DNA of 52,770 nt. Origin: Akkermansiaceae bacterium. Its GTDB lineage: Bacteria; Verrucomicrobiota; Verrucomicrobiia; Verrucomicrobiales; Akkermansiaceae. The notes below the pieces were generated by a model. It ran no database searches. It saw nothing but the letters and a program-made list of their open reading frames with translations, and was not told where the DNA came from. The position numbers and the translations under genes were made by a program. Below are positions 1-52,770 of the stretch, piece by piece. Location of the stretch: positions 1 through 52,770 of the forward strand of contig JABDMC010000301.1 in assembly GCA_013001695.1 (NCBI GenBank), read 5' to 3'. Positions within the stretch are counted from its first letter, which is position 1; every line of letters begins with the position of its first letter.

Positions 1-13
1 GGGCGATCCTCCG

Positions 14-40
14 CGGACGGGGGGCGGCGCCCCCCGCGGG
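14..40 (-). terminator. GC-rich hairpin after the pilin-cassette operon
   Basis: Bases 18-25 and 29-36 form a perfect 8-bp G/C stem with a 3-nt loop, four bases beyond the stop codon of the leftward gene ending at 44. There is no T-run, so it is only a plausible terminator or RNA-stabilising hairpin. Confidence 0.4.
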
Positions 41-43
41 GCA

Positions 44-1984
44 TCAGTTGCTCACTTCCTCGATCACGACCAGCCAGTTCATCTGCGTGATCGGGGGCAA
101 CTGGCTGGCGCTGTTGATCGTGAAGAGGTTGGCCCGGATCTTGTCGGGAACCACCGTCTCGTCGACTCCCGACTTCAGGTCGAGGGGCCGGATCGGGGCG
201 CTCGAGTCCTTGCCGAGATAGTTCAGCTGGCCTTCGAAGTCGATGTTGACCGAATCGCGCTGCACCCCGAAGCGCTTCTCCGGAGCGAAGAGCGAGATCG
301 GCGGGTAGATCGGATTGCCGCTGCCGTCGACCCCCGACGGCACGACATTCACGTCGTCCGCGATGTAGAGGCGCATCGGGGAGACGAGCGAGAACCCCTT
401 CGGGAACCCCTTGACGAACCCGAGGCCGTCCGGGGGGGCGGTGGTCAGATCCTTCGAGTCCCGGAGGATCACGCAAAGATCGGTCGCGAGGCTCGGGATG
501 TTCGGCCGGACCGCGTTCACGCTGTCGATGTAGTTCACGTTCACCGAGAGCGAGTGATTGACCGTCACCGAGTCTCCCCCGTTGTTGAAGAGGTAGAGGG
601 GGAGACGGTTGAGGTAGACCGCGATGCCGATCCGCCCGGTCTCGGTGGCCTCGAGGTGGAACGGGAAGACGTCGCCTTCCGCGGTGCCCTCGATCGGCCA
701 GTCCACGCCGCGCTCGAAGAACTCCGTGGTTTCGAGGCCGCCGCTCATGTAGGTGAACGAGATGCGCGTCGGCGTCTGGTCCATGGCGCTTTCCACGTCC
801 TCGACGTGGAGCTTCATGGCGGCCCGCATCGCCGGGCGGCTGTAGGCGTTCCAGCTGGTCGGCGAGGCCCGGTTGGTATCCCCGGTGTTGCTGAGGTCGT
901 CGAAGCCGTCGTTCCCGACATTGATCGGGATGAAGCTGACCAGCCCGGAATCGGCGGAGGTCGTCAGGGGGAAGAAGCTCGACCGGGTGGCCTCGTAATC
1001 CTCGCGGGTGTCGGTGCTGTTGGCGTTGATGCCCCCGACCGCGGAGGAATCCCGCAGCGTCACCCCGTCCCGGCTCGCGAGGCTCCCGAGTGCGATCGAC
1101 CCGCGGGTCTCGGCCTGGGAGGCGTAGACGCTCCCCTGGATATTGACGTTGGCCCACTCGGTCCCGTCGTTGTGCGCGCCGAGGTAGGTCATGGTCGTGC
1201 TCCCGAGGGCCAGCTGCGAGGGCACCTCGTAGATCGAAAGAACGTAGTCCTTCTGCACGGTCTCGACGCCGGTGTCGGCCGCGGAGGTCGCCCCGTAGGT
1301 GACCGAGAACGCCCACCAGTTCCGCTTCGCGAGGAAGTTCTGTCCCTGGGTGGTGTAGCCGAAGTGGACGTTGGGGTAGGGAATCAGCTTGTACTGGGAG
1401 CCGTCCGAGTAGGCCTTGTCCATCGTGATGATGGGGCGGTCCCGGTCGAGCTTGGCCACCGACGGGTCTCCAAGGATCAGGGTCTCCGGGTACTCGGTGC
1501 CGAGGATGCCCCCCGTGCCGTTCGTCCCGGAGTTGATGTAGAACATGTGGCTGGCGATCTCGGTGGTCGTCGGGGTGACGTTGTTGATGATGTGCGCCTG
1601 GGCGCCGTCCCCGGTGTTTCCGGAGATGGCATCGGAACTGAGCCCGAGGTTGGCGGCCATCGCCGGGTCCACGGCGTATTCACCGTCGGCCCGCTCCCGG
1701 GCGTTCTCGAAGATCCACCTCCAGCGGGTGTCGGTCTCCCAGGCATTGGAGTTCGAGTTCGCCATCATGGACTTCATGGCGCTGTTCGGCGTGTCCGTCA
1801 GGACCGCCTGCAGGAGCGCCTGCTCGCGGTGCGAGTAGTCCACGCGAAGTTGCGAGTTCCGCTGGACCGCCTGGCTCTGGAGCGAGGATCGGAAGGAGGC
1901 CGTCAGGCTGATCAGCAGCACTGCGGATAGGGAGAGAACGGCCAGGAGCGATACGTAGCCCGGCTTGAGGTGTCTTTTGTTCAT
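44..1984 (-). CDS. Verrucomicrobial pilin-cassette large protein (PilX-like)
   Basis: Secreted or pilus-associated protein of 646 residues, third gene of a three-gene cassette with two pilin-like proteins (2600-3112 and 2055-2603). The N-terminus begins MNKRHLKPGYVSLLAVLSL and continues as one hydrophobic segment (about residues 10-30), then a long hydrophilic, Ser/Thr/Asn-rich extracytoplasmic region without cysteine pairs or a catalytic motif that I recognise. The lysine-rich start followed by a single long hydrophobic helix resembles PilX-type minor pilin assembly proteins. From memory, verrucomicrobial genomes carry similar trios with this start; the function is not established. A role in a type IV pilus-like or type II secretion-like fibre is inferred only from the two class III-like neighbours. 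No pilus ATPase, platform protein or prepilin peptidase is present in the window. Confidence 0.8.
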   Translation of the reverse strand: MNKRHLKPGYVSLLAVLSLSAVLLISLTASFRSSLQSQAVQRNSQLRVDYSHREQALLQAVLTDTPNSAMKSMMANSNSNAWETDTRWRWIFENARERADGEYAVDPAMAANLGLSSDAISGNTGDGAQAHIINNVTPTTTEIASHMFYINSGTNGTGGILGTEYPETLILGDPSVAKLDRDRPIITMDKAYSDGSQYKLIPYPNVHFGYTTQGQNFLAKRNWWAFSVTYGATSAADTGVETVQKDYVLSIYEVPSQLALGSTTMTYLGAHNDGTEWANVNIQGSVYASQAETRGSIALGSLASRDGVTLRDSSAVGGINANSTDTREDYEATRSSFFPLTTSADSGLVSFIPINVGNDGFDDLSNTGDTNRASPTSWNAYSRPAMRAAMKLHVEDVESAMDQTPTRISFTYMSGGLETTEFFERGVDWPIEGTAEGDVFPFHLEATETGRIGIAVYLNRLPLYLFNNGGDSVTVNHSLSVNVNYIDSVNAVRPNIPSLATDLCVILRDSKDLTTAPPDGLGFVKGFPKGFSLVSPMRLYIADDVNVVPSGVDGSGNPIYPPISLFAPEKRFGVQRDSVNIDFEGQLNYLGKDSSAPIRPLDLKSGVDETVVPDKIRANLFTINSASQLPPITQMNWLVVIEEVSN

Positions 1985-2054
1985 GGCGACAGTAGTGTTG
2001 TGTGTTGGATGGTGGAGATTGAGACGGCGGCGATGCGCGCCGGATGCGGGGCGC

Positions 2055-2603
2055 CTAGAGGCGCGGTGTTCCGGAGTAGGTGATGGACTCCCCGGCCGCG
2101 CCGGTGAGCCGCACCCGGAAGACGTCGTTCTGGATGAAGAAGGTGGCGTCCGTCAGGGAGCGCGAAATGATCCAGTCGGGGTTTCCGGCGCCGGGGAAGG
2201 GGGTGAATTGGTCGATCGAGTAGTATCCGAGGAAGGAGTCCATCCCGTCGTCTTCGAAGGAAATCAGGCCGAATTGCCTCGATCCGTCCGGATTCTGGAA
2301 GCCCACCACGAGGACCCGCCCGCCGGTGGTGACGGCATTGGTGTCGGCCACGGCGTCCTCGAGGGTCTCATGGATGCGGAAGGCGTCGGCCCGCGCCATG
2401 ATGGTGGTCAGGGCGTTGTTGATGAGCGGGGCTTCCTTCACGAGGAAATCCTGGGCGCGAACGATGCGCTGGTGGGTGACCTGCTGCTGCATCAGCATCA
2501 TGGACATGCCGCCGATGACCATCGACAGCATGACGGCCATCGAAAGCTCGACGAGGGTAAATCCGCGGCGGGGAGCGGGCTGGGAAACGGGGGCAATTTT
2601 CAT
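2055..2603 (-). CDS. Prepilin-like protein with N-terminal methylation motif
   Basis: 182-residue type IV prepilin or pseudopilin-like protein. After a short basic leader comes RRGFTLVELSMAVMLS, the classic prepilin peptidase site (cleavage after Gly, Phe at +1, Glu at +5), followed by a hydrophobic helix and a globular C-terminal part. I placed the start at the ATG at 2601-2603 because its ATGA overlaps the TGA stop (2600-2602) of the upstream gene, implying translational coupling; an in-frame ATG at 2681 would only add a leader without known function and overlap the neighbour by 80 bases. It is the middle gene of the leftward trio. The exact fibre is unknown. Confidence 0.85.
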   Translation of the reverse strand: MKIAPVSQPAPRRGFTLVELSMAVMLSMVIGGMSMMLMQQQVTHQRIVRAQDFLVKEAPLINNALTTIMARADAFRIHETLEDAVADTNAVTTGGRVLVVGFQNPDGSRQFGLISFEDDGMDSFLGYYSIDQFTPFPGAGNPDWIISRSLTDATFFIQNDVFRVRLTGAAGESITYSGTPRL

Positions 2604-3112
2604 CGGGTCCGGACGACGGTTCGGGATTTCAGGTATTCCCTGTTGCTGATGCTGTAACTGAGATGGCTTTGCAGCTTCCAAACCTGCATTTCGGCGGGGT
2701 TGGAGGCGAGGGTTCCGGTTCCACCGTGGGCGGCGAGGTTGTTGTCATCCGGCACCCTGGTGCGCACCACGGTCCCCATGAGGACCCGCCCGCCGGGCAA
2801 CTGCCCGAGGGTGACCTGGGTCGTGCTCCGGGCGGGATAAATCGGCCACGGGGAGCCGGCCGAGTTCACGACGCTGAACTCGGTCCGCTCCGCGAAGGCC
2901 TTCTCGAAGGTCATGTGGGCATCGGTCAGGTTCTGGATCATGGTCCATTGCCTGGGAGCGAGGACCACGAGGGACCCCCGCAGGAGCACGATCGACACCA
3001 CCGCCAGGACCACCATCGCGATGACGGCCTCGACGAGGACACTGGCGCTGCGCCAGCGGCGACGCGGCGCCGCGGCAGCCTTGAACTGCGGTTGAGCTAG
3101 GCTATACTTCAT
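2600..3112 (-). CDS. Pilin-like protein, first gene of the trio
   Basis: 170-residue protein with a basic leader (RRRWRSAS), then a hydrophobic helix with Glu near its start (SVLVEAVIAMVVLAVVS) and a small globular domain. This resembles a minor pseudopilin, but the Gly-Phe cleavage pair of a standard prepilin site is absent (Ser-Ala-Ser-Val instead), so processing is uncertain. It overlaps the next gene by ATGA. Its ATG lies only five bases from the start of the divergent gene at 3118, so the promoters of both must lie inside each other's coding sequence or one start is misplaced. Function in a verrucomicrobial pilus-like structure is inferred from context. Confidence 0.8.
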   Translation of the reverse strand: MKYSLAQPQFKAAAAPRRRWRSASVLVEAVIAMVVLAVVSIVLLRGSLVVLAPRQWTMIQNLTDAHMTFEKAFAERTEFSVVNSAGSPWPIYPARSTTQVTLGQLPGGRVLMGTVVRTRVPDDNNLAAHGGTGTLASNPAEMQVWKLQSHLSYSISNREYLKSRTVVRTR

Positions 3113-3117
3113 GGCAG

Positions 3118-3741
3118 GTGAGGGAGGGGATCATTCGATCGATACTGTTGGCCTTGGTGGTTTGTCCGGGGGCCGGAGGAACTCCGGCGAAAGCGGGGGA
3201 GGCCCTCCCGCCGCCGTTCAGTCTGAAATGGGGCGATCCGCCGGCCCGGCTCGTGGCGTGGGCCGACAAGCAGCAGCTCGACAAGACCTGGAAGGAGCCC
3301 GGGGACGACCCGGCCCTCACGATCCTGACGATCAGCGGCCCGGACGGACACCTGCCGGACCATGCCGCCGCGGCCCTCGAGGCGCGCTTTACCGACGGCC
3401 GGTTGTTCGAGGTGGCGGTGCACTACCGGTTTCCCGGCCGGAGTCCGGATTTCGTGCGGGCCCGCTTCGTCACCCTGAAGAAGGAACTGAGCCTCCGCCA
3501 TGGAGGCTTCCGTCCGGGGGGCACCCGCCGGAACGTGGATGACGGCCTCGTGATCAAGTCGGAGGCGCACCGGATCACCCCGGCGGAGGACCGGGGCCTC
3601 GTGCTGGCCTACACCGAGGTGCGGGACGAGAAGCGAGGCGACGCGGCGGCGGAGTTCTCGCTGCTCTACCACAACGGGAGCGTGGCGAAGCGCAAGCCCA
3701 CCCCGGCCGGCGGGGGCCTCACCACGCCGGACGAACCCTGA
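3118..3741 (+). CDS. Secreted conserved hypothetical protein
   Basis: 207 residues starting at a GTG. The N-terminus (about 1-25) is hydrophobic and could be a signal peptide (RSILLALVVC), possibly with a poor lipobox at Cys16. The mature part (about 27-200) starts with FSLKWGDPPARLVAWA and contains several beta-strand-like stretches (LFEVAVHYRFPGRSPDFVRARF, described here in two pieces: LFEVAVHYRF and SPDFVRARF). Codon use matches the neighbours and the plus frame is the only protein-like one here. I do not recognise a function. The start is uncertain because it abuts the divergent start at 3112. Confidence 0.7.
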   Translation: MREGIIRSILLALVVCPGAGGTPAKAGEALPPPFSLKWGDPPARLVAWADKQQLDKTWKEPGDDPALTILTISGPDGHLPDHAAAALEARFTDGRLFEVAVHYRFPGRSPDFVRARFVTLKKELSLRHGGFRPGGTRRNVDDGLVIKSEAHRITPAEDRGLVLAYTEVRDEKRGDAAAEFSLLYHNGSVAKRKPTPAGGGLTTPDEP

Positions 3742-3777
3742 ACGCGGGCGTCGCCGCGAGGGGACGCATGCGGCCGA

Positions 3778-3800
3778 CGCTCCTTCGGGAGGAAGGAGCG
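3778..3800. terminator. Hairpin between convergent genes
   Basis: Bases 3778-3785 and 3793-3800 form a perfect 8-bp stem (CGCTCCTT paired with AAGGAGCG) around a 7-nt loop. It lies between the convergent genes ending at 3741 (plus) and 3864 (minus), so it could stop transcription from both sides. There is no strong T-run. Confidence 0.45.
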
Positions 3801-3863
3801 GGCCGGATTGGGGCGATGGGTCGGGTGAACGCATTTGCCAGGAGGTGATGGGGGAGGGGCCCG

Positions 3864-4769
3864 TCAGGGCCCGGAAAACAAGGGTCCCGCACGTTGGGAG
3901 CCCTCCATCCAGGCGGCCCAGGGGCCCGCCGGGACTTCGTAATCTTCGACGAATTTCCAGTCGACCGACCCGTTGCCGGGCAGGCCGAGAAAGTCACGCA
4001 CGGCCGGACTGATATCGATGCCGGCGTTCCGGTTGGGATTGGCCTGCGGCTTCCATCCCTTGAAGACGTATGCCCAGTCGTCGGTGGCCCACGGTCCGAC
4101 GTCCTTCCACTGGGCGTAGCAGATCCGCTTGTTGTGGTGCAGCATGATCCATCGGTCCTCGCACACGGAGACGGTGGGTCCCTTGTAGGCCCGCCAGAAC
4201 CAGGGCACCACGTCGGAGGCATCGGGCTTGTGCCGGCCCTGCGGGCCGATGTCATTGTAGGGAAGGGCCACGTAGAAGGCGTTCATCTCCGGCCGGAATC
4301 CCCTGGGAAGATAACCCTCGCGTGCGGTGGGATGATCCAGGCCGCCGAAATTCTCCGCCCAGTTCGGATCCCAGGCGCTGGCGGAATTGGGGGTCGGGTT
4401 GCGCTTCGTGGGGCGCTCGCCCGCCCAGAAGACGGTGGCGTGGATTCCATAGTGCCACGGATACCGCTCCGCTTCCCACGGCTCCGGATACTCTTCGAGG
4501 ACCCGCGCCCTGGCCGGCGTCTGGTAGGGATCGGCGTGGCTGCGGAGCTGCTCCCGCCTGGAATCCAGGAAGTCGCGGTGCGTCACCGCAAGCCGTTCGG
4601 TGGTGGTGAGGACGAGGCCCTCGCCGGCCGCCGCGGCGCGGCCCACCCCTCCCGGGACCCCCGCGAGGGTGAGGATCGCCACCAGGACAACAAACCACCG
4701 CCTGGGACAGATCGTCCCGGTCGCCCGGCAGCCGGTCCGGCTGCCGCTTGGTGTCCGCACGGAGGTCAT
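3864..4769 (-). CDS. Secreted double-psi beta-barrel-like protein
   Basis: 301 residues. A basic N-terminus and hydrophobic segment (about 24-40) look like a signal peptide or anchor. The C-terminal part shows features of the RlpA/expansin double-psi beta-barrel fold: FYVALPYNDIG (165-175), CYAQWKDVGPW with Asp223 where that fold carries its conserved Asp, and GIDISPAVRDFLGL (250-263), comparable to the 'R-x-IDLS-x-x-A' stretch of RlpA. If this is right it could bind or cleave glycans. There are only three cysteines after the signal region. Start choice is supported by a promoter at 4796-4824 placing the transcript start about 20 bases upstream. The fold call is my inference from motif order, not from a search. 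Confidence 0.65.
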   Translation of the reverse strand: MTSVRTPSGSRTGCRATGTICPRRWFVVLVAILTLAGVPGGVGRAAAAGEGLVLTTTERLAVTHRDFLDSRREQLRSHADPYQTPARARVLEEYPEPWEAERYPWHYGIHATVFWAGERPTKRNPTPNSASAWDPNWAENFGGLDHPTAREGYLPRGFRPEMNAFYVALPYNDIGPQGRHKPDASDVVPWFWRAYKGPTVSVCEDRWIMLHHNKRICYAQWKDVGPWATDDWAYVFKGWKPQANPNRNAGIDISPAVRDFLGLPGNGSVDWKFVEDYEVPAGPWAAWMEGSQRAGPLFSGP

Positions 4770-4795
4770 TGGTTTATTAAGAGAATCCGATGGCT

Positions 4796-4824
4796 TTTAT
4801 ATCCTTATAAAAGCAAAAGGTCAA
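4796..4824 (-). promoter_or_regulatory. Sigma70-type promoter of the DPBB-like gene
   Basis: On the minus strand TTGACC (4824-4819) is followed after exactly 17 bases by TATAAA (4801-4796). Both hexamers are one mismatch from consensus and the region is AT-rich in an otherwise GC-rich window. Transcription would start near 4789, about 20 bases before the ATG at 4769. Confidence 0.65.
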
Positions 4825-5404
4825 TTTTTTGACGGGCGAGAGCATCACAAATGCAAAAATTTCCCTCCTCCCTTAATAGTACTTCGATCCTCGCCGCCGC
4901 GCCTCCCCACGGTCGGACGCCGCCTGCGTGAAACCCACTCCCTCCGATCACTCCGGGACCAGATTCCCACCCCGGCCTGGGGGGATATTTACTTAAGTCC
5001 CTGAAAAACAGGGATCTGCGCCTGATCCGGCCCCCGGCCCGCTCCCGGCCCCGCACCCCTCCCACGCGGACGCCTCCCGTAGGTATTTAAGGAGTATTAA
5101 GTATTAAGCAGAATTATTAATCTACTGATAACCAGTAAATTACGACCGCTGATGGCCGGGGGCGGCGGGCGGCGGAGGGCCGGAGAAATCCATTTTTCGG
5201 GCCGCTGTGTGATTTTTTTTAATTCGGCGAATGTGGTGAATTTCACCGAGTTTCCCTTAATTCTAGGACTTTTTCATGCTTCTAAGACATCCAATCCACC
5301 AATACGTTCAAAGAAGTTTAAATAATTTTCTGGTTCAGACGTCAATTTTTACGGAAATTCACATCGTCCTCACGGACATCACCCTCAACGAACTCGCATC
5401 AGCA
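4825..5404. other. AT-rich intergenic region upstream of the secreted cluster
   Basis: No gene is apparent. The stretch is much richer in A+T than its surroundings. It holds spaced ATTAA copies around 5085-5121 (GTATTTAA, GTATTAA, GTATTAA, ATTATTAA), a run of eight T at 5212-5220 and a 13-base palindrome at 5235-5247. It probably carries the promoter and control sites of the rightward cluster beginning at 5405, although I cannot single out a convincing -35/-10 pair for that gene. Confidence 0.5.
5235..5247. promoter_or_regulatory. Palindrome GGTGAATTTCACC, possible operator
   Basis: Perfect 13-base palindrome (GGTGAA, T, TTCACC) directly after a poly-T run in the AT-rich region, about 160 bases before the first gene of the secreted cluster. 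Its size and symmetry fit a dimeric repressor site, but no regulator gene is nearby to support this. Confidence 0.35.
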
Positions 5405-6124
5405 ATGAAAACCACACTGAACACCATCGTTAGCGCAGCCCTGGCATTGACCGCCGGCGTTGCATTTGGCCAAGGCTCCCACGGAGATCCTTATGTGCCC
5501 GTCGGAACTCTGAACGTGAACCAGGCCATGGTCCGCGACGGAGTCAAGCCCCAGCTGGACTGGAACATCAGCTATCCCGAGACCGTCACCGACATCGTGG
5601 ACATTGATCCGCGGAGCAAAGTGACCACCAAGAAGCGGACCCGCGTGCAGATGCGAGTCGTCGGGGTGGCCTTCCAGTCGGGACCGACCCACCTCCCGTG
5701 CGCCTTCTGGGCCCGCATCGGTGGGGGCGGCAACGCCTGGCAGAGCCTCTTCTACGGCAAGTATGACGCGGTGAACCCCGATGTCCCCGTCTTTGACGAG
5801 GTGGTCGAGGCCAACACCGAGATCGACTTCGCCGCCCGCGGACGCACTGCCTCCGGCAGCTGGTACTCGGTGCGCTGGTCGCTCGACAACACCCCGACGT
5901 GCATGGCCTGCAAGAACGGGGATGCCTTCCCGGACGTGGCCCCGGCCTACGACCAGGGCTCGATCGAGAGCTTCCTCAGCGGCTATGTCAGCGATGACAA
6001 CCGGGCTGTCCTCGGACCGCGCGACCTCATCTACCTCTTCGAGTGCTACTCCACTACTCCCGGATCGAGAGCCTTCGACCTGCAGGACGTGGTGGTTGTG
6101 GTCACCTTCCACGACGTTGACTAA
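5405..6124 (+). CDS. Secreted protein of unknown family, first gene of five-gene cluster
   Basis: 239 residues with a clean signal peptide (MKTTLNTIVSAALALTAGVAFGQG, cleavage near residue 20-22; quoted pieces MKTTLNTIVSAALAL and TAGVAFGQ). The ATG at 5405 was preferred over one at 5276 because it gives this signal. The mature part opens with PVGTLNVNQAMVRDGVKP and is predicted by eye to be beta-rich, with three cysteines near residues 159-163 and 216 (TCMAC, FECYS). I do not recognise the family. It heads a rightward run of five secreted proteins (to 10198) and is followed by a long stem-loop starting at its stop codon, which could reduce read-through so that this product is made in excess of the ones behind it. 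Confidence 0.8.
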   Translation: MKTTLNTIVSAALALTAGVAFGQGSHGDPYVPVGTLNVNQAMVRDGVKPQLDWNISYPETVTDIVDIDPRSKVTTKKRTRVQMRVVGVAFQSGPTHLPCAFWARIGGGGNAWQSLFYGKYDAVNPDVPVFDEVVEANTEIDFAARGRTASGSWYSVRWSLDNTPTCMACKNGDAFPDVAPAYDQGSIESFLSGYVSDDNRAVLGPRDLIYLFECYSTTPGSRAFDLQDVVVVVTFHDVD

Positions 6125-6196
6125 GAACCTCAGCCGGGAAGGGCGGTTCAACCATCGCCCAGCAGCCTTGTCGGCCTCCCTTCCCACCGGTTCTTA
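6122..6196 (+). terminator. Long stem-loop spanning the stop codon
   Basis: Two perfect 8-bp arms are nested: TAAGAACC (6122-6129) with GGTTCTTA (6189-6196), and GGGAAGGG (6136-6143) with CCCTTCCC (6178-6185). The outer arm contains the TAA stop of the preceding gene, and the element fills most of the 93-base gap before the next gene. It may act as an attenuating terminator or as an mRNA 3'-end stabiliser in the cluster. Confidence 0.5.
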
Positions 6197-6217
6197 ATCC
6201 TGAAACTACCAAACGTG

Positions 6218-6775
6218 ATGATTCCCCGGTCCTACACCGCCATCACCTTGGCCCTTGCGGCCCTCTCCCTCGGCATCGGGGGGGAGGTCGCGGTGGCCGG
6301 GCCGGCCAAGCTCCGCCCGACCCACGACCAGCTCTCGAAGCGCCGGGCGACCGGCCCCGAGGTCACCAAGGGCGCCTCCAACTATGTCCCGGCCGACGCG
6401 GCGGACATCAAGAGCAAGCGACCCGAGCCCCCGAGCCTCATCAAGCGCTCCACCATTCTCAGCTATGGCGGCTTCTGGACGATCGTTCCGAAGAACGCCA
6501 TCCTGCACACCCCCGCCAATTTCCGTTCCCGGATCTCCGAGTCCCCCAGCGGCCGCTTGCTCACCTGGAGCGAGTTCTACAACCGCAACCGCGGCTGGAT
6601 CTACACCCAGAACGTCAAGATCAGCGACGCCCGCGGCGACACTGAGCTGACGAAGGCCACGGTCGACGCCTACCGGCGCACGGGCCGCCTCGTGGTGGCC
6701 GTCTGCCACCAGGGACCGATTTCCGTGAAGCGCCCCGAACCCGCCGGCAAGGCGGAAGCCCCCACCAACTCCTGA
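6218..6775 (+). CDS. Secreted family-A protein (A1)
   Basis: 185 residues; signal peptide 1-26 (hydrophobic AITLALAALSLGIGG). The mature protein starts with KLRPTHDQLSKR. The C-terminal half carries FWTIVPKNAILHTP, a Trp/Arg-rich FYNRNRGWIY and VVAVCHQGPISVKRPEP. The same pattern recurs in the protein at 9476-10198 (A2), so the two are paralogs. A GTG one codon upstream (6215) is possible but the ATG at 6218 is likelier. Function unknown. It lies between the 239-residue protein and B1, 33 bases before B1, so it is probably co-transcribed with B1. Exported location follows from the signal peptide; anything further would be guesswork. Confidence 0.8.
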   Translation: MIPRSYTAITLALAALSLGIGGEVAVAGPAKLRPTHDQLSKRRATGPEVTKGASNYVPADAADIKSKRPEPPSLIKRSTILSYGGFWTIVPKNAILHTPANFRSRISESPSGRLLTWSEFYNRNRGWIYTQNVKISDARGDTELTKATVDAYRRTGRLVVAVCHQGPISVKRPEPAGKAEAPTNS

Positions 6776-6808
6776 TCTCCAACTCCAACCCACCCACACC
6801 CACTAGAC

Positions 6809-7840
6809 ATGAAAAGCACATTGACCACCCTCATCCTGGCGACGTCCATGGCCATGGCCGCCCCCTCGGACTACGTCAACTTCGTCCGCCAGATCCAGAA
6901 AGACTTTGAATGGGACATCACCGTCGCGCCCAGCGGCAGCATGCTCTCCGCGGAGGGCATCGACGAAGACGGATCGCAGTTTCTCCTCTTTTCGGTGCAC
7001 AGCACCCTCGGGATCGAGTACCTCCTCGACGACGTGTTCGTCTCGACCTACACGCCGGAAGCCAAGCTCGCGGTCGTCACGGAAGATCCCTATGACGCCA
7101 TTCCGCGCACCCGGGTCGACCGGCCGTTCTCGATTTCGGTGAACATCAAGGGAATGACGCACGCTGCGCCTGCCGCCGGCGACGTGGTCCTCCCCGCCGC
7201 GGCTCAAAAGGTTCTCCTGAGCCACAAGGCCTACAACTACCCCGAAGGGGTGCACAGCCTCGAGGGCCGCGACAATCCCGCCGAGATCGATGTCGGCACC
7301 GCGCTCCTCAGGGGGAACGGCACGACCGTGATCAACTACGCCACCAACCACCTGACCGCCCCCGACCTCACGAAGGCCGAAGGCGAGGAGGTCTGGACGA
7401 TCTCCGCCCTCAACGACTGGGGATGGGAAGGCGAAGTCCTGGAATCCAAGAAGGTCCAGATCTGGCCGATCGCGGATGCCTCCATCACCGGGATCGACCC
7501 GAACAAGCGCTACAGCAATTTGCCGCCGATCAACGTGAAGTACAACGACCTCTATCCCGCGAGTGAGACCTGGGTCCACATTTATCCGGGTCCCCCGGTG
7601 GCGAATGCCACCAACTTCACGGACATTCCGGATGGTTACTGGAAGGCCGTCGATTCCGTCCCGGAGTCCCCGCCGGCCAAGGTCCTCACGGGCATCGATC
7701 ACCTCTTCCCGGAAGAGGGCGCCTACACGATGGAAGTCGTGCACCAGACCCCCTTCGGTCTTGATGTGCTGACGCAGTTCTACCCGATCCGGGTCGACCG
7801 GACCGTCGAGTTCAAGGGCGGGCTCTATACCGCCGAGTAA
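6809..7840 (+). CDS. Secreted family-B protein (B1)
   Basis: 343 residues; signal peptide 1-18 (TLILATSMAMAAP). The mature N-terminus reads DYVNFVRQIQKDFEWDI; further landmarks are GSQFLLFSVH, a PRTRVDRPF strand, KVQIWPIADASITGID and SNLPPINVKYNDLYP. All are matched closely in B2 (8207-9325), proving common descent. The composition (many Val/Tyr/Pro strands, few Cys) suggests several beta-sandwich domains; no catalytic motif is visible. Like its neighbours it has no clear Shine-Dalgarno sequence. Likely co-transcribed with A1 and followed by a strong hairpin at 7894-7926. Function unknown; a structural surface or matrix protein is one possibility. Confidence 0.8.
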   Translation: MKSTLTTLILATSMAMAAPSDYVNFVRQIQKDFEWDITVAPSGSMLSAEGIDEDGSQFLLFSVHSTLGIEYLLDDVFVSTYTPEAKLAVVTEDPYDAIPRTRVDRPFSISVNIKGMTHAAPAAGDVVLPAAAQKVLLSHKAYNYPEGVHSLEGRDNPAEIDVGTALLRGNGTTVINYATNHLTAPDLTKAEGEEVWTISALNDWGWEGEVLESKKVQIWPIADASITGIDPNKRYSNLPPINVKYNDLYPASETWVHIYPGPPVANATNFTDIPDGYWKAVDSVPESPPAKVLTGIDHLFPEEGAYTMEVVHQTPFGLDVLTQFYPIRVDRTVEFKGGLYTAE

Positions 7841-7893
7841 ACTTCCCGAATGATCCAGATTTCGTGGTCCCGTCTGTGGGAGGGGCCGCGACC

Positions 7894-7926
7894 GAAGCGC
7901 CGGCGTCGAGGGGATGCCGGCGCTTC
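7894..7926 (+). terminator. Strong hairpin after B1
   Basis: GAAGCGCCGGC (7894-7904) is exactly complementary to GCCGGCGCTTC (7916-7926) across an 11-nt loop. It lies 54 bases after the stop of B1. The following bases are only moderately T-rich. It splits the five-gene cluster into two transcription units (5405-7840 and 8207-10198). Confidence 0.5.
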
Positions 7927-8206
7927 CTTGCGTCCTCCCGGGGCGGCCGGGGACGGGGGCGGCAGGGCGGGGGGCCTCCAGGCCAGGAATCGGGACCGGG
8001 GCCCGCTCCGGCCCCACCATCGTGGGATGGTTTTCGTGAGTCGCTGAGGATCAGGTTTTTACGGGAATTTCAGCCCTGCTGGAATCACCCCGTCAACGCT
8101 GAAATCTCTATCTTTTTAACATTTTGATTGTCCTGATCATTTGCATGCAGTAAGTAATGGAAGGCTGACCCCCTCTTTTCCCTGAATCGCGAACACCCAC
8201 CAGGAC
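7927..8206. other. Intergenic region between B1 and B2
   Basis: GC-rich up to about 8040, then AT-rich with the palindromes TGATCA (near 8134) and TGCATGCA (near 8143). No gene is supported. The AT-rich 8050-8160 part probably contains the promoter for B2, but no clear consensus pair is visible. Confidence 0.4.
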
Positions 8207-9325
8207 ATGAAAACAATTAGCGCCCTTTTGCTGCTGGGGCTTGCGGAGGTCACGGCAAACCCCGAATCGGAATACATCAACTTTATCCGGCAGATCCAGC
8301 TCGATACGAATACCGAGTGGGATGTCACCGTTCCGAAGGACGGAACCATGCTCTCCCCGGAGGGCGTGGGGATCGATGGTTCCCAGTTCGAGTTGTGGTC
8401 GATCCACGATGACTCCAACGACGAGTACCTCCTCGATGAGGAGTACGTCGCGTCCTACATGCCATGGGCCAAGCTGTCCATTGTGACCGGCGACCCGTAC
8501 CCCGATACGCCGCGCACCCGGGTCGACCAGCCCTTCACGGTGCAGATCGAGATCGACGGCCTCGTCTATGAACCGGACTACGTCAACTCCCAGCGCGAGG
8601 CGCTGAGCATCGCCCAGAATGTCAAATTCAAGCCCAAGGAGGGGAAGGTCAGGAGAACCAAAAACCATCCCTTTACGTGGGAAGCCCCGCCGGATGCGGC
8701 CAAGGTTCTGCTCGTCCACGAGATTTTCCACTACCCGGAAGACGAAGACAGCTTCAACGGCGAGTACAAGGACGGGGTGGTCGTGCAGGAGGCGTTTCTC
8801 ACCGAGAACGCCGCATCGACCCTGAATTACGGCATGACCAACCTGCAGGCCGAGGACCTGACCCTGGCCCGGGGCGAGGAGGTGTTCACCATCACGAGTC
8901 TCGCGGGCTACAAGACCGGGGAGACCATCCTCCGCACCGAGAAGGTCCAGATCTGGCCCATCGCCCGCGGATCGCTGTCCGGAATCGATTCCGCGGAGGT
9001 CTACAACTCGCTTCCGCCCCTGACGGTCGCCCTCGAGGACCTGTATCCCTCCAGCACCACCTTCGTTCGCGTCTACAAAGGGGCGCCGGTCGCGGAACCC
9101 GCGTCGGCCGAAATGGTCATCGACAGCTTCGTTTACCTCGATGATTCCATTCCCCGCAACCGCAACCTCTCCCTCGTGGGGCTCGATCGCTACTTCCAGA
9201 AAGATGGCCTCTATACCGTCGAGTTGGTCCACCGCACTCCCTTCGGGGCCGAACTTCTCGACCAGGTGGCGGTGACGGTGGACCGGCGCATCGAGGTCCG
9301 CGGCAGCTTCTACAGCAATGAGTAG
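8207..9325 (+). CDS. Secreted family-B protein (B2)
   Basis: 372-residue paralog of B1, with a signal peptide (TISALLLLGLAEVTAN). Shared landmarks in order: EYINFIRQIQLD, EWDVTVPKDGTMLS, DGSQFELWSIH, PRTRVDQPF, EKVQIWPIARGSLSGID, NSLPPLTVALEDLYP and a C-terminal SFYSNE comparable to GLYTAE in B1. B2 carries an extra charged segment of about 30 residues near 120-155 (KFKPKEGKVRRTKNH) that B1 lacks. Function unknown. It stands 366 bases after B1 with an AT-rich leader, and 150 bases before A2, so the duplicated pair is in inverted order relative to A1-B1. Confidence 0.8.
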   Translation: MKTISALLLLGLAEVTANPESEYINFIRQIQLDTNTEWDVTVPKDGTMLSPEGVGIDGSQFELWSIHDDSNDEYLLDEEYVASYMPWAKLSIVTGDPYPDTPRTRVDQPFTVQIEIDGLVYEPDYVNSQREALSIAQNVKFKPKEGKVRRTKNHPFTWEAPPDAAKVLLVHEIFHYPEDEDSFNGEYKDGVVVQEAFLTENAASTLNYGMTNLQAEDLTLARGEEVFTITSLAGYKTGETILRTEKVQIWPIARGSLSGIDSAEVYNSLPPLTVALEDLYPSSTTFVRVYKGAPVAEPASAEMVIDSFVYLDDSIPRNRNLSLVGLDRYFQKDGLYTVELVHRTPFGAELLDQVAVTVDRRIEVRGSFYSNE

Positions 9326-9475
9326 AACCGGGAATCGTCCCGCGCTGCCACGGCCCCACCTCCCGCCAATTAATTTAACTATTCCTATAAATCAAATTGA
9401 CTTAACCATGTGATCTTGGGACGCTCGCCACGTCCCGATTCTGTCGGATGCCCGCCCGCTTGCCGTCCGCCAGCT

Positions 9476-10198
9476 ATGAAATCCCCTCAAACCAACCCCC
9501 TCCCCGGAGAGCGCCCCGCTCCCGCCAGGGACAGTGTCCCGGACCCCGGTGCGGCGAGCGACCCTCCTCCCGGGGATTCTCCCGCGCCTTTGATTGAGCG
9601 GAGATATGCCTCCGCCTGGATGACGAGCTTCCCCGGGCGGCGTCTGCTGCCGCTGGTGGCGGTTCTGAGTTGTGGGGGCGGCATCGCATTCTTGGGCGCC
9701 GGCGAGGCGCAGAAGGGGCGCGCCGGGGTGAAGCTGCGTCCCACGCATGCCGATCTCGCCGCCAAGCGCGAAAAGACCGCGGGCAACGCCTACAAGAACG
9801 CGGGGCTCGAGCCCATCGCACCCGGAACCGTGAAGCGCCGGGAAAACACCAAGGAGAAGAGCCTCCTCTTGCGATCCACGGTGCTCAGTTCGGGCACGAA
9901 CTGGACCATCGTTCCCAAGGGAGCGGTGGTGCATGTCCCGCCCGGCTACAAGGCCCGCGTCGGTGGAATGCGCACCGGCAAGCTGCTCGACTGGGCGACG
10001 TTCCATCAGCGCAACCGCGGCTGGCTGTACCCCATCGACGTCTCGATTGACCAGGCGCGGGGCGAAACCGCCATTCCGGAGGAAACGGTGGATGCCTACC
10101 AGCGCCTGGGGCGCGTGGTGGTGGCCACCTGCCGGGGAGGCCCGATCTCCGTCCGGAAGCCGAAGCCCGCCGAATCCGCGCCGGTGAGCACTCCCTGA
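9476..10198 (+). CDS. Membrane-anchored or secreted family-A protein (A2)
   Basis: 240 residues, paralog of A1: KLRPTHADLAAKR, NWTIVPKGAVVHVP, FHQRNRGWLYPIDV, TVDAYQRLGRVVVATC and GGPISVRKPKP. Compared with A1 it has an extra Pro-rich N-terminal region (about residues 2-45) before a hydrophobic segment (LLPLVAVLSCGGGIAFLGAG). If translation starts at 9476 the protein would have a cytosolic tail and a signal anchor; if it starts at the ATG at 9620 it would be a 192-residue protein with a conventional signal peptide, closer in length to A1. Neither ATG has a good Shine-Dalgarno sequence. Function unknown; last gene of the mirrored cluster. Confidence 0.75.
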   Translation: MKSPQTNPLPGERPAPARDSVPDPGAASDPPPGDSPAPLIERRYASAWMTSFPGRRLLPLVAVLSCGGGIAFLGAGEAQKGRAGVKLRPTHADLAAKREKTAGNAYKNAGLEPIAPGTVKRRENTKEKSLLLRSTVLSSGTNWTIVPKGAVVHVPPGYKARVGGMRTGKLLDWATFHQRNRGWLYPIDVSIDQARGETAIPEETVDAYQRLGRVVVATCRGGPISVRKPKPAESAPVSTP

Positions 10199-10331
10199 CC
10201 GCGGCGGGATCCCCGCGAACCGAGGATGGGAATTCGCCGCCGGCCGCCCGCGCCTCCCGGGTTGTTGCCGGGGAGCAGAGTGCGCTTCCTGCGGCCTTGA
10301 AATCAGGCCGCCAATTTGCGATTCTTCGCCC

Positions 10332-10916
10332 GTGCGGCAGTCGATTTGGCAATTGCAGTTCACCTTTCCGCGCCCCGGGCGCCGCGGGGAATCCCCCCGG
10401 AAGCGCGCCGGCCGCGACCACGACTTCACGCGCCGCGCCTTTGACCTGTGCATCGCGGTGGGGGTGCCGTCGCTCGCGCCACGGGTGCAGGTGGTCTGGA
10501 ACCGGCGGATGCGCTCCACCGCGGGTCGCGCCATGTGGCCCGAGGCCGTCGTCGAAATGAATCCCGCCCTCGAGGACATCTCCGCGGAGGAGGTGGAACG
10601 CACCTTCCTCCACGAACTCGCCCACCTCGTCGCGTATGAACGGGCCGGCAACCGGCGCATCATGCCGCACGGACCCGAGTGGCAACGCGCCTGCTGCGAC
10701 CTCGGCATTCCCGGGGAGCGTGCCAGCCACCAGCTCCCCCTGCCGACCCGCACCCTGCGCCGCAAGTGGGCCTATGTCTGCCCGAACTGCTGGTCGCAGA
10801 CGGAACGCGTCCGCCGCATGCGCGGACACGTCGCCTGTTACGAATGCTGCATCAAGTTCGCCGGCGGCGAATACGACCAGCGCTTCCGCTTCATCGAGAA
10901 GCGCATCGGGGCCTAA
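10332..10916 (+). CDS. SprT-like zinc metalloprotein
   Basis: 194 residues. HELAH (His94, Glu95, His98) is the zincin motif, with His113 (HGPEW) as the likely third zinc ligand, as in SprT/Spartan-type proteins. A C-terminal zinc ribbon follows (CPNC at 150-153, CYECC at 169-173). No signal peptide, so cytoplasmic. Eukaryotic Spartan degrades DNA-protein crosslinks; the role of bacterial SprT-like proteins is not well established. The start is a GTG at 10332. The gene stands 133 bases after A2 and converges on the CHRD gene; I see no functional link to the secreted cluster. Confidence 0.85.
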   Translation: MRQSIWQLQFTFPRPGRRGESPRKRAGRDHDFTRRAFDLCIAVGVPSLAPRVQVVWNRRMRSTAGRAMWPEAVVEMNPALEDISAEEVERTFLHELAHLVAYERAGNRRIMPHGPEWQRACCDLGIPGERASHQLPLPTRTLRRKWAYVCPNCWSQTERVRRMRGHVACYECCIKFAGGEYDQRFRFIEKRIGA

Positions 10917-10927
10917 GCGTCAGACGG

Positions 10928-10954
10928 GTCCGACCTGTCCGACCTGTCCGACGA
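10928..10954. repeat. Three tandem 9-base repeats
   Basis: Unit GTCCGACCT occurs twice exactly and a third time with two changes, filling most of the 47-base gap between convergent genes. Confidence 0.6.
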
Positions 10955-10963
10955 TCACGCAGG

Positions 10964-11476
10964 TTAGCGTTTCCTCCGCAGGAACAGGAGCCCCGCCGCC
11001 GCCAGCGCAAGGGCCGAGGTGCCGGGCTCGGGGACGAGCGCCACGATGACCTGGCCGCGAATTTCGCCGCTCGTGAAACTCGAGGTGTGGATGTTCACGT
11101 ACCAGTTGCCGGCGAGGAGGTTGGTCTCCGCTGCGGCGGAAACCGGAACACCGGTGGCGCTGGACACCCCGGCGTCGTACGGACCGGGAATTCCGAGATC
11201 GACCCCGCCGCTCACACCGGGTGCGCCGCGGTGGAAATGGGCGATGGTCACCGGCGCCGTCAGGCTGGTGTAGGTGATGGTGTAGTCCAGCAGGTTGGTG
11301 ACATCGTCGTAGGAACCATTGATGGTTCCGGTGCCCAAGCCGGTTCCGCCTCCGAAGCCGCCGTTGGTGCCGGCTTGCTGCGGATCCATGGTGCCCGACA
11401 AGGTGTACAGGGCGGCGTGACCGGAAGTGAGACCCAAGGCCAGGGCCGCCGTGCAGGTGAGGAAAAGTTTCTTCAT
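10964..11476 (-). CDS. CHRD-domain protein with PEP-CTERM sorting tail
   Basis: 170 residues. Signal peptide (KKLFLTCTAALALGL), then a CHRD domain recognised by IAHFHRGAPGVSGGV and the closing NIHTSSFTSGEIRGQV, typical for this chordin-like secreted domain. The C-terminus VPEPGTSALALAAAGLLFL plus RRKR is a PEP-CTERM signal: Pro-Glu-Pro, a hydrophobic helix, and a basic tail, expected to be cut by an exosortase-type enzyme. I chose the ATG at 11474-11476 because it starts the signal peptide; an upstream ATG (11542) would only add an arginine-rich leader. No exosortase gene is in the window. Confidence 0.85.
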   Translation of the reverse strand: MKKLFLTCTAALALGLTSGHAALYTLSGTMDPQQAGTNGGFGGGTGLGTGTINGSYDDVTNLLDYTITYTSLTAPVTIAHFHRGAPGVSGGVDLGIPGPYDAGVSSATGVPVSAAAETNLLAGNWYVNIHTSSFTSGEIRGQVIVALVPEPGTSALALAAAGLLFLRRKR

Positions 11477-11729
11477 GATGAGAGTGTGGTTAGCGATGGG
11501 AAGGTTAGAGGAATGGCGTCGCCGGCGGCCAGCGCATTTCATCGCAACGCTCGCGCCGATCGGTTCGGGGGGGGCGCCGCACAGTCCGGGCAGCGGGCGA
11601 GTGGGAAAAAACTCCTGAATTTCTGCGGTGTAGCGAGACGGGGGCTGTCAACTGAACAGCGTGCGCGCGGCCCCGCTTGGGCGCTTCAAACGAGGACGGC
11701 GAAGGCCGCAAATATTAGAGAATCCGAAC

Positions 11730-13307
11730 TTAATTGCGCCCGGGCTCCTCCAGGGAGGGGAAGCGCCGGAGCACATTGCCGGGGAAGGTGTCCGGCCGGC
11801 CGTCGTTGGGGGACGGGTCGCCGGGCCGCGTTCGTCCCTGCGCGATGGCCGTCACGAGGGTCGCGACGAGGTCGTCGACCACCTTGGGATGCTTCGCCTC
11901 GAGGTTCTTTTGTTCCCCGGGATCCTCGGCGAGGTTGAAGAGCTGCACCGCGGGGAGGGACTTGTCCTTGAGGGCCTTGTTGGGCCGCGGGTCGGACCAT
12001 CCGCCCGATCCCGGGCAGAGGCACAGCTTCCAGTCGCCTTTCCGGATCGCGAAGGAGCCGTTGATGGAATGGTGAATGGTGAAGGGGCGGACCGGGGTGT
12101 CGTGGCCGGGTGTCGTGAGGGCGGGCACCAGCGAAAAGGAATCTTCCGCGGCGTTGTTCGGGAGCGCCTTCTGCTTCCCGAGGATCTCAGCCACCGTGGC
12201 GAAGAAGTCCGCGGTGCAGGCGGTGAGATCGCAGGTGCTTCCGGCCTTCACCCGTCCCGGCCAGCGGACGAGGAACGGAACGCGGTGACCGCCCTCGTAG
12301 ATGTCGGCCTTGTGGCCGCGCCAGTCGCCGTTGCACTTGTGGCCCTTCTTCGCCAACTCCGGAATCTTGGCCTGCGGCGAGCAGCCGTTGTCGCAGGTGA
12401 AGAGGACGAAGGTGTTGTCCGCCACCCCCTGCACGTCGAGCTCGGCGAGGACCTCCCCGACCACCCAGTCGGTCTCCATGACGAAGTCGCCGTATTTCCC
12501 GAAACCCGATTTCCCGAGCCACTTCTTCGACGGAACGATGGGCGTGTGGGGGCTGGTCAGCGGGAGGTAGAGGAAAAAGGGCTTCTTCGCCCCGGCGCCC
12601 TGCCGGATGAAGGCCCGCGATTCGCGCGCGAAGTCGATGAGGCATTGGTCGGCCTCGAAGTCGGGGGTGGCCGGCCCCTTGCGGTTCCAGCCTTTCGTGA
12701 CGGTGGGCTTGCCGACCGGAACGTCGTCGCGCAGGTAGAGGTAGGGCGCCATGTCGAGCGAGGCCGGGAAGAGAAAGTCGTGCGTGAACCCGAGCTTCAG
12801 CGGCCCGAGCTTCGGCGGCTTCGAGAAATCGATGTCCCAGCAGCTTCCCTGCGTCGGCCCGCTCCCGGCCTTGGCGGGTTCGTCGAGCATGTGCCAGTTC
12901 AGCCCGAGGTGCCACTTGCCCACCGCGAAGGTCGTGTAGCCGTGGTCCTGCAGGAACTTCGCCACGGTGAGCCGCTCGGGGTCCATGATGGACGGCTTCG
13001 GCGGGAAGAGGACGCTCTTCTTCAGCGGCGAGCGCCAGTTGTAGCGGCCGGTCAGGATGCTGTAGCGCGTCGGGGTGCACACCGAGGAGGTCGTGTGGGC
13101 ATCGGTGAAGCGCATCCCCTCGGCCCGGAGACGGTCGAGGTGCGGGGTGGGGAACTTTCCGCCGGCGTGCGCCACGTCGCCGTAACCCATGTCATCCGCG
13201 AGGATGAAGATGAAGTTCGGGGTGGCCGGCGCCTGCGCCTCGGCCGGGGCGGCGAAGGCCAGGGATGCGGCGAGAAGTAAGGCGCCAATGGGCCAGAGAA
13301 GTTTCAT
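11730..13307 (-). CDS. Sulfatase (formylglycine-dependent), CTPTR type
   Basis: 525-residue exported sulfatase. Signal peptide 1-24; the metal-binding start is NFIFILADDMGYGD with Asp38-Asp39; the maturation motif is C77-T-P-T-R, whose Cys is converted to formylglycine. Other sulfatase marks: GKWHLG, SPHTP, TCDNG and the C-terminal GDWKL and FNLAEDPGEQKNL. It would release sulfate from a sulfated glycan or similar ester in the periplasm or outside. The real start is the ATG at 13305-13307; the frame stays open far upstream but overlaps the gene at 13424. It is the last gene of a long leftward set (21708 to 11730). Confidence 0.93.
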   Translation of the reverse strand: MKLLWPIGALLLAASLAFAAPAEAQAPATPNFIFILADDMGYGDVAHAGGKFPTPHLDRLRAEGMRFTDAHTTSSVCTPTRYSILTGRYNWRSPLKKSVLFPPKPSIMDPERLTVAKFLQDHGYTTFAVGKWHLGLNWHMLDEPAKAGSGPTQGSCWDIDFSKPPKLGPLKLGFTHDFLFPASLDMAPYLYLRDDVPVGKPTVTKGWNRKGPATPDFEADQCLIDFARESRAFIRQGAGAKKPFFLYLPLTSPHTPIVPSKKWLGKSGFGKYGDFVMETDWVVGEVLAELDVQGVADNTFVLFTCDNGCSPQAKIPELAKKGHKCNGDWRGHKADIYEGGHRVPFLVRWPGRVKAGSTCDLTACTADFFATVAEILGKQKALPNNAAEDSFSLVPALTTPGHDTPVRPFTIHHSINGSFAIRKGDWKLCLCPGSGGWSDPRPNKALKDKSLPAVQLFNLAEDPGEQKNLEAKHPKVVDDLVATLVTAIAQGRTRPGDPSPNDGRPDTFPGNVLRRFPSLEEPGRN

Positions 13308-13365
13308 AGGTAAGAATGGGTCAGTTGTTCGGGAGAATTGTGAACGCAGGATAGCCGGCCAAGTC

Positions 13366-13386
13366 CGAACATCGAACATCGAACAT
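13366..13386. repeat. Three tandem CGAACAT heptamers
   Basis: Three exact copies of CGAACAT followed by a degenerate fourth (CGGACAA), in the 116-base gap between two leftward genes. Confidence 0.65.
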
Positions 13387-13423
13387 CGGACAATGGGCTG
13401 GGCGGTCGGAAACCGCCGCCACG

Positions 13424-16400
13424 TCACTCCACCACCATCTCGCCCTTCATGAGGATCCAGTGGCCGGGGAAGGTGCAGACGAAGGGGTAGGTGCCGGGCT
13501 TCTTCGGGGCGATGAAGCGCAGGGTCTCGGCGGTGTCGGGGTCGAGGAGCCTGGTGTGGTGCAGGACGCGCGGGTCGTCCGGGATGAAGTGCTTCTTGAG
13601 GCCCGCGGGGCTCTTGGCCATTTCGTTGGCGGCCATCCCGATTTCCTCCACCGGGGTTCCCGCCGCGAGGATGACGAGGTTGTGCTGGGTGGCGTCGGGG
13701 TTGCTCAGGGTCAGCTTCACGGGCTTGTTGCGCTTCACGGTGAAGCCGGACTTCGTGAAGAGGAGGCGCTCGGGAACGCAGCCGATTTCGACCACCTGCA
13801 GGCCCCGTTGCGAGTCGAAGTTCGCCTCGCGGGCGTTCCCGGTGGACGGCTTCAGCCGGGCGCTCGTGGATTGCCCGGCGAGGAAGCTCCGGATGCGCTC
13901 CTCGTGGGCGCCCCCCTGCCAATGGCGGGACAGGTTCTCCGATTCGAGGGCCGTCGCGGCGGCATAGGCGAGGTGGGTTCCCATGGGTTGATCGAGGACG
14001 TGGAGAATGGCTTCGAAGGCCTCCGGAGTGCCCACGTAGCTTGCCGCGATGACGGCTTCGCGCCGCACGTGTTGCGACGCATGGTGCACGCCCTTTTCGA
14101 GCAGGGCCGTGGTCCGGGAGGTCCCGACGGCCTCGTGCCAGAAGCGCAGCGGACCGTAGGCCGCCGCCGCGACGAGGTGGTTCTCCGAGTTGGACAGGGC
14201 GATCAGCAGCGGGACGTTCGGGGCGTCGAGGCCCTGCGAGAGCCACAAGCCCTCGAGAAGATGGTGCGGGTCGAGGGTGCGGCCGAGCCACCGGTCGAGG
14301 GCGGGGAGGACCTCCTTGCGGTCGCGGGCCCGCAACTCGCGCTTCGCCCGGTAACGGACGCGGTAGTGCGGCGACTTCAGGTGGTCCAGCAGCCGCGGGA
14401 CGCTCTCCCCGGCGATCTTCGGGGGATCCTGGAGCCTGGCGCCCTTCGGGACGATGCGCCAGATGCGGCCCGACTTCCGGTCGCGCCGCGGGTCGCGCAG
14501 CGAATACTGGGCGTGGCCCTTCACCGGGTTGTACCAGTCGCACACGTAGAACGCGCCCCGGGGGCCGAAGCGGGCATCGACCGGGATGAACGACAGGTTC
14601 GTCGAGAAGACCAGGTCCGAGACGTACTCCTCCGCGAAGTGGTCCTCCTTCTCGATCCACTTGTGGAACTCGACGCGGTTGGTGGGCTTGTAGCGGACCT
14701 TGATGAACCCGCCCTGCATGGCCGCCGGCCACTGCGGGTAGTCGACGAAGTCGTGACCGCACACCCCGGAGTAGGCCTGCATGCCGTTGGCGCGCGGATG
14801 CTGCGCCGGGTAGGGCGGGTTGGTGGCATGGAAGGTGGAGGCAAACACCGGGTGCGAGGCGACGTGATGCCCGTGCTTGTCAAAGGTGACCCCCCACGGG
14901 TTCGTGTTCGGGTAGGCCCCGAAGGCGGTCAGCCTGCGCGTCGACGGGTGATACAGGAACCACGACGAGTTCCTGGCGCGGACCGGGCCATAGGCCGTCT
15001 CGACCTGCGAGTTGTGGAAGATCGACTCGCGGAAGAGGAGGTCGCCGCCCGGCGTCCACACGAAGTCGTGGAGGGCGTGGTGCGAATCCTCGCAGCCGAA
15101 GCCGGTGAAGACGATCTCGCGGGCGTCGGCCTTGCCGTCGCCGTCGGTGTCGCGGAGGTGGGTGAGGTGCGGTTCCTCCGACACGAAGGCCCCGCCCCTG
15201 CCGTCGAGGACGAAGGACAGCGGGATGTGCAGGTCGTCCGCGAAGGTGCTGCACTTGTCGGCCTTGCCGTCGCGGTTGGTGTCTTCGAGGATGACGATCC
15301 TGTCGACCGGCTTGTTCCCCGGGTAGAGGTGCGGGTAGGTCGTCGAGCACGACACCCACAGGCGGCCCCGGGCGTCCCAGCGCATCTGGATCGGGCAGGC
15401 CAGCTCGGGGAAGTCCTCCTCGGAGGCGAAGCAGTTCACCTCGAAGCGCGGATCGACGTTGAAGGCCGCCAGTTCACCCGCGGGGCTCAGCCACTCGTTG
15501 GCGCCGCGGCTCTCGGCGACCTCGTCGAGCGCCGGCAGGTTCGAGTCGTCGGGCTGCGCCGGGCGTCCCCGGGCGGTCGACCAGATCGCGGCGTCGCGAT
15601 TGGCGGCCATGAGGTCGAAGTTCCGCATGGCCGGAAGGAAGTCGAGGTAGCCGTAGCTCTTGTTGCGGCCCCCGGTGTAGTAGAAGGTGTTGAGCGGACG
15701 GTAGCGGTGGAAGAACTGCGCGGCCTTGTCCTTCACGAGGGCGCGCACCGCTTCGTCGATGGCGGGCGGGGTGTCGTCGAAGAGCCCGCGATAGGCGGCG
15801 CGCGCGAAGGCGAGGTGACCATCCTCGTTCAGGGCGTTGCCGTCGATGGTGAGGCGCGTGGCGGGATCGCCGAAGGCGGCGGCGGTGGCCGGGAAGACAT
15901 CCACGAAGGCCACCTTGTGCTCCGCGGCGGCCGCCTTGAGGGCCCTGGAATAGAGCGCGAGGTTGGCGTTGTTCCGGTCGGCGGCCTTCACCTCCGGGAC
16001 GTTCTCGTGGGCGGCCGGGGAGAGCAGCACGACCCGCGGCGCGGTCTTGCCGTTGTAGGCCCTGGACTTCAGGTGGGTGAGGAACTTGTCGAGGCGCTCC
16101 CCGAAGTCCGCGAGCCCGGCCCTCCCCGCGAACGACTCGTTGGCGCCGAACGCCGCGATGATGAGGTCCGCCTTGAAGTAATGGAGGTGCTGGTCGAGGT
16201 CGCCGAAGTTGTCCGGCCGCGGCTGCAGGTCGACTTCATCCGCGGGCCACGCGAGGTTGCGGATCGACAACCGGTGCCCGGGAAAGCGCTGGTGAAGGAG
16301 CGTCTCGAGGTGGCCGTTGCGCCGCTCGGCGTCGAGGAGGAGATTCCCGATGAAGGCGACGCGCGCCTCCTTCGGGATCTCGAGCGGCAGGGCCGTGGCG

Positions 16401-17608
16401 AGCGGCGGCGCATCCCCGGGTCGCGGGGAGGTCTTGAGATTGATGTAGTAGTCGGCGAGCTTCGGGTCCTCCCGCGGCTTCGGTTTGTTGACCTTCGTGT
16501 TCCGGGCGTCCGGCGCCCCCGGGACGGGCTTCGCCGCAGCCGGCTTCGCGGCCTCCGGTTTCTTCGGGGCGCGCTTCGGCTGGCGCGGCTTCCGGGTGGC
16601 CGGGGCGTGCTTCTCGCCCTTCGGCATGATCGGCGACTCCCACCCGGCGAGGTCGGACGGCTTAACGTTCCGGGCCCATCCCGGGTTGCGATGCGTGTTC
16701 GGCTGGTAGGGGCCGACGAAGTCGATGGCGAGGTCCGGCTTGATGGCCTTCTCCATGCCCGCCGCCCAGAGGATGCCGTTGATGAGGAGACGGCGGTAGT
16801 CGGGATCGACGACGTCCTCCGAGGCTCCCTGCGTGGAATGGAAGACGCGGCCCTTCGTTCCCGACTTGCCGGTGTAGTGGCGCGTCCAGGTGGATGCCAC
16901 CGGGGGTTTCTTGGGATCGGGTGCCCCGTCCCGCTCCATGTTGACCAGCGGCTGCGATTTCGTCAGCACCGTGAAGTCGTCGCGCGGCTCGCCGTTGTAG
17001 GCCCCGGCATGGCAGAGGGCGTTGTCACCAACCCCCCGCAGGACGGGGTGGTCCTTCTGTTCGGGAACAAGCTTGATGCGGGTCGCCTGCACGTGGTTCC
17101 GGCCGTAGTGGCCGACCCACGTGTTGCCGAGGACCTGGTGGCCGAACCCTTTCTCGTAGCCCGGAACCTTCGACTGGAAGTCATACTTCGCGTAGGGCGA
17201 ATCCCCCGGGATCTTGAAGGCGTGCGAGGACGTCCGCATCCCCACCACCGGACCGCCGCGGTCGAGGTAATCAACGATGTGGTCCATCTGCTCCGCGGGC
17301 AGGTTCAGGAAGCGCGTGAAGATGACCATCAGGTCGGCGTCCTGCAGGGCCTCCAGCCCCGGCACGTTGGACGCCCCTCCCTCGATGAAGCCGTCCGCAT
17401 CGACGCCGAAACACACCGTGCACTTGAACCCGTGGCGCTTCGCGAGGATGCGCGCCAGCGCCGGGCAGGTCTCCTCGGCGCGATACTCGTGGTCGCTCGC
17501 GACGAAGACGATGTGCTTTCCCTTCCCGATGCCGTCCCCCCCGTCATAGACGACCGGGGCGGCGGAGAGCGGAAGAACGGCGAGGAGGAGGACGAGGAGA
17601 GGTTTCAT
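13424..17608 (-). CDS. Giant ThuA / SGNH-like / beta-propeller / HEAT / cupredoxin protein
   Basis: 1394-residue exported protein with five parts. (1) About 20-290: ThuA-like domain (KHIVFVASDHEYRAEE, RGGPVVGMRTSSHAF). (2) A Lys/Pro/Ala-rich linker near 335-390. (3) About 400-620: SGNH hydrolase-like domain, but the first block reads FIGNLLLD rather than GDS, so the nucleophile is missing; FGANES and DGNALNEDGH match later blocks. (4) About 690-1080: the PVC-type membrane-bound dehydrogenase beta-propeller (LACPIQMRWDARGRLWV), then HEAT-like helices to about 1260. (5) About 1290-1394: a type I copper domain with His1309, Cys1378, His1383 and Met1387; Cys, His and Met keep the azurin spacing (0, +5, +9). 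It probably acts on sugars or transfers electrons in the periplasm; the substrate is unknown. Start chosen at 17606-17608, which opens the signal peptide. Confidence 0.88.
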   Translation of the reverse strand: MKPLLVLLLAVLPLSAAPVVYDGGDGIGKGKHIVFVASDHEYRAEETCPALARILAKRHGFKCTVCFGVDADGFIEGGASNVPGLEALQDADLMVIFTRFLNLPAEQMDHIVDYLDRGGPVVGMRTSSHAFKIPGDSPYAKYDFQSKVPGYEKGFGHQVLGNTWVGHYGRNHVQATRIKLVPEQKDHPVLRGVGDNALCHAGAYNGEPRDDFTVLTKSQPLVNMERDGAPDPKKPPVASTWTRHYTGKSGTKGRVFHSTQGASEDVVDPDYRRLLINGILWAAGMEKAIKPDLAIDFVGPYQPNTHRNPGWARNVKPSDLAGWESPIMPKGEKHAPATRKPRQPKRAPKKPEAAKPAAAKPVPGAPDARNTKVNKPKPREDPKLADYYINLKTSPRPGDAPPLATALPLEIPKEARVAFIGNLLLDAERRNGHLETLLHQRFPGHRLSIRNLAWPADEVDLQPRPDNFGDLDQHLHYFKADLIIAAFGANESFAGRAGLADFGERLDKFLTHLKSRAYNGKTAPRVVLLSPAAHENVPEVKAADRNNANLALYSRALKAAAAEHKVAFVDVFPATAAAFGDPATRLTIDGNALNEDGHLAFARAAYRGLFDDTPPAIDEAVRALVKDKAAQFFHRYRPLNTFYYTGGRNKSYGYLDFLPAMRNFDLMAANRDAAIWSTARGRPAQPDDSNLPALDEVAESRGANEWLSPAGELAAFNVDPRFEVNCFASEEDFPELACPIQMRWDARGRLWVSCSTTYPHLYPGNKPVDRIVILEDTNRDGKADKCSTFADDLHIPLSFVLDGRGGAFVSEEPHLTHLRDTDGDGKADAREIVFTGFGCEDSHHALHDFVWTPGGDLLFRESIFHNSQVETAYGPVRARNSSWFLYHPSTRRLTAFGAYPNTNPWGVTFDKHGHHVASHPVFASTFHATNPPYPAQHPRANGMQAYSGVCGHDFVDYPQWPAAMQGGFIKVRYKPTNRVEFHKWIEKEDHFAEEYVSDLVFSTNLSFIPVDARFGPRGAFYVCDWYNPVKGHAQYSLRDPRRDRKSGRIWRIVPKGARLQDPPKIAGESVPRLLDHLKSPHYRVRYRAKRELRARDRKEVLPALDRWLGRTLDPHHLLEGLWLSQGLDAPNVPLLIALSNSENHLVAAAAYGPLRFWHEAVGTSRTTALLEKGVHHASQHVRREAVIAASYVGTPEAFEAILHVLDQPMGTHLAYAAATALESENLSRHWQGGAHEERIRSFLAGQSTSARLKPSTGNAREANFDSQRGLQVVEIGCVPERLLFTKSGFTVKRNKPVKLTLSNPDATQHNLVILAAGTPVEEIGMAANEMAKSPAGLKKHFIPDDPRVLHHTRLLDPDTAETLRFIAPKKPGTYPFVCTFPGHWILMKGEMVVE

Positions 17609-17683
17609 GGTGACGGTGGGAGGCGCCATCATGGACCCGGCGGGGGGGCCATGGAATCACGCAAATACGGGATGTCCGCCATC

Positions 17684-18526
17684 CTACGGGGACTGCCCCG
17701 CGGGCTTTTCGGGATAGGGCGGATCGATGAGCGCATGGGCGAAATGCGGCCCGTCAAAGGGCCGCGCGGCGCTGAGAACCCCCGGGAGGCGCCCGGCCCC
17801 CTTGGGACCGAACTCGCCGCGGGTCATGGTCAGCCGGTAGCTCCCGTCGTCGAGGCGCTCGGCATCCTGCGGCTGGTCCGACGAGACCTGCCCGTCGCTC
17901 GAATAGAAGTAGAACCCGCCTGGATCCCTGGCGTGCGGGGGGCGGGGCGTGATCCGCAACCGGATCTCGGCGGCATCCGGGGCGGATTCCAGCGTGACAT
18001 CCCAGTGGCGGACCGGCGCCGGGATCTCGCCGCGGGATTTCCGGAAGAGCGGCCGCGTCTTGGCGTTGACCTTCACGCGCTCCGCCACCGGAAGCTGCAG
18101 GGAGAAGGTCGCGAAGCCGGGATGGCATTGCTTCGCGCAGGCCATCCAGCCGGCCCGGGCCGTCAGGGTGACTTCTTCCGCCTCGATGACCTCCGGCGGG
18201 CGGATCTCGACGATGAGGAGCACGTCCCGGTGATAGCCGTGGGCGGGATGCCCGGCCATGTCGACCTTCTCGGGATACGGCCACTGGATGGGCCCCGCCG
18301 TGAAGCCGGGGGGCAACTGCCACTGGAGATCGGTCGGCACCCCGACGATGCCCGGCTTCTGCCAGTAGGTGTGGTAGTGGTCGTGGTGATGAATCTTGAG
18401 CCCCACCGCGAAGCGCTGGCCCGCCTTCACGGTGGTGACCTCCGAGATCAGCTTGAGGTCGACGCCCTTGATTTTCTCTTCCGCCGCGGCGAGGGCGGGG
18501 AGCAGGGCGAGGAAGAGGCAGGCCAT
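17684..18526 (-). CDS. DsbD N-terminal-like periplasmic thiol protein
   Basis: 280 residues with a signal peptide (LFLALLPALAAAEE). The body matches the N-terminal (alpha) domain of the DsbD family: HHHDHYHTYWQKPGIVG, an immunoglobulin-like strand pattern and a Cys pair C130-A-K-Q-C134 after GWMA. In DsbD this domain passes electrons from the membrane part to periplasmic thiols. Here the transmembrane and thioredoxin domains are absent, so the protein stands alone and needs a partner encoded elsewhere. The ATG at 18524-18526 starts the signal peptide; no other in-frame ATG fits. It lies between the giant copper protein and a sulfatase, separated from the latter by a terminator and a repeat element. 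Confidence 0.8.
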   Translation of the reverse strand: MACLFLALLPALAAAEEKIKGVDLKLISEVTTVKAGQRFAVGLKIHHHDHYHTYWQKPGIVGVPTDLQWQLPPGFTAGPIQWPYPEKVDMAGHPAHGYHRDVLLIVEIRPPEVIEAEEVTLTARAGWMACAKQCHPGFATFSLQLPVAERVKVNAKTRPLFRKSRGEIPAPVRHWDVTLESAPDAAEIRLRITPRPPHARDPGGFYFYSSDGQVSSDQPQDAERLDDGSYRLTMTRGEFGPKGAGRLPGVLSAARPFDGPHFAHALIDPPYPEKPAGQSP

Positions 18527-18634
18527 GCCTTTCCGGAACGTGGCATGACGGCTCGACTGAGTTCGCCGAAGTCCGTCCCGGCGGTAGTGTCCGGCACACG
18601 GCGCGGTGAATCCCAACGGGATTCCGTCAAATAG

Positions 18635-18795
18635 CCCGGGGTTGGAACAACCCTGGGGCTCTGTGATCGAGGCGAGATCCAACGCCGAAGGTGTTGGGGA
18701 GGTTCTGCCGCCGCCTTCCGCGGCCCCGCCTCCGCAACCACTTCGCGGTTGGGGCTGCGCACCTGCGGAGGCCCCCGGGTTGTTCCAACCCGGGG
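18635..18795. repeat. Inverted-repeat element (161 bp)
   Basis: The arms 18635-18653 and 18777-18795 are complementary at 18 of 19 positions (core GGTTGGAACAACCC against GGGTTGTTCCAACC). The 123 bases between them are GC-rich and encode nothing credible. The form resembles the short palindromic elements dispersed in planctomycete and verrucomicrobial intergenic DNA, though only one copy is in this window. Confidence 0.65.
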
Positions 18796-18804
18796 CTGCA
18801 ATCC

Positions 18805-18825
18805 AAAAGCCCTTCAGGCTTTTTT
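18805..18825. terminator. Rho-independent terminator after a sulfatase gene
   Basis: AAAAGCC (18805-18811), 5-nt loop, GGCTTTT (18817-18823) and two more T. On the minus strand it starts 19 bases after the stop of the sulfatase ending at 18844. The A/T flanks on both sides mean that it could work in either direction. Confidence 0.7.
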
Positions 18826-18843
18826 CGATCTCTTCCCGGCCGG

Positions 18844-20259
18844 TCACTTCTTCTCCCATGCGAATTTGAAGAACTGGTTCTCGGTGTGCTCCCGCATGAA
18901 GATCTTCCTCGCGTCGGCCACCAGTTCGGGATGCCCGGCGGCGAGATTCTTGCGCTCCGCCCGATCCTCCTCGAGATTGTAGATCTCCACCGGGGCGTCC
19001 CGGCCCTTCTTGTTCACCCCGAGCTGCACCGCCTTCCATTTTCCCCCGGGCCCGAAGCGCGCCGCGCGTTTTCCGCCCTGCTCGTGGAACTCCCAGTAGA
19101 GCGCGTCGTGCCGCGGTTGCTCCTTGCCCCGCAGGACGGGCAGGTAGCTGATGCCGTCGAGCCCGGCCGGGACCCCGGCGCCCGCCAGTTCGCACAAGGT
19201 CGGGAAAACGTCCCAATGCGCCGAGATGTGGTCGCTCACGGCGCCCGCCCGGACCTGCCCCGGCCAGCGCACGAGGAGCGGGCAGCGGATTCCCCCCTCG
19301 TAGAGGTCGCGCTTGTAGCCGCGCAGGCCGCCGTTGCTGTTGAAAAAGTCGGGCATGTGGCCGCCCTCCTTGTGCGGGCCGTTGTCGGAGCTGAGCATCA
19401 CGATGGTGTGGTCGTCGATCCCGAGTTCCTCGAGGAGGTCGAGGACCCGCCCGATTCCCTCGTCGAGGGCCGTCATCATCCCGGCGAACTGGGCGGCCGG
19501 GTTGGTCGCGTGAGGCTTGTTGTTCCCGTACTTCCCGACCTTGTCCTCGAACTCGGGGAACCTGGTCCGGAATGGCGCCGCGTACTTCTCGGGAACGTGC
19601 ATCGCGGCGTGCGGGATGGTGTCCGGCAGGAAACAGAAAAACGGCCCGTCCTTCCTGCTGCGGATCCACTCCAGCGCCTGCTCCATGATGAGGTCGTGCG
19701 AGTAGGTCTTCCCGTCGAGGCTGATCTTCTCGTCGTCATCGTAGAGCCAGGCCGGGTAGTAGGTGTGCGCGTTGCGCTGGCAGTTGTAGCCGAAGAAGCG
19801 GTCGAATCCCTGGTGGAGGGGATCGCCCTCCGAGCCCGGGTTCCCCAGTCCCCACTTTCCGAAGGCGCCCGTCGCGTAGCCCGCCTTCTTCAGGGCCTCC
19901 GCGATGGTGAAGGTCTCCGCCGGGATCGGGTGCTGTCCGACCGGCCTGACCTCCTTGTTGCCGCGGCTGGGCGTGTGGCCGGTGTGCAGCCCCGTCATCA
20001 GGACGCTCCGCGTCGGCGCGCACACCGTCGATCCCGAGTAATGCTGCGTGAACTTCATGCCCTCGCTCGCGAGGCGGTCGATGTGCGGCGTCGCGAACTT
20101 CTTTTGGCCATAGCACGAGAGGTCGCCGTATCCGGCGTCATCGAGGAGGATGTAGATGATGTTGGGGGGGCGTGACGCTCCGCCCGCCGGCTGCTTCGCC
20201 GCCTGCGCTCCGGAGAGGGCCGGCAGCGCGGCGAGGAAAACGAGAAGAAGCTGGCGCAT
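18844..20259 (-). CDS. Sulfatase, CAPTR type
   Basis: 471-residue exported sulfatase. Signal peptide 1-20; metal ligands in NIIYILLDDAGYGD (Asp40, Asp41); maturation motif C80-A-P-T-R preceded by YSGSTV; then GKWGLG, PHAAM, SSDNGPH and KRDLYEGGIR, which are typical of arylsulfatase-A-like family members. The C-terminus has the usual IYNLEEDRAERKNLA element. The substrate is not deducible. It follows another sulfatase (20326-21708) on the same strand with a gap of 66 bases and is 44-47% similar to it by eye only in the motif regions; the two are probably one operon, closed by the terminator at 18805-18825. Confidence 0.93.
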   Translation of the reverse strand: MRQLLLVFLAALPALSGAQAAKQPAGGASRPPNIIYILLDDAGYGDLSCYGQKKFATPHIDRLASEGMKFTQHYSGSTVCAPTRSVLMTGLHTGHTPSRGNKEVRPVGQHPIPAETFTIAEALKKAGYATGAFGKWGLGNPGSEGDPLHQGFDRFFGYNCQRNAHTYYPAWLYDDDEKISLDGKTYSHDLIMEQALEWIRSRKDGPFFCFLPDTIPHAAMHVPEKYAAPFRTRFPEFEDKVGKYGNNKPHATNPAAQFAGMMTALDEGIGRVLDLLEELGIDDHTIVMLSSDNGPHKEGGHMPDFFNSNGGLRGYKRDLYEGGIRCPLLVRWPGQVRAGAVSDHISAHWDVFPTLCELAGAGVPAGLDGISYLPVLRGKEQPRHDALYWEFHEQGGKRAARFGPGGKWKAVQLGVNKKGRDAPVEIYNLEEDRAERKNLAAGHPELVADARKIFMREHTENQFFKFAWEKK

Positions 20260-20325
20260 GGGGCCGGATACGTTGCGGGGAGCGGCGATTGTTCAAGGGA
20301 GAGGCCGCCGGGATCCCCGCCGGTC

Positions 20326-21708
20326 CTAGTTGAACCGCTGGCCCTCGGGATGTTCCGGCTCGCGCTGGGGGCGCATCGGGACGCGGGCCTGCTTCACGAG
20401 GGCCTCGAGCCGCATCACCTTCCGCGGGTAATTCTCGGCGAGGTTGCGTTTTTCGCCGGGATCGGCCGCGAGGTCGTAGAGTTCCCATGGCTGGTCGTTG
20501 CGCGCGCGGGCGATCTTCCAATTGTCCTTGCGGAGCCCCTGCATGGTGCCGCCCGGGACCTCGCGGTTCCTCTTCCAGTCCCACTTCCCCCATTCCCAGT
20601 AGTGGTAGTCGTGCCAGTTCGGCGGGTGCTTTCCCGAGAACGCCGCCACGTAGGACCGGCCGGTGACGTCCTTCGGGACGAACTGCGTGGCGCCCGCCAG
20701 CTCCGCGAGGGTCGGCAGGGCGTCCTGCGCGGAGGCGATGAGGACGTCGTTGCGGGCCGGCGCGATCGTCCCCTTCCAGCGCACCAGCAAGGGCGCGCGC
20801 ACCCCGCCCTCGTAGGGGGAGCGCTTCTGCCCCCGCAGCGGACCCGAGGAGCGGATCGTCTCGTTCTGCTTGCCGGTCAGGGCCGAGCCGTTGTCGGAGT
20901 GAAAGAAGACGACCGTGTTCCCCGCGATCCCGAGCTCGTCGAGGAGGTCGAGCAATTCGCCCATGTGGCGGTCCACGAGCGTCGTCATGGCGGCGTGGCC
21001 CTTCACCGTGCCGGACCAGCCCTCGCGGTCCTTGTAGTGGTCCCAGATCGGGTCCTCGTGCGGGAAGTTGTAGCCGCCGTGCGGCGGGGTCCACGGGCCG
21101 TAGGCGAAGAACGGTTTGCCGTCCTCCGCCGCGCGGCGGATGAACTTCTTCATTTCGCCGAAGATCATGTCCGGCGCGTAGCCGAGCTTCGTGTCCGGCT
21201 TCGAGTTCTTGATCGGCTCCTTCACCCCGTTGCGCACCAGGAAGTCCGGGTAGTGCTTGTGGGCGTGGATCTGGTGGTAGTAGCCGTAGAACTCGTCGAA
21301 CCCCTGCTTTTCGGGGACGCCCTCGGTGCCGATGTCGCCGATGCCCCACTTCCCGAACCCGCCGGTGGCGTAGCCGGCCTTCCTGAGCACCTCCGCCACC
21401 GTGACGTCGGCGTCGAGGAGCGGCACCCCGCCGGTGTTGAGGCGCACCGAGGTCCGTCCCATGTGCTTGCCGGTCATGAGCACCGAGCGGCAGGGAGCGC
21501 AGACGGTGCAGCCCGAGTAGTGGTTGCTGACGAGGAGGCCCTCCTTCGCCATGCGGTCGAGGTGGGGGGTCCGGATGTGCGTCCCGCCGAAACAGCCGGC
21601 ATCGGCGGGGCCCATGTCGTCCACCATGACGTAGATGATGTTCGGGGCCGCCGCGGCGGCAGGGGCCATGAGGGATGTGGCGATGAGGAAAACGGCCAGG
21701 GCGCGCAT
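20326..21708 (-). CDS. Sulfatase, CAPCR type
   Basis: 460-residue exported sulfatase. Signal peptide 1-21; NIIYVMVDDMGPAD with Asp30-Asp31; maturation motif C70-A-P-C-R, fitting the Cys-x-Pro-x-Arg rule but with a second Cys in the variable position. Further motifs: GKWGIGD, HSDNGS, KRSPYEGGVRAPLLV and the C-terminal LYDLAADPGEKRNLA. Start at the ATG at 21706-21708, which opens the signal peptide (an upstream ATG at 21744 would only add a basic leader and intrude on the control region shared with the divergent selenoprotein-like gene at 21758). First gene of a leftward sulfatase pair. Confidence 0.93.
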   Translation of the reverse strand: MRALAVFLIATSLMAPAAAAAPNIIYVMVDDMGPADAGCFGGTHIRTPHLDRMAKEGLLVSNHYSGCTVCAPCRSVLMTGKHMGRTSVRLNTGGVPLLDADVTVAEVLRKAGYATGGFGKWGIGDIGTEGVPEKQGFDEFYGYYHQIHAHKHYPDFLVRNGVKEPIKNSKPDTKLGYAPDMIFGEMKKFIRRAAEDGKPFFAYGPWTPPHGGYNFPHEDPIWDHYKDREGWSGTVKGHAAMTTLVDRHMGELLDLLDELGIAGNTVVFFHSDNGSALTGKQNETIRSSGPLRGQKRSPYEGGVRAPLLVRWKGTIAPARNDVLIASAQDALPTLAELAGATQFVPKDVTGRSYVAAFSGKHPPNWHDYHYWEWGKWDWKRNREVPGGTMQGLRKDNWKIARARNDQPWELYDLAADPGEKRNLAENYPRKVMRLEALVKQARVPMRPQREPEHPEGQRFN

Positions 21709-21757
21709 GGGGCGATTCCTACGTTGCGGGAGTCGGCAAGTCATTCATAATTCCGCC

Positions 21758-21973
21758 ATGGCGATCGAGATCGAATATTGCGGGGCCTGAAACTTCCTTC
21801 CCGATGCCGAGCGTGTCTCGGCGGAGATCACGGCGAAGACCGGCGAGAAGGTGAAACTGGTCCGCGGCGGCGGCGGGATCTTCGAGGTCCGGCGCGACGG
21901 CGAGGTGCTCTACAGCAAGGCCGAGACGGGACGCTTTCCCGAACCCGGGGAAGCCGCGAAGCTGTTCGATTGA
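21758..21973 (+). CDS. SelW-like (Rdx family) probable selenoprotein, TGA = Sec
   Basis: A 71-residue reading that contains one in-frame TGA (21788-21790) and ends at TGA 21971-21973. Translated through the first TGA it gives MAIEIEYCGA-U-NFLPDAERVSAEI (written here in pieces), then KTGEKVKLVRGGGGIFEVR, DGEVLYSKAETGRFPEPGE. This matches the whole SelW/Rdx family pattern: an early IEYC-x-x-[C/U] redox motif, GGxFEV, and the closing ETGRFPEPxE. The TGA is exactly where the second redox residue of C-x-x-C/U belongs (Cys8, Sec11). A hairpin fitting a bacterial SECIS follows (21806-21822). The family is a small thioredoxin-fold group thought to act in redox reactions. The reading is intact on both sides of the TGA, which argues against decay. 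No selenocysteine machinery lies in the window. Confidence 0.82.
21806..21822 (+). promoter_or_regulatory. Bacterial SECIS-like hairpin
   Basis: GCCGAG (21806-21811) pairs perfectly with CTCGGC (21817-21822) around the loop CGTGT. The apical loop begins 21 bases after the in-frame TGA and has G as its second base. From what I know of bacterial SECIS models (short stem, G in the first two loop positions, loop roughly 16-37 bases after TGA), it fits. Confidence 0.65.
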
Positions 21974-21998
21974 GGGCGGGCCGGGTGGATGTCTGTCA

Positions 21999-22121
21999 GG
22001 AGTTCACGCTTCAGCGTGCGGCCGGAACGCCGAGGGCGTTTGCCCGTGGGGTAGCGGCCCAAGCCTCCGCATGGGCGCCGTGGACCGGATGAACGCCCGG
22101 GCATGCTGAAGCATGGACTCC
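21999..22121. repeat. Inverted-repeat element (123 bp)
   Basis: The arms 21999-22018 (GGAGTTCACGCTTCAGCGTG) and 22102-22121 are complementary at 17 of 20 positions. Each arm also contains its own small palindrome (CACGCTTCAGCGTG; CATGCTGAAGCATG). It lies between the SelW-like gene and the sulfatase ending at 22153 and has no coding content. Confidence 0.65.
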
Positions 22122-22152
22122 CGGCAGATTCTGAGTCGGGATTCAGGTGGCC

Positions 22153-25100
22153 CTACGGCTGATACCGCACCCGGTAGAAGCGCTTCGGGGGCCCGTCGGG
22201 GTGGCCGGCCGGATGCGGCGCCTGGACGACGACCTCCTGCACGCCTCCGAAGCGGGTTCGAGCCTGGGTGTAGAGAGCGGCGGTCGACCAGGTGGCGAGC
22301 GATTCCGACTGCTCGCAGATGTAGGCTCCCGCCGCCGCGGCGGGACGCTCGTAGCGAAGGCGCCAGGCAGGGCCCTTCCTCTCGGGCGCGAGGGTGACCG
22401 GCGCGGCGGGGACTTCGAGGCAAACCGTGACCGGTGTGAAGTCGCACTGCGCGTTCGTGACCGAGTAGCCGACGTGGTCGATCACGGCGGGCGGCGATCC
22501 AAGGGTGAGGGGCAGGCTGGTGGCGCCGCTGGCCAGCGTCACGGTGGCCAGGGCGGGCTCCCATACGATCTCGAGATCGTATGGCCCGGCCCCGGTCAGC
22601 GCCGCACTGGCGGAATCGCCGCCGCTCGTCAGCCGGAACAAGCCGGCATCCGGATCCGCTTCGACTTTCACCAGGTTGGCCGGGTTACTTCCCGCACCGA
22701 AGAGGAAGGCCCCGTTGGCGGCCGGTCCCCCGGACGGGTCGATGGTGAGCTTGAAGGTGACCTTGCCGGTGATGTCCTCCAGAAGCGGGGAAATTCCCTC
22801 GCCCGTTCCATTGAGCCGCAGGCCGAGGGTGCCGTAGCTGACCGTCACGCCGTTCGTGGCGGCGAATTCGTCCGTCGGCCGGAAGAACAATTCCGACGGT
22901 GAATGGTCGCCGTCCATGATGCGTTCGAGGGCCGCGGCCACGCCCGGATTCGCGCCGTGGACGTTCGATGCCTCGGCGGGATCGCTCGCGAGGTTGTAAA
23001 GTTCGTAGCTCGCGGCGCCGGTCGTCTTGTTGACGCTGCGGTGGAGTTTCCAGTCGCCCTGCCGCACCGCCCGGGTCCAGTTCGCGCCGGTGGAGAACTC
23101 GAAGTAGAGGTAATCGCGGGGTTCCTGGCATTCCGCCGGCTCGCCGAGGAGGGTGGGAAGGATCGAGCGGCCCGTGACGTCGGGCGGGTGCGGGGTGGCG
23201 GTCAGTTCGCCGAGGGTCGGCATGAGGTCGTCGAAGTGCCCGAGGATGCCGGAGGTGCTTCCCGCCGGGATCTTCCCCGGCCACGAGGCGATGAACGGCG
23301 AACGGATCCCGCCTTCGTAGAGGTTCCCCTTCGCGCCGCGGAGGCCGGCGGTCGAACCGAAGTAGGCGGCATCCACTTCCCCGACGAACGTCACCCCGTT
23401 GTCGGAACAGAAGATGAGGAGGGTGTCGTTTTCGAGCCCGAGCGATTGCAGGAGGCTGCGGATGCGGCCGATGTCGCGGTCCATGGCGGTGATCATGGCG
23501 GCGTATTCGTGACGTTTGTCCGGGGTGGCGGAGTAGTGGCCGGAACCCGGATGGGAAATCGGCGCCCCGAACGGCTGTCCGGGATAGAACTCCTCGACCG
23601 CGGTGCGCACCGCGTTGTCGAACACGATCCCGTCCCCGTCGGTGAGGTCGTCGATGTGCCCCGGCGGCTGCACCGAGACGTGCGGGATCGGGTAGGCGAG
23701 GTACATGAAGAAGGCCTCGCCGGCGTGGGCCGTGATCCAGTCGAGAGCCTCCCTTGACTGCGCGTCGTGGGAATGCACGTTGCCGTTGTTGTTCTTGTTG
23801 GCGAGCGAGAGGGCGAGGTTGTTGAAGCCGGTTTCATTGGCCGCCCCCGGGATCTCGAGCACGCCGCCCTCCGCGGCGGCGAGGGTCGGGCTGTAGTAGG
23901 CCTTGGCCATGTTGCGCCACTGGTAGGACGGGTAGTAGTGGTGCGCCTGGACCTGCCCGAGGTAGCCGAAGAAGTGGTCGAACCCCTGCAGGTTCGGGTG
24001 GCCGGTGGTGGCCGGCCCGCCCAGTCCCCACTTGCCGATGCAGGACGTCGCGTAGCCGGCGTTCTGCATGAGGGTCCCGAGGGTGAAGGTCCCGGCCGGG
24101 AGCGGCCGCTGGTAGCCGTTGCCGACTTCCCCGTTGTTGCGGATGAGCGCCTGCCCGGCGTGCTTGCCGGTCAGGAGTTGCCCGCGGGTCGGGGCGCACA
24201 CCGCCGACGGCGAATAGAAGTTCGTGAACTTCATCCCGCCCGCGGCGAGGGAGTCGATGTGGGGCGTGAGGATCTTCGTCGACCCGTAGGCCCCGACCTC
24301 CCCGATGCCGAGGTCGTCGGCCATGATGAAGATCACGTTCGGAAGCTCGGGATAGTCCGCCGGGTCGGTCGGGTCGGTCCCGCGCCGCACCTCGCCGCCG
24401 TCCTTGACGCGGTCCCCGTCGGTGTTGGGGTCGAGGGGGTCGGTGCCGGTGTCAGTGGCGGACAGGAAGGTCCCCGTGTCGGTCTCCACCCCGTCTTCGA
24501 GTCCGTCGTTGTCGGTGTCGCGGTCGTTCGGGTTCGTCCCGCCGGCCACCTCCGGACCGTCGTCCAGCCCGTCGCCGTCGCTGTCCGGTTCGGTCGGGTC
24601 GGTCCCGTTGGTGAATTCCGCGAGGTCGTCCAGCCCGTCGGTATCGAAGTCGAGGGTCCCGTCGCGTCCGGTGTCGCCGAAAAACCGGATCTCCCAGATG
24701 TCGAGCATCCCGTCCCCGTCGAGGTCGCCGGCCGCGGTCAGGATCGAGCCCGCGCCACCGTCCGATACCAGCTCGGCGTTCGTCCCGAGCACCACCGCGG
24801 CGCCGTCGACGGTGATCTTGGAGAGGTGCTCGGACTGCACCGCGGCGACGGACTCGGCGGTGAAGCGGATCTCACCGGTGAAGCTCGAGGTCAGATTGAT
24901 CGTCGACGAGTTGACGGGATTTCCGCCGCCGCTCAAGGTGAGCGTCGATGCGTCCGAGAGCGTGAGGACGATGTCGAGGAGGAACTGGACCTGGAGGGCC
25001 GTGGTTCCGGAAAGAAAGACGCTGCTGTTGCCCCCGCCCGAGTTGCTGCGCAGGCCGTAGCCGGCGCTCGCCTGAAGGGTTCCGCCGCCCGACAGGTGGA

Positions 25101-25374
25101 GGGTGTTCCCGCCGAGGTCGAAATTGGGGGCATAAGGGCCGTAGGTCCCCGCCGCCTCCGCCATGATGATCCCGCCGGGGAAGAGCGGAACCGGCTGGCC
25201 GCCGTCCACCGTTCCGGCGGGAGGCGCCGAGCCGGTATCCGTGTCGACCCAGTTCGCTTCCTGGAACACCGAAACGCCGTCACCGCCGCCGGTCCATGTC
25301 AGGGAGGCCAGCAGGGGGGTGGGCAAGAGGAGCAGGACGGCAAGACGTCCCGCCGCGAGGGCAGGAATCGGCAT
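22153..25374 (-). CDS. Multidomain sulfatase with calcium-type repeats
   Basis: 1073-residue exported protein. Signal peptide 1-23; beta-rich N-terminal region (25-210) with NW and GG repeats, resembling autotransporter-like or adhesive stretches; about 217-340 five to six Asp-rich thrombospondin type 3-like units (DSDGDGLDDGPE, DTDNDGLEDGVE), likely Ca-binding; sulfatase domain from PNVIFIMADDLG (about 345) with Asp353-Asp354 and maturation motif C393-A-P-T-R, GKWGLGG, SDNGVTF and GNLYEGGIRSPF; after about 810 a LamG-like beta-sandwich tail to the end. The architecture suggests a large, surface-held enzyme that binds its glycan substrate. It is leftward and 179 bases from the SelW-like gene, which is on the other strand. 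Confidence 0.92.
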   Translation of the reverse strand: MPIPALAAGRLAVLLLLPTPLLASLTWTGGGDGVSVFQEANWVDTDTGSAPPAGTVDGGQPVPLFPGGIIMAEAAGTYGPYAPNFDLGGNTLHLSGGGTLQASAGYGLRSNSGGGNSSVFLSGTTALQVQFLLDIVLTLSDASTLTLSGGGNPVNSSTINLTSSFTGEIRFTAESVAAVQSEHLSKITVDGAAVVLGTNAELVSDGGAGSILTAAGDLDGDGMLDIWEIRFFGDTGRDGTLDFDTDGLDDLAEFTNGTDPTEPDSDGDGLDDGPEVAGGTNPNDRDTDNDGLEDGVETDTGTFLSATDTGTDPLDPNTDGDRVKDGGEVRRGTDPTDPADYPELPNVIFIMADDLGIGEVGAYGSTKILTPHIDSLAAGGMKFTNFYSPSAVCAPTRGQLLTGKHAGQALIRNNGEVGNGYQRPLPAGTFTLGTLMQNAGYATSCIGKWGLGGPATTGHPNLQGFDHFFGYLGQVQAHHYYPSYQWRNMAKAYYSPTLAAAEGGVLEIPGAANETGFNNLALSLANKNNNGNVHSHDAQSREALDWITAHAGEAFFMYLAYPIPHVSVQPPGHIDDLTDGDGIVFDNAVRTAVEEFYPGQPFGAPISHPGSGHYSATPDKRHEYAAMITAMDRDIGRIRSLLQSLGLENDTLLIFCSDNGVTFVGEVDAAYFGSTAGLRGAKGNLYEGGIRSPFIASWPGKIPAGSTSGILGHFDDLMPTLGELTATPHPPDVTGRSILPTLLGEPAECQEPRDYLYFEFSTGANWTRAVRQGDWKLHRSVNKTTGAASYELYNLASDPAEASNVHGANPGVAAALERIMDGDHSPSELFFRPTDEFAATNGVTVSYGTLGLRLNGTGEGISPLLEDITGKVTFKLTIDPSGGPAANGAFLFGAGSNPANLVKVEADPDAGLFRLTSGGDSASAALTGAGPYDLEIVWEPALATVTLASGATSLPLTLGSPPAVIDHVGYSVTNAQCDFTPVTVCLEVPAAPVTLAPERKGPAWRLRYERPAAAAGAYICEQSESLATWSTAALYTQARTRFGGVQEVVVQAPHPAGHPDGPPKRFYRVRYQP

Positions 25375-25632
25375 GAGAGCGGAAAACTAGGTCCGCCAGT
25401 CGATGACGGCAAAAGAAAAGCAGGCGACGATCGGACGGGGGTCCGGGGATTCTCTCCCAGGCTCGATGCCCTTGGGGAATGATCCCTCCGGGATCGAAGC
25501 GAGACTGGCATTCCGCTCCAGCACGTCTGCCCGCACTATTTAAAGGCTACCGACGCCGGAGGAAGAGGACTCCGGGCCAGCCCGGATGCGGGCCCGCACG
25601 GATGCAATTCCCGATGGGCACCCGGCCGGCGC
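25375..25632. other. Intergenic region with small hairpin
   Basis: No gene supported. GATCCC (25481-25486) and GGGATC (25490-25495) form a 6-bp hairpin. The minus strand near 25547-25600 would read as a PEP-CTERM-like end (GVLFLRRR and stop), but it has no start and is too short to call. Confidence 0.35.
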
Positions 25633-26709
25633 TCAGGGCCAGGACCAGACGACCGGGAAGCGCACCTTGTAGAACCGCCGGTCGCCGGTGGCGGGCACGG
25701 AGAAGGTCTCGCTGGTGGCGGTGGGGAGGATGGGCGACACCTCGCTGAAGTTGATGACGTCGGGGCTGCTGTCCACGAATCCCTCGCGGCCGACGGGCGC
25801 ATTGACGACCGTCAGGTCCGCGTTGCCGCCGCCGACCACGACGTTGTGCAGGCGCGCGGGGGTCAGGAGTTGCTGCACGAGGTTCGCGAGGTGGACCTGG
25901 AACTTGGCGGTGGGATGATACACGTCCCAGAAGATGTAGTCCACGCCCGGACCGGAATCGAGCGGCGGGTCGCCGAGGTCGTTGATGGCGTCGACGCCGG
26001 GGTTCACGAGTCCGTAGTCGCCGGGATTGGCCAGGACCGTTTCGAAGAAGGCGAAGGTGTCGGGCCGGCAGATCCTCAGGCCCGGCAGAGTCACCATGAG
26101 ATCCACGAGCATGGCGTCGAAGCCCGTGTTGAATTCGATGACGCGCTCGCGGATGAACTGGCGCTGCGGTGGGGCCAGGTTGTAGAAGGGGACCGAGGTG
26201 ATGTCGACCGCCTTGGGCATGACGAGGTGGCGGACTCCCTTGTTGTAGAGGATGTTAAGCGCCTGCTCATGCTCCGCGAGGGAGTCCTCGACGAACTGGT
26301 TCCACGCCGGCAGGTCGGTCGGGCCGTAGGGGGGAGGGTTCTCGGTGGAGAACTCGACCAGGTCGGCGTTGTTGGTCCACGCGACGACCAGGGCGGTGGC
26401 GACGTCGGCCGGCGCCACGAAGTTGTTCGCGTTGGCGATCAGCTCGGTGCTGTCGTGGCCGAAGTAGGAGATGTTCCCGGCCGGGTCGTAGGTCAGGCCC
26501 TGCCACTGCGCGAGGACCTCCACCCAGACCCGCCCGTTGCAATAGCGCCGGCCGTAGTAAAGGTCCGCCAGGGCCTCATTCTCCTCGCCGGGACCGGTCG
26601 GGTTGTCGGTGGTGGTGCACACCCCGTCGCCGAAGACGTAGAGCGACGTGTAGCCGCCCGCGGCCATCGGCAGGCAAAGCGCGACCAGCAACGATCTCCA
26701 AAGCAACAT
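25633..26709 (-). CDS. SGNH/GDSL-like exported protein, nucleophile replaced
   Basis: 358 residues with a signal peptide 1-17. The first block reads YVFGDGVCTTTDN, so the serine of GDS is glycine. VVAWTNNADLVEF corresponds to the block with the oxyanion Asn (GxND), and DVYHPTAKFQVHLA contains the Asp and His of the last block. It therefore looks like a GDSL-type esterase or lipase in which the catalytic Ser is missing; it may be inactive, binding only, or use another residue. It ends with a beta-rich C-terminal extension (about 300-358). Divergent from the FadL porin gene; no direct link is visible. Confidence 0.75.
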   Translation of the reverse strand: MLLWRSLLVALCLPMAAGGYTSLYVFGDGVCTTTDNPTGPGEENEALADLYYGRRYCNGRVWVEVLAQWQGLTYDPAGNISYFGHDSTELIANANNFVAPADVATALVVAWTNNADLVEFSTENPPPYGPTDLPAWNQFVEDSLAEHEQALNILYNKGVRHLVMPKAVDITSVPFYNLAPPQRQFIRERVIEFNTGFDAMLVDLMVTLPGLRICRPDTFAFFETVLANPGDYGLVNPGVDAINDLGDPPLDSGPGVDYIFWDVYHPTAKFQVHLANLVQQLLTPARLHNVVVGGGNADLTVVNAPVGREGFVDSSPDVINFSEVSPILPTATSETFSVPATGDRRFYKVRFPVVWSWP

Positions 26710-26900
26710 GAGATACCCTCCGGCCCGGGGAGTTTGCCCTGATCCCGTCGAAAAGCAAATCGAGGCTTGGCATAATCAGGCGGGCGCATTTGAGCACCTG
26801 CGGGGCCGCTTCCCCCGGTCCCCCGGGCGGGAGCTTATGCACCCCCCGGGGAATCCGCGCTTGCCTCCGGTGGGGGGGTGTGGTCTGCACTTGCGGTGCG

Positions 26901-28193
26901 GTGGGAACAAGTCGGCTGGTCAATCTGAACCGCGCCCTCGGCGCCCTGGCGGCGGCCTCGCTGGCCGGGTGCCCCGGGCTGGTGCAGGGAAACGGCTTCC
27001 GGCTCCTGAGCCAGGATGCCTTTGCGGCGGCGCGGGGCGAGGCCTTCGCGGCCACCGCCGACAACCCCTCCGCCATCCACTACAACCCCGCGGGGATCAC
27101 GCAACTTGACGGCCACCAGGTGCGCGGGGGCGTCTACGGGCTCTACTTCGATCCGACCTTCCGCCCCCCGGCGGGCGCGTCCGGCGCCGGGCGCACCTAT
27201 CACATCGACGAGCAATACGCGGTCGCGCCCCAACTGTACTATACCTACGGGAACAGTGATTTGCCCTTCACGGTCGGATTGGGAGTGTATTCGCCGCACG
27301 GGGCGGCGGTACGGTGGCCGCAGGACACCGGGTTCCGGGCGGTGGCCACCGAGGGTGAACTGACCTACATTCGCATCAATCCCGTGATCGCCTGGGAAGC
27401 GGCGCCGGGGCTCTCGGTGGCGGGCGGCGTGATGATCGACTACGCCGAAGTTGTCCTGCAGCAGGGCCTGTTGCGGAACGAGGGGCGCATTCCGGACTTC
27501 TACCGGTTCGAGGGCGACGACATCGCGGTGGGATTCAACCTCGGCATCCTGTGGGAACAGAGCGAGACGATCACCCTGGGGGCGACGCTGCGCAGCGGCA
27601 CGACCCTCGGCTTCAACGGCAGGACCAGCATCGACCAGCGGCCGTTCATCAGGCCGAACAGCGTCCCGGCCAGCGCGGAGTTCGAGTTCCCCCTGACCGC
27701 GGTGGCGGGAATCTCCTACCGGCCGAACCCGTGCTGGAACTTCGAGTTCAACGCCGACTGGACCGACTGGAGCCAGATCGGGACGGTCACCATCCGCCAG
27801 GCCGAGCGCCCGGCATTTGCGGTGCCCGAGAACGTCCCGGTGGAGCTGGAATGGAAGGACAGCTGGGTGCTCAAGTTCGGGGCGACGCGCTATTTCGACG
27901 GCGGGTGGCGGGCCAGCGCCGGGTACGCCTTCAACGAGAACTCGGTGCCGGACGGATTTTACAGCCCCACGGTGGCCGACCTCGACCGGCACATCGTGAG
28001 CATCGGGCTGGGGCGGGATTGCGGCGATTGCACCTTCGATGTGACCTACCAGTTCGGCTACGGGCCGGATCGTGATGTGAGCCGCAGCACGTCCCCCTCG
28101 GCGGTGGCGCGGTTCGTCAGCCCGAATGCGGCCGATGGCACCTACGATTTCGTCAGCCATGGCCTCCTGGTTTCCTTCGGGAAGCGGTTCTGA
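26901..28193 (+). CDS. FadL/OmpP1-type outer-membrane porin
   Basis: 430 residues, starting at a GTG (26901; the frame is open further upstream but the start here gives a signal peptide, ALGALAAASLAG). The mature part opens with GNGFRLLSQDAFAAARGEAF, followed by the family hallmark NPSAIHYNPAGITQLDG and a run of alternating strands ending in SHGLLVSFGKRF with a terminal Phe. FadL proteins carry hydrophobic compounds such as long-chain fatty acids or aromatics across the outer membrane. No fatty-acid genes are next to it. Confidence in the family is high, in the substrate low. Confidence 0.87.
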   Translation: MGTSRLVNLNRALGALAAASLAGCPGLVQGNGFRLLSQDAFAAARGEAFAATADNPSAIHYNPAGITQLDGHQVRGGVYGLYFDPTFRPPAGASGAGRTYHIDEQYAVAPQLYYTYGNSDLPFTVGLGVYSPHGAAVRWPQDTGFRAVATEGELTYIRINPVIAWEAAPGLSVAGGVMIDYAEVVLQQGLLRNEGRIPDFYRFEGDDIAVGFNLGILWEQSETITLGATLRSGTTLGFNGRTSIDQRPFIRPNSVPASAEFEFPLTAVAGISYRPNPCWNFEFNADWTDWSQIGTVTIRQAERPAFAVPENVPVELEWKDSWVLKFGATRYFDGGWRASAGYAFNENSVPDGFYSPTVADLDRHIVSIGLGRDCGDCTFDVTYQFGYGPDRDVSRSTSPSAVARFVSPNAADGTYDFVSHGLLVSFGKRF

Positions 28194-28253
28194 GGGGCGG
28201 CGGGGGGGCAGGAGGGACGAATTTGGGTCTTATCGTCTTGAAATCCGCCGCGG

Positions 28254-31200
28254 TTGGGGCGCGTATTGCCCATTGTGAATCCTGGCACCCTCCTCCTCGT
28301 CCTGCTTGCCCTCCTCGCAACGCCCGTCGCCGGGCAGCAATTCAAGCCCCTCTTCAACGGCAAGGACCTCGCCGGCTGGGAGGGCGACCCGCGCCTCTGG
28401 AAGGTCGAAAACGGGATCCTGGTGGGCGAGACGAACGCCGGCGACAAGAAGGTCAAGGCGAACACCTTCCTCATCTGGAAGGACGGCAAGCTGGCGGACT
28501 TCGACCTCCGCGTGAAGGCCCGCGTCACCGGCGGCAACAATTCCGGCATTCAGTACCGCAGTGCCGCGATCGAGGGGGGCGAGTGGGCCCTGGGCGGCTA
28601 CCAGATGGACATGCACCCGAAGCAGGAGTTCCTCGGGATGCTTTACGAGGAAAAGGGGCGGGGGATCGTCTGCCAGCGGGGCAAGCAGGTGAACCTGCTC
28701 CCGGGCGGAAAGAAACAACCGGCCGGGGACCTGCCCCTGCACAAGGTCGACCTCGCGCAGTGGAACGAGTTTCGCATCGTGGCCCGCGGGACGACGCTGC
28801 GCCACTTCGTGAACGGGAAGAAGGCCGTGCAGGTGATCGACCACGATCCCGAGAAGCGCCGCCTCGAGGGATTGCTCGGGCTGCAGTTGCACGCCGGCGG
28901 GCCGATGAAGCTCGAGGTGAAATCGATCGAGCTGCGCCCGTTCAAGCCGCAGGCGAAGCCCAAGCCGGAGGCCAAACCGAAGCCGGAGGCGAAGGCGAAG
29001 ACGCCCGCCGCGAAGGCCAAGACCACCGCCGCGCCGCCCGCGTGGATCTGGAGCAACGAGCCGCCGCAGGGGAGCGACCGGGCCTGGTTCCGGAAGACCT
29101 TCGTGCTGCCGGAAAACGACAGCGCCGCAAGCCTGACGATGACGTGCGACAACAGCTTCCGCGTCTGGGTGAACGGAACCGAGGTCGGGAAGGGCTCGCG
29201 GTGGGAAAAGCCGCAGACCATGGAGATCCGGCCGCAGGTGGCGGGCGGGAAGAACGTCATCGCGGTCCTCGGGGAGAACGAGGGCAGCGTCGCGGGCTTG
29301 TGCGGACTGCTGGAGGTCACCCTGAAGAGCGGGAAGAAGGTGGCGGTGACGACCGACGGGTCGTGGAAGGTGTCGCGGCGGGAAGCGCCCGGGTGGCAGG
29401 GCGGGGATTTCGACGACCAGGGGTGGAAGGCCGCGAAGGTGATCGGGAAGATGGGGGTCGAACCGTGGGGGACCCTGTTCGGCGCCGGGGAGGGAGGCCA
29501 CCCGCAGGTCGCGCGGGACGAAACCGCCAACTTCAAGGTCGCCACGGGGTTCAAGCTCGAGAAACTCTACGACGTTCCCAAGGCGCAGGGGTCGTGGGTG
29601 TCCATGGCGGTTCTCCCGGACGGCAGCTTCGTGGTGAGCGACCAGTACGGCGGCCTCTACCAGGTGCAGCCGCCGGCCCTCGGCGACGCCGGCGCGGAGA
29701 CGGTGGTCACGCCGCTTCCCCTCGAGATCGGCGGGTCGCACGGGATGCTCTGGCACCGCGGGGCGCTCTACGTGGCGGTCAACGAGAAGATCAAGGTCGC
29801 GAACGGCGTCTACAAGGTGACCGATTCCGACGGTGACGGCCGCCTCGACAAGATCGAGGCCCTGAAGACGATCGCGGGCGGCGGGGAACACGGCCTGCAC
29901 TCCCTCGTCCCGTCGCCGGACGGCGAGTGGATCTACTTCATCTGCGGCAACCACACCAAGGTTCCCGAGATGGATGCCTACTGGATGCCGCAGGTGTGGG
30001 ACGAGGATCACCTCCTGCCGCGCAACCCGGACGGCCGGGGGCACGCCCGCGGGACGATGGCGCCGGGCGGCTGGATCTGCCGGTTCAAGCCCGACAACTC
30101 GCGCTGGGAGCTGGTGAGCAGCGGGTTTCGCAACCCCTTCGACCTCGCCTTCAACGAGCACGGCGACCTCTTCGCCTACGACGCCGACATGGAGTGGGAC
30201 CTCGGGATGCCGTGGTATCGCCCCACGCGCCTCTGCCACGTCATTCCCGGCTCGGAGTGGGGATGGCGCAACGGGACCGGGAAGTGGCCGGTGTACTACC
30301 AGGACAGCCTGCCGCCCGTGGTCGACATCGGGCCGGGCTCGCCGACCGGGGTGGTCTCCGGCCGCGGCGCGAAGTTTCCCGCGAAGTACCAGAAGGCGAT
30401 CTACCTCCTCGACTGGACCTTCGCGACCATCCACGCCATCCACCTCTCGCCGGACGGGACGACCTACACCGGAGCCAAGGAGGAGTTCGTGGCGGGCCCC
30501 GGCCTGCCGCTCACCGACGCCGCGATCGGGAAGGACGGGGCCATGTACTTCATGACCGGCGGCCGCCGCACGAAGTCCGCGATGTGGCGGGTCAGCTACG
30601 TGGGAAGCGAGAGCACCGCCCCGGCCGCCCCGACGGGGAGCGGGTCGCCGCTCGGAGCGCTTGCCGCGAAGCTCAATGAAGCGCCGGTGCCGGAGGTGAT
30701 GAAGGCCCTCGGGTCGGAGGACCGCTTCGAGCGCTTCGTGGCGCGCCTCGAGATCGAGAGCCGCCCCTTGAACGTCGTGAAGGACGCCCTCCGGAAAGCC
30801 GGCGATCCGTGGCAGCTCATCGGCGGCGCCATGGCGGTGGCCCGGCAAGGCGAGCCGAATGACCGCGAGGCGGCGCTCGCGTGGCTCGGGCGTCTGAAGT
30901 GGGACCAGCTTTCCAAGCCCCAGCGTCTCGGGATGCTGCGCGCCTACTCCCTGGTCTTCATCCGGCTCGGCGCCGCCGACGAGGCCGACCGGAAACAGGT
31001 CCTGGCGCAGGTCGATGCCCGCTACCCGGCGCAGGACGACGAGCTCAACGCCGAGCTGTGCCGCATGCTCTGCTACCTGCAGGCCCCCAAGGTGGTGGAT
31101 CGCACCCTGCGCCTCATGGCCGCCCGGAAGGACACGAAGTGGCCGGACTGGGCCGAGCTCGCCACCCGCAACGCCGGCTACGGCAAGGCGGTCCTCAACA

Positions 31201-31949
31201 TGCTGCGCAACTCGCCGCCCGCCCAGGACATCCACTACGCGCTCTGCCTCCGCACCGTCAAGGGTCCGTGGACCGAGGGACAGCGGCGGCAGATCATGGA
31301 GTGGTACGCCATGGCGCGATCCAAGAGCGGCGGCAACAGCTACGGCCCCTTCCTTGACAAGATGCAGAAGGACATGCTCGCCAATGCCACCGACGGGGAG
31401 CGCGCCATGATGGGCGAATGGAAGTTCGCCGGTCCGCCGAGTCCCTTCGAGAACCTGCCCGTTCCGAAGGGCCCCGGACGCAATTGGACCGTCTCGCAAG
31501 TGGCCGCCATCGGCAGCGGCGACCTCTCCGGTGCGGACCGCGAGAACGGCAAGCGCATGTTCCAGGCGACGCTCTGCGCCGCGTGCCACCGGGTGGAAGG
31601 GGAAGGCGGCGGCGCCGGTCCCGATCTCTCCGCGGTCGGCGGCCGCTTCAAGCCGCAGGACATCGCCGAGGCGATCCTCGAGCCGAGCAAGGTCATTTCC
31701 GACCAGTACCACTTCGAGCTGATCGAGAAAAAGGACGGCTCCTCGGTGTGGGGGCGGCCGATCGACGAGAAGAACGGCACCCTCATCGTCGCGGTGAACC
31801 CCTACGACTTCGGCCAGACGGTGGAAGTCTCCCGGGCCGAGATCGCCCGGATGGCGCCCTCCCCGGTTTCCCCGATGCCGGGGGCGCTGATCAACCGTCT
31901 CAACGAAAATGAACTCCGGGATCTCCTGGCGTTTCTTCTGCGGAAGTAG
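28254..31949 (+). CDS. DUF1080 / beta-propeller / cytochrome c protein
   Basis: 1231-residue exported protein. Signal peptide 1-27; domain 1 (about 30-230) DUF1080/3-keto-disaccharide hydrolase-like concanavalin-type sandwich (FKPLFNGKDLAGWEG, GNNSGIQYRS); KPKPEAKPKPEAK linker near 235-265; domain 2 (about 270-430) a beta-sandwich (WIWSNEPPQGSDRAWFRK); domain 3 (about 440-790) a sugar-dehydrogenase-type beta-propeller; helical HEAT-like part (about 795-1070); domain 4, a planctomycete-type heme-binding domain with C1108-A-A-C1111-H1112. A Met in SPMPGAL may be the sixth ligand. A single protein that binds a glycan, oxidises a sugar and passes electrons to heme is plausible. Start may be TTG at 28254 or GTG at 28275. 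It precedes a sugar ABC transporter by 83 bases. Confidence 0.87.
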   Translation: MGRVLPIVNPGTLLLVLLALLATPVAGQQFKPLFNGKDLAGWEGDPRLWKVENGILVGETNAGDKKVKANTFLIWKDGKLADFDLRVKARVTGGNNSGIQYRSAAIEGGEWALGGYQMDMHPKQEFLGMLYEEKGRGIVCQRGKQVNLLPGGKKQPAGDLPLHKVDLAQWNEFRIVARGTTLRHFVNGKKAVQVIDHDPEKRRLEGLLGLQLHAGGPMKLEVKSIELRPFKPQAKPKPEAKPKPEAKAKTPAAKAKTTAAPPAWIWSNEPPQGSDRAWFRKTFVLPENDSAASLTMTCDNSFRVWVNGTEVGKGSRWEKPQTMEIRPQVAGGKNVIAVLGENEGSVAGLCGLLEVTLKSGKKVAVTTDGSWKVSRREAPGWQGGDFDDQGWKAAKVIGKMGVEPWGTLFGAGEGGHPQVARDETANFKVATGFKLEKLYDVPKAQGSWVSMAVLPDGSFVVSDQYGGLYQVQPPALGDAGAETVVTPLPLEIGGSHGMLWHRGALYVAVNEKIKVANGVYKVTDSDGDGRLDKIEALKTIAGGGEHGLHSLVPSPDGEWIYFICGNHTKVPEMDAYWMPQVWDEDHLLPRNPDGRGHARGTMAPGGWICRFKPDNSRWELVSSGFRNPFDLAFNEHGDLFAYDADMEWDLGMPWYRPTRLCHVIPGSEWGWRNGTGKWPVYYQDSLPPVVDIGPGSPTGVVSGRGAKFPAKYQKAIYLLDWTFATIHAIHLSPDGTTYTGAKEEFVAGPGLPLTDAAIGKDGAMYFMTGGRRTKSAMWRVSYVGSESTAPAAPTGSGSPLGALAAKLNEAPVPEVMKALGSEDRFERFVARLEIESRPLNVVKDALRKAGDPWQLIGGAMAVARQGEPNDREAALAWLGRLKWDQLSKPQRLGMLRAYSLVFIRLGAADEADRKQVLAQVDARYPAQDDELNAELCRMLCYLQAPKVVDRTLRLMAARKDTKWPDWAELATRNAGYGKAVLNMLRNSPPAQDIHYALCLRTVKGPWTEGQRRQIMEWYAMARSKSGGNSYGPFLDKMQKDMLANATDGERAMMGEWKFAGPPSPFENLPVPKGPGRNWTVSQVAAIGSGDLSGADRENGKRMFQATLCAACHRVEGEGGGAGPDLSAVGGRFKPQDIAEAILEPSKVISDQYHFELIEKKDGSSVWGRPIDEKNGTLIVAVNPYDFGQTVEVSRAEIARMAPSPVSPMPGALINRLNENELRDLLAFLLRK

Positions 31950-32032
31950 AGAGCGGCGTGACCGGGGCGGCCGGTCACCCTCCGCCACCTTTACGCTCGA
32001 CACCCCTAACAGCCTTCTCTTCCATGGCGGGC

Positions 32033-33049
32033 ATGACGAGTGCAAGACAGATGGGACGGGTTGCCGTGGCGGCCATGGGGACCGTGCTGGCCGGCTGCGG
32101 CGGCGGAAATGAGGCCGAGGTCCAGACCGCCGGGAAGTTCACCATCCTCGGCACCCAGACCGACAATGCCGACCGGTCCATCGCCAAGAAGAACGCCGAG
32201 AACACGCTCGTGAAGTACCCCGACATCGACGCCATGGTCGGTCTCTGGGCCTACAACGCGCCGCAATGTCTCGAGGCCCTGAAGGACGCCGACAAGCTCG
32301 GCAAGGTGAAGGTCTTCTCCTTCGACGAGGATCCCGCCGCGCTCGAGGCCATCAAGGACGGCAGTTGCGAGGGCACCGTGGTGCAGAACCCGTTCCAGTT
32401 CGGTTACCAGGCGATGAAGTACCTCAAGGAGATGGTCGTCGACCAGAAGACGCATGAGCTCCCCGAGGACAAGCAGATCTCGATCCCGGCGCGCACCATC
32501 ACGAAGGAGAACGTGGAGGCCTTCCAGGCGGAACTGGCCGCCAACCTGAAGGCCGGGGAGGAGGGGAAGAACGCCGCCCGGCCGGCGGACGCCCCGAAGT
32601 TCGCCTTCATCACCAATGTCGCCGACCCGTTCTGGAGCCACGCCGAGGCCGGCTGCTACAAGGCCGAGAAGGACTTCGGCATCGTGGCCGATTTCGAAAT
32701 GAACAGCGCCGGCGACGTCGCGGGGCAGAACAAGATCCTCGAGAACATCCTGAACAAGGGCGACTACAAGGGAATCGCCCTCAGCGTCCTCAACCCGGCG
32801 AACCAGACCGGCCTCATCAACGAGACCGCCGCCAAGCTGCCGCTCATCACCCACGACAGCGACGCCCCGGAATCCGACCGCCTCTTCTACCTCGGCACCA
32901 ACAACGTCGAGGCCGGGCGCCGCCTCGGGAAGCTCGTCAAGGAGCGCATGCCGGACGGCGGCAAGATCATGATCTTCGTGGGCAAGATCGACCAGCTCAA
33001 CGCCCAGCAGCGGCGGCAGGGGTTGATCGAGGAGCTCAGCGCGGAATAA
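32033..33049 (+). CDS. Circularly permuted sugar ABC substrate-binding lipoprotein
   Basis: 338 residues with a lipoprotein signal (TVLAGCGGG, Cys22). The rest is a periplasmic sugar-binding protein of the ribose-binding (peripla_BP_4) type, but its halves are swapped. Residues 30-179 (32120-32569) are what is normally the C-terminal half: FTILGTQTDNADR, LVKYPDIDAMVGLWAYN, KVFSFDEDPAALEAIKDG, VVQNPFQFGYQ. Residues 180-338 (32570-33046) are the normal N-terminal half: PKFAFITNVADPFW, NQTGLINETAA, THDSDAPESDRLFYLGTNN, KIMIFVGKIDQLNAQQRRQ, ending IEELSAE. The cut is at a loop between a helix and a strand, and both joins are in frame. It sits correctly upstream of the ATPase (4 bases) and permease genes. 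The start ATG at 32033 was preferred over 32024 and 31958. Confidence 0.85.
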   Translation: MTSARQMGRVAVAAMGTVLAGCGGGNEAEVQTAGKFTILGTQTDNADRSIAKKNAENTLVKYPDIDAMVGLWAYNAPQCLEALKDADKLGKVKVFSFDEDPAALEAIKDGSCEGTVVQNPFQFGYQAMKYLKEMVVDQKTHELPEDKQISIPARTITKENVEAFQAELAANLKAGEEGKNAARPADAPKFAFITNVADPFWSHAEAGCYKAEKDFGIVADFEMNSAGDVAGQNKILENILNKGDYKGIALSVLNPANQTGLINETAAKLPLITHDSDAPESDRLFYLGTNNVEAGRRLGKLVKERMPDGGKIMIFVGKIDQLNAQQRRQGLIEELSAE

Positions 33050-33052
33050 GCC

Positions 33053-34564
33053 GTGCCGTCCGACCCGTCGCCGCCCCCCGTGCTGGAAGCTTGCGGCCTC
33101 AGCAAGCGCTTCGGGGGGGTGCGCGCCCTCACGGCGGTCGACGCCGCCTTCCGGCCCGGCGAGATCGTGGCCGTCATGGGCGAGAACGGCGCCGGGAAGA
33201 GCACCCTCATGAAGTGCCTTGCCGGGGTGCACCAGCCCGACGAGGGGGAGGTCCGCATGGACGGCCGGGTGGCTCCCATTCCGGACGTGCGCGCCGCGGA
33301 ACGCCTCGGCATCGCCTTCATCCACCAGGAACTCAACCTCGCCGAGAACCTCGATGTCGGCGCCAACGTCTTTCTCGGCCGCGAGCCGCGCCTCTTCGGG
33401 CCGTTCTTCAACCGCGGCGAGATCCGGCGCCGGACGCGGGCCCTTCTCGACGAACTCGAGCTGAAGTTCGCGCCGGATCTGCCGGTGCGCGAGCTGTCCA
33501 TCGGCCACCGCCAGATGGTTGAGATCGCGAAGGCCCTTTCCCAGGATGCCCGGGTCCTCATCATGGACGAGCCCACGAGTTCGCTCTCCCTGCACGAGAC
33601 CGGGATCCTCTTCGGTCTCGTCCGGCGCCTGCGCGACCAGGGGATGTGCATCGTCTTCATCTCGCACCGCATGGGCGAGGTCGAGGAGATCGCGGACCGC
33701 GTCATCGTCCTGCGCGACGGGGAAAACAGCGGCGAGTTGCAGAAGGGGGAGATCGATCATGACCGCATCGTCTCGCTCATGGTGGGCCGCAAGCTCGCCG
33801 TCCACCACAAGACGACGCAGAGCGGGGGAGAGGTCCTTCTCGATGTCCGCGACCTCCGGGTGACGCGCTTCCCCGACCTCCCGGTGAGCTTCGAACTGCG
33901 CGCCGGCGAGGTCGTCGGCATGGCGGGACTCGTCGGCGCGGGCCGCACCGAGCTGGCGCGCGCCATCTTCGGCATCGACCGCCCCATCGCCGGCACGGTG
34001 GCCGTCGACGGCCGGCCGATCCGCATCGGGCACCCGCGCGACGCGGTGCGGGCCGGGCTCGCCCTCGTCCCGGAGGACCGCAAGGCCCAGGGCGCCATCC
34101 TGAACCTTTCCCTCCGGGACAACGTCGCCATGGTCGGCCTGAACCGCTGGCAGCGGGCCGGATTCGTGCGGGACGACCTCGTCGACCGCGAGGCCGAGTC
34201 CGCCCGCGAGGCGCTCCGCATCCGCACCCCCGACACCCGCCAGCTCGTCGGGATGCTCTCCGGCGGAAACCAGCAGAAGGTCGTCCTCGCGAAGTGGATG
34301 CCCCTCGGGCCGAAGATCTTCCTGCTCGACGAGCCGACCCGCGGCATCGACGTCGGCTCGAAGGGCGAAATTTACGAGGTCATCGAGCGCATGACCGCCG
34401 ATGGCGCCGCGGTGCTTGCCATCTCGAGCGAACTCGAGGAGATTCTGCGCATCTCGGACCGCGTCCTTGTCATGCACGAGGGGCGCATCGCCGGGGAGGT
34501 CCTCCGCGACAGCGAGGCCTTCTCCGAGAAGGGGATCATGCAGCTTGCCACCGGAGGAGAATGA
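33053..34564 (+). CDS. Sugar ABC transporter double ATPase
   Basis: 503 residues, RbsA/MglA-like, with two nucleotide-binding domains. Domain 1: Walker A GENGAGKST (43-51), signature LSIGHRQMVEIAKAL, Walker B VLIMDEPTS. Domain 2: Walker A-like GLVGAGRTELARAIFG, signature LSGGNQQKVVLAKW, Walker B IFLLDEPTRGIDVGSK. The weaker second Walker A (GAGRTE) is normal for this family. It drives import of a sugar using the permease at 34564-35565 and the permuted binding protein upstream. Start is a GTG three bases after the binding protein's stop codon, and its stop overlaps the permease start. Confidence 0.95.
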   Translation: MPSDPSPPPVLEACGLSKRFGGVRALTAVDAAFRPGEIVAVMGENGAGKSTLMKCLAGVHQPDEGEVRMDGRVAPIPDVRAAERLGIAFIHQELNLAENLDVGANVFLGREPRLFGPFFNRGEIRRRTRALLDELELKFAPDLPVRELSIGHRQMVEIAKALSQDARVLIMDEPTSSLSLHETGILFGLVRRLRDQGMCIVFISHRMGEVEEIADRVIVLRDGENSGELQKGEIDHDRIVSLMVGRKLAVHHKTTQSGGEVLLDVRDLRVTRFPDLPVSFELRAGEVVGMAGLVGAGRTELARAIFGIDRPIAGTVAVDGRPIRIGHPRDAVRAGLALVPEDRKAQGAILNLSLRDNVAMVGLNRWQRAGFVRDDLVDREAESAREALRIRTPDTRQLVGMLSGGNQQKVVLAKWMPLGPKIFLLDEPTRGIDVGSKGEIYEVIERMTADGAAVLAISSELEEILRISDRVLVMHEGRIAGEVLRDSEAFSEKGIMQLATGGE

Positions 34565-34566
34565 TG
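34553..34566 (+). promoter_or_regulatory. Ribosome binding site deciding the permease start
   Basis: GGAGG (34553-34557) precedes two tandem ATG codons at 34561 and 34564. The spacing (six bases) suits 34564, whose A is the last base of the upstream TGA stop, so translation is coupled. Confidence 0.6.
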
Positions 34567-35565
34567 GACCGCGTCAGGAATTTCGTTCGCGACAACCCGA
34601 AGACCCTCGTCATCCTGGGTCTCCTGGTGGCGCTCTTCGGGAGCACCACATTCTTCCAGCCGTCCTTCCGCGACACGGGCAACCTCAGCAGCATCATGCG
34701 GTGGGTCGGCCTCTACGGCATCATCTCCATCGGGGTCGCCTTCGTCATCATCACCGGCGGCATCGACCTCTCGATCGGCTCCCTCATCGCCCTTGCGGGC
34801 GTCATGACGCCCATGCTCCTCGTCAAGGGCGAGCCGTTCTTCAACTCCCCGGTCGGGGTCCCGGTGGCCTTCGCCATCGTCCTCGGCATCTCGCTGCTCA
34901 TCGGCCTCTTCCACGGGATCATGGTCACCAAGCTCAAGATCCAGCCCTTCCTGGTGACGCTTTGCGGCCTCTTCATTTACCGGGGCCTGGCCCGGGCCGC
35001 CGGCAACGACCAGACCCAGGGGTTCGGCGGCCAGTACCAGTGGCTCAAGGACGCCCTCGTGAAGCAGAAGATCTTCGAGATCGTCCCGATGTCCTTCCTC
35101 GTCATGATCGTCATCGGGGTGGTGGCCGCGATCGTCCTCAACAAGACCGTCTTCGGCCGTTACCTCCTCGCCATCGGCCACAACGAGGACGCGGCGCGCT
35201 TCAGCGGCATCAAGACCGACCGCATGAAGATCGCGGCCTACATGATCTGCTCGCTCCTCGGGGGATTCGGCGGCATTCTCTTCGTCCTCGACACGAACGG
35301 CGCCACCCCCTCGTCATTCGGGAACTTCTACGAGCTCTACGCCATCGCCGGGGCGGTGCTCGGCGGCTGCAGCCTCCGCGGCGGCGAGGGGGCCATCTTC
35401 GGCGTCATCTGCGGGGCGGCCCTCGTGCAGGTGTCCGAGAAGGCGGTCTTCTTCCTCGGCGTCGAGGAGGAATGGAAGTTCGCCGTGATCGGCACCTTCA
35501 TCCTCGTGGGCGTGGTGGCCGATGAGCTCTTCCGCCGCTGGAACGAGAAACGCCGCCGCTTGTAG
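34564..35565 (+). CDS. Sugar ABC transporter permease
   Basis: 333 residues, RbsC-like (BPD_transp_2 family), with eight to ten hydrophobic membrane segments. Family marks: FVIITGGIDLSIGSLIAL, the ATPase-contact loop AIGHNEDAARFSGI, and GGCSLRGGEGAIFGV near the C-terminus. It forms the membrane channel for the transporter of the preceding two genes. It overlaps the ATPase gene by one base and is followed after 75 bases by the flavin disulfide reductase gene. Confidence 0.93.
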   Translation: MDRVRNFVRDNPKTLVILGLLVALFGSTTFFQPSFRDTGNLSSIMRWVGLYGIISIGVAFVIITGGIDLSIGSLIALAGVMTPMLLVKGEPFFNSPVGVPVAFAIVLGISLLIGLFHGIMVTKLKIQPFLVTLCGLFIYRGLARAAGNDQTQGFGGQYQWLKDALVKQKIFEIVPMSFLVMIVIGVVAAIVLNKTVFGRYLLAIGHNEDAARFSGIKTDRMKIAAYMICSLLGGFGGILFVLDTNGATPSSFGNFYELYAIAGAVLGGCSLRGGEGAIFGVICGAALVQVSEKAVFFLGVEEEWKFAVIGTFILVGVVADELFRRWNEKRRRL

Positions 35566-35640
35566 GGCGGGGCGCCCGGCCCGCCGCTCCGGGAGGGCCC
35601 GGGGACCGCTTCTCGACGCACCCCCCAACCCGAGAAAACC

Positions 35641-37005
35641 ATGCCCGACACCGAACGATTCGACCTCATTCTCATCGGCAGCGGCACCGCTGCGCAAACG
35701 TTCCTCTCCAACCTCGACGACGGGTGGATGGGCAAGCGGATCGCGCTGATCGAGGAGCGCGAACCGGGGGGCACCTGCGCCCTCCGCGGGTGTCAGCCAA
35801 AGAAGTTCCTCGTGGAGGTCGCGGACGCCGTGGCCCGCGCCCGCATGCTCAAGGGCCTCGGCGTGGCGGGCGACGCCCGCTTCGACTGGAAGGCGATGCA
35901 GCGCCACAAGAATGAATTTCTCGACGGGATCCCGGAGGAAACCGTCGAGAGCCTCGAGGAGGACGGCGTGGAGGTCGTTCGCGGACGGGCCGCCTTCGTG
36001 GACGAGGATGCCGTCGCCGTCGACGGCCGCCGCCTCGCCGCGGACCACTTCATCGTCGCCGCGGGGTCCCGCCCCCGGCGCCTCGATCTCACCGCCAGTG
36101 AACTCGTGGTCGACAGCAGCGGCTTCCTGGACCTCGAGGACCTGCCCGACGAGGTCGTCTTCATCGGCGGGGGCTACATCGCCATGGAGTTCGCCCACGT
36201 CGCGGCCCGGGCCGGCGCGGCCGTCACGATGCTCATCCGGAGCGGATCGGTGCTCTCCGGTTTCGACCCCGACTGCATCGATGCCGTGGTGGCGGAATCC
36301 AGGGAGGCGGGAATTGATTTCCGGTTTCACACCACTCCCGAGGCCATGTCCCCCGAGGGAGACGGGATCCTGATCGAGACCGGCGGCGGGGAAACGATGC
36401 GGGCCAAGCTCGTCGTCGAGGCGGTGGGGCGCATCCCGAACACCGACCGGCTCGACGCCGAAACCGCGGGCATCGAACTCGACCGCGGGGGGGCGATCGT
36501 GGTCGACGACCGGATGCGGAGTGTCTCGAACAAGCGCATCATCGCCCTCGGCGACATCGCGGCGGCCGGGGCCGATCTTGCGCCGGTTGCCGACATCCAG
36601 GCAAAGACGGCCGCCTGCCATCTCATGGGCGATCGCACCGCCGCCATGGATTACCGCGTCGTTCCCACCAACGCCTTCACCATCCCGAACCTCGCCCGGG
36701 TGGGCCTCCTGGAGGAGGAGGCCGGGGAGAAGGGCGCCGATGTCCGGGTCTCCTCCGGCCCGGTGGCAGGGTGGGCCACCTCGATGCGCATCGGCGAGAA
36801 GCATGGATTCTACAAGGTCCTCATCGACGACTCCACCGGCGAGATTCTCGGGGCCCACCTCGCCCGGCACGCCGCCGCCGAAACCATCAACCTCTTCGCC
36901 CTCGCCATGAAGCAGCACGTCCGCGCCGCGGAGATGGGGGACCTCGCTTGGGCCTACCCGACCTTTTCGAGCGATATCAAGCGCATGGTGAAGGATTCCC
37001 GCTAG
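35641..37005 (+). CDS. FAD-dependent disulfide oxidoreductase (class I)
   Basis: 454 residues. N-terminal FAD-binding GSGTAAQ, redox-active disulfide in GGTCALRGCQPKK (Cys46, Cys51), NAD(P)-binding GGGYIAMEFAHVAARAG, second FAD motif ALGDIAA and a C-terminal dimerisation domain. In typical glutathione reductase-like enzymes the C-terminus has the HPTxxE His-Glu pair; here the equivalent is WAYPTFSSDIKRM, so Tyr replaces His and Asp replaces Glu. The enzyme may therefore have a different catalytic mechanism or substrate. Its substrate (glutathione, coenzyme A disulfide, lipoamide or other) is not decided by the sequence. It might be co-transcribed with the sugar transporter (75-base gap), though it could be independent. 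Confidence 0.87.
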   Translation: MPDTERFDLILIGSGTAAQTFLSNLDDGWMGKRIALIEEREPGGTCALRGCQPKKFLVEVADAVARARMLKGLGVAGDARFDWKAMQRHKNEFLDGIPEETVESLEEDGVEVVRGRAAFVDEDAVAVDGRRLAADHFIVAAGSRPRRLDLTASELVVDSSGFLDLEDLPDEVVFIGGGYIAMEFAHVAARAGAAVTMLIRSGSVLSGFDPDCIDAVVAESREAGIDFRFHTTPEAMSPEGDGILIETGGGETMRAKLVVEAVGRIPNTDRLDAETAGIELDRGGAIVVDDRMRSVSNKRIIALGDIAAAGADLAPVADIQAKTAACHLMGDRTAAMDYRVVPTNAFTIPNLARVGLLEEEAGEKGADVRVSSGPVAGWATSMRIGEKHGFYKVLIDDSTGEILGAHLARHAAAETINLFALAMKQHVRAAEMGDLAWAYPTFSSDIKRMVKDSR

Positions 37006-37019
37006 GCGGAAGGGGACGC

Positions 37020-37136
37020 GGTACAGTGGCACGACCGTCCCGGTCGTGATCGCACGTGGCGGCCCGCGGGGCCGGAATTTGCCGCGCATGGCGCGGGCGA
37101 TATCTTGTCACGACCGGGACGGTCGTGCCACGTACC
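37020..37136. repeat. Perfect 24-bp inverted repeat element (117 bp)
   Basis: Arms 37026-37049 and 37108-37131 are exactly complementary over 24 bases, with core GACCGTCCCGGTC against GACCGGGACGGTC. The pairing resumes after one unpaired base with GGTAC (37020-37024) and GTACC (37132-37136). Each arm itself contains a near-palindrome. It starts 15 bases after the stop of the flavin reductase, so it could also act as its terminator. It looks like a dispersed miniature element rather than a transposon, since there is no coding content. Confidence 0.75.
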
Positions 37137-37480
37137 CAAGTGTCGTCGGGCCGGCGCGGATGGTAACAACTCCGCGGGCTTCCGGTCCATGCCCGGAAGG
37201 CCGGGCCAAAAAGATTCGGCGAAATTTTAAGCCCGCGGGGGATTTGCGTCCCTCGCGGCCCACGCTTCGCCGCGACGGCGACCGCTTCTTTAAAAACTCC
37301 CCGGCGTTCCGGCGCCGTCCGCGGCGCGCGGATCCGCGATTCCATCGCGCCGGCATTGTGGATAAGGCAAACCCTTCGGACTGGTGTATTGTCCGGAAAA
37401 CTTTTACAGTTCGCGGGTCGATCAGGCTGCTTCAAGCGAATGCGTCGCGATCGTGGTTCCAGTTCCAAACTCCATTCTCC
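37137..37480. other. Intergenic region upstream of the coiled-coil gene
   Basis: No gene supported. A single consensus DnaA-box-like TGTGGATAA lies at 37357-37365, without a cluster, so it is not an origin. The rest presumably holds the promoter of 37481-38140; I could not fix a clear -35/-10 pair. Confidence 0.4.
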
Positions 37481-38140
37481 ATGACTCCCATCTCAAACGA
37501 CCAGGAAATTCCCGCGGCACCGACCCTCGAACCCCCGCACGACGCCGCCCGCGCGGTCACGCCCGACAAGTTCGAGGCCATTCGCGAGATTCTCGTCGGC
37601 GACGAGTTCCAGAACTTCGAAAGCCGTTTCCACATCCTCGAAACGAGCATCGACCGGCGCCAGTCGCAGCTCCGCAGCGAACTCATCACCGAGTTCGGGA
37701 ACATGCACGTCCAGAACCAATCGGAGATCAAGAACCTCGGGGAAATGGTCGGGGAAATGGTCGGGCAGCTGAAAAACGAAGACGGGACCCAGGCGCGGCA
37801 GCTTGACGAAATGGGCAAGCGCATCGACGGACTCGAGAAACGCATCGACGAGATGAACAATGTCATCACCGAGCAGGTCCGCAAATTCCAGGATGAGTTC
37901 TCGGATCAGATGGCCGAGTTTTCGCGCCTTGCGAAGAGCCAGCAGGAGGAGGCCGCCCGCGAGGCGATCTCCCGGAAGGACTTCGCGGAAATCCTCAGCG
38001 GTCTCGCCGCCACGATCGCCTCCGAAGAATCCCCGGCCGCCGAGCCCGCCCCGGAAAAATCCCCCGCGGCGCCGCCCGTTCCGAAGGCGTTCCCACCCGC
38101 CGAGGCCGAGAATCCGTTCCAGCCGGCGGCGATGGGGTAG
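37481..38140 (+). CDS. Coiled-coil protein of unknown function
   Basis: 219 residues, no signal peptide and no membrane segment, so cytoplasmic. The core (about 40-165) is rich in Glu, Gln, Arg and Leu with heptad-like spacing (GKRIDGLEKRIDEMNNVI), a likely long coiled coil. The C-terminus is a Pro/Ala-rich low-complexity tail (PAAEPAPEKSPAAPPVPKAF). A short direct repeat, LGEMVGEMVGQL, sits in the middle. Start ATG at 37481 is the only ATG near the beginning of the regular codon pattern. I do not recognise a family. The gene precedes a GNAT gene by 217 bases. Confidence 0.75.
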   Translation: MTPISNDQEIPAAPTLEPPHDAARAVTPDKFEAIREILVGDEFQNFESRFHILETSIDRRQSQLRSELITEFGNMHVQNQSEIKNLGEMVGEMVGQLKNEDGTQARQLDEMGKRIDGLEKRIDEMNNVITEQVRKFQDEFSDQMAEFSRLAKSQQEEAAREAISRKDFAEILSGLAATIASEESPAAEPAPEKSPAAPPVPKAFPPAEAENPFQPAAMG

Positions 38141-38357
38141 AGCGCCCCGCGGCGCCCTTCCCGGCCGCGGCATGCGCCGCCCGAACCCGCGCAACCCATC
38201 GTCGCCGTCGACCACGGAGGCGGGGCGCGATCACGGTCCGGTCCGGAAAAAGCCGCGCCCGGTCGGGTGTTCCGGGGAGCGGGATCCACGTCATCGGAGG
38301 GGATGACCTGCCGGCGCCCGAACCGCCCCAGGGGCATCCCGCAGGCCGGAAGGATTG

Positions 38358-38807
38358 ATGGAGTTGATCGAGATCACCCCGGAGGGCGCTCCCGAGTCGA
38401 TTCGGGAGAAGCTGCCCGAGATCGCGCGGAGCGTCATCAGTGCGACCGCCGACGTGTATCGGCGGGGAGGGTATGCCCCGCCGTGGGTGGGCTACCTGGG
38501 GGTGGAGGAAGGCGTCTGTGCCGGAACGTGCGGCTTCAAGTCCGCCCCCGTGAAGGGGCGCGTTGAGATCGCCTACTTTACCTTCCCGGGGAACGAGGGG
38601 CGGGGGGTGGCCACGCGGATGGCGGAGGCCTTGATCGAAATCGCGTCGCAGGAGGCGCCCCGGATCCGGGTCTGCGCCCAGACCCTGCCGGAGCGCAATG
38701 CATCCACCCGGATCCTGGAGAAGCTGGGATTCCGCAGGACCGGGGAGCTGCAGCATCCGGAGGACGGGCTCGTGTGGGAATGGGAATGGACCGGGACGAC
38801 CCCGTGA
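38358..38807 (+). CDS. GNAT-family N-acetyltransferase
   Basis: 149 residues. The acetyl-CoA binding region is seen in the stretch EIAYFTFPGNEGRGVATRM (Gly-rich Q/RxxGxG/A-like loop), followed by the NASTRILEKLGFRRTGEL motif typical of RimJ/RimL-like acetyltransferases. Cytoplasmic. GGAAGGA (38348-38354) lies four bases before the ATG at 38358 and supports this start over an upstream TTG at 38355. The substrate, amino group of a protein or small molecule, is not known. It is convergent with the haloperoxidase gene. Confidence 0.85.
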   Translation: MELIEITPEGAPESIREKLPEIARSVISATADVYRRGGYAPPWVGYLGVEEGVCAGTCGFKSAPVKGRVEIAYFTFPGNEGRGVATRMAEALIEIASQEAPRIRVCAQTLPERNASTRILEKLGFRRTGELQHPEDGLVWEWEWTGTTP

Positions 38808-38810
38808 GCC

Positions 38811-38843
38811 GCTGCCGGGCGCCACTCGTCGCCCGTTGGCAGC
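38811..38843. terminator. Hairpin between convergent genes
   Basis: GCTGCC plus GGGCG (38811-38821) pair with CGCCC (38830-38834) and GGCAGC (38838-38843), with a 3-nt bulge. It starts three bases after the GNAT stop and is 29 bases from the stop of the haloperoxidase, which faces it. It lacks a T-run but is well placed to stop both transcripts. Confidence 0.45.
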
Positions 38844-38871
38844 GCCGGGGTCGCCTCCGCCCGGTCCGTCT

Positions 38872-40593
38872 CTAGATCACGATCGTGTTGCCGCCGAATC
38901 CGGTGAAGCTGAAGTCGATGTACTTCTCGTAGTAGGTCAGCTTGTAGTCCTGCAGCATGCGGACGGCAACGTCCTCGCCGAGGAGGATCCCCTCGGTTCC
39001 GTCGGTGCGCCAGTGCACGCCGGCGAGGTTGCGGCCGATGGCGATGTTGTTGGCGAGCTTGTTCAGTTCGCCCCCGACCGTGAGGGTGTCGCCGCCCGTG
39101 TAGTTCTGCAGGGCGTTCCCGCCCGACCCCGGGACGACCTCCACCGGGTCGATGATCTCGGCGGTCTGATCGAAGAGCGCCTTGAGGATCGTGATGCAGG
39201 CCCCCGCCACCACGGCGTGCCCCGCCGGGTAGGCCGGATGCGTCGGGGAGCCTTCCGGGTAAGCCATCGGCAGCCAGTAGCCCCCGCCGAATCGCGCCGC
39301 GACTTCATCGAGGACCGCCGAGTTCAGCAGCTCCGGGTTGACCGGATAGGCCTTGGCGCCGGTTTTGACGAAGTGCACGCGGCCGGCGAACACCTCGGGA
39401 CGAACCCGCCGGTGCACCTGCCACTTGTGGTACCACGCCGCCTTGAGGCCGTTCAGGGACGCCTCCGCGAGGAGGGCGAGAATTTCCGCGGCGCCGAAGG
39501 TGACGAAGCCGCCCTGGGTGGCGCTCCCCTCGTAGGGGTTGTTGATGTTCAGCGGGGCATTCAGCCCGAGCAGGATCAGCGCGGCCTGCAGGTACGTCTG
39601 GTAGGTGTAATCCCGATGCACGTATTCGCCGAGGTCCCGCGCCGTCGTGATGTAGCGGGGTGCCGGCCGGTAACTGTTGCCGACGGCCGGCGCGTGGCCC
39701 TCGAGGATGCTGAGCCACTCGGCCTGGTTGAGCATGAAGTCGTCGCCCGGCACCGTGGTCTGGTATTTCTGCGGCAGGACCGCGGCGCCCTGCGGGACGT
39801 CGAGGAGGAGGAACTGCGACAGGTAATTGCCGGCGAGGTCCCCGTCGAAGGATCCGCGGAACAGGGTCTGCGGCGTGACCGCTCCACCATCCTTCGGGCC
39901 GCGGAAATCCGAGAAGGTGTTCAGCTCCGCGGCCGCAAAGCTCGCGTCGCTGCTGCCTGCGTACTCGTCGAAGGGAACATCGCGCAGGATGGCGTGCAGG
40001 TAGACTTCCGCCATCTCGGCCGCTTCCTCCTCGCTCCGGAAGGTGGGCGGCGCCGGCATCCCGCTGGCGTGGGAATCGCCACCCGTCAGGCAGTAGGCCA
40101 GGGAGGCCTGCGGGTTCGCCAGCTTCCGGCTTCCGGCGAGCGGAATCGCTTCCCACGCGGCGGGGTCACGACCCGGCAGGGCGCGCAGGAGGCTGCCGTA
40201 GGCCGCCGGGTCGACTTCCCCGAAGGCGTTGTGGGGCAGTCCCTTGGAGAAGTTGCCGATGAACCGGTCGAGGGTCGACTCGTCGCGGTTCGATGTGTTT
40301 TGCGGGTCCGGCGAGCGCGATTGATTGAGCGCGGCGCGGAATCGCCGGGCGCGGGCCGCCGAGCGGCGCAGGCCGTAGAGCCCCCTCTTTTTCCTCGACG
40401 AAGAGTTCTGCGAGGAGGGTTGCTTGGCGAGGGCCGGAACGGAGGTCGTTCCGGCGGCCGCGATCAGTCCGAAGGTGCGCAGGAACCCGCGGCGATTGTG
40501 GCTCGCGACGGCCGATGGCCTCCGCAGAGTGGAGTCGCTGGGCAGGGAACTGGAGGATGGGACGGCATGAGGGTGCTTCTTCGATAGGGGCAT
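38872..40593 (-). CDS. Vanadium-dependent haloperoxidase (PAP2 superfamily), Tat-exported
   Basis: 573 residues. A twin-arginine signal (NRRGFLRTFGLIAAAG, RR at 34-35) suggests export of a folded metalloenzyme. The vanadate-binding set is visible: KWQVHRRVRPE (Lys390, Arg398), HPAYPAGHAVVAG (His459; the residue before Gly458 is Ala457 where algal enzymes have Ser) and AIGRNLAGVHWRTDG (Arg521, His527 with the usual spacing of six). Lys to Arg at +8 fits algal-type bromoperoxidases better than fungal chloroperoxidase (+7). It would oxidise halide with hydrogen peroxide, using bound vanadate. The halide is not decided by sequence. The N-terminal part (about 55-330) is helical and shared with bacterial members. 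Divergent from a small gene at 40857. Confidence 0.88.
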   Translation of the reverse strand: MPLSKKHPHAVPSSSSLPSDSTLRRPSAVASHNRRGFLRTFGLIAAAGTTSVPALAKQPSSQNSSSRKKRGLYGLRRSAARARRFRAALNQSRSPDPQNTSNRDESTLDRFIGNFSKGLPHNAFGEVDPAAYGSLLRALPGRDPAAWEAIPLAGSRKLANPQASLAYCLTGGDSHASGMPAPPTFRSEEEAAEMAEVYLHAILRDVPFDEYAGSSDASFAAAELNTFSDFRGPKDGGAVTPQTLFRGSFDGDLAGNYLSQFLLLDVPQGAAVLPQKYQTTVPGDDFMLNQAEWLSILEGHAPAVGNSYRPAPRYITTARDLGEYVHRDYTYQTYLQAALILLGLNAPLNINNPYEGSATQGGFVTFGAAEILALLAEASLNGLKAAWYHKWQVHRRVRPEVFAGRVHFVKTGAKAYPVNPELLNSAVLDEVAARFGGGYWLPMAYPEGSPTHPAYPAGHAVVAGACITILKALFDQTAEIIDPVEVVPGSGGNALQNYTGGDTLTVGGELNKLANNIAIGRNLAGVHWRTDGTEGILLGEDVAVRMLQDYKLTYYEKYIDFSFTGFGGNTIVI

Positions 40594-40612
40594 GGCTTGT
40601 GTATTGGTGATA

Positions 40613-40625
40613 TCAGCTAAGCTGA
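40613..40625. promoter_or_regulatory. Palindrome TCAGCTAAGCTGA upstream of the haloperoxidase
   Basis: Perfect 13-base palindrome (TCAGCT, A, AGCTGA) 20 bases upstream of the start codon at 40593, within the untranslated leader or promoter. Possible operator or operator half; no regulator is nearby. Confidence 0.35.
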
Positions 40626-40688
40626 GTTAAATCACGCCAGGGCGCGTGAAGTCAAGTGGGAGCAGGGTGCTCCGGTTCACTTTTCCTA

Positions 40689-40703
40689 CCGGAACATTTC
40701 CGG
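40689..40703. promoter_or_regulatory. Palindrome CCGGAA-CAT-TTCCGG
   Basis: Two perfect 6-base arms with a 3-base spacer in the 263-base gap between the divergent genes at 40593 and 40857. Could be a regulator site for either gene. Confidence 0.3.
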
Positions 40704-40856
40704 ACGATTCTCAAATTTGATCGAGGGCCGGTTTGGAAGCCCGCACCGGAAGGAAATGTGAGTTGTCTGACAAGGATGGCCCGGATTTCCCGAGGGGCGC
40801 CTCGACCCATTTAGGGCTGGAGGTATCGAGCGGCAGGCGCGACCTTGGACACCAGC

Positions 40857-41258
40857 ATGAGAAGGGGCATCATCACGGTTTTGTTCGGGGGGGCAGCGTT
40901 GGTTGCCGCGGGTGCCGCGGGGCTCTGGTGGTTCCAGGAAAAGACCCTGCCCGTCGCTTTCACGGAGGGTGCCGTGCAGGTCATCGCGTACGAGGCGGGC
41001 GATCTGTTCGAGAAGGACCCCGATGCCACGCCCGACGAAGTTGCCCGGATGATCAAGTCCCTGCACGCCGCGAGCGTCATCAATATCAAGATCGCTTCAG
41101 ACGGCGAAGTGGTTGACCAGTTTGGCACGGCATTCCGGGTCGAGAGGCGGGGCGGCGCCGGCAAGTCGTTCATCACGGTGACGAGTGCCGGGCCCGATGG
41201 CGAGTTCGGGACGCCGGATGACATCGGGTTCAAGCACGAGATGGATACCGCGCCGTAA
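40857..41258 (+). CDS. Small membrane-anchored protein
   Basis: 133 residues. One N-terminal hydrophobic segment (IITVLFGGAALVAAGAAGLWW), then a short soluble domain with mixed helix and strand pattern. The last 25 residues hold SAGPDGEFGTPDDI, an acidic Gly-Pro motif similar to the C-terminal calcium site of type II secretion major pseudopilins (GspG), but the prepilin cleavage motif is absent. ATG at 40857 is preferred; TTG at 40845 would only add four residues. Family not recognised, function unknown. Divergent from the haloperoxidase gene, with two palindromes in between. Confidence 0.65.
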   Translation: MRRGIITVLFGGAALVAAGAAGLWWFQEKTLPVAFTEGAVQVIAYEAGDLFEKDPDATPDEVARMIKSLHAASVINIKIASDGEVVDQFGTAFRVERRGGAGKSFITVTSAGPDGEFGTPDDIGFKHEMDTAP

Positions 41259-41391
41259 CCGGCCGGTGGATCCGGGGCTGACCGGGGGACCGTTTCCGGG
41301 GGCGGCTGGCCTGCGTGACGCGCCGGTCGTCGGATATGGAGGATGACCGGGTCGGCCTGGTGGTCGCGCGTGAAAACCGAACTGTTCCGCC

Positions 41392-44097
41392 CTACTTCAC
41401 CTCGACGCGCCAGAAGTGCGACAGATCGGTGGGCGCCGGACCGGCGTCGTAGGTGGTCAGCGGGTCGACCGGATCGGCGGGCACATCATCCTGCACGACG
41501 CTCCATGGCTGGGCGGGGTTCGTGGAGGATTCGACCCGGAACCGCGCGCCCGGGGCCGACGGCCAGGTCAACTGCACGCGTCCCGTGTCGTCGATCGAGT
41601 AACCCGCTTCGAACCACTCGAGGCCGCTGAGCGGGTCGGTCCCGACCTTGACCTCCGCGCCGTCGGGGGTGGGATCCCCGTCGGAATTGCCCTCGTCGGG
41701 GTTGGTTTCGCCGGGGTCGACGAGGCCGTTGTGGTTCGGGTCCTCGGCGTTGTCCGGGAGGCCGTCGTGGTCGAGGTCCACGCCGGGAAGCTGCGGCATG
41801 GCGAAGGGGTCGTCGGCGCCACCGGGCTGCAGGGTCGGCCACTGCGCCCCGGCCGCCTCGAGTTCCCGGGCCATCGCGCGCGCCATCGCCATGACGCGCT
41901 CCGGTTCGGCGGCGGCGAGGTTGGTGGTCTCGCTGAGATCGGTGGCGAGGTTGTAGAGCTCGTAGCTGTCGGGGGCGAAGTTGTAGATGAGCTTCCAGTC
42001 GCCCTCCCGGAAGATCGTGAAGTAGTCGGAGCGGTGGTCGTGGGGGAAGTGGATGAGGAGTTTCTGCGGGCGGTGCGTCCCGGGTTCGGCGCGGAAGTAG
42101 GGTGTGAGGTCCCGGCCGTCGACGGGGTGGCCGAAGGGGGCGCCGGCCACGGAGGCGAAGGTCGGGAAGAGGTCGAAGATGGCGATGATGTCGTCCTCGT
42201 GGCTGCCCGCGGGGATCGGGAGGCCGGCCTGGAAGGCGTTGGCGGCGTCCGGTTTCGCCCACGAGACGATGAAGGGCTCGCGGACCCCGCCCTCGTAGCG
42301 GGATCCCTTCTTGTGGCGGAGCGGGGCGTTGGAGTCATTCACGCTGGGAAAGGGGGCGTCGCCGCCGTTGTCGGACATGAAAACCACGAGGGTGTCTTCC
42401 GCCACGCCGAGGGCCTCGAGCTTGGCGAGAATGTCGCCGAGGGACTTGTCCATGCCCTCGAGCAGGGTGGCGTAGGCGAGGAGGCCGCCGCTGAGGCCCG
42501 GGTAGTTGGCGCTGAAGCGCGGGTCGGTCTGGAACGGGGAATGCACGGCATAGTGGGCCATGTAGGCGAAGAAAGGGCTGCCATCACCGACGGCGTCCTC
42601 GATGGCCTTGTTCATCTCGAGGGTGAGGGCCTCGGAAAGGTGGGTGCCGGTGTTGTGGTAGTCCTCGAGGTCGGGGACGGGGCGGTTGGAGCCCTGGCCG
42701 TAGTCGCCACTGTAGGAACCGGGGTGGCCGATCTCGGACCCCGCGATATTGACGTCGAACCCGATGTTGAGCGGATCCCGGGCGTAAGCGGTGGCCCCGA
42801 AGTGGGCCTTGCCGGCGTGGATGGTGCGGTAGCCGACGCCCTGGAGGAGGGCCGGGAGGGTCGGGTGGCCCTCGGGGAGGCCGCCGCTGACCCACCCGCC
42901 CGGGCTGTTGTGACTGGTGGTCGAGTTCTGATCGTTATCGGTGCCGGAGGGATTGACCCAGTTGGTGACACGGTGGCGCGCGGAGTTGAGCCCGGTCATC
43001 CAGCAGGTGCGCGACGGGGTGCAGACCGGCATGGCATAGGCGTTGGTGAATTTCATGCCGCGGTCGGCGAGGACCTCCATGCCGGGGGTGCGGTAGCGGT
43101 TGTTGAGAGCCGTGACGACCTCGTTTCCGGAGCCGTCGTAAAGGAACGGTTCGCTGGTGTCCTGCCAGCCCATGTCATCGACCAGGAAGAAGAGGATGTT
43201 CGGGCGCGGGGGGCCGGCGCCGACGCGGAGGGTCGCGGTGGCGGATCCGTCCGGGTTGGTGGCGGTCAGGGTGAAGGTCGTGGTGGCGTTGACCGTGACG
43301 TTCGTGGACGACTGGCCGGCCACATCCCCGATGCCGTTGTCGATGCTGATCGTGTCGAATCCCGTGACGTCCCACGCGAGTTGCACCGTCGTCCCCGGGG
43401 TGACGTAATGGTCATCGGCGGTGAAATCGACGATGACCGGCGGGATGGCCGGATCGCCGTTCACGATCTGCAGGCCGTTGATCGCCGAGCGGGCGGCGGT
43501 GCCGCCCGGATTGCCGCTGATCGTGAAGGAGGACGCGGAGAGCCCGGTGAACACCGTGAAGTTGCCCCCCTCCGAGAAGGTCCCGGAGAACGTCGCGGCG
43601 TCCCCGATGGTCCTGGTCTGCGCGCCGATGGTGAAGTTCATGGTGCGATTCGTGCTGTTGGAATCGCCGTAGACGATGACGTGGTATCCGCCGGACGTGA
43701 TGGAGGCCGGAAGATTGCCGATGGTGAGGGTCTCCGCGGCGCGGAAGCCGTACCAGCCCTCCATCATGACGTGGTCCTTGGTGCCGGATCCCCAGCCGTT
43801 GGAGTTGAAGGTGGAAAAGCCCGCGGTGCCGCCGGCGGTCGCCCCGGAGGCCGAGCCGTCCGCGAGAACGAGCGGGACGCCGGCGAAGGAAAGCCCCACG
43901 CCCCCGTTGTTGGTGATGGCGTTCCACGTGTCCGTGGAGGGATCGACGACGGATCCGCCCGCGGCCGGGTTGGCGGCAGGGGCCATGGCGCCCTCGGTGG
44001 TCGCCCCGTTGTGAAAGGCGATGTTGAGGGAGGCGCCGGCGAGGGGAAGGGTGCTCCCGAAAATCGCGGCGGCGACGGTGACGACAGGGCGAATCAT
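41392..44097 (-). CDS. Multidomain sulfatase, CTPSR type
   Basis: 901 residues. Signal peptide 1-22; a beta-rich jelly-roll-like N-terminal region (about 23-215, with a Gly/Asn/Thr-rich composition); an immunoglobulin/PKD-like domain (about 220-293, VTPGTTVQLAWDVTG); sulfatase domain from PNILFFLVDDMGWQD (Asp307, Asp308) with maturation motif C359-T-P-S-R, HAGKAHFG, MSDNGGDAP and GSRYEGGVREPF; then an Asp-rich Ca-type repeat region (about 800-835, DLDHDGLPDNAEDPNHNG) and a C-terminal beta domain. Most likely secreted to the cell surface to desulfate a polymer. The start ATG at 44095-44097 begins the signal peptide; the frame is open above that but without a signal. Confidence 0.92.
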   Translation of the reverse strand: MIRPVVTVAAAIFGSTLPLAGASLNIAFHNGATTEGAMAPAANPAAGGSVVDPSTDTWNAITNNGGVGLSFAGVPLVLADGSASGATAGGTAGFSTFNSNGWGSGTKDHVMMEGWYGFRAAETLTIGNLPASITSGGYHVIVYGDSNSTNRTMNFTIGAQTRTIGDAATFSGTFSEGGNFTVFTGLSASSFTISGNPGGTAARSAINGLQIVNGDPAIPPVIVDFTADDHYVTPGTTVQLAWDVTGFDTISIDNGIGDVAGQSSTNVTVNATTTFTLTATNPDGSATATLRVGAGPPRPNILFFLVDDMGWQDTSEPFLYDGSGNEVVTALNNRYRTPGMEVLADRGMKFTNAYAMPVCTPSRTCWMTGLNSARHRVTNWVNPSGTDNDQNSTTSHNSPGGWVSGGLPEGHPTLPALLQGVGYRTIHAGKAHFGATAYARDPLNIGFDVNIAGSEIGHPGSYSGDYGQGSNRPVPDLEDYHNTGTHLSEALTLEMNKAIEDAVGDGSPFFAYMAHYAVHSPFQTDPRFSANYPGLSGGLLAYATLLEGMDKSLGDILAKLEALGVAEDTLVVFMSDNGGDAPFPSVNDSNAPLRHKKGSRYEGGVREPFIVSWAKPDAANAFQAGLPIPAGSHEDDIIAIFDLFPTFASVAGAPFGHPVDGRDLTPYFRAEPGTHRPQKLLIHFPHDHRSDYFTIFREGDWKLIYNFAPDSYELYNLATDLSETTNLAAAEPERVMAMARAMARELEAAGAQWPTLQPGGADDPFAMPQLPGVDLDHDGLPDNAEDPNHNGLVDPGETNPDEGNSDGDPTPDGAEVKVGTDPLSGLEWFEAGYSIDDTGRVQLTWPSAPGARFRVESSTNPAQPWSVVQDDVPADPVDPLTTYDAGPAPTDLSHFWRVEVK

Positions 44098-44213
44098 GGC
44101 AGGGGGGCCGGGCAACCTACCAGGGCCCGGGCGAGGGAGCAAGTTCGCCGGCGGAAGACCGCCGCGCCCGCGGGTTGCGCCCCGGTGGCCGCCATGGAGA
44201 TCTCGACGCCCGC

Positions 44214-45113
44214 CTACCGCATCGCGGCGAACCGCTGGCGGAGGAGGTCCCGCTGGGGGATGTCGGCGGTCTTGGCGCGGGCGTCGTCGATCCACTCCTG
44301 CTCGAGTTCGTTCTTCGTCGGCCGCTGCGTTTCGAAGAAGACGCCGAACTTCCCGGGGGCGGGGAGTTCCGCGAGGGCGAGGGCGGCCTGCGTGGACTCG
44401 AGGTCCTGGGCGGCCTCATCGATGAGGTTGAACTCGCCGCCCTTGCGGGGGGTGCTGTCATCGAAGGCCCCGGGGTAGAACATGGTGCATTCCGAGAGGG
44501 TCTCCACCACCGCGAATCCCGGGTGCAGGATGGCCCGCTCGAACATCTCGTTCATGTGCTTCACCTGCGAGGCATGGGTGCGCGCGATGAAGGTCGCCCC
44601 GGACGCCACCAGTTGCGCCATGGGGTTGATCGGGCGGTCCACCGCGCCGCGCGGGTCGGTCTTCGACCTGCGGCCGATCGGGGTGGTCGGCGAGGTCTGG
44701 TTCTTCGTCAGCCCGTAGACGAAGTTGTCCATGATGACGTAGGAGAGATTGACGTTCTTGCGGGCCGCGTGGTTCAGGTGGTTGCCGCCGATCGAGTACC
44801 CGTCGCCATCTCCGCCGAAGACGAAGACGTGCAGGTCGGGGCGGCTGAGCGAGATGCCGGTGGCGAGCGGGACGGCCCGACCGTGGATGAAATGGATCCC
44901 GTGGGTGTTCACGAAATACGGAAAGCGCGAGGAGCAGCCGATGCCGGCCACGCAGACGATCTTCTCGTGGGGGATGCCGAGCTTCTGGACGACATTGAAG
45001 AAGGAGGCGAGCACCGCGAAGTCGCCGCAGGCCGGGCACCACGTCGGGTGGTCGGCCTTGAGCTGCTTCTTGGTGAGTTTTTCCGCGGGGGCGGCGGTCT
45101 TGGAGTCGGACAT
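44214..45113 (-). CDS. korB: 2-oxoacid:ferredoxin oxidoreductase, beta subunit
   Basis: 299 residues. Four cysteines fit the iron-sulfur cluster set: WCPACGD (Cys26, Cys29), GCSSR (Cys60) and ECTMFYP. Thiamine diphosphate binding is shown by VFGGDGDGYSIGGNHL with Asn near the end of the GDG...N motif, followed by YVIMDNFVYGLTKNQTSPTT. It oxidises a 2-oxoacid (2-oxoglutarate is the usual substrate of this two-gene form) to acyl-CoA, reducing ferredoxin, in the cytoplasm. It is preceded by korA with a 64-base gap and forms the second gene of the operon. Confidence 0.93.
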   Translation of the reverse strand: MSDSKTAAPAEKLTKKQLKADHPTWCPACGDFAVLASFFNVVQKLGIPHEKIVCVAGIGCSSRFPYFVNTHGIHFIHGRAVPLATGISLSRPDLHVFVFGGDGDGYSIGGNHLNHAARKNVNLSYVIMDNFVYGLTKNQTSPTTPIGRRSKTDPRGAVDRPINPMAQLVASGATFIARTHASQVKHMNEMFERAILHPGFAVVETLSECTMFYPGAFDDSTPRKGGEFNLIDEAAQDLESTQAALALAELPAPGKFGVFFETQRPTKNELEQEWIDDARAKTADIPQRDLLRQRFAAMR

Positions 45114-45177
45114 GGCTATGGCTATCTCGGTTCGGGGTTCTCCGCGCCTGGTTCCAGGCGGGACGGGGGCGGTTCAC

Positions 45178-46974
45178 TCATCGCGGGCTGGACGCCATCA
45201 GCTTTTCGGCGGCGGTCACGATCTCGCGGACGCGGAAGGTGATCCCTTCGACCTTGTTGAGCGACTCGATGGCCGGGTTGCAGGTCACCGCCCGGAGGAT
45301 GGTGGCCAGTTGCCCGTGCCCGTACGGGCCGGCGTCGTTCATTTCGGGGACGAGGATGTGGGTGTAGTGCTTGAAGATGTCGCCGAGGCCGTTGCGGAGC
45401 GGGTGGATGTGCCGGAGGTGCAGGGCGCCGGCGCGGTGCCCTTCGGCGCGCAGGCGGTCGGTCGCTTCCTTGATCGGCCCGTAGGTCGATCCCCAGCCGA
45501 CGATGAGGATCTCTCCCTGCTCGTCACCGTAGAATTCCGGGTGCGGCAGGGAGTTCGCCAGCTTCACGAGCTTTTCGCGGCGCTTGGCGGTCATGTCGGC
45601 GTGCATCTGCGGGTTCGCCGAGGGGTGCCCCCACTCGTCGTGTTCGAGGCCGGTGACGACCGGGTACTTGGCGGCCGTGGTCCGGGCGCCGGGAGGAGCG
45701 TGGCGCGTGATGGCATCCAGCGGATAGGGCTTGAAGTCCTCGCCCCGCTCGGAGAGGTCGAGTTCCGGTTCGATCCAGTGCTTGTCGAGGTCGGGCTCGG
45801 GAAAGGCCTCGATGCGGGTCGCGATCGCCTGGTCCGACAGGATGATCACCGGCATGGAATATTCGCGCGCGATCTTGCAGGCCTCGATGGCGGTGTAGAA
45901 GCAGTCTTCCACGTCGCGCGGCGCGAGAACCACCCGGGGCGAGTCGCCGTGCGATCCGTAGATGGCCTGCATCAGGTCCGATTGCTCCACCGAGGTGGGC
46001 AGTCCGGTGGACGGGCCGCCGCGTTGCACGTTGACCACGATGAGGGGAAGTTCCGCCATGCTCGCGTAGCCGAGGGCTTCCTGCTTGAGCGAAAGCCCCG
46101 GGCCGGACGAACCCGTGACGGCGAGGTGGCCGGAGTAGGCCGCGCCGATCGCGATCGAGATGGCGGCGAGCTCGTCCTCGGCCTGGATGAACGTTCCGCC
46201 GTACTTGGGCAGCTCCGAGCGGAGCATTTCCATGATCTGGGACCACGGCGTGATCGGGTAGCCGGCGCCGTAGCGGCAGCCGCCGGCGATGAGGCCGAGG
46301 GTGAGCATGGTGTTGCCGTCGACGGAGAGGCGGTTCTCGCCCTCGTTTTCACCCGGCGCGAAGGGCATGTGCTTGATGTCATGCACCGGCCACGCGTAGC
46401 CGGCATCGAAGGCCAGCAGGGCGTTGCGCAGGATGTCCTCGGCCTTTTTCCCGAACTTGCGTTCGATCAGGTGGGTGAGCCCGTCCCGGTCGAGCTGGTA
46501 GACGGCGCAGAGCACGCCGAGGACGAAAATGTTCTTCCCGCGGTCCTTGGCGGAGCCGCCGATGGCCTCGATGGTGGCGGAGGTGAACGGAACGCCGATG
46601 TGGATGATGTCGCGCTCCTCCTTGATCTCCTTCACCTCGTCGGTGTCGTAGAAGCAGATGCCGCCGTCCCGGAGCGACTTGAGGTGGTTTTCGTAGGAAT
46701 CCTGGTAGAAGGCGACGAGGCAGTCCGCTTCGTCGCCGGGGTGCAGGACCTCTCCCGAACCGAGGTGGACCTGGAAGATCGACGGGCCGCCCGAGATCGT
46801 CGAGGGAATGGTCATGTAGGTCATCACATCCTGGGCGGTGCTGCCGGCCAACTGCGCGAGGAAGGCGCCGATGGACTGGATGCCATCTTGCGAGTGACCT
46901 GCCAGGCGGATGACCGCGTTGCGGATGTTCCGCTGGATGTCAGGCGAGGGGGAGGAGGCGGTGTCAGTGGACAT
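45178..46974 (-). CDS. korA: 2-oxoacid:ferredoxin oxidoreductase, fused gamma-alpha subunit
   Basis: 598 residues in two parts. About 15-200: gamma domain (IRLAGHSQDGIQSIG). About 205-598: alpha domain with GGCRYGAGYPITPWSQIMEML, EDELAAISIAIGAAYSG, TGSSGPGLSLKQEALGYASMAELP and PTSVEQSDLMQA. Gamma and alpha are separate chains in many archaeal forms; the fused form is common in bacteria. It works with KorB, using ferredoxin as electron acceptor; the enzyme can run in the reductive TCA direction or in oxidative metabolism depending on the cell. The start ATG at 46972-46974 is preceded by the pattern TATATT as a possible -10 region on the minus strand. No ferredoxin gene is adjacent. Confidence 0.93.
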   Translation of the reverse strand: MSTDTASSPSPDIQRNIRNAVIRLAGHSQDGIQSIGAFLAQLAGSTAQDVMTYMTIPSTISGGPSIFQVHLGSGEVLHPGDEADCLVAFYQDSYENHLKSLRDGGICFYDTDEVKEIKEERDIIHIGVPFTSATIEAIGGSAKDRGKNIFVLGVLCAVYQLDRDGLTHLIERKFGKKAEDILRNALLAFDAGYAWPVHDIKHMPFAPGENEGENRLSVDGNTMLTLGLIAGGCRYGAGYPITPWSQIMEMLRSELPKYGGTFIQAEDELAAISIAIGAAYSGHLAVTGSSGPGLSLKQEALGYASMAELPLIVVNVQRGGPSTGLPTSVEQSDLMQAIYGSHGDSPRVVLAPRDVEDCFYTAIEACKIAREYSMPVIILSDQAIATRIEAFPEPDLDKHWIEPELDLSERGEDFKPYPLDAITRHAPPGARTTAAKYPVVTGLEHDEWGHPSANPQMHADMTAKRREKLVKLANSLPHPEFYGDEQGEILIVGWGSTYGPIKEATDRLRAEGHRAGALHLRHIHPLRNGLGDIFKHYTHILVPEMNDAGPYGHGQLATILRAVTCNPAIESLNKVEGITFRVREIVTAAEKLMASSPR

Positions 46975-47324
46975 GAGCGTCGACCAGAATGAAGGGGGGA
47001 AATCAATATACCTCAAACGATGCGATGGAAAGCGAAAGAGAGCGGAAAGTCGCCCCTTCAGGGGAGGCTGCCGTGGGGGGATTCCGGCGCGATGGATCAG
47101 CCGCAGCCGGCGGGTCCCGGCCGGGCGGGCCCGCGCCATGGCCCGGGGTCCGGCGGGGGCCGCGGCCGGGGTCGCCGCAGGTCGGATATGCGCAGTCCCC
47201 CGGCGCCTCGTGCCGGTGGCCGGATTGATGGGGAGAGCGGTGCGGCGGCAGGTTCGGACGCGGGAGACCGCCACCTCCGGATCCGTGCCGGGGGCGATGC
47301 CAGCCCGCCACAACCCGCCCCGCC
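46975..47324. other. Intergenic region between korA and a sulfatase
   Basis: No credible gene. The 350 bases are GC-rich with G/C-run low complexity; open frames here lack regular codon pattern. The korA promoter presumably lies near 47000-47030. Confidence 0.4.
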
Positions 47325-48815
47325 CTACGCGGCGAGCTGCTTCAACTCCGCCGCCACCTTGGGATGGTCGCAGTATGGGTCGCGGTGCTTCTTCCCGTAG
47401 GCCGCGAGGGCCGCCGCGAGGCGCTGCACGGTGGCCTTCCTGCCGGGTGCGGCGATGAAGTTCCGCAGTTCATCGGGATCGTCCTCGAGATCGAGGAGCC
47501 ACGGCTCGTCCTGTGACGAGAGGATCAGCTTGTAGCGCGGGGTCACCGCGGAGATCCAGCCCACGCCGGCCTTGCCCGGGCGGCCGGTGCTGCGCATGAA
47601 GGTGACGTCGTCCCAGCCGGCCGGGGCCGTTCCCTTGGTGAAGAGGGGCGCGCAGTTCCGGCCCTCCTCCTTGCCGGCGGTGGCGGCGCCCATCATGGCC
47701 AGCATGGTCGGCAGGAAGTCGACGGTGTTGAGCACCTCGTCGATGCGGAGGCCGGCCTTGATGTCCCGCGGGTAGCGGACCACGAAGGGGACCTTGGCGG
47801 AGGCCTCGAGCGGAACGCCCTTGTTCTGCCGCCGGTGCTCGCCGCGCATGTCGCCGTGGTCGGCGGTGAACACCACGATGGTGTTGTCCAGCAACCCGCG
47901 GTCCTCGAGGTGCTGCACGATGCGGCCCACGTTGTCGTCGATGCACTTCATCATCCCGTGGTACTGGGCCATCCTGTAGTTGCACTTCGCGGCGGGCTTC
48001 GCCCAGCTCGGCGCCTTGGCGGCGTCCTTGTCGAAGGTGCGGGGCTTCTCGACCACCTCGTCGTCGAACATGGTGTCGTACGGGGCCCGCACCGTGTCGG
48101 GTCCGTGCGGGTCCGGGATGCTCAGCATGTAGCAGAACGGCTCGTCGCGGTGGGCGTCGATGAACTCCATGGCCTTGTTCGACAGCCAGTCGGTGGCGAA
48201 GGATTGCTTGTCGGCGCCCTTCACGCTGTAGTCCGGCTTGCCGCGTTTGCGGGCCTTGACGCGCGGGCCGTCGGCGGTGTCCTCGAACTGCTTCCAGTGG
48301 CCGCGGTTGAACATGTAGCGGTTGTCGGCGAAGCCGAACTTGCGATCCGGCGCCCACTGCGGTTTCCCGTCGCCATCGAGGTGCCACTTCCCGGCGTATC
48401 CGGTGGCGTAGCCGGCATGCCCGAGGAGTTCCGCGAAGCTGATGATGCCGTCGCGGAGGTGGATGTTGTTGTTGGTGACCGGGGTGTTCTGCGGGAACCG
48501 TCCGCTGATGAACGACGACCGCGACGGGGAACAGACCGGCGTGGCGGCATAGAACTTGGTGCAGAGCGCCCCTTCCCGGGCCAGCCGGTCGATGTGCGGG
48601 GTCTCGCACACCGCGCCGGGCTTCCGTCCCCACATGAAGGCCTGCCCGGGCGGCAGGGTGGCGCGGTAGCAGCCGAGGGTGCGGAAGTTCAACTCGTCAC
48701 AGTGGATGATCAGGAGGTTCGGCTTCTTCCCGGGGGCCGAAGCCCCGGGGAGGGCGGGGGCGGCGAGGGCGGCGCTCGAGGCGGTGGTGGTCTTGAGGAA
48801 GCGGCGGCGTTTCAT
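47325..48815 (-). CDS. Sulfatase, CSPSR type, Tat-like signal
   Basis: 496 residues. N-terminus MKRRRFLKTTTASSAALAAP is a twin-arginine-like leader, unlike the Sec signals of most other sulfatases here. Metal ligands in NLLIIHCDELNFRTLG (Asp40, Glu41); maturation motif C95-S-P-S-R in TPVCSPSRSSF; then GKWHLDGDG, IPDPHGPD, TADHGDM, and a C-terminal LLDLEDDPDELRNF. The second acidic residue is Glu in place of Asp, a variation seen in some family members. Export through Tat would carry it folded, possibly already modified. The gene is separated by 350 bases from korA downstream and is divergent from the subtilase-like gene. Confidence 0.92.
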   Translation of the reverse strand: MKRRRFLKTTTASSAALAAPALPGASAPGKKPNLLIIHCDELNFRTLGCYRATLPPGQAFMWGRKPGAVCETPHIDRLAREGALCTKFYAATPVCSPSRSSFISGRFPQNTPVTNNNIHLRDGIISFAELLGHAGYATGYAGKWHLDGDGKPQWAPDRKFGFADNRYMFNRGHWKQFEDTADGPRVKARKRGKPDYSVKGADKQSFATDWLSNKAMEFIDAHRDEPFCYMLSIPDPHGPDTVRAPYDTMFDDEVVEKPRTFDKDAAKAPSWAKPAAKCNYRMAQYHGMMKCIDDNVGRIVQHLEDRGLLDNTIVVFTADHGDMRGEHRRQNKGVPLEASAKVPFVVRYPRDIKAGLRIDEVLNTVDFLPTMLAMMGAATAGKEEGRNCAPLFTKGTAPAGWDDVTFMRSTGRPGKAGVGWISAVTPRYKLILSSQDEPWLLDLEDDPDELRNFIAAPGRKATVQRLAAALAAYGKKHRDPYCDHPKVAAELKQLAA

Positions 48816-48932
48816 GGGGATGGTCGGGATGGGAACCGCCCGGCGGGGGGAGGGGCCGGAGGCAGAGGGTTACGGGCCTCATCCGCGCCGGCTTTCTTCC
48901 CGGTTTCCGGGCCCTCCTCCCTATTTGCGAGG

Positions 48933-50507
48933 ATGGGAAGTGGCGTATCCCGGCGATGCCGTTATAATCCGCTCGTGGCCTCCCCCCGTCACAATCGCAC
49001 TTGCCTCGCCGTTTGCGTGGTGGCCCTGGCCGCCGGCGCCGGTTCGGCGGCGGCCCAGTGGAAGCAGACCTCCGGCTTCAACGCCCTCAACGCCTTTCTC
49101 GACGGCGTCGGGGTGCCGGATGGCAGCGGCGTGCTGGCCGGGCAGGTCGAGGCCCTCGAGGGGGGCTACAAGTACCTCCCGCATGCCGCGGGGGCGGGCA
49201 CCGGCACCAATTTCACCGGGAAGGTCATCACCGACGTCACCGGGGTCGGCGGTGACGTCAGCGGTCACTCCAGGGTGGTGGGCTACAACTTCTTCGGCAA
49301 CGTCCGGAGCATATGCACGGGGCTGGTCGACGCGCACTGCTGGAGTGCGGGGGACTTCATCGACAACGTCCTGAAGGTCGACAACGGGCAGGTTGCGGAG
49401 TTCGCGCCCGACGTCGGCAACTTCTCCTGGGCGATCGCCTCGGACCTCGATCCCGTCTTCGACGGAACCGACATTTGCCGGCGGCTTGACCACCTCATCA
49501 ACCAATCGGGTTTCATCGCCATGGTGGGAACCACCAATGATACCACGGCCGCTCTTCCTGAAGCGATGGTTCCCTGCTACAACGTCATTTCCGTCGGGCG
49601 GTCGACCGGCGTCCACGCCGCGGGCTTTACTCCGTTGACCAGGGACGGTCCCGGGCGGATCAAGCCGGAGATCGTGGTGGAGCATGACCTCACAAGCTGG
49701 TCCACGGCGGCGGCCTCCTCGATGGCGGCGGCCTTGCATTCGGCGGCGCCCGCCGCCGCGCAGCGATCCGAGGTCATGAAGGCCATCATCATGGCGGGGG
49801 CCACCAAGGAGGAAGTCGCGTCATGGGACAAGACCGCCAGCCGGCCGCTCGACGACGTCTACGGGGCGGGACTGATGAACGTCTTCCACAGCTACCGGAT
49901 CCTGGTGGCCGGCAACCAGGCTCCCGGGGTGGTGCCGCGGCGGGGGTGGGACCTCCTTTCCCTCGGCAGCCTCGGATCGGCAACCTACACCTTCACCATC
50001 GATCCCAGCGCGGAAGAGGGGGAGTTCTCCCTCATGGCGACCTGGAACCGGACCTTGACTTACGCGGATCCGCCCGGCCCGCGCCCCGGGGCATACAACC
50101 CGGACCTGCTGCCCAATGTCGACCTCCAGTTCCACGACGGGGCGACCATCATCCAGGAAAGCAGCAGCCCCGTCGACAACGTGGAGCACATCTATTTCCC
50201 CAGCCTGCCGCCGGGAACCTACACCCTGACCGTGAACACCGACCTCCCGGCCGAGGTCGGGATCGCCTGGCGGACCGAGCTGAAACAATCGCCCCGGGTC
50301 ACGAGGCCGTCCGTCCTTGCCGCAACGATCGGACTCGATGATCTCGTGACCGGCGCCGAGTACGACATCGAGCGCAGCCTCACCATCCCCTACTCGTGGT
50401 CGCAGCGGGATACGGTGACCGCCCCGGGGGCGTTCATGGACTGGACCGATCCCTCGCCGCCGGCTGGCGGGAAGGCCTATTACCGGCTGAATTACGGAAC
50501 GCCGTGA
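48933..50507 (+). CDS. Secreted subtilase-like (S8) protein
   Basis: 524 residues. Signal peptide to about 42 (LAVCVVALAAGAGSAAAQ). The catalytic triad of an S8 peptidase can be proposed: Asp63 in VPDGSGVLAGQVEAL, His112 in VSGHSRVVGYNF, and Ser255 in HDLTSWSTAAASSM, with Asn202 (GTTNDTT) for the oxyanion hole. The sequence around Ser is looser than GTSMA. After about 290 there is a beta-rich tail that ends in YYRLNYGTP. Possible starts are ATG 48933 and GTG 48975; a TATAAT at 48963-48968 lies directly before the latter and could mean a leaderless transcript if that start is used. Likely a secreted protease; activity not certain. Confidence 0.72.
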   Translation: MGSGVSRRCRYNPLVASPRHNRTCLAVCVVALAAGAGSAAAQWKQTSGFNALNAFLDGVGVPDGSGVLAGQVEALEGGYKYLPHAAGAGTGTNFTGKVITDVTGVGGDVSGHSRVVGYNFFGNVRSICTGLVDAHCWSAGDFIDNVLKVDNGQVAEFAPDVGNFSWAIASDLDPVFDGTDICRRLDHLINQSGFIAMVGTTNDTTAALPEAMVPCYNVISVGRSTGVHAAGFTPLTRDGPGRIKPEIVVEHDLTSWSTAAASSMAAALHSAAPAAAQRSEVMKAIIMAGATKEEVASWDKTASRPLDDVYGAGLMNVFHSYRILVAGNQAPGVVPRRGWDLLSLGSLGSATYTFTIDPSAEEGEFSLMATWNRTLTYADPPGPRPGAYNPDLLPNVDLQFHDGATIIQESSSPVDNVEHIYFPSLPPGTYTLTVNTDLPAEVGIAWRTELKQSPRVTRPSVLAATIGLDDLVTGAEYDIERSLTIPYSWSQRDTVTAPGAFMDWTDPSPPAGGKAYYRLNYGTP

Positions 50508-50652
50508 AGCGGCGCGCGCCGTCCGGATGGCCTGAATAAGGTCCGCCCCTTCCGCGTCCTACCTGTTGACGAGACCGGTGTCATCGCCGGCCGCGCCGCA
50601 CAGGAATGATGGAAACCGCCCCGGACGGCTTCGGTTGAAGGGGAGGAAACCG

Positions 50653-50787
50653 ATGAAGAGAACCATGTTCACGAGGATCAGACTGCACCTCTTCTGCCCG
50701 TGCCGGAATATCCGGCAGGCGCGGTTTCATGCCCTGGGCATTGTGAGGGAGTTTGTCCCGCGGAAACTCCGGACCTTCGTGCGGTAG
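50653..50787 (+). CDS. Possible small basic protein (44 residues)
   Basis: ATG at 50653 follows GGGAGGA (50641-50647) by five bases, one of the best Shine-Dalgarno matches in the window. The product (MKRTMFTRIRLHLFCPCRN...) is short, strongly basic, and has a Cys-x-Cys. No family recognised. It lies in the 283-base gap between convergent genes and would end directly before the next gene's stop codon. It could be chance. Confidence 0.3.
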   Translation: MKRTMFTRIRLHLFCPCRNIRQARFHALGIVREFVPRKLRTFVR

Positions 50788-50790
50788 GGC

Positions 50791-52770
50791 CTACAGGCCC
50801 AGCTCCTTCAGCTTCGGTTCAATCGCTTCCGCCCAGATGGCGTAGCCCTTTTGTTTCGGGTGCAGGGCGTCGGGCATGATCTCCTTCGTGAGGATCCCGT
50901 TTTCGTCGAGAAACTTCGCGCCGATGTCGAGGAAGTGGACGCGCTTGCCGTCGTGGAATTTCGCGATGCGCCCGTTGAGGGCGACGTTGATCTTGCGAAG
51001 CTTGTCATCCGGCCTGGCGCCCCGGGGGAAGACGCCGAGGAGGAGCACCTTGGCCCGCGGGCAGCGGGCCCGGAGGACCGACAGGATGCGCTCGATTCCG
51101 TCGGCGGTCTCGGAGGGATCCTGCTGGTTGTGCCCGGTGTTGTTGGTGCCGATCATGATGACCGCCACCCTGGCGTTCTGCTGCTTCCGGAGTTCGCCGT
51201 TGTTGAGCCGCCAGAGGACGTGCTCGGTCCGGTCTCCCGAGAACCCGAGGTTCAGGGCCTTCCGCCCGCCGTAGTACTTGTCCCAGGTCTCCTTGCCGGT
51301 GTTCTCCCACGAGTGCGTGATGGAATCGCCGATGAAGATCAGGTCGTGGCCGCCGGAATTGGCCTGCTTGATCTTCTCGGCGTGCCGGTTCTTCCACCAC
51401 CCCTGGTCGAGGCGATGCGCGGGGAGGACCGCGCTGTGCGCCCGGTAGTGGTCCTTCAGGGAGGCGTATTCCCGCCGCAACTCGCTCATGGTCGATGCAT
51501 AGGCGGGGTCGTCGTGCACGCTCTTCATCTGCTGCGGATCCTTCTCGTTGTCAAACAGCTGCCACTCGTCGTACTTCGGCGCATGGAACATCGTGTAGCG
51601 CTCGCTGCGCACCCCGTCGTGGGCCGCCACGCGGTGGGTGCTCTCCCCGTAGTAGGCGTAGTAGAGCGCCTTCCGCCAGTCCGCCGGGGCCTTGCCGCTG
51701 TTCTTCAGGAGGGGGAGGATGCTCTTCCCCTGCATGTCGCCGGGGACCGGCGCCCCGCAGATCTCGAGGAAGGTCGGGGCGTAGTCGATGTTCTGGATGA
51801 GGGCCTTGGTGGTGCTCCCCGGCTTGATGGTCCCCGGCCAGCGGATCACGAAGGGCATCTTGAAGCTCTCCTCGAACATCCACCGCTTGTCGTACCACCC
51901 GTGCTCCCCGAGGTAGAACCCCTGGTCCGACGAGTAGATCACGATGGTGTTCTTCGCGAGGCCGCTCTGGTCGAGGTAGTCGAGGATCTTTCCAACGCCG
52001 TCGTCGACGCTGGCGATGCTCTTCAGGTAGTCCTTCACGTAGCGCTGGTATTTCCAGCGGACGATGTCCTCGTCGCTGAGCTTGCCGGCCTTCATGTTGG
52101 CGATGAACTCCTGGTTCTCCGGCTCGTAGGCGGCGTCCCATGCCTTCTTCTGGGCCGCGGTCATCCGGTCGTACTGGCGGTTCGCGAGGCCGCTCATGAA
52201 GTGGTCGGGGAAGAGGTTCTCGCCGTGGAACTTCATGTCATTGCCCCAGTACATGTGGTCCTTGATGCCCATGGCGTGCTCCTTGAGCGTCTTGCTGCGG
52301 TTGGCGTAGTCGTCGAAGAGGGAATCGGGCTCGGGCATGGTGACGCCCTTGAAGAGGTCGAGGTGGCGGCCGGCGCCGGACCAGTTCCGGTGCGGGGCCT
52401 TGTACTGGATCATCGCGATGAAGGGCTTCTTCTTGTCGCGTCCGTCCTTGAGCCACTCGATGCCGAAGTCGGTGACGAGGTCGTTGCAGTGGCCCTCGTA
52501 GCGCTTCTTCGAGTTGTCCATCTCGATGAAGTCGGGGTTCCAGTAGGCGCCCTGGCCGGGGAGGATGCGCCAGAAATCGAAGCCGACGGGGTTCGAGTGG
52601 AGGTGCCACTTGCCGATCATGGCGGACTGGTAGCCGGTGTTCCCGAGAAGCTGGGGAAAGGTCTGCTGGAGGCCGTCGAAATGCGACGAGTTGTTGTCGA
52701 GAAAGCCGTTCATGTGGCTGTGCTTTCCGGTCAGGATGCAGGCCCGCGACGGGCCGCAGATCGAGTTGGC
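50791..52770 (-). CDS. Sulfatase-SGNH hydrolase fusion, 5' end cut by the window
   Basis: At least 659 residues; the frame runs out of the window at 52770, so the signal peptide and metal-binding start are not seen. The first visible residues include [14 protein letters not shown], giving the sulfatase maturation motif C-G-P-S-R. The sulfatase part follows with [39 protein letters not shown] and a C-terminal [14 protein letters not shown]. The last about 220 residues are a separate SGNH hydrolase domain: [16 protein letters not shown] (nucleophile Ser), [10 protein letters not shown] (Asn) and [17 protein letters not shown] (Asp and His). A single protein could thus remove sulfate and an acyl group, such as acetyl, from the same glycan. 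Confidence 0.92.

Follow-up and report, generated by a model that had tools for sequence, protein, structure and literature searches.

A highly probable SelW-like selenoprotein gene with an in-frame TGA and a bacterial SECIS-type hairpin in an Akkermansiaceae genome

In the window, a stretch of 52,770 nucleotides from an Akkermansiaceae bacterium (GCA_013001695.1, contig JABDMC010000301.1), we identified a selW-like gene whose reading frame passes through one TGA and is followed downstream of this codon by a hairpin of the bacterial SECIS type (Table 1). The frame runs from the ATG at 21758 to a TGA stop at 21971-21973 and gives a product of 71 residues, including selenocysteine (Sec) at position 11, with the redox motif C8-G-A-U11. 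An earlier note on this DNA had described a 71-residue Rdx/SelW protein read through one TGA, where the TGA occupies the second place of a CxxU motif and a 6-bp hairpin with a CGTGT loop starts 15 bases after it, and all of these placements proved correct. Pfam Rdx (PF10262) matches residues 3-66 with an E-value of 6.4e-17 and a score of 62 bits (cut-off 22.6), and because this score lies above the cut-off, a chance frame is excluded. The NCBIfam model TIGR02174 was also passed (48.8 bits, cut-off 34.2). The best NCBIfam E-value (6e-23) was obtained with NF041051 SelTWH_Campy, a SelT/SelW/SelH family (seleno)protein model matched over almost the whole length, but at 80.9 bits the window gene falls below its cut-off of 88. 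The nearest homologues (74-77% identity) come from records titled, for example, Roseibacillus sp. and Akkermansiaceae bacterium, which places the window host, by inference, in a Roseibacillus-like Akkermansiaceae. Reading by eye, no Shine-Dalgarno sequence was evident before the ATG at 21758. Ordinary gene finders tend to miss such a gene owing to its in-frame TGA.

Table 1. Features of the selW-like locus in the window.
Feature	Position	Strand	Basis
selW-like (Rdx-family) gene	21758..21973	+	Pfam Rdx, TIGR02174, TGA-bearing homologues
Cys8 codon (TGC), first position of CxxU	21779..21781	+	Sequence
In-frame TGA, codon 11, predicted to be read as selenocysteine	21788..21790	+	Second position of CxxU
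Bacterial SECIS-type hairpin	21806..21822	+	Covariation, fold, published limits
Divergent sulfatase neighbour, outside the selenoprotein gene	20326..21744	-	Longest ORF; Pfam Sulfatase, E 2e-48

Three sulfatase-like genes surround selW on the minus strand (18844-25374); two are confirmed by Pfam, and the one at 18844-20259 was judged from its translation. The gap of 49 bases previously given between selW and the divergent sulfatase holds if the latter starts at 21708, which is likely, but its longest open reading frame starts at 21744 and leaves a gap of 13. Sulfatases similar to that of the window occur close to selW at some loci but are absent in 98 selW loci, a count in which loci overlap and repeat. 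As those near the selW genes of relatives are only ~37-43% identical over the longer matches, we do not propose that selW is linked to the sulfatase, and a conserved selW-sulfatase neighbourhood was dropped as a candidate.

The TGA was found at the homologous position in 47 distinct sequences, obtained from 66 loci (L021-L086, many of which represent the same gene twice) with a motif pattern and removal of identical sequences. By record title, the TGA-bearing homologues span Verrucomicrobiota, Planctomycetota, Deltaproteobacteria and others. Conservation of the codon in so many genomes excludes a sequencing error for practical purposes. Codon-by-codon comparison with eight relatives, all of which retain the TGA, gave 86, 97, and 262 changes after it at codon positions 1, 2, and 3, respectively, and because the changes concentrate at third positions, the downstream frame is under protein selection. 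Homologues with Cys in place of the TGA, which the earlier note had suggested looking for, were found (e.g. L022, L077-L079, L081, L084-L086). Two genomes, G026 (L022 and L050) and G038 (L021), possess Rdx genes of the TGA and of the Cys type side by side.

The hairpin, GCCGAG-CGTGT-CTCGGC, begins 15 nt past the TGA and spans +16 to +32 in the same ungapped register across the alignment, with a 6-bp stem (21806-21811 paired with 21817-21822) closing the loop CGTGT (21812-21816). Published limits for bacterial SECIS elements (PMC13188914) are a loop of 3-9 nt, an upper stem of 4-16 bp, a G at loop position 1 or 2, a UGA-to-loop distance of 16-37 nt and a minimum free energy of -7.5 or below. 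The window hairpin lies within these limits (loop of 5 nt, stem of 6 bp, G as the second loop base, 21 nt from UGA to loop, -9.9 kcal/mol); its C...U does not form the N1-N2 loop pair that the model specifies in finer detail. The value of -9.9 kcal/mol refers to 21805-21823, and the 19-nt hairpin alone reaches a z-score of -2.9. A 50-nt stretch folded no better than its dinucleotide shuffles (z 0.75), and since this context does not beat shuffles, single-sequence folding was rejected as proof of a SECIS. In the window sequence alone the hairpin is thus weak evidence; covariation across relatives carries the weight.

Stem positions paired in 270 of 282 cells, as compared with 244.9 +/- 3.2 under synonymous-codon shuffling, where codons were exchanged only among sequences sharing the amino acid, a stricter null that reached the observed value in 0 of 500 shuffles. 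Twelve sequences at least 30% apart gave a similar picture (66 of 72 cells paired against 58.4 +/- 2.0; 1/500 shuffles). In 46 distinct rows, 95.7% of the cells pair and four of the six pairs change on both sides. The covariation score was 0.492 against 0.144 in shuffles (0/500), with all slid registers far worse, although the columns of the hairpin coincide with conserved codons and such counts are raised by relatedness. The earlier description of the hairpin as SECIS-like is accordingly borne out, since the covariation goes beyond synonymous choice and the published limits are respected. The loop-adjacent pair is G-C in the window gene as well as in L024, L028, L034, and L044, all of the window's genus; elsewhere it is C-G in most sequences and T-A or T-G in some. 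Among the 47 Sec forms, 36 form all six pairs, 10 form five and one forms four. The same positions pair in only 0-4 of 6 in the Cys forms (23 rows left from 34 loci by a pattern filter that some Cys loci failed; of the rows, the second from L101 contains a stop and is spurious, and the input loci L094-L096 are TGA forms), and the hairpin was absent from the Cys homologues examined. A covariance model (R1) built from the 47 sequences found the window site with an E-value of 3.5e-10 and one weak other site (0.026) in the host genome, a result informative for specificity only, as the window sequence was included in the model. A search of Rfam over 21600-22160 returned only two sub-threshold snoRNA matches, which we take as chance.

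The host genome (G000; 5,134,369 bases in 399 contigs) is 97.17% complete with 0.57% contamination. It contains a tRNA-Sec (69.8 bits; anticodon TCA according to ARAGORN), selA (E 2.1e-144), a selB above cut-off in a 656-aa frame with SelB-wing_2 and SelB-wing_3, and selD (E 4.3e-113). All four genes whose presence the earlier note had proposed to check were therefore found, including selB and selC, whose absence from a near-complete genome would have spoken against its proposal. The selD gene (L019:1501-2427, minus strand) itself has one in-frame TGA, in the motif CAGU. From this motif, SelD is probably a selenoprotein too, that is, a second Sec codon would be used in the genome.

SelW tracks the Sec machinery in Verrucomicrobiales. 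Matches to TIGR02174 were obtained in 29 of 98 relatives, and in every one of these an in-frame TGA occurs in one match or more. The 48 relatives with selA include all 29; in the 50 relatives without selA no selW was found. With shared ancestry ignored, random placement would put all 29 within the 48 with a probability of 1.9e-12. In a further set of 20 genomes, chosen from later searches, selA was present in 15; the five negatives comprise G605 and G646 with decayed selW remnants, G414 and G235 with a stop-free match of the Cys form, and G596, which is 53% complete and has a form with two in-frame TGAs (UxxU). Less than 1.4 kb separates selW from selA, with both genes on one strand, in 4 of the 20 genomes tested: selW precedes selA by ~0.2-0.3 kb in G416:C73 and G152:C88, and the two are ~1.3 kb apart in G109:C13 and G258:C9. 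Within the window's genus, selW was found in 5 of 15 genomes and is absent or decayed in most, and for this reason the gene is dispensable. The decayed copies of this genus lie in G003 (L165) and G004 (L164), and the genus still has selA; further remnants were observed in the genus-g14 pair G605 (L162) and G646 (L163), which is without selA, and in G069 (L161), a member of another family of the order in which selA is present. Plasmid matches to selW were distant only (four records, below 60% identity).

An AlphaFold2 model built with 26 sequences had a mean pLDDT of 92.2, with residues 3-8 as the first strand and the CxxU after it. The top PDB matches were the Rdx/SelW proteins 2fa8, 3dex, and 2ojl (TM-score ~0.88), and mouse SelW 2npb was matched with an E-value of 1e-3; sequence and structure searches agree. 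The modelled fold is that of the bacterial Rdx structures 2fa8, 3dex, 2ojl, 2obk, and 2p0g (TM-score about 0.78-0.89 at ~26-37% identity) and also that of mouse SelW 2npb (TM-score 0.63). In the chains of these five bacterial structures, the position of the TGA is presumably taken by Cys.

We conclude that 21758-21973 almost certainly encodes a SelW-like selenoprotein in which SelB, positioned by the hairpin, decodes the codon-11 UGA as Sec. This conclusion draws on sequence, family, machinery, conservation, covariation and predicted fold, from which we infer the actual Sec insertion and the redox chemistry. SelA and SelD would make Sec-tRNA, and SelB with GTP and Sec-tRNA would bind the hairpin and deliver Sec at codon 11, the established bacterial route, as reviewed in PMC13188914. 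The product would be a small protein of thioredoxin-like fold whose first strand is followed by a C-x-x-U redox pair, and is most likely a thiol/selenol oxidoreductase. For the bacterial SelW-like family, PMC1088965 terms the function unclear and takes the CXXU motif to suggest a redox role.

The gene might instead be a pseudogene, derived from a Cys-type Rdx gene that a TGC/TGT-to-TGA change had disrupted, and decayed relatives do exist (those in G003, G004, G605, G646, and G069). We regard this as extremely improbable, as the codon is TGA in 47 distinct homologues across genera and phyla, the third-position bias persists past it and the presence of selW follows that of selA in 98 genomes. 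Near-cognate suppression or a reassigned code might place a residue other than Sec at the TGA, in agreement with a frame that goes on past the codon whichever residue is inserted; the probability of this is nevertheless negligible, given that TGA terminates other genes of the window (four of the seven ORFs checked), that homologues carry Cys at this position and that the Sec apparatus of the genome is complete.

A further alternative concerns the hairpin only, which could be a by-product of conserved codons (A-E/D-R-V-S-A) rather than an RNA signal, with Sec inserted via another element. In its favour are the conservation of these codons, the G+C-rich sequence and a 50-nt fold that does not stand out, but codon shuffles within amino acids break the pairing (none of 500 reaches the observed value), the pairing is lost in slid registers and the hairpin is missing from Cys forms, which leaves this explanation very improbable. 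The reading of the gene as a selenoprotein with a SECIS-type hairpin is thus preferred.

The earlier note overstated the novelty of the gene, since SelW-like CxxU proteins are already known and common in bacteria. Among the commonest marine selenoproteins, they form the most abundant family of the Sargasso Sea set with 48 genes (PMC1088965), share with SelD the widest distribution in GOS with 427 sequences (PMC2398784), and are counted as 35 'Selenoprotein W like' (PMC5029168). The window gene resembles these bacterial SelW-like selenoproteins (PF10262/TIGR02174) in family, in its one-Sec CxxU motif and in its downstream hairpin, and the family is also listed in PMC9312934 and PMC13188914. It differs from them in its host, which is probably a Roseibacillus-like member of the Akkermansiaceae (Verrucomicrobiota), and words beginning with Verrucomicro- were absent from the bacterial selenoprotein surveys and reviews searched for them. 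Searches on SelW in Verrucomicrobia, Roseibacillus selenocysteine and Akkermansiaceae selenoprotein revealed no description of the gene in title or abstract listings, within an incomplete open-access coverage. The window gene is thereby a firmly supported, easily missed addition to a known selenoprotein family, in a lineage unnamed in the surveys searched.

More unusual than the CxxU gene of the window are relatives with a UxxU SelW, in which two in-frame TGAs, nine bases apart, are accompanied by one hairpin (L023, L029, L040, L080, and L146-L160). Among 386 genomes, 15 such matches were found in 14 genomes, all Verrucomicrobiota, in addition to L080 from Planctomycetota. These matches and L080 all read Y-U-x-x-U-N, with an ATG located seven codons before the first TGA and a hairpin with an AGTTT loop following the second. 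A UxxU SELENOW is reported from amphioxus and the alga Ostreococcus (PMC7539508), and the bacterial family is given as CxxU only in the two reviews checked, PMC9312934 and PMC13188914. No bacterial UxxU SelW was found by title or abstract in the literature searched. We give an even chance to the proposal that the Verrucomicrobiota and one Planctomycetota relatives encode a UxxU SelW with one hairpin serving to direct Sec insertion at both UGAs, the first such case in bacteria; if true, they would offer a natural test of one bacterial SECIS serving two codons. Taken with the Cys, CxxU and decayed forms, the UxxU relatives provide a natural series for studying the gain, doubling and loss of Sec. 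The selA gene was found in 13 of the 14 UxxU genomes; the match in G510 is partial and lies where a contig ends.

Follow-up and report, generated by a model that had tools for sequence, protein, structure and literature searches.

A naturally circularly permuted sugar-binding lipoprotein in an intact ABC transporter operon and recurrent changes of chain order in its family

Circular permutation in nature has usually happened once and long ago, and the intermediates have been lost. The only published natural permutant of the type I binding protein fold that was found in the open-access literature is TpMglB-2 (Tp0684) of Treponema pallidum, a sugar-binding lipoprotein encoded in an ABC operon, which was shown to bind glucose and was proposed as "Type Ic / Cluster Bc"; the first three strands are moved to the end of the chain, with a fourth hinge crossing, and its authors raised the possibility that it matters where on the protein the tether sits (PMC4990184). 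The lobes of the fold also tolerate new termini in the engineered RBP-CPN/CPC proteins of T. maritima RbsB, which are designed half-proteins (PMC9815098). DNA methyltransferases are a family with several natural circular permutations and documented duplication intermediates (PMC3320104 and references therein). In addition, the structure of an ABC transporter solute-binding protein from Rhodopirellula baltica SH 1 (PDB code 5er3) has been in the PDB since 2015; no description of the order of its halves, or of a permutation of the type reported here, was found in the open-access literature.

The window (the whole stretch of DNA analyzed, a 52.8-kb contig from an assembly of 399 contigs) carries the gene of a full-length natural permutant, here called P0001, the parts of which are listed in Table 1 together with the neighboring transporter genes. 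Translation gave a single open frame with a lipobox and Cys22, the latter invariant in an alignment of 22 sequences (A2), and an in-frame ATG at 32024 is a possible alternative start. The linker and spacer of the permuted genes are in frame and conserved in length. A preliminary description of this DNA had proposed a lipoprotein signal at the start of the protein, the C-half placed before the N-half, a new link joining the old ends and joins that are all in frame, and each of these features is present. Its placement of the cut between the helix RRQGLIEEL and the strand FTILGT also stands, whereas the boundary it drew between the halves (32569/32570) falls inside the linker. The hexamer GCGGAA, which it had put forward as a trace of recombination, does not serve as one: the window contains 77 copies, where 57 would be expected, and the gene itself has a third one at 32528. 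Tandem repeats were looked for at the P0001 locus in the window and none were found.

Table 1. Features of the P0001 operon (positions in the window) and of the two second-site permutants (positions in their own loci)
Feature	Position	Strand	Basis or remark
Permuted sugar-binding lipoprotein gene (P0001)	32033..33049	+	338 aa, ATG start 32033
Lipoprotein signal peptide, lipobox LAGC, lipidated Cys22	32033..32098	+	sequence
Spacer from Cys22 to first strand, 11 residues	32099..32131	+	sequence, alignment A2
C-half (residues 34-172)	32132..32548	+	homology to second half of type I binding proteins
Linker KAGEEGKNAARPADA, residues 173-187, old C terminus to old N terminus	32549..32593	+	
N-half (residues 188-336)	32594..33040	+	homology to first half of type I binding proteins
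Sugar ABC transporter ATPase, two ABC domains, CUT2 type, intact	33053..34564	+	Pfam ABC_tran, two stretches
Sugar ABC transporter permease, intact	34561..35565	+	Pfam BPD_transp_2
Second-site permutant, Planctomycetota	L147:1261-2985	-	lipoprotein signal
Second-site permutant, Planctomycetota	L148:1198-2505	+	lipoprotein signal

Comparison with ordinary sugar-binding proteins confirmed the permutation. Pfam Peripla_BP_4 matched P0001 in two stretches, well beyond what chance would give (E 9.1e-54, 183 bits with a cut-off of 35), and profile positions 7-148 fall on residues 195-336, behind the C-half, the reverse of the usual family order. Canonical sugar-binding proteins in the PDB likewise align as two pieces in swapped order, residues 11-148 of 2qvc corresponding to P0001 196-333 and residues 158-256 to P0001 39-135. 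Ordinary type I proteins such as T. maritima 3c6q/2h3h and Escherichia coli RbsB share homologous halves, the ligand-site pattern and the ATPase and permease families with P0001, but have the opposite half order and match it in pieces only. In contrast, 5er3 is collinear with P0001 (P0001 31-336 corresponds to residues 25-330 of the construct; phmmer E 1.9e-80), with the swapped order over its full length, the same cut site and 43-44% identity, although it comes from Planctomycetota and from another swapped subclade in the tree. The topology of P0001 is thus already in the PDB, and P0001 alone is a new member of it. TpMglB-2 resembles P0001 in being a naturally permuted, membrane-tethered sugar-binding lipoprotein of the type I fold that is encoded in an ABC operon, but its cut lies in the N-lobe and that of P0001 in the C-lobe; in P0001 the moved block is the whole N-half plus the first part of the C-lobe, which places it outside Type Ic / Cluster Bc, and the TpMglB-2 structure gave a partial match (Z 14.4, 224 residues).

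The AlphaFold2 model of P0001, made with 22 permuted sequences, has a mean pLDDT of 90.9, with nearly all of the mature part above 90 and values below 50 at residues 1-27 only, and matches 5er3 with a Foldseek E of 5.9e-35 and a Z of 37.4 over 299 residues (next best, 14.4). A normal-order relative from Poribacteria (L059) was modeled at pLDDT 86.8 and aligns over its whole length with 3c6q, the glucose/xylose-binding protein of T. maritima (Z 35.3); beyond the N terminus, its lowest confidence is at ∼191-200, within the loop 191-207 that corresponds to the cut site of the permuted proteins. The preliminary description spoke of a ribose-type binding protein, but the closest ordinary fold relatives in the search with L059 are of glucose/xylose type and not strictly of ribose type. 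Candidate ligand-site and core residues are identical in both orders (N195, F200, W201, D275, D277, N291, R327, N75, F97, D98, Q118, and others). P0001 most likely folds as an ordinary two-lobe, hinge-bending type I binding protein with the chain starting in the C-lobe: after export and lipidation the fold would begin in that lobe, with the cut between one of its helices and the following strand, and the 15-residue linker would bridge the old ends. Because the models match known folds and the core residues agree in both orders, the lipid anchor of the permuted protein is predicted to be relocated to the C-lobe with the two-lobe protein otherwise unchanged.

Downstream, the ATPase gene begins 3 bases past the stop codon of the P0001 gene and its end is overlapped by the permease gene. 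Both proteins are intact by their Pfam domains, as had been described. The best NCBIfam models for the ATPase are AraG, XylG, GguA, and RbsA, every one below its cut-off, and the permease is RbsC/YjfF/MglC-like, also below cut-offs. A binding lipoprotein, an ATPase with two ABC domains and a BPD_transp_2 permease are therefore adjacent and co-directional, as in CUT2 importer operons. The sequence and structure comparisons, together with this gene order, support the view that P0001 is a naturally occurring permutant whose sugar ABC operon is intact. We infer that P0001 binds a sugar and acts in transport, in which case it would hand the sugar to the ordinary downstream ATPase and permease. Just upstream, on the same strand (28254-31949), lies a gene for a large protein of 1231 residues, which has domains of two kinds, 3-keto-disaccharide hydrolase (PF06439) and cytochrome c, together with weak glycosyl hydrolase 2 sugar-binding-like matches, and may be connected with sugar use.

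The swapped order is found in many independent genomes, including 13 from species of the same genus and order. In the named collection it occurs in Roseibacillus and other Verrucomicrobiales, Poribacteria, and Planctomycetota, and in one Armatimonadota (Fimbriimonadia) and one Omnitrophota metagenome-assembled genome (MAG); nine further Planctomycetota genomes (L136-L144) have it, some on very long contigs (L141 and L143). The genomes compared are mostly MAGs. Cut site, linker, and order are common to independent genomes of these phyla. The unusual natural permutant proposed in the preliminary description is therefore natural, but it is no one-off oddity, being conserved and recurrent in its family. 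A second copy of the gene, standard or other, which would have spoken for a faulty join, was looked for in the genome of P0001 and is absent, and none of the 16 genomes examined has both orders. To the extent that assemblies can tell, both outcomes named in the preliminary description as refuting it are excluded, the other being support for the ordinary order, against which the recurrence in independent genomes and in 5er3 speaks. Two swapped copies from Roseibacillus SP114 (L031 and L033) were considered as a tandem pair and rejected, as they are strain variants of one swapped gene that overlap at 95%. The permuted proteins of three Planctomycetota loci (L139, L141, and L142) have long C-terminal tails rich in Glu, Pro, and Lys, with a repeated KEEAP in L141.

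For phylogenetic analysis, the halves of every sequence were first put in normal order. The unrooted binding-protein tree comprised 83 sequences, of which 26 are permuted at the P0001-type site, two at a second site, and 55 are normal. On this tree the permuted label needs six changes (bootstrap range 6-7), at least five of which are forced by well-supported branches; the number and direction of switches vary with rooting, but the interleaving itself stands on the unrooted tree. Trees of the N-half and the C-half each place the normal-order L056/L059 beside the permuted L037 and L041, and the normal-order L016 (= L057) beside the permuted L009 (= L042), and the tree of the partner ATPase shows the same nesting. 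Swapped and normal order thus interleave on four trees. Mosaic genes, with halves from different lineages, were considered as a cause of the interleaving; the half trees agree on the nested normal-order genes, which are therefore not mosaics. L009 and L016 were taken from the genomes of two species in one Verrucomicrobiales genus (code g30). In Poribacteria the halves of L037 align with L059 as crossed blocks with DNA identities of 77% and 75%, behind which the ATPase gene is collinear; to L056/L059 each half is 75-77% identical in DNA. We conclude that the gene has switched order several times at one cut point while the transporter otherwise stayed constant.

Rooting with distant relatives of normal order placed the permuted sequences, without exception, in one clade (support 97/98) along with some normal-order ones. 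Two of the five outgroup rows (OUT_L181 and OUT_L182) have a poorly delimited C-half, and little weight is therefore given to the exact position of the root. In all measurable normal-order sequences inside the clade, an insertion of 15-28 residues lies precisely where the permuted proteins are cut, as against about one residue in those outside it, so that loop length is bimodal. Either a long loop came first and rendered the site permissive, predisposing it to change, or a permutation was the initial event and the long loops are scars, former termini that became fused when proteins returned to normal order. Parsimony gives seven changes both for one permutation followed by reversions and for the loop first with several permutations, and nine with reversion forbidden. 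In Poribacteria, the C-terminal end of the normal-order L056, LQKLGEEAKKSAN, matches the beginning of the linker in the permuted L037 (LQQLGETAKNT; 0 of 2000 shuffles did as well), and the end of the L056 loop, SGLPSTAIMA, matches the N-terminal spacer of the permuted form, SSLPDTAITA (equalled in 2 of 2000 shuffles). Such relics are good for L056/L059 only, those of the L057/L042 pair being weak and of low complexity. Because the Poribacteria normal-order genes are nested among swapped genes and retain remnants of the linker and spacer of the swapped form, they have likely returned from the swapped order. Extended to the whole clade, this would mean a single early permutation and then, on several independent occasions, a return to normal order that left ∼18 residues as a scar loop at the cut site, with C-terminal linker remnants in Poribacteria, a history to which we assign an even chance. 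If it is correct, circular permutation is here recurrent, reversible, and near-neutral, and no rare one-way event.

Taken together, these data make it very probable that P0001 is a working permuted CUT2 sugar-binding lipoprotein from a clade in which order switches at the same loop, likely by way of duplication. In permutation by duplication, a described process (PMC3320104), the gene would here first have been duplicated in tandem and the outer halves then lost. Tandem duplications do occur in the family. In a Poribacteria MAG (L060, 5859-6325) a tandem repeat with a 167-base period (2.8 copies, 94% match) lies between the permuted gene and the ATPase gene, its unit covering the final ∼110 bases of that permuted gene plus the adjoining spacer, and Pyrinomonas methylaliphatogenes has two tandem normal-order copies (L068, 4698-6913), the first of which is frame-shifted near its end. 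Among ∼175 loci there was no intact N-C-N-C arrangement or partial intermediate of the permuting type. Alternatively, the halves may have split into separate genes and later fused in either order. This is an accepted model (PMC3320104), and the lobes of T. maritima RbsB can be produced as separately folded proteins (PMC9815098), but the halves occur as separate complete genes in none of the ∼175 loci, and the Poribacteria linker and loop relics and the tandem duplications in the family suit duplication better. Fission and fusion is accordingly judged unlikely, with permutation by duplication the best-fitting route.

A single ancient permutation, inherited vertically and scattered over the trees by tree error or whole-gene horizontal transfer, is less credible still. 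It would fit the occurrence of most swapped genes in large clusters and, in the rooted tree, the confinement of all of them to the one clade that also holds the long-loop normal-order genes. Against this, constraining all permuted sequences to group together cost 286 log-likelihood units and was rejected (p-AU 5e-60), as was a constraint keeping the Poribacteria and Verrucomicrobiota permuted sequences together and free of nested normal-order ones (p-AU 0.001, for a group picked post hoc), and the N-half, C-half, and ATPase trees concur on the nested genes. Moreover, whole-gene transfer cannot turn a normal gene into a swapped one, and order changes on the gene tree are therefore needed regardless. 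That the order of P0001 is an assembly artefact, with two pieces of a normal gene, or the parts of a collapsed tandem array, wrongly joined, is suggested by the many contigs of its assembly and by several related contigs that end in or near the gene, but is refuted at the family level by the recurrence of this order, with its cut and linker, in separate assemblies from several phyla, very long contigs included, by the crystallized homologue 5er3 and by the in-frame, length-conserved linker and spacer, and it is given almost no credence. The same holds for a degenerate gene encoding a non-functional remnant, for which nothing speaks beyond the unusual half order, the frame being intact, the lipobox and candidate ligand-site residues conserved, the predicted fold confident, and the gene the sole copy in an intact operon with its order kept across species.

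What is unusual here is the recurrence, and probable reversibility, of the change at one site, with a second site in addition, in one orthologous operon gene; the recurrent switching on the trees appears to be new, whereas the topology itself is not. DNA methyltransferases, to our knowledge, do not show repeated switching of this apparently reversible kind between closely related orthologous genes of a single operon. Close orthologues in one operon type exist in both orders in Poribacteria and in two species of one Verrucomicrobiales genus, and such natural matched pairs allow direct tests of how a change of chain order comes about, whether it can be undone, and what it costs in function. The membrane tether can evidently move from the N-lobe to the C-lobe with the transporter unchanged, which extends the tether-position idea of the TpMglB-2 authors to proteins of the P0001 type and makes it testable in the natural pairs. 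In practical terms, annotation that assumes collinearity splits or mislabels these importers.

The second-site permutants L147 and L148 have the order last part of the C-half (VKVIAFDE...), N-half, and first part of the C-half, with the cut before the strand VKVIAFDE. In the binding-protein trees they form one supported group within normal-order relatives. Their ATPases (L183 and L184), unlike the binding proteins, do not pair in the ATPase tree (support <95).
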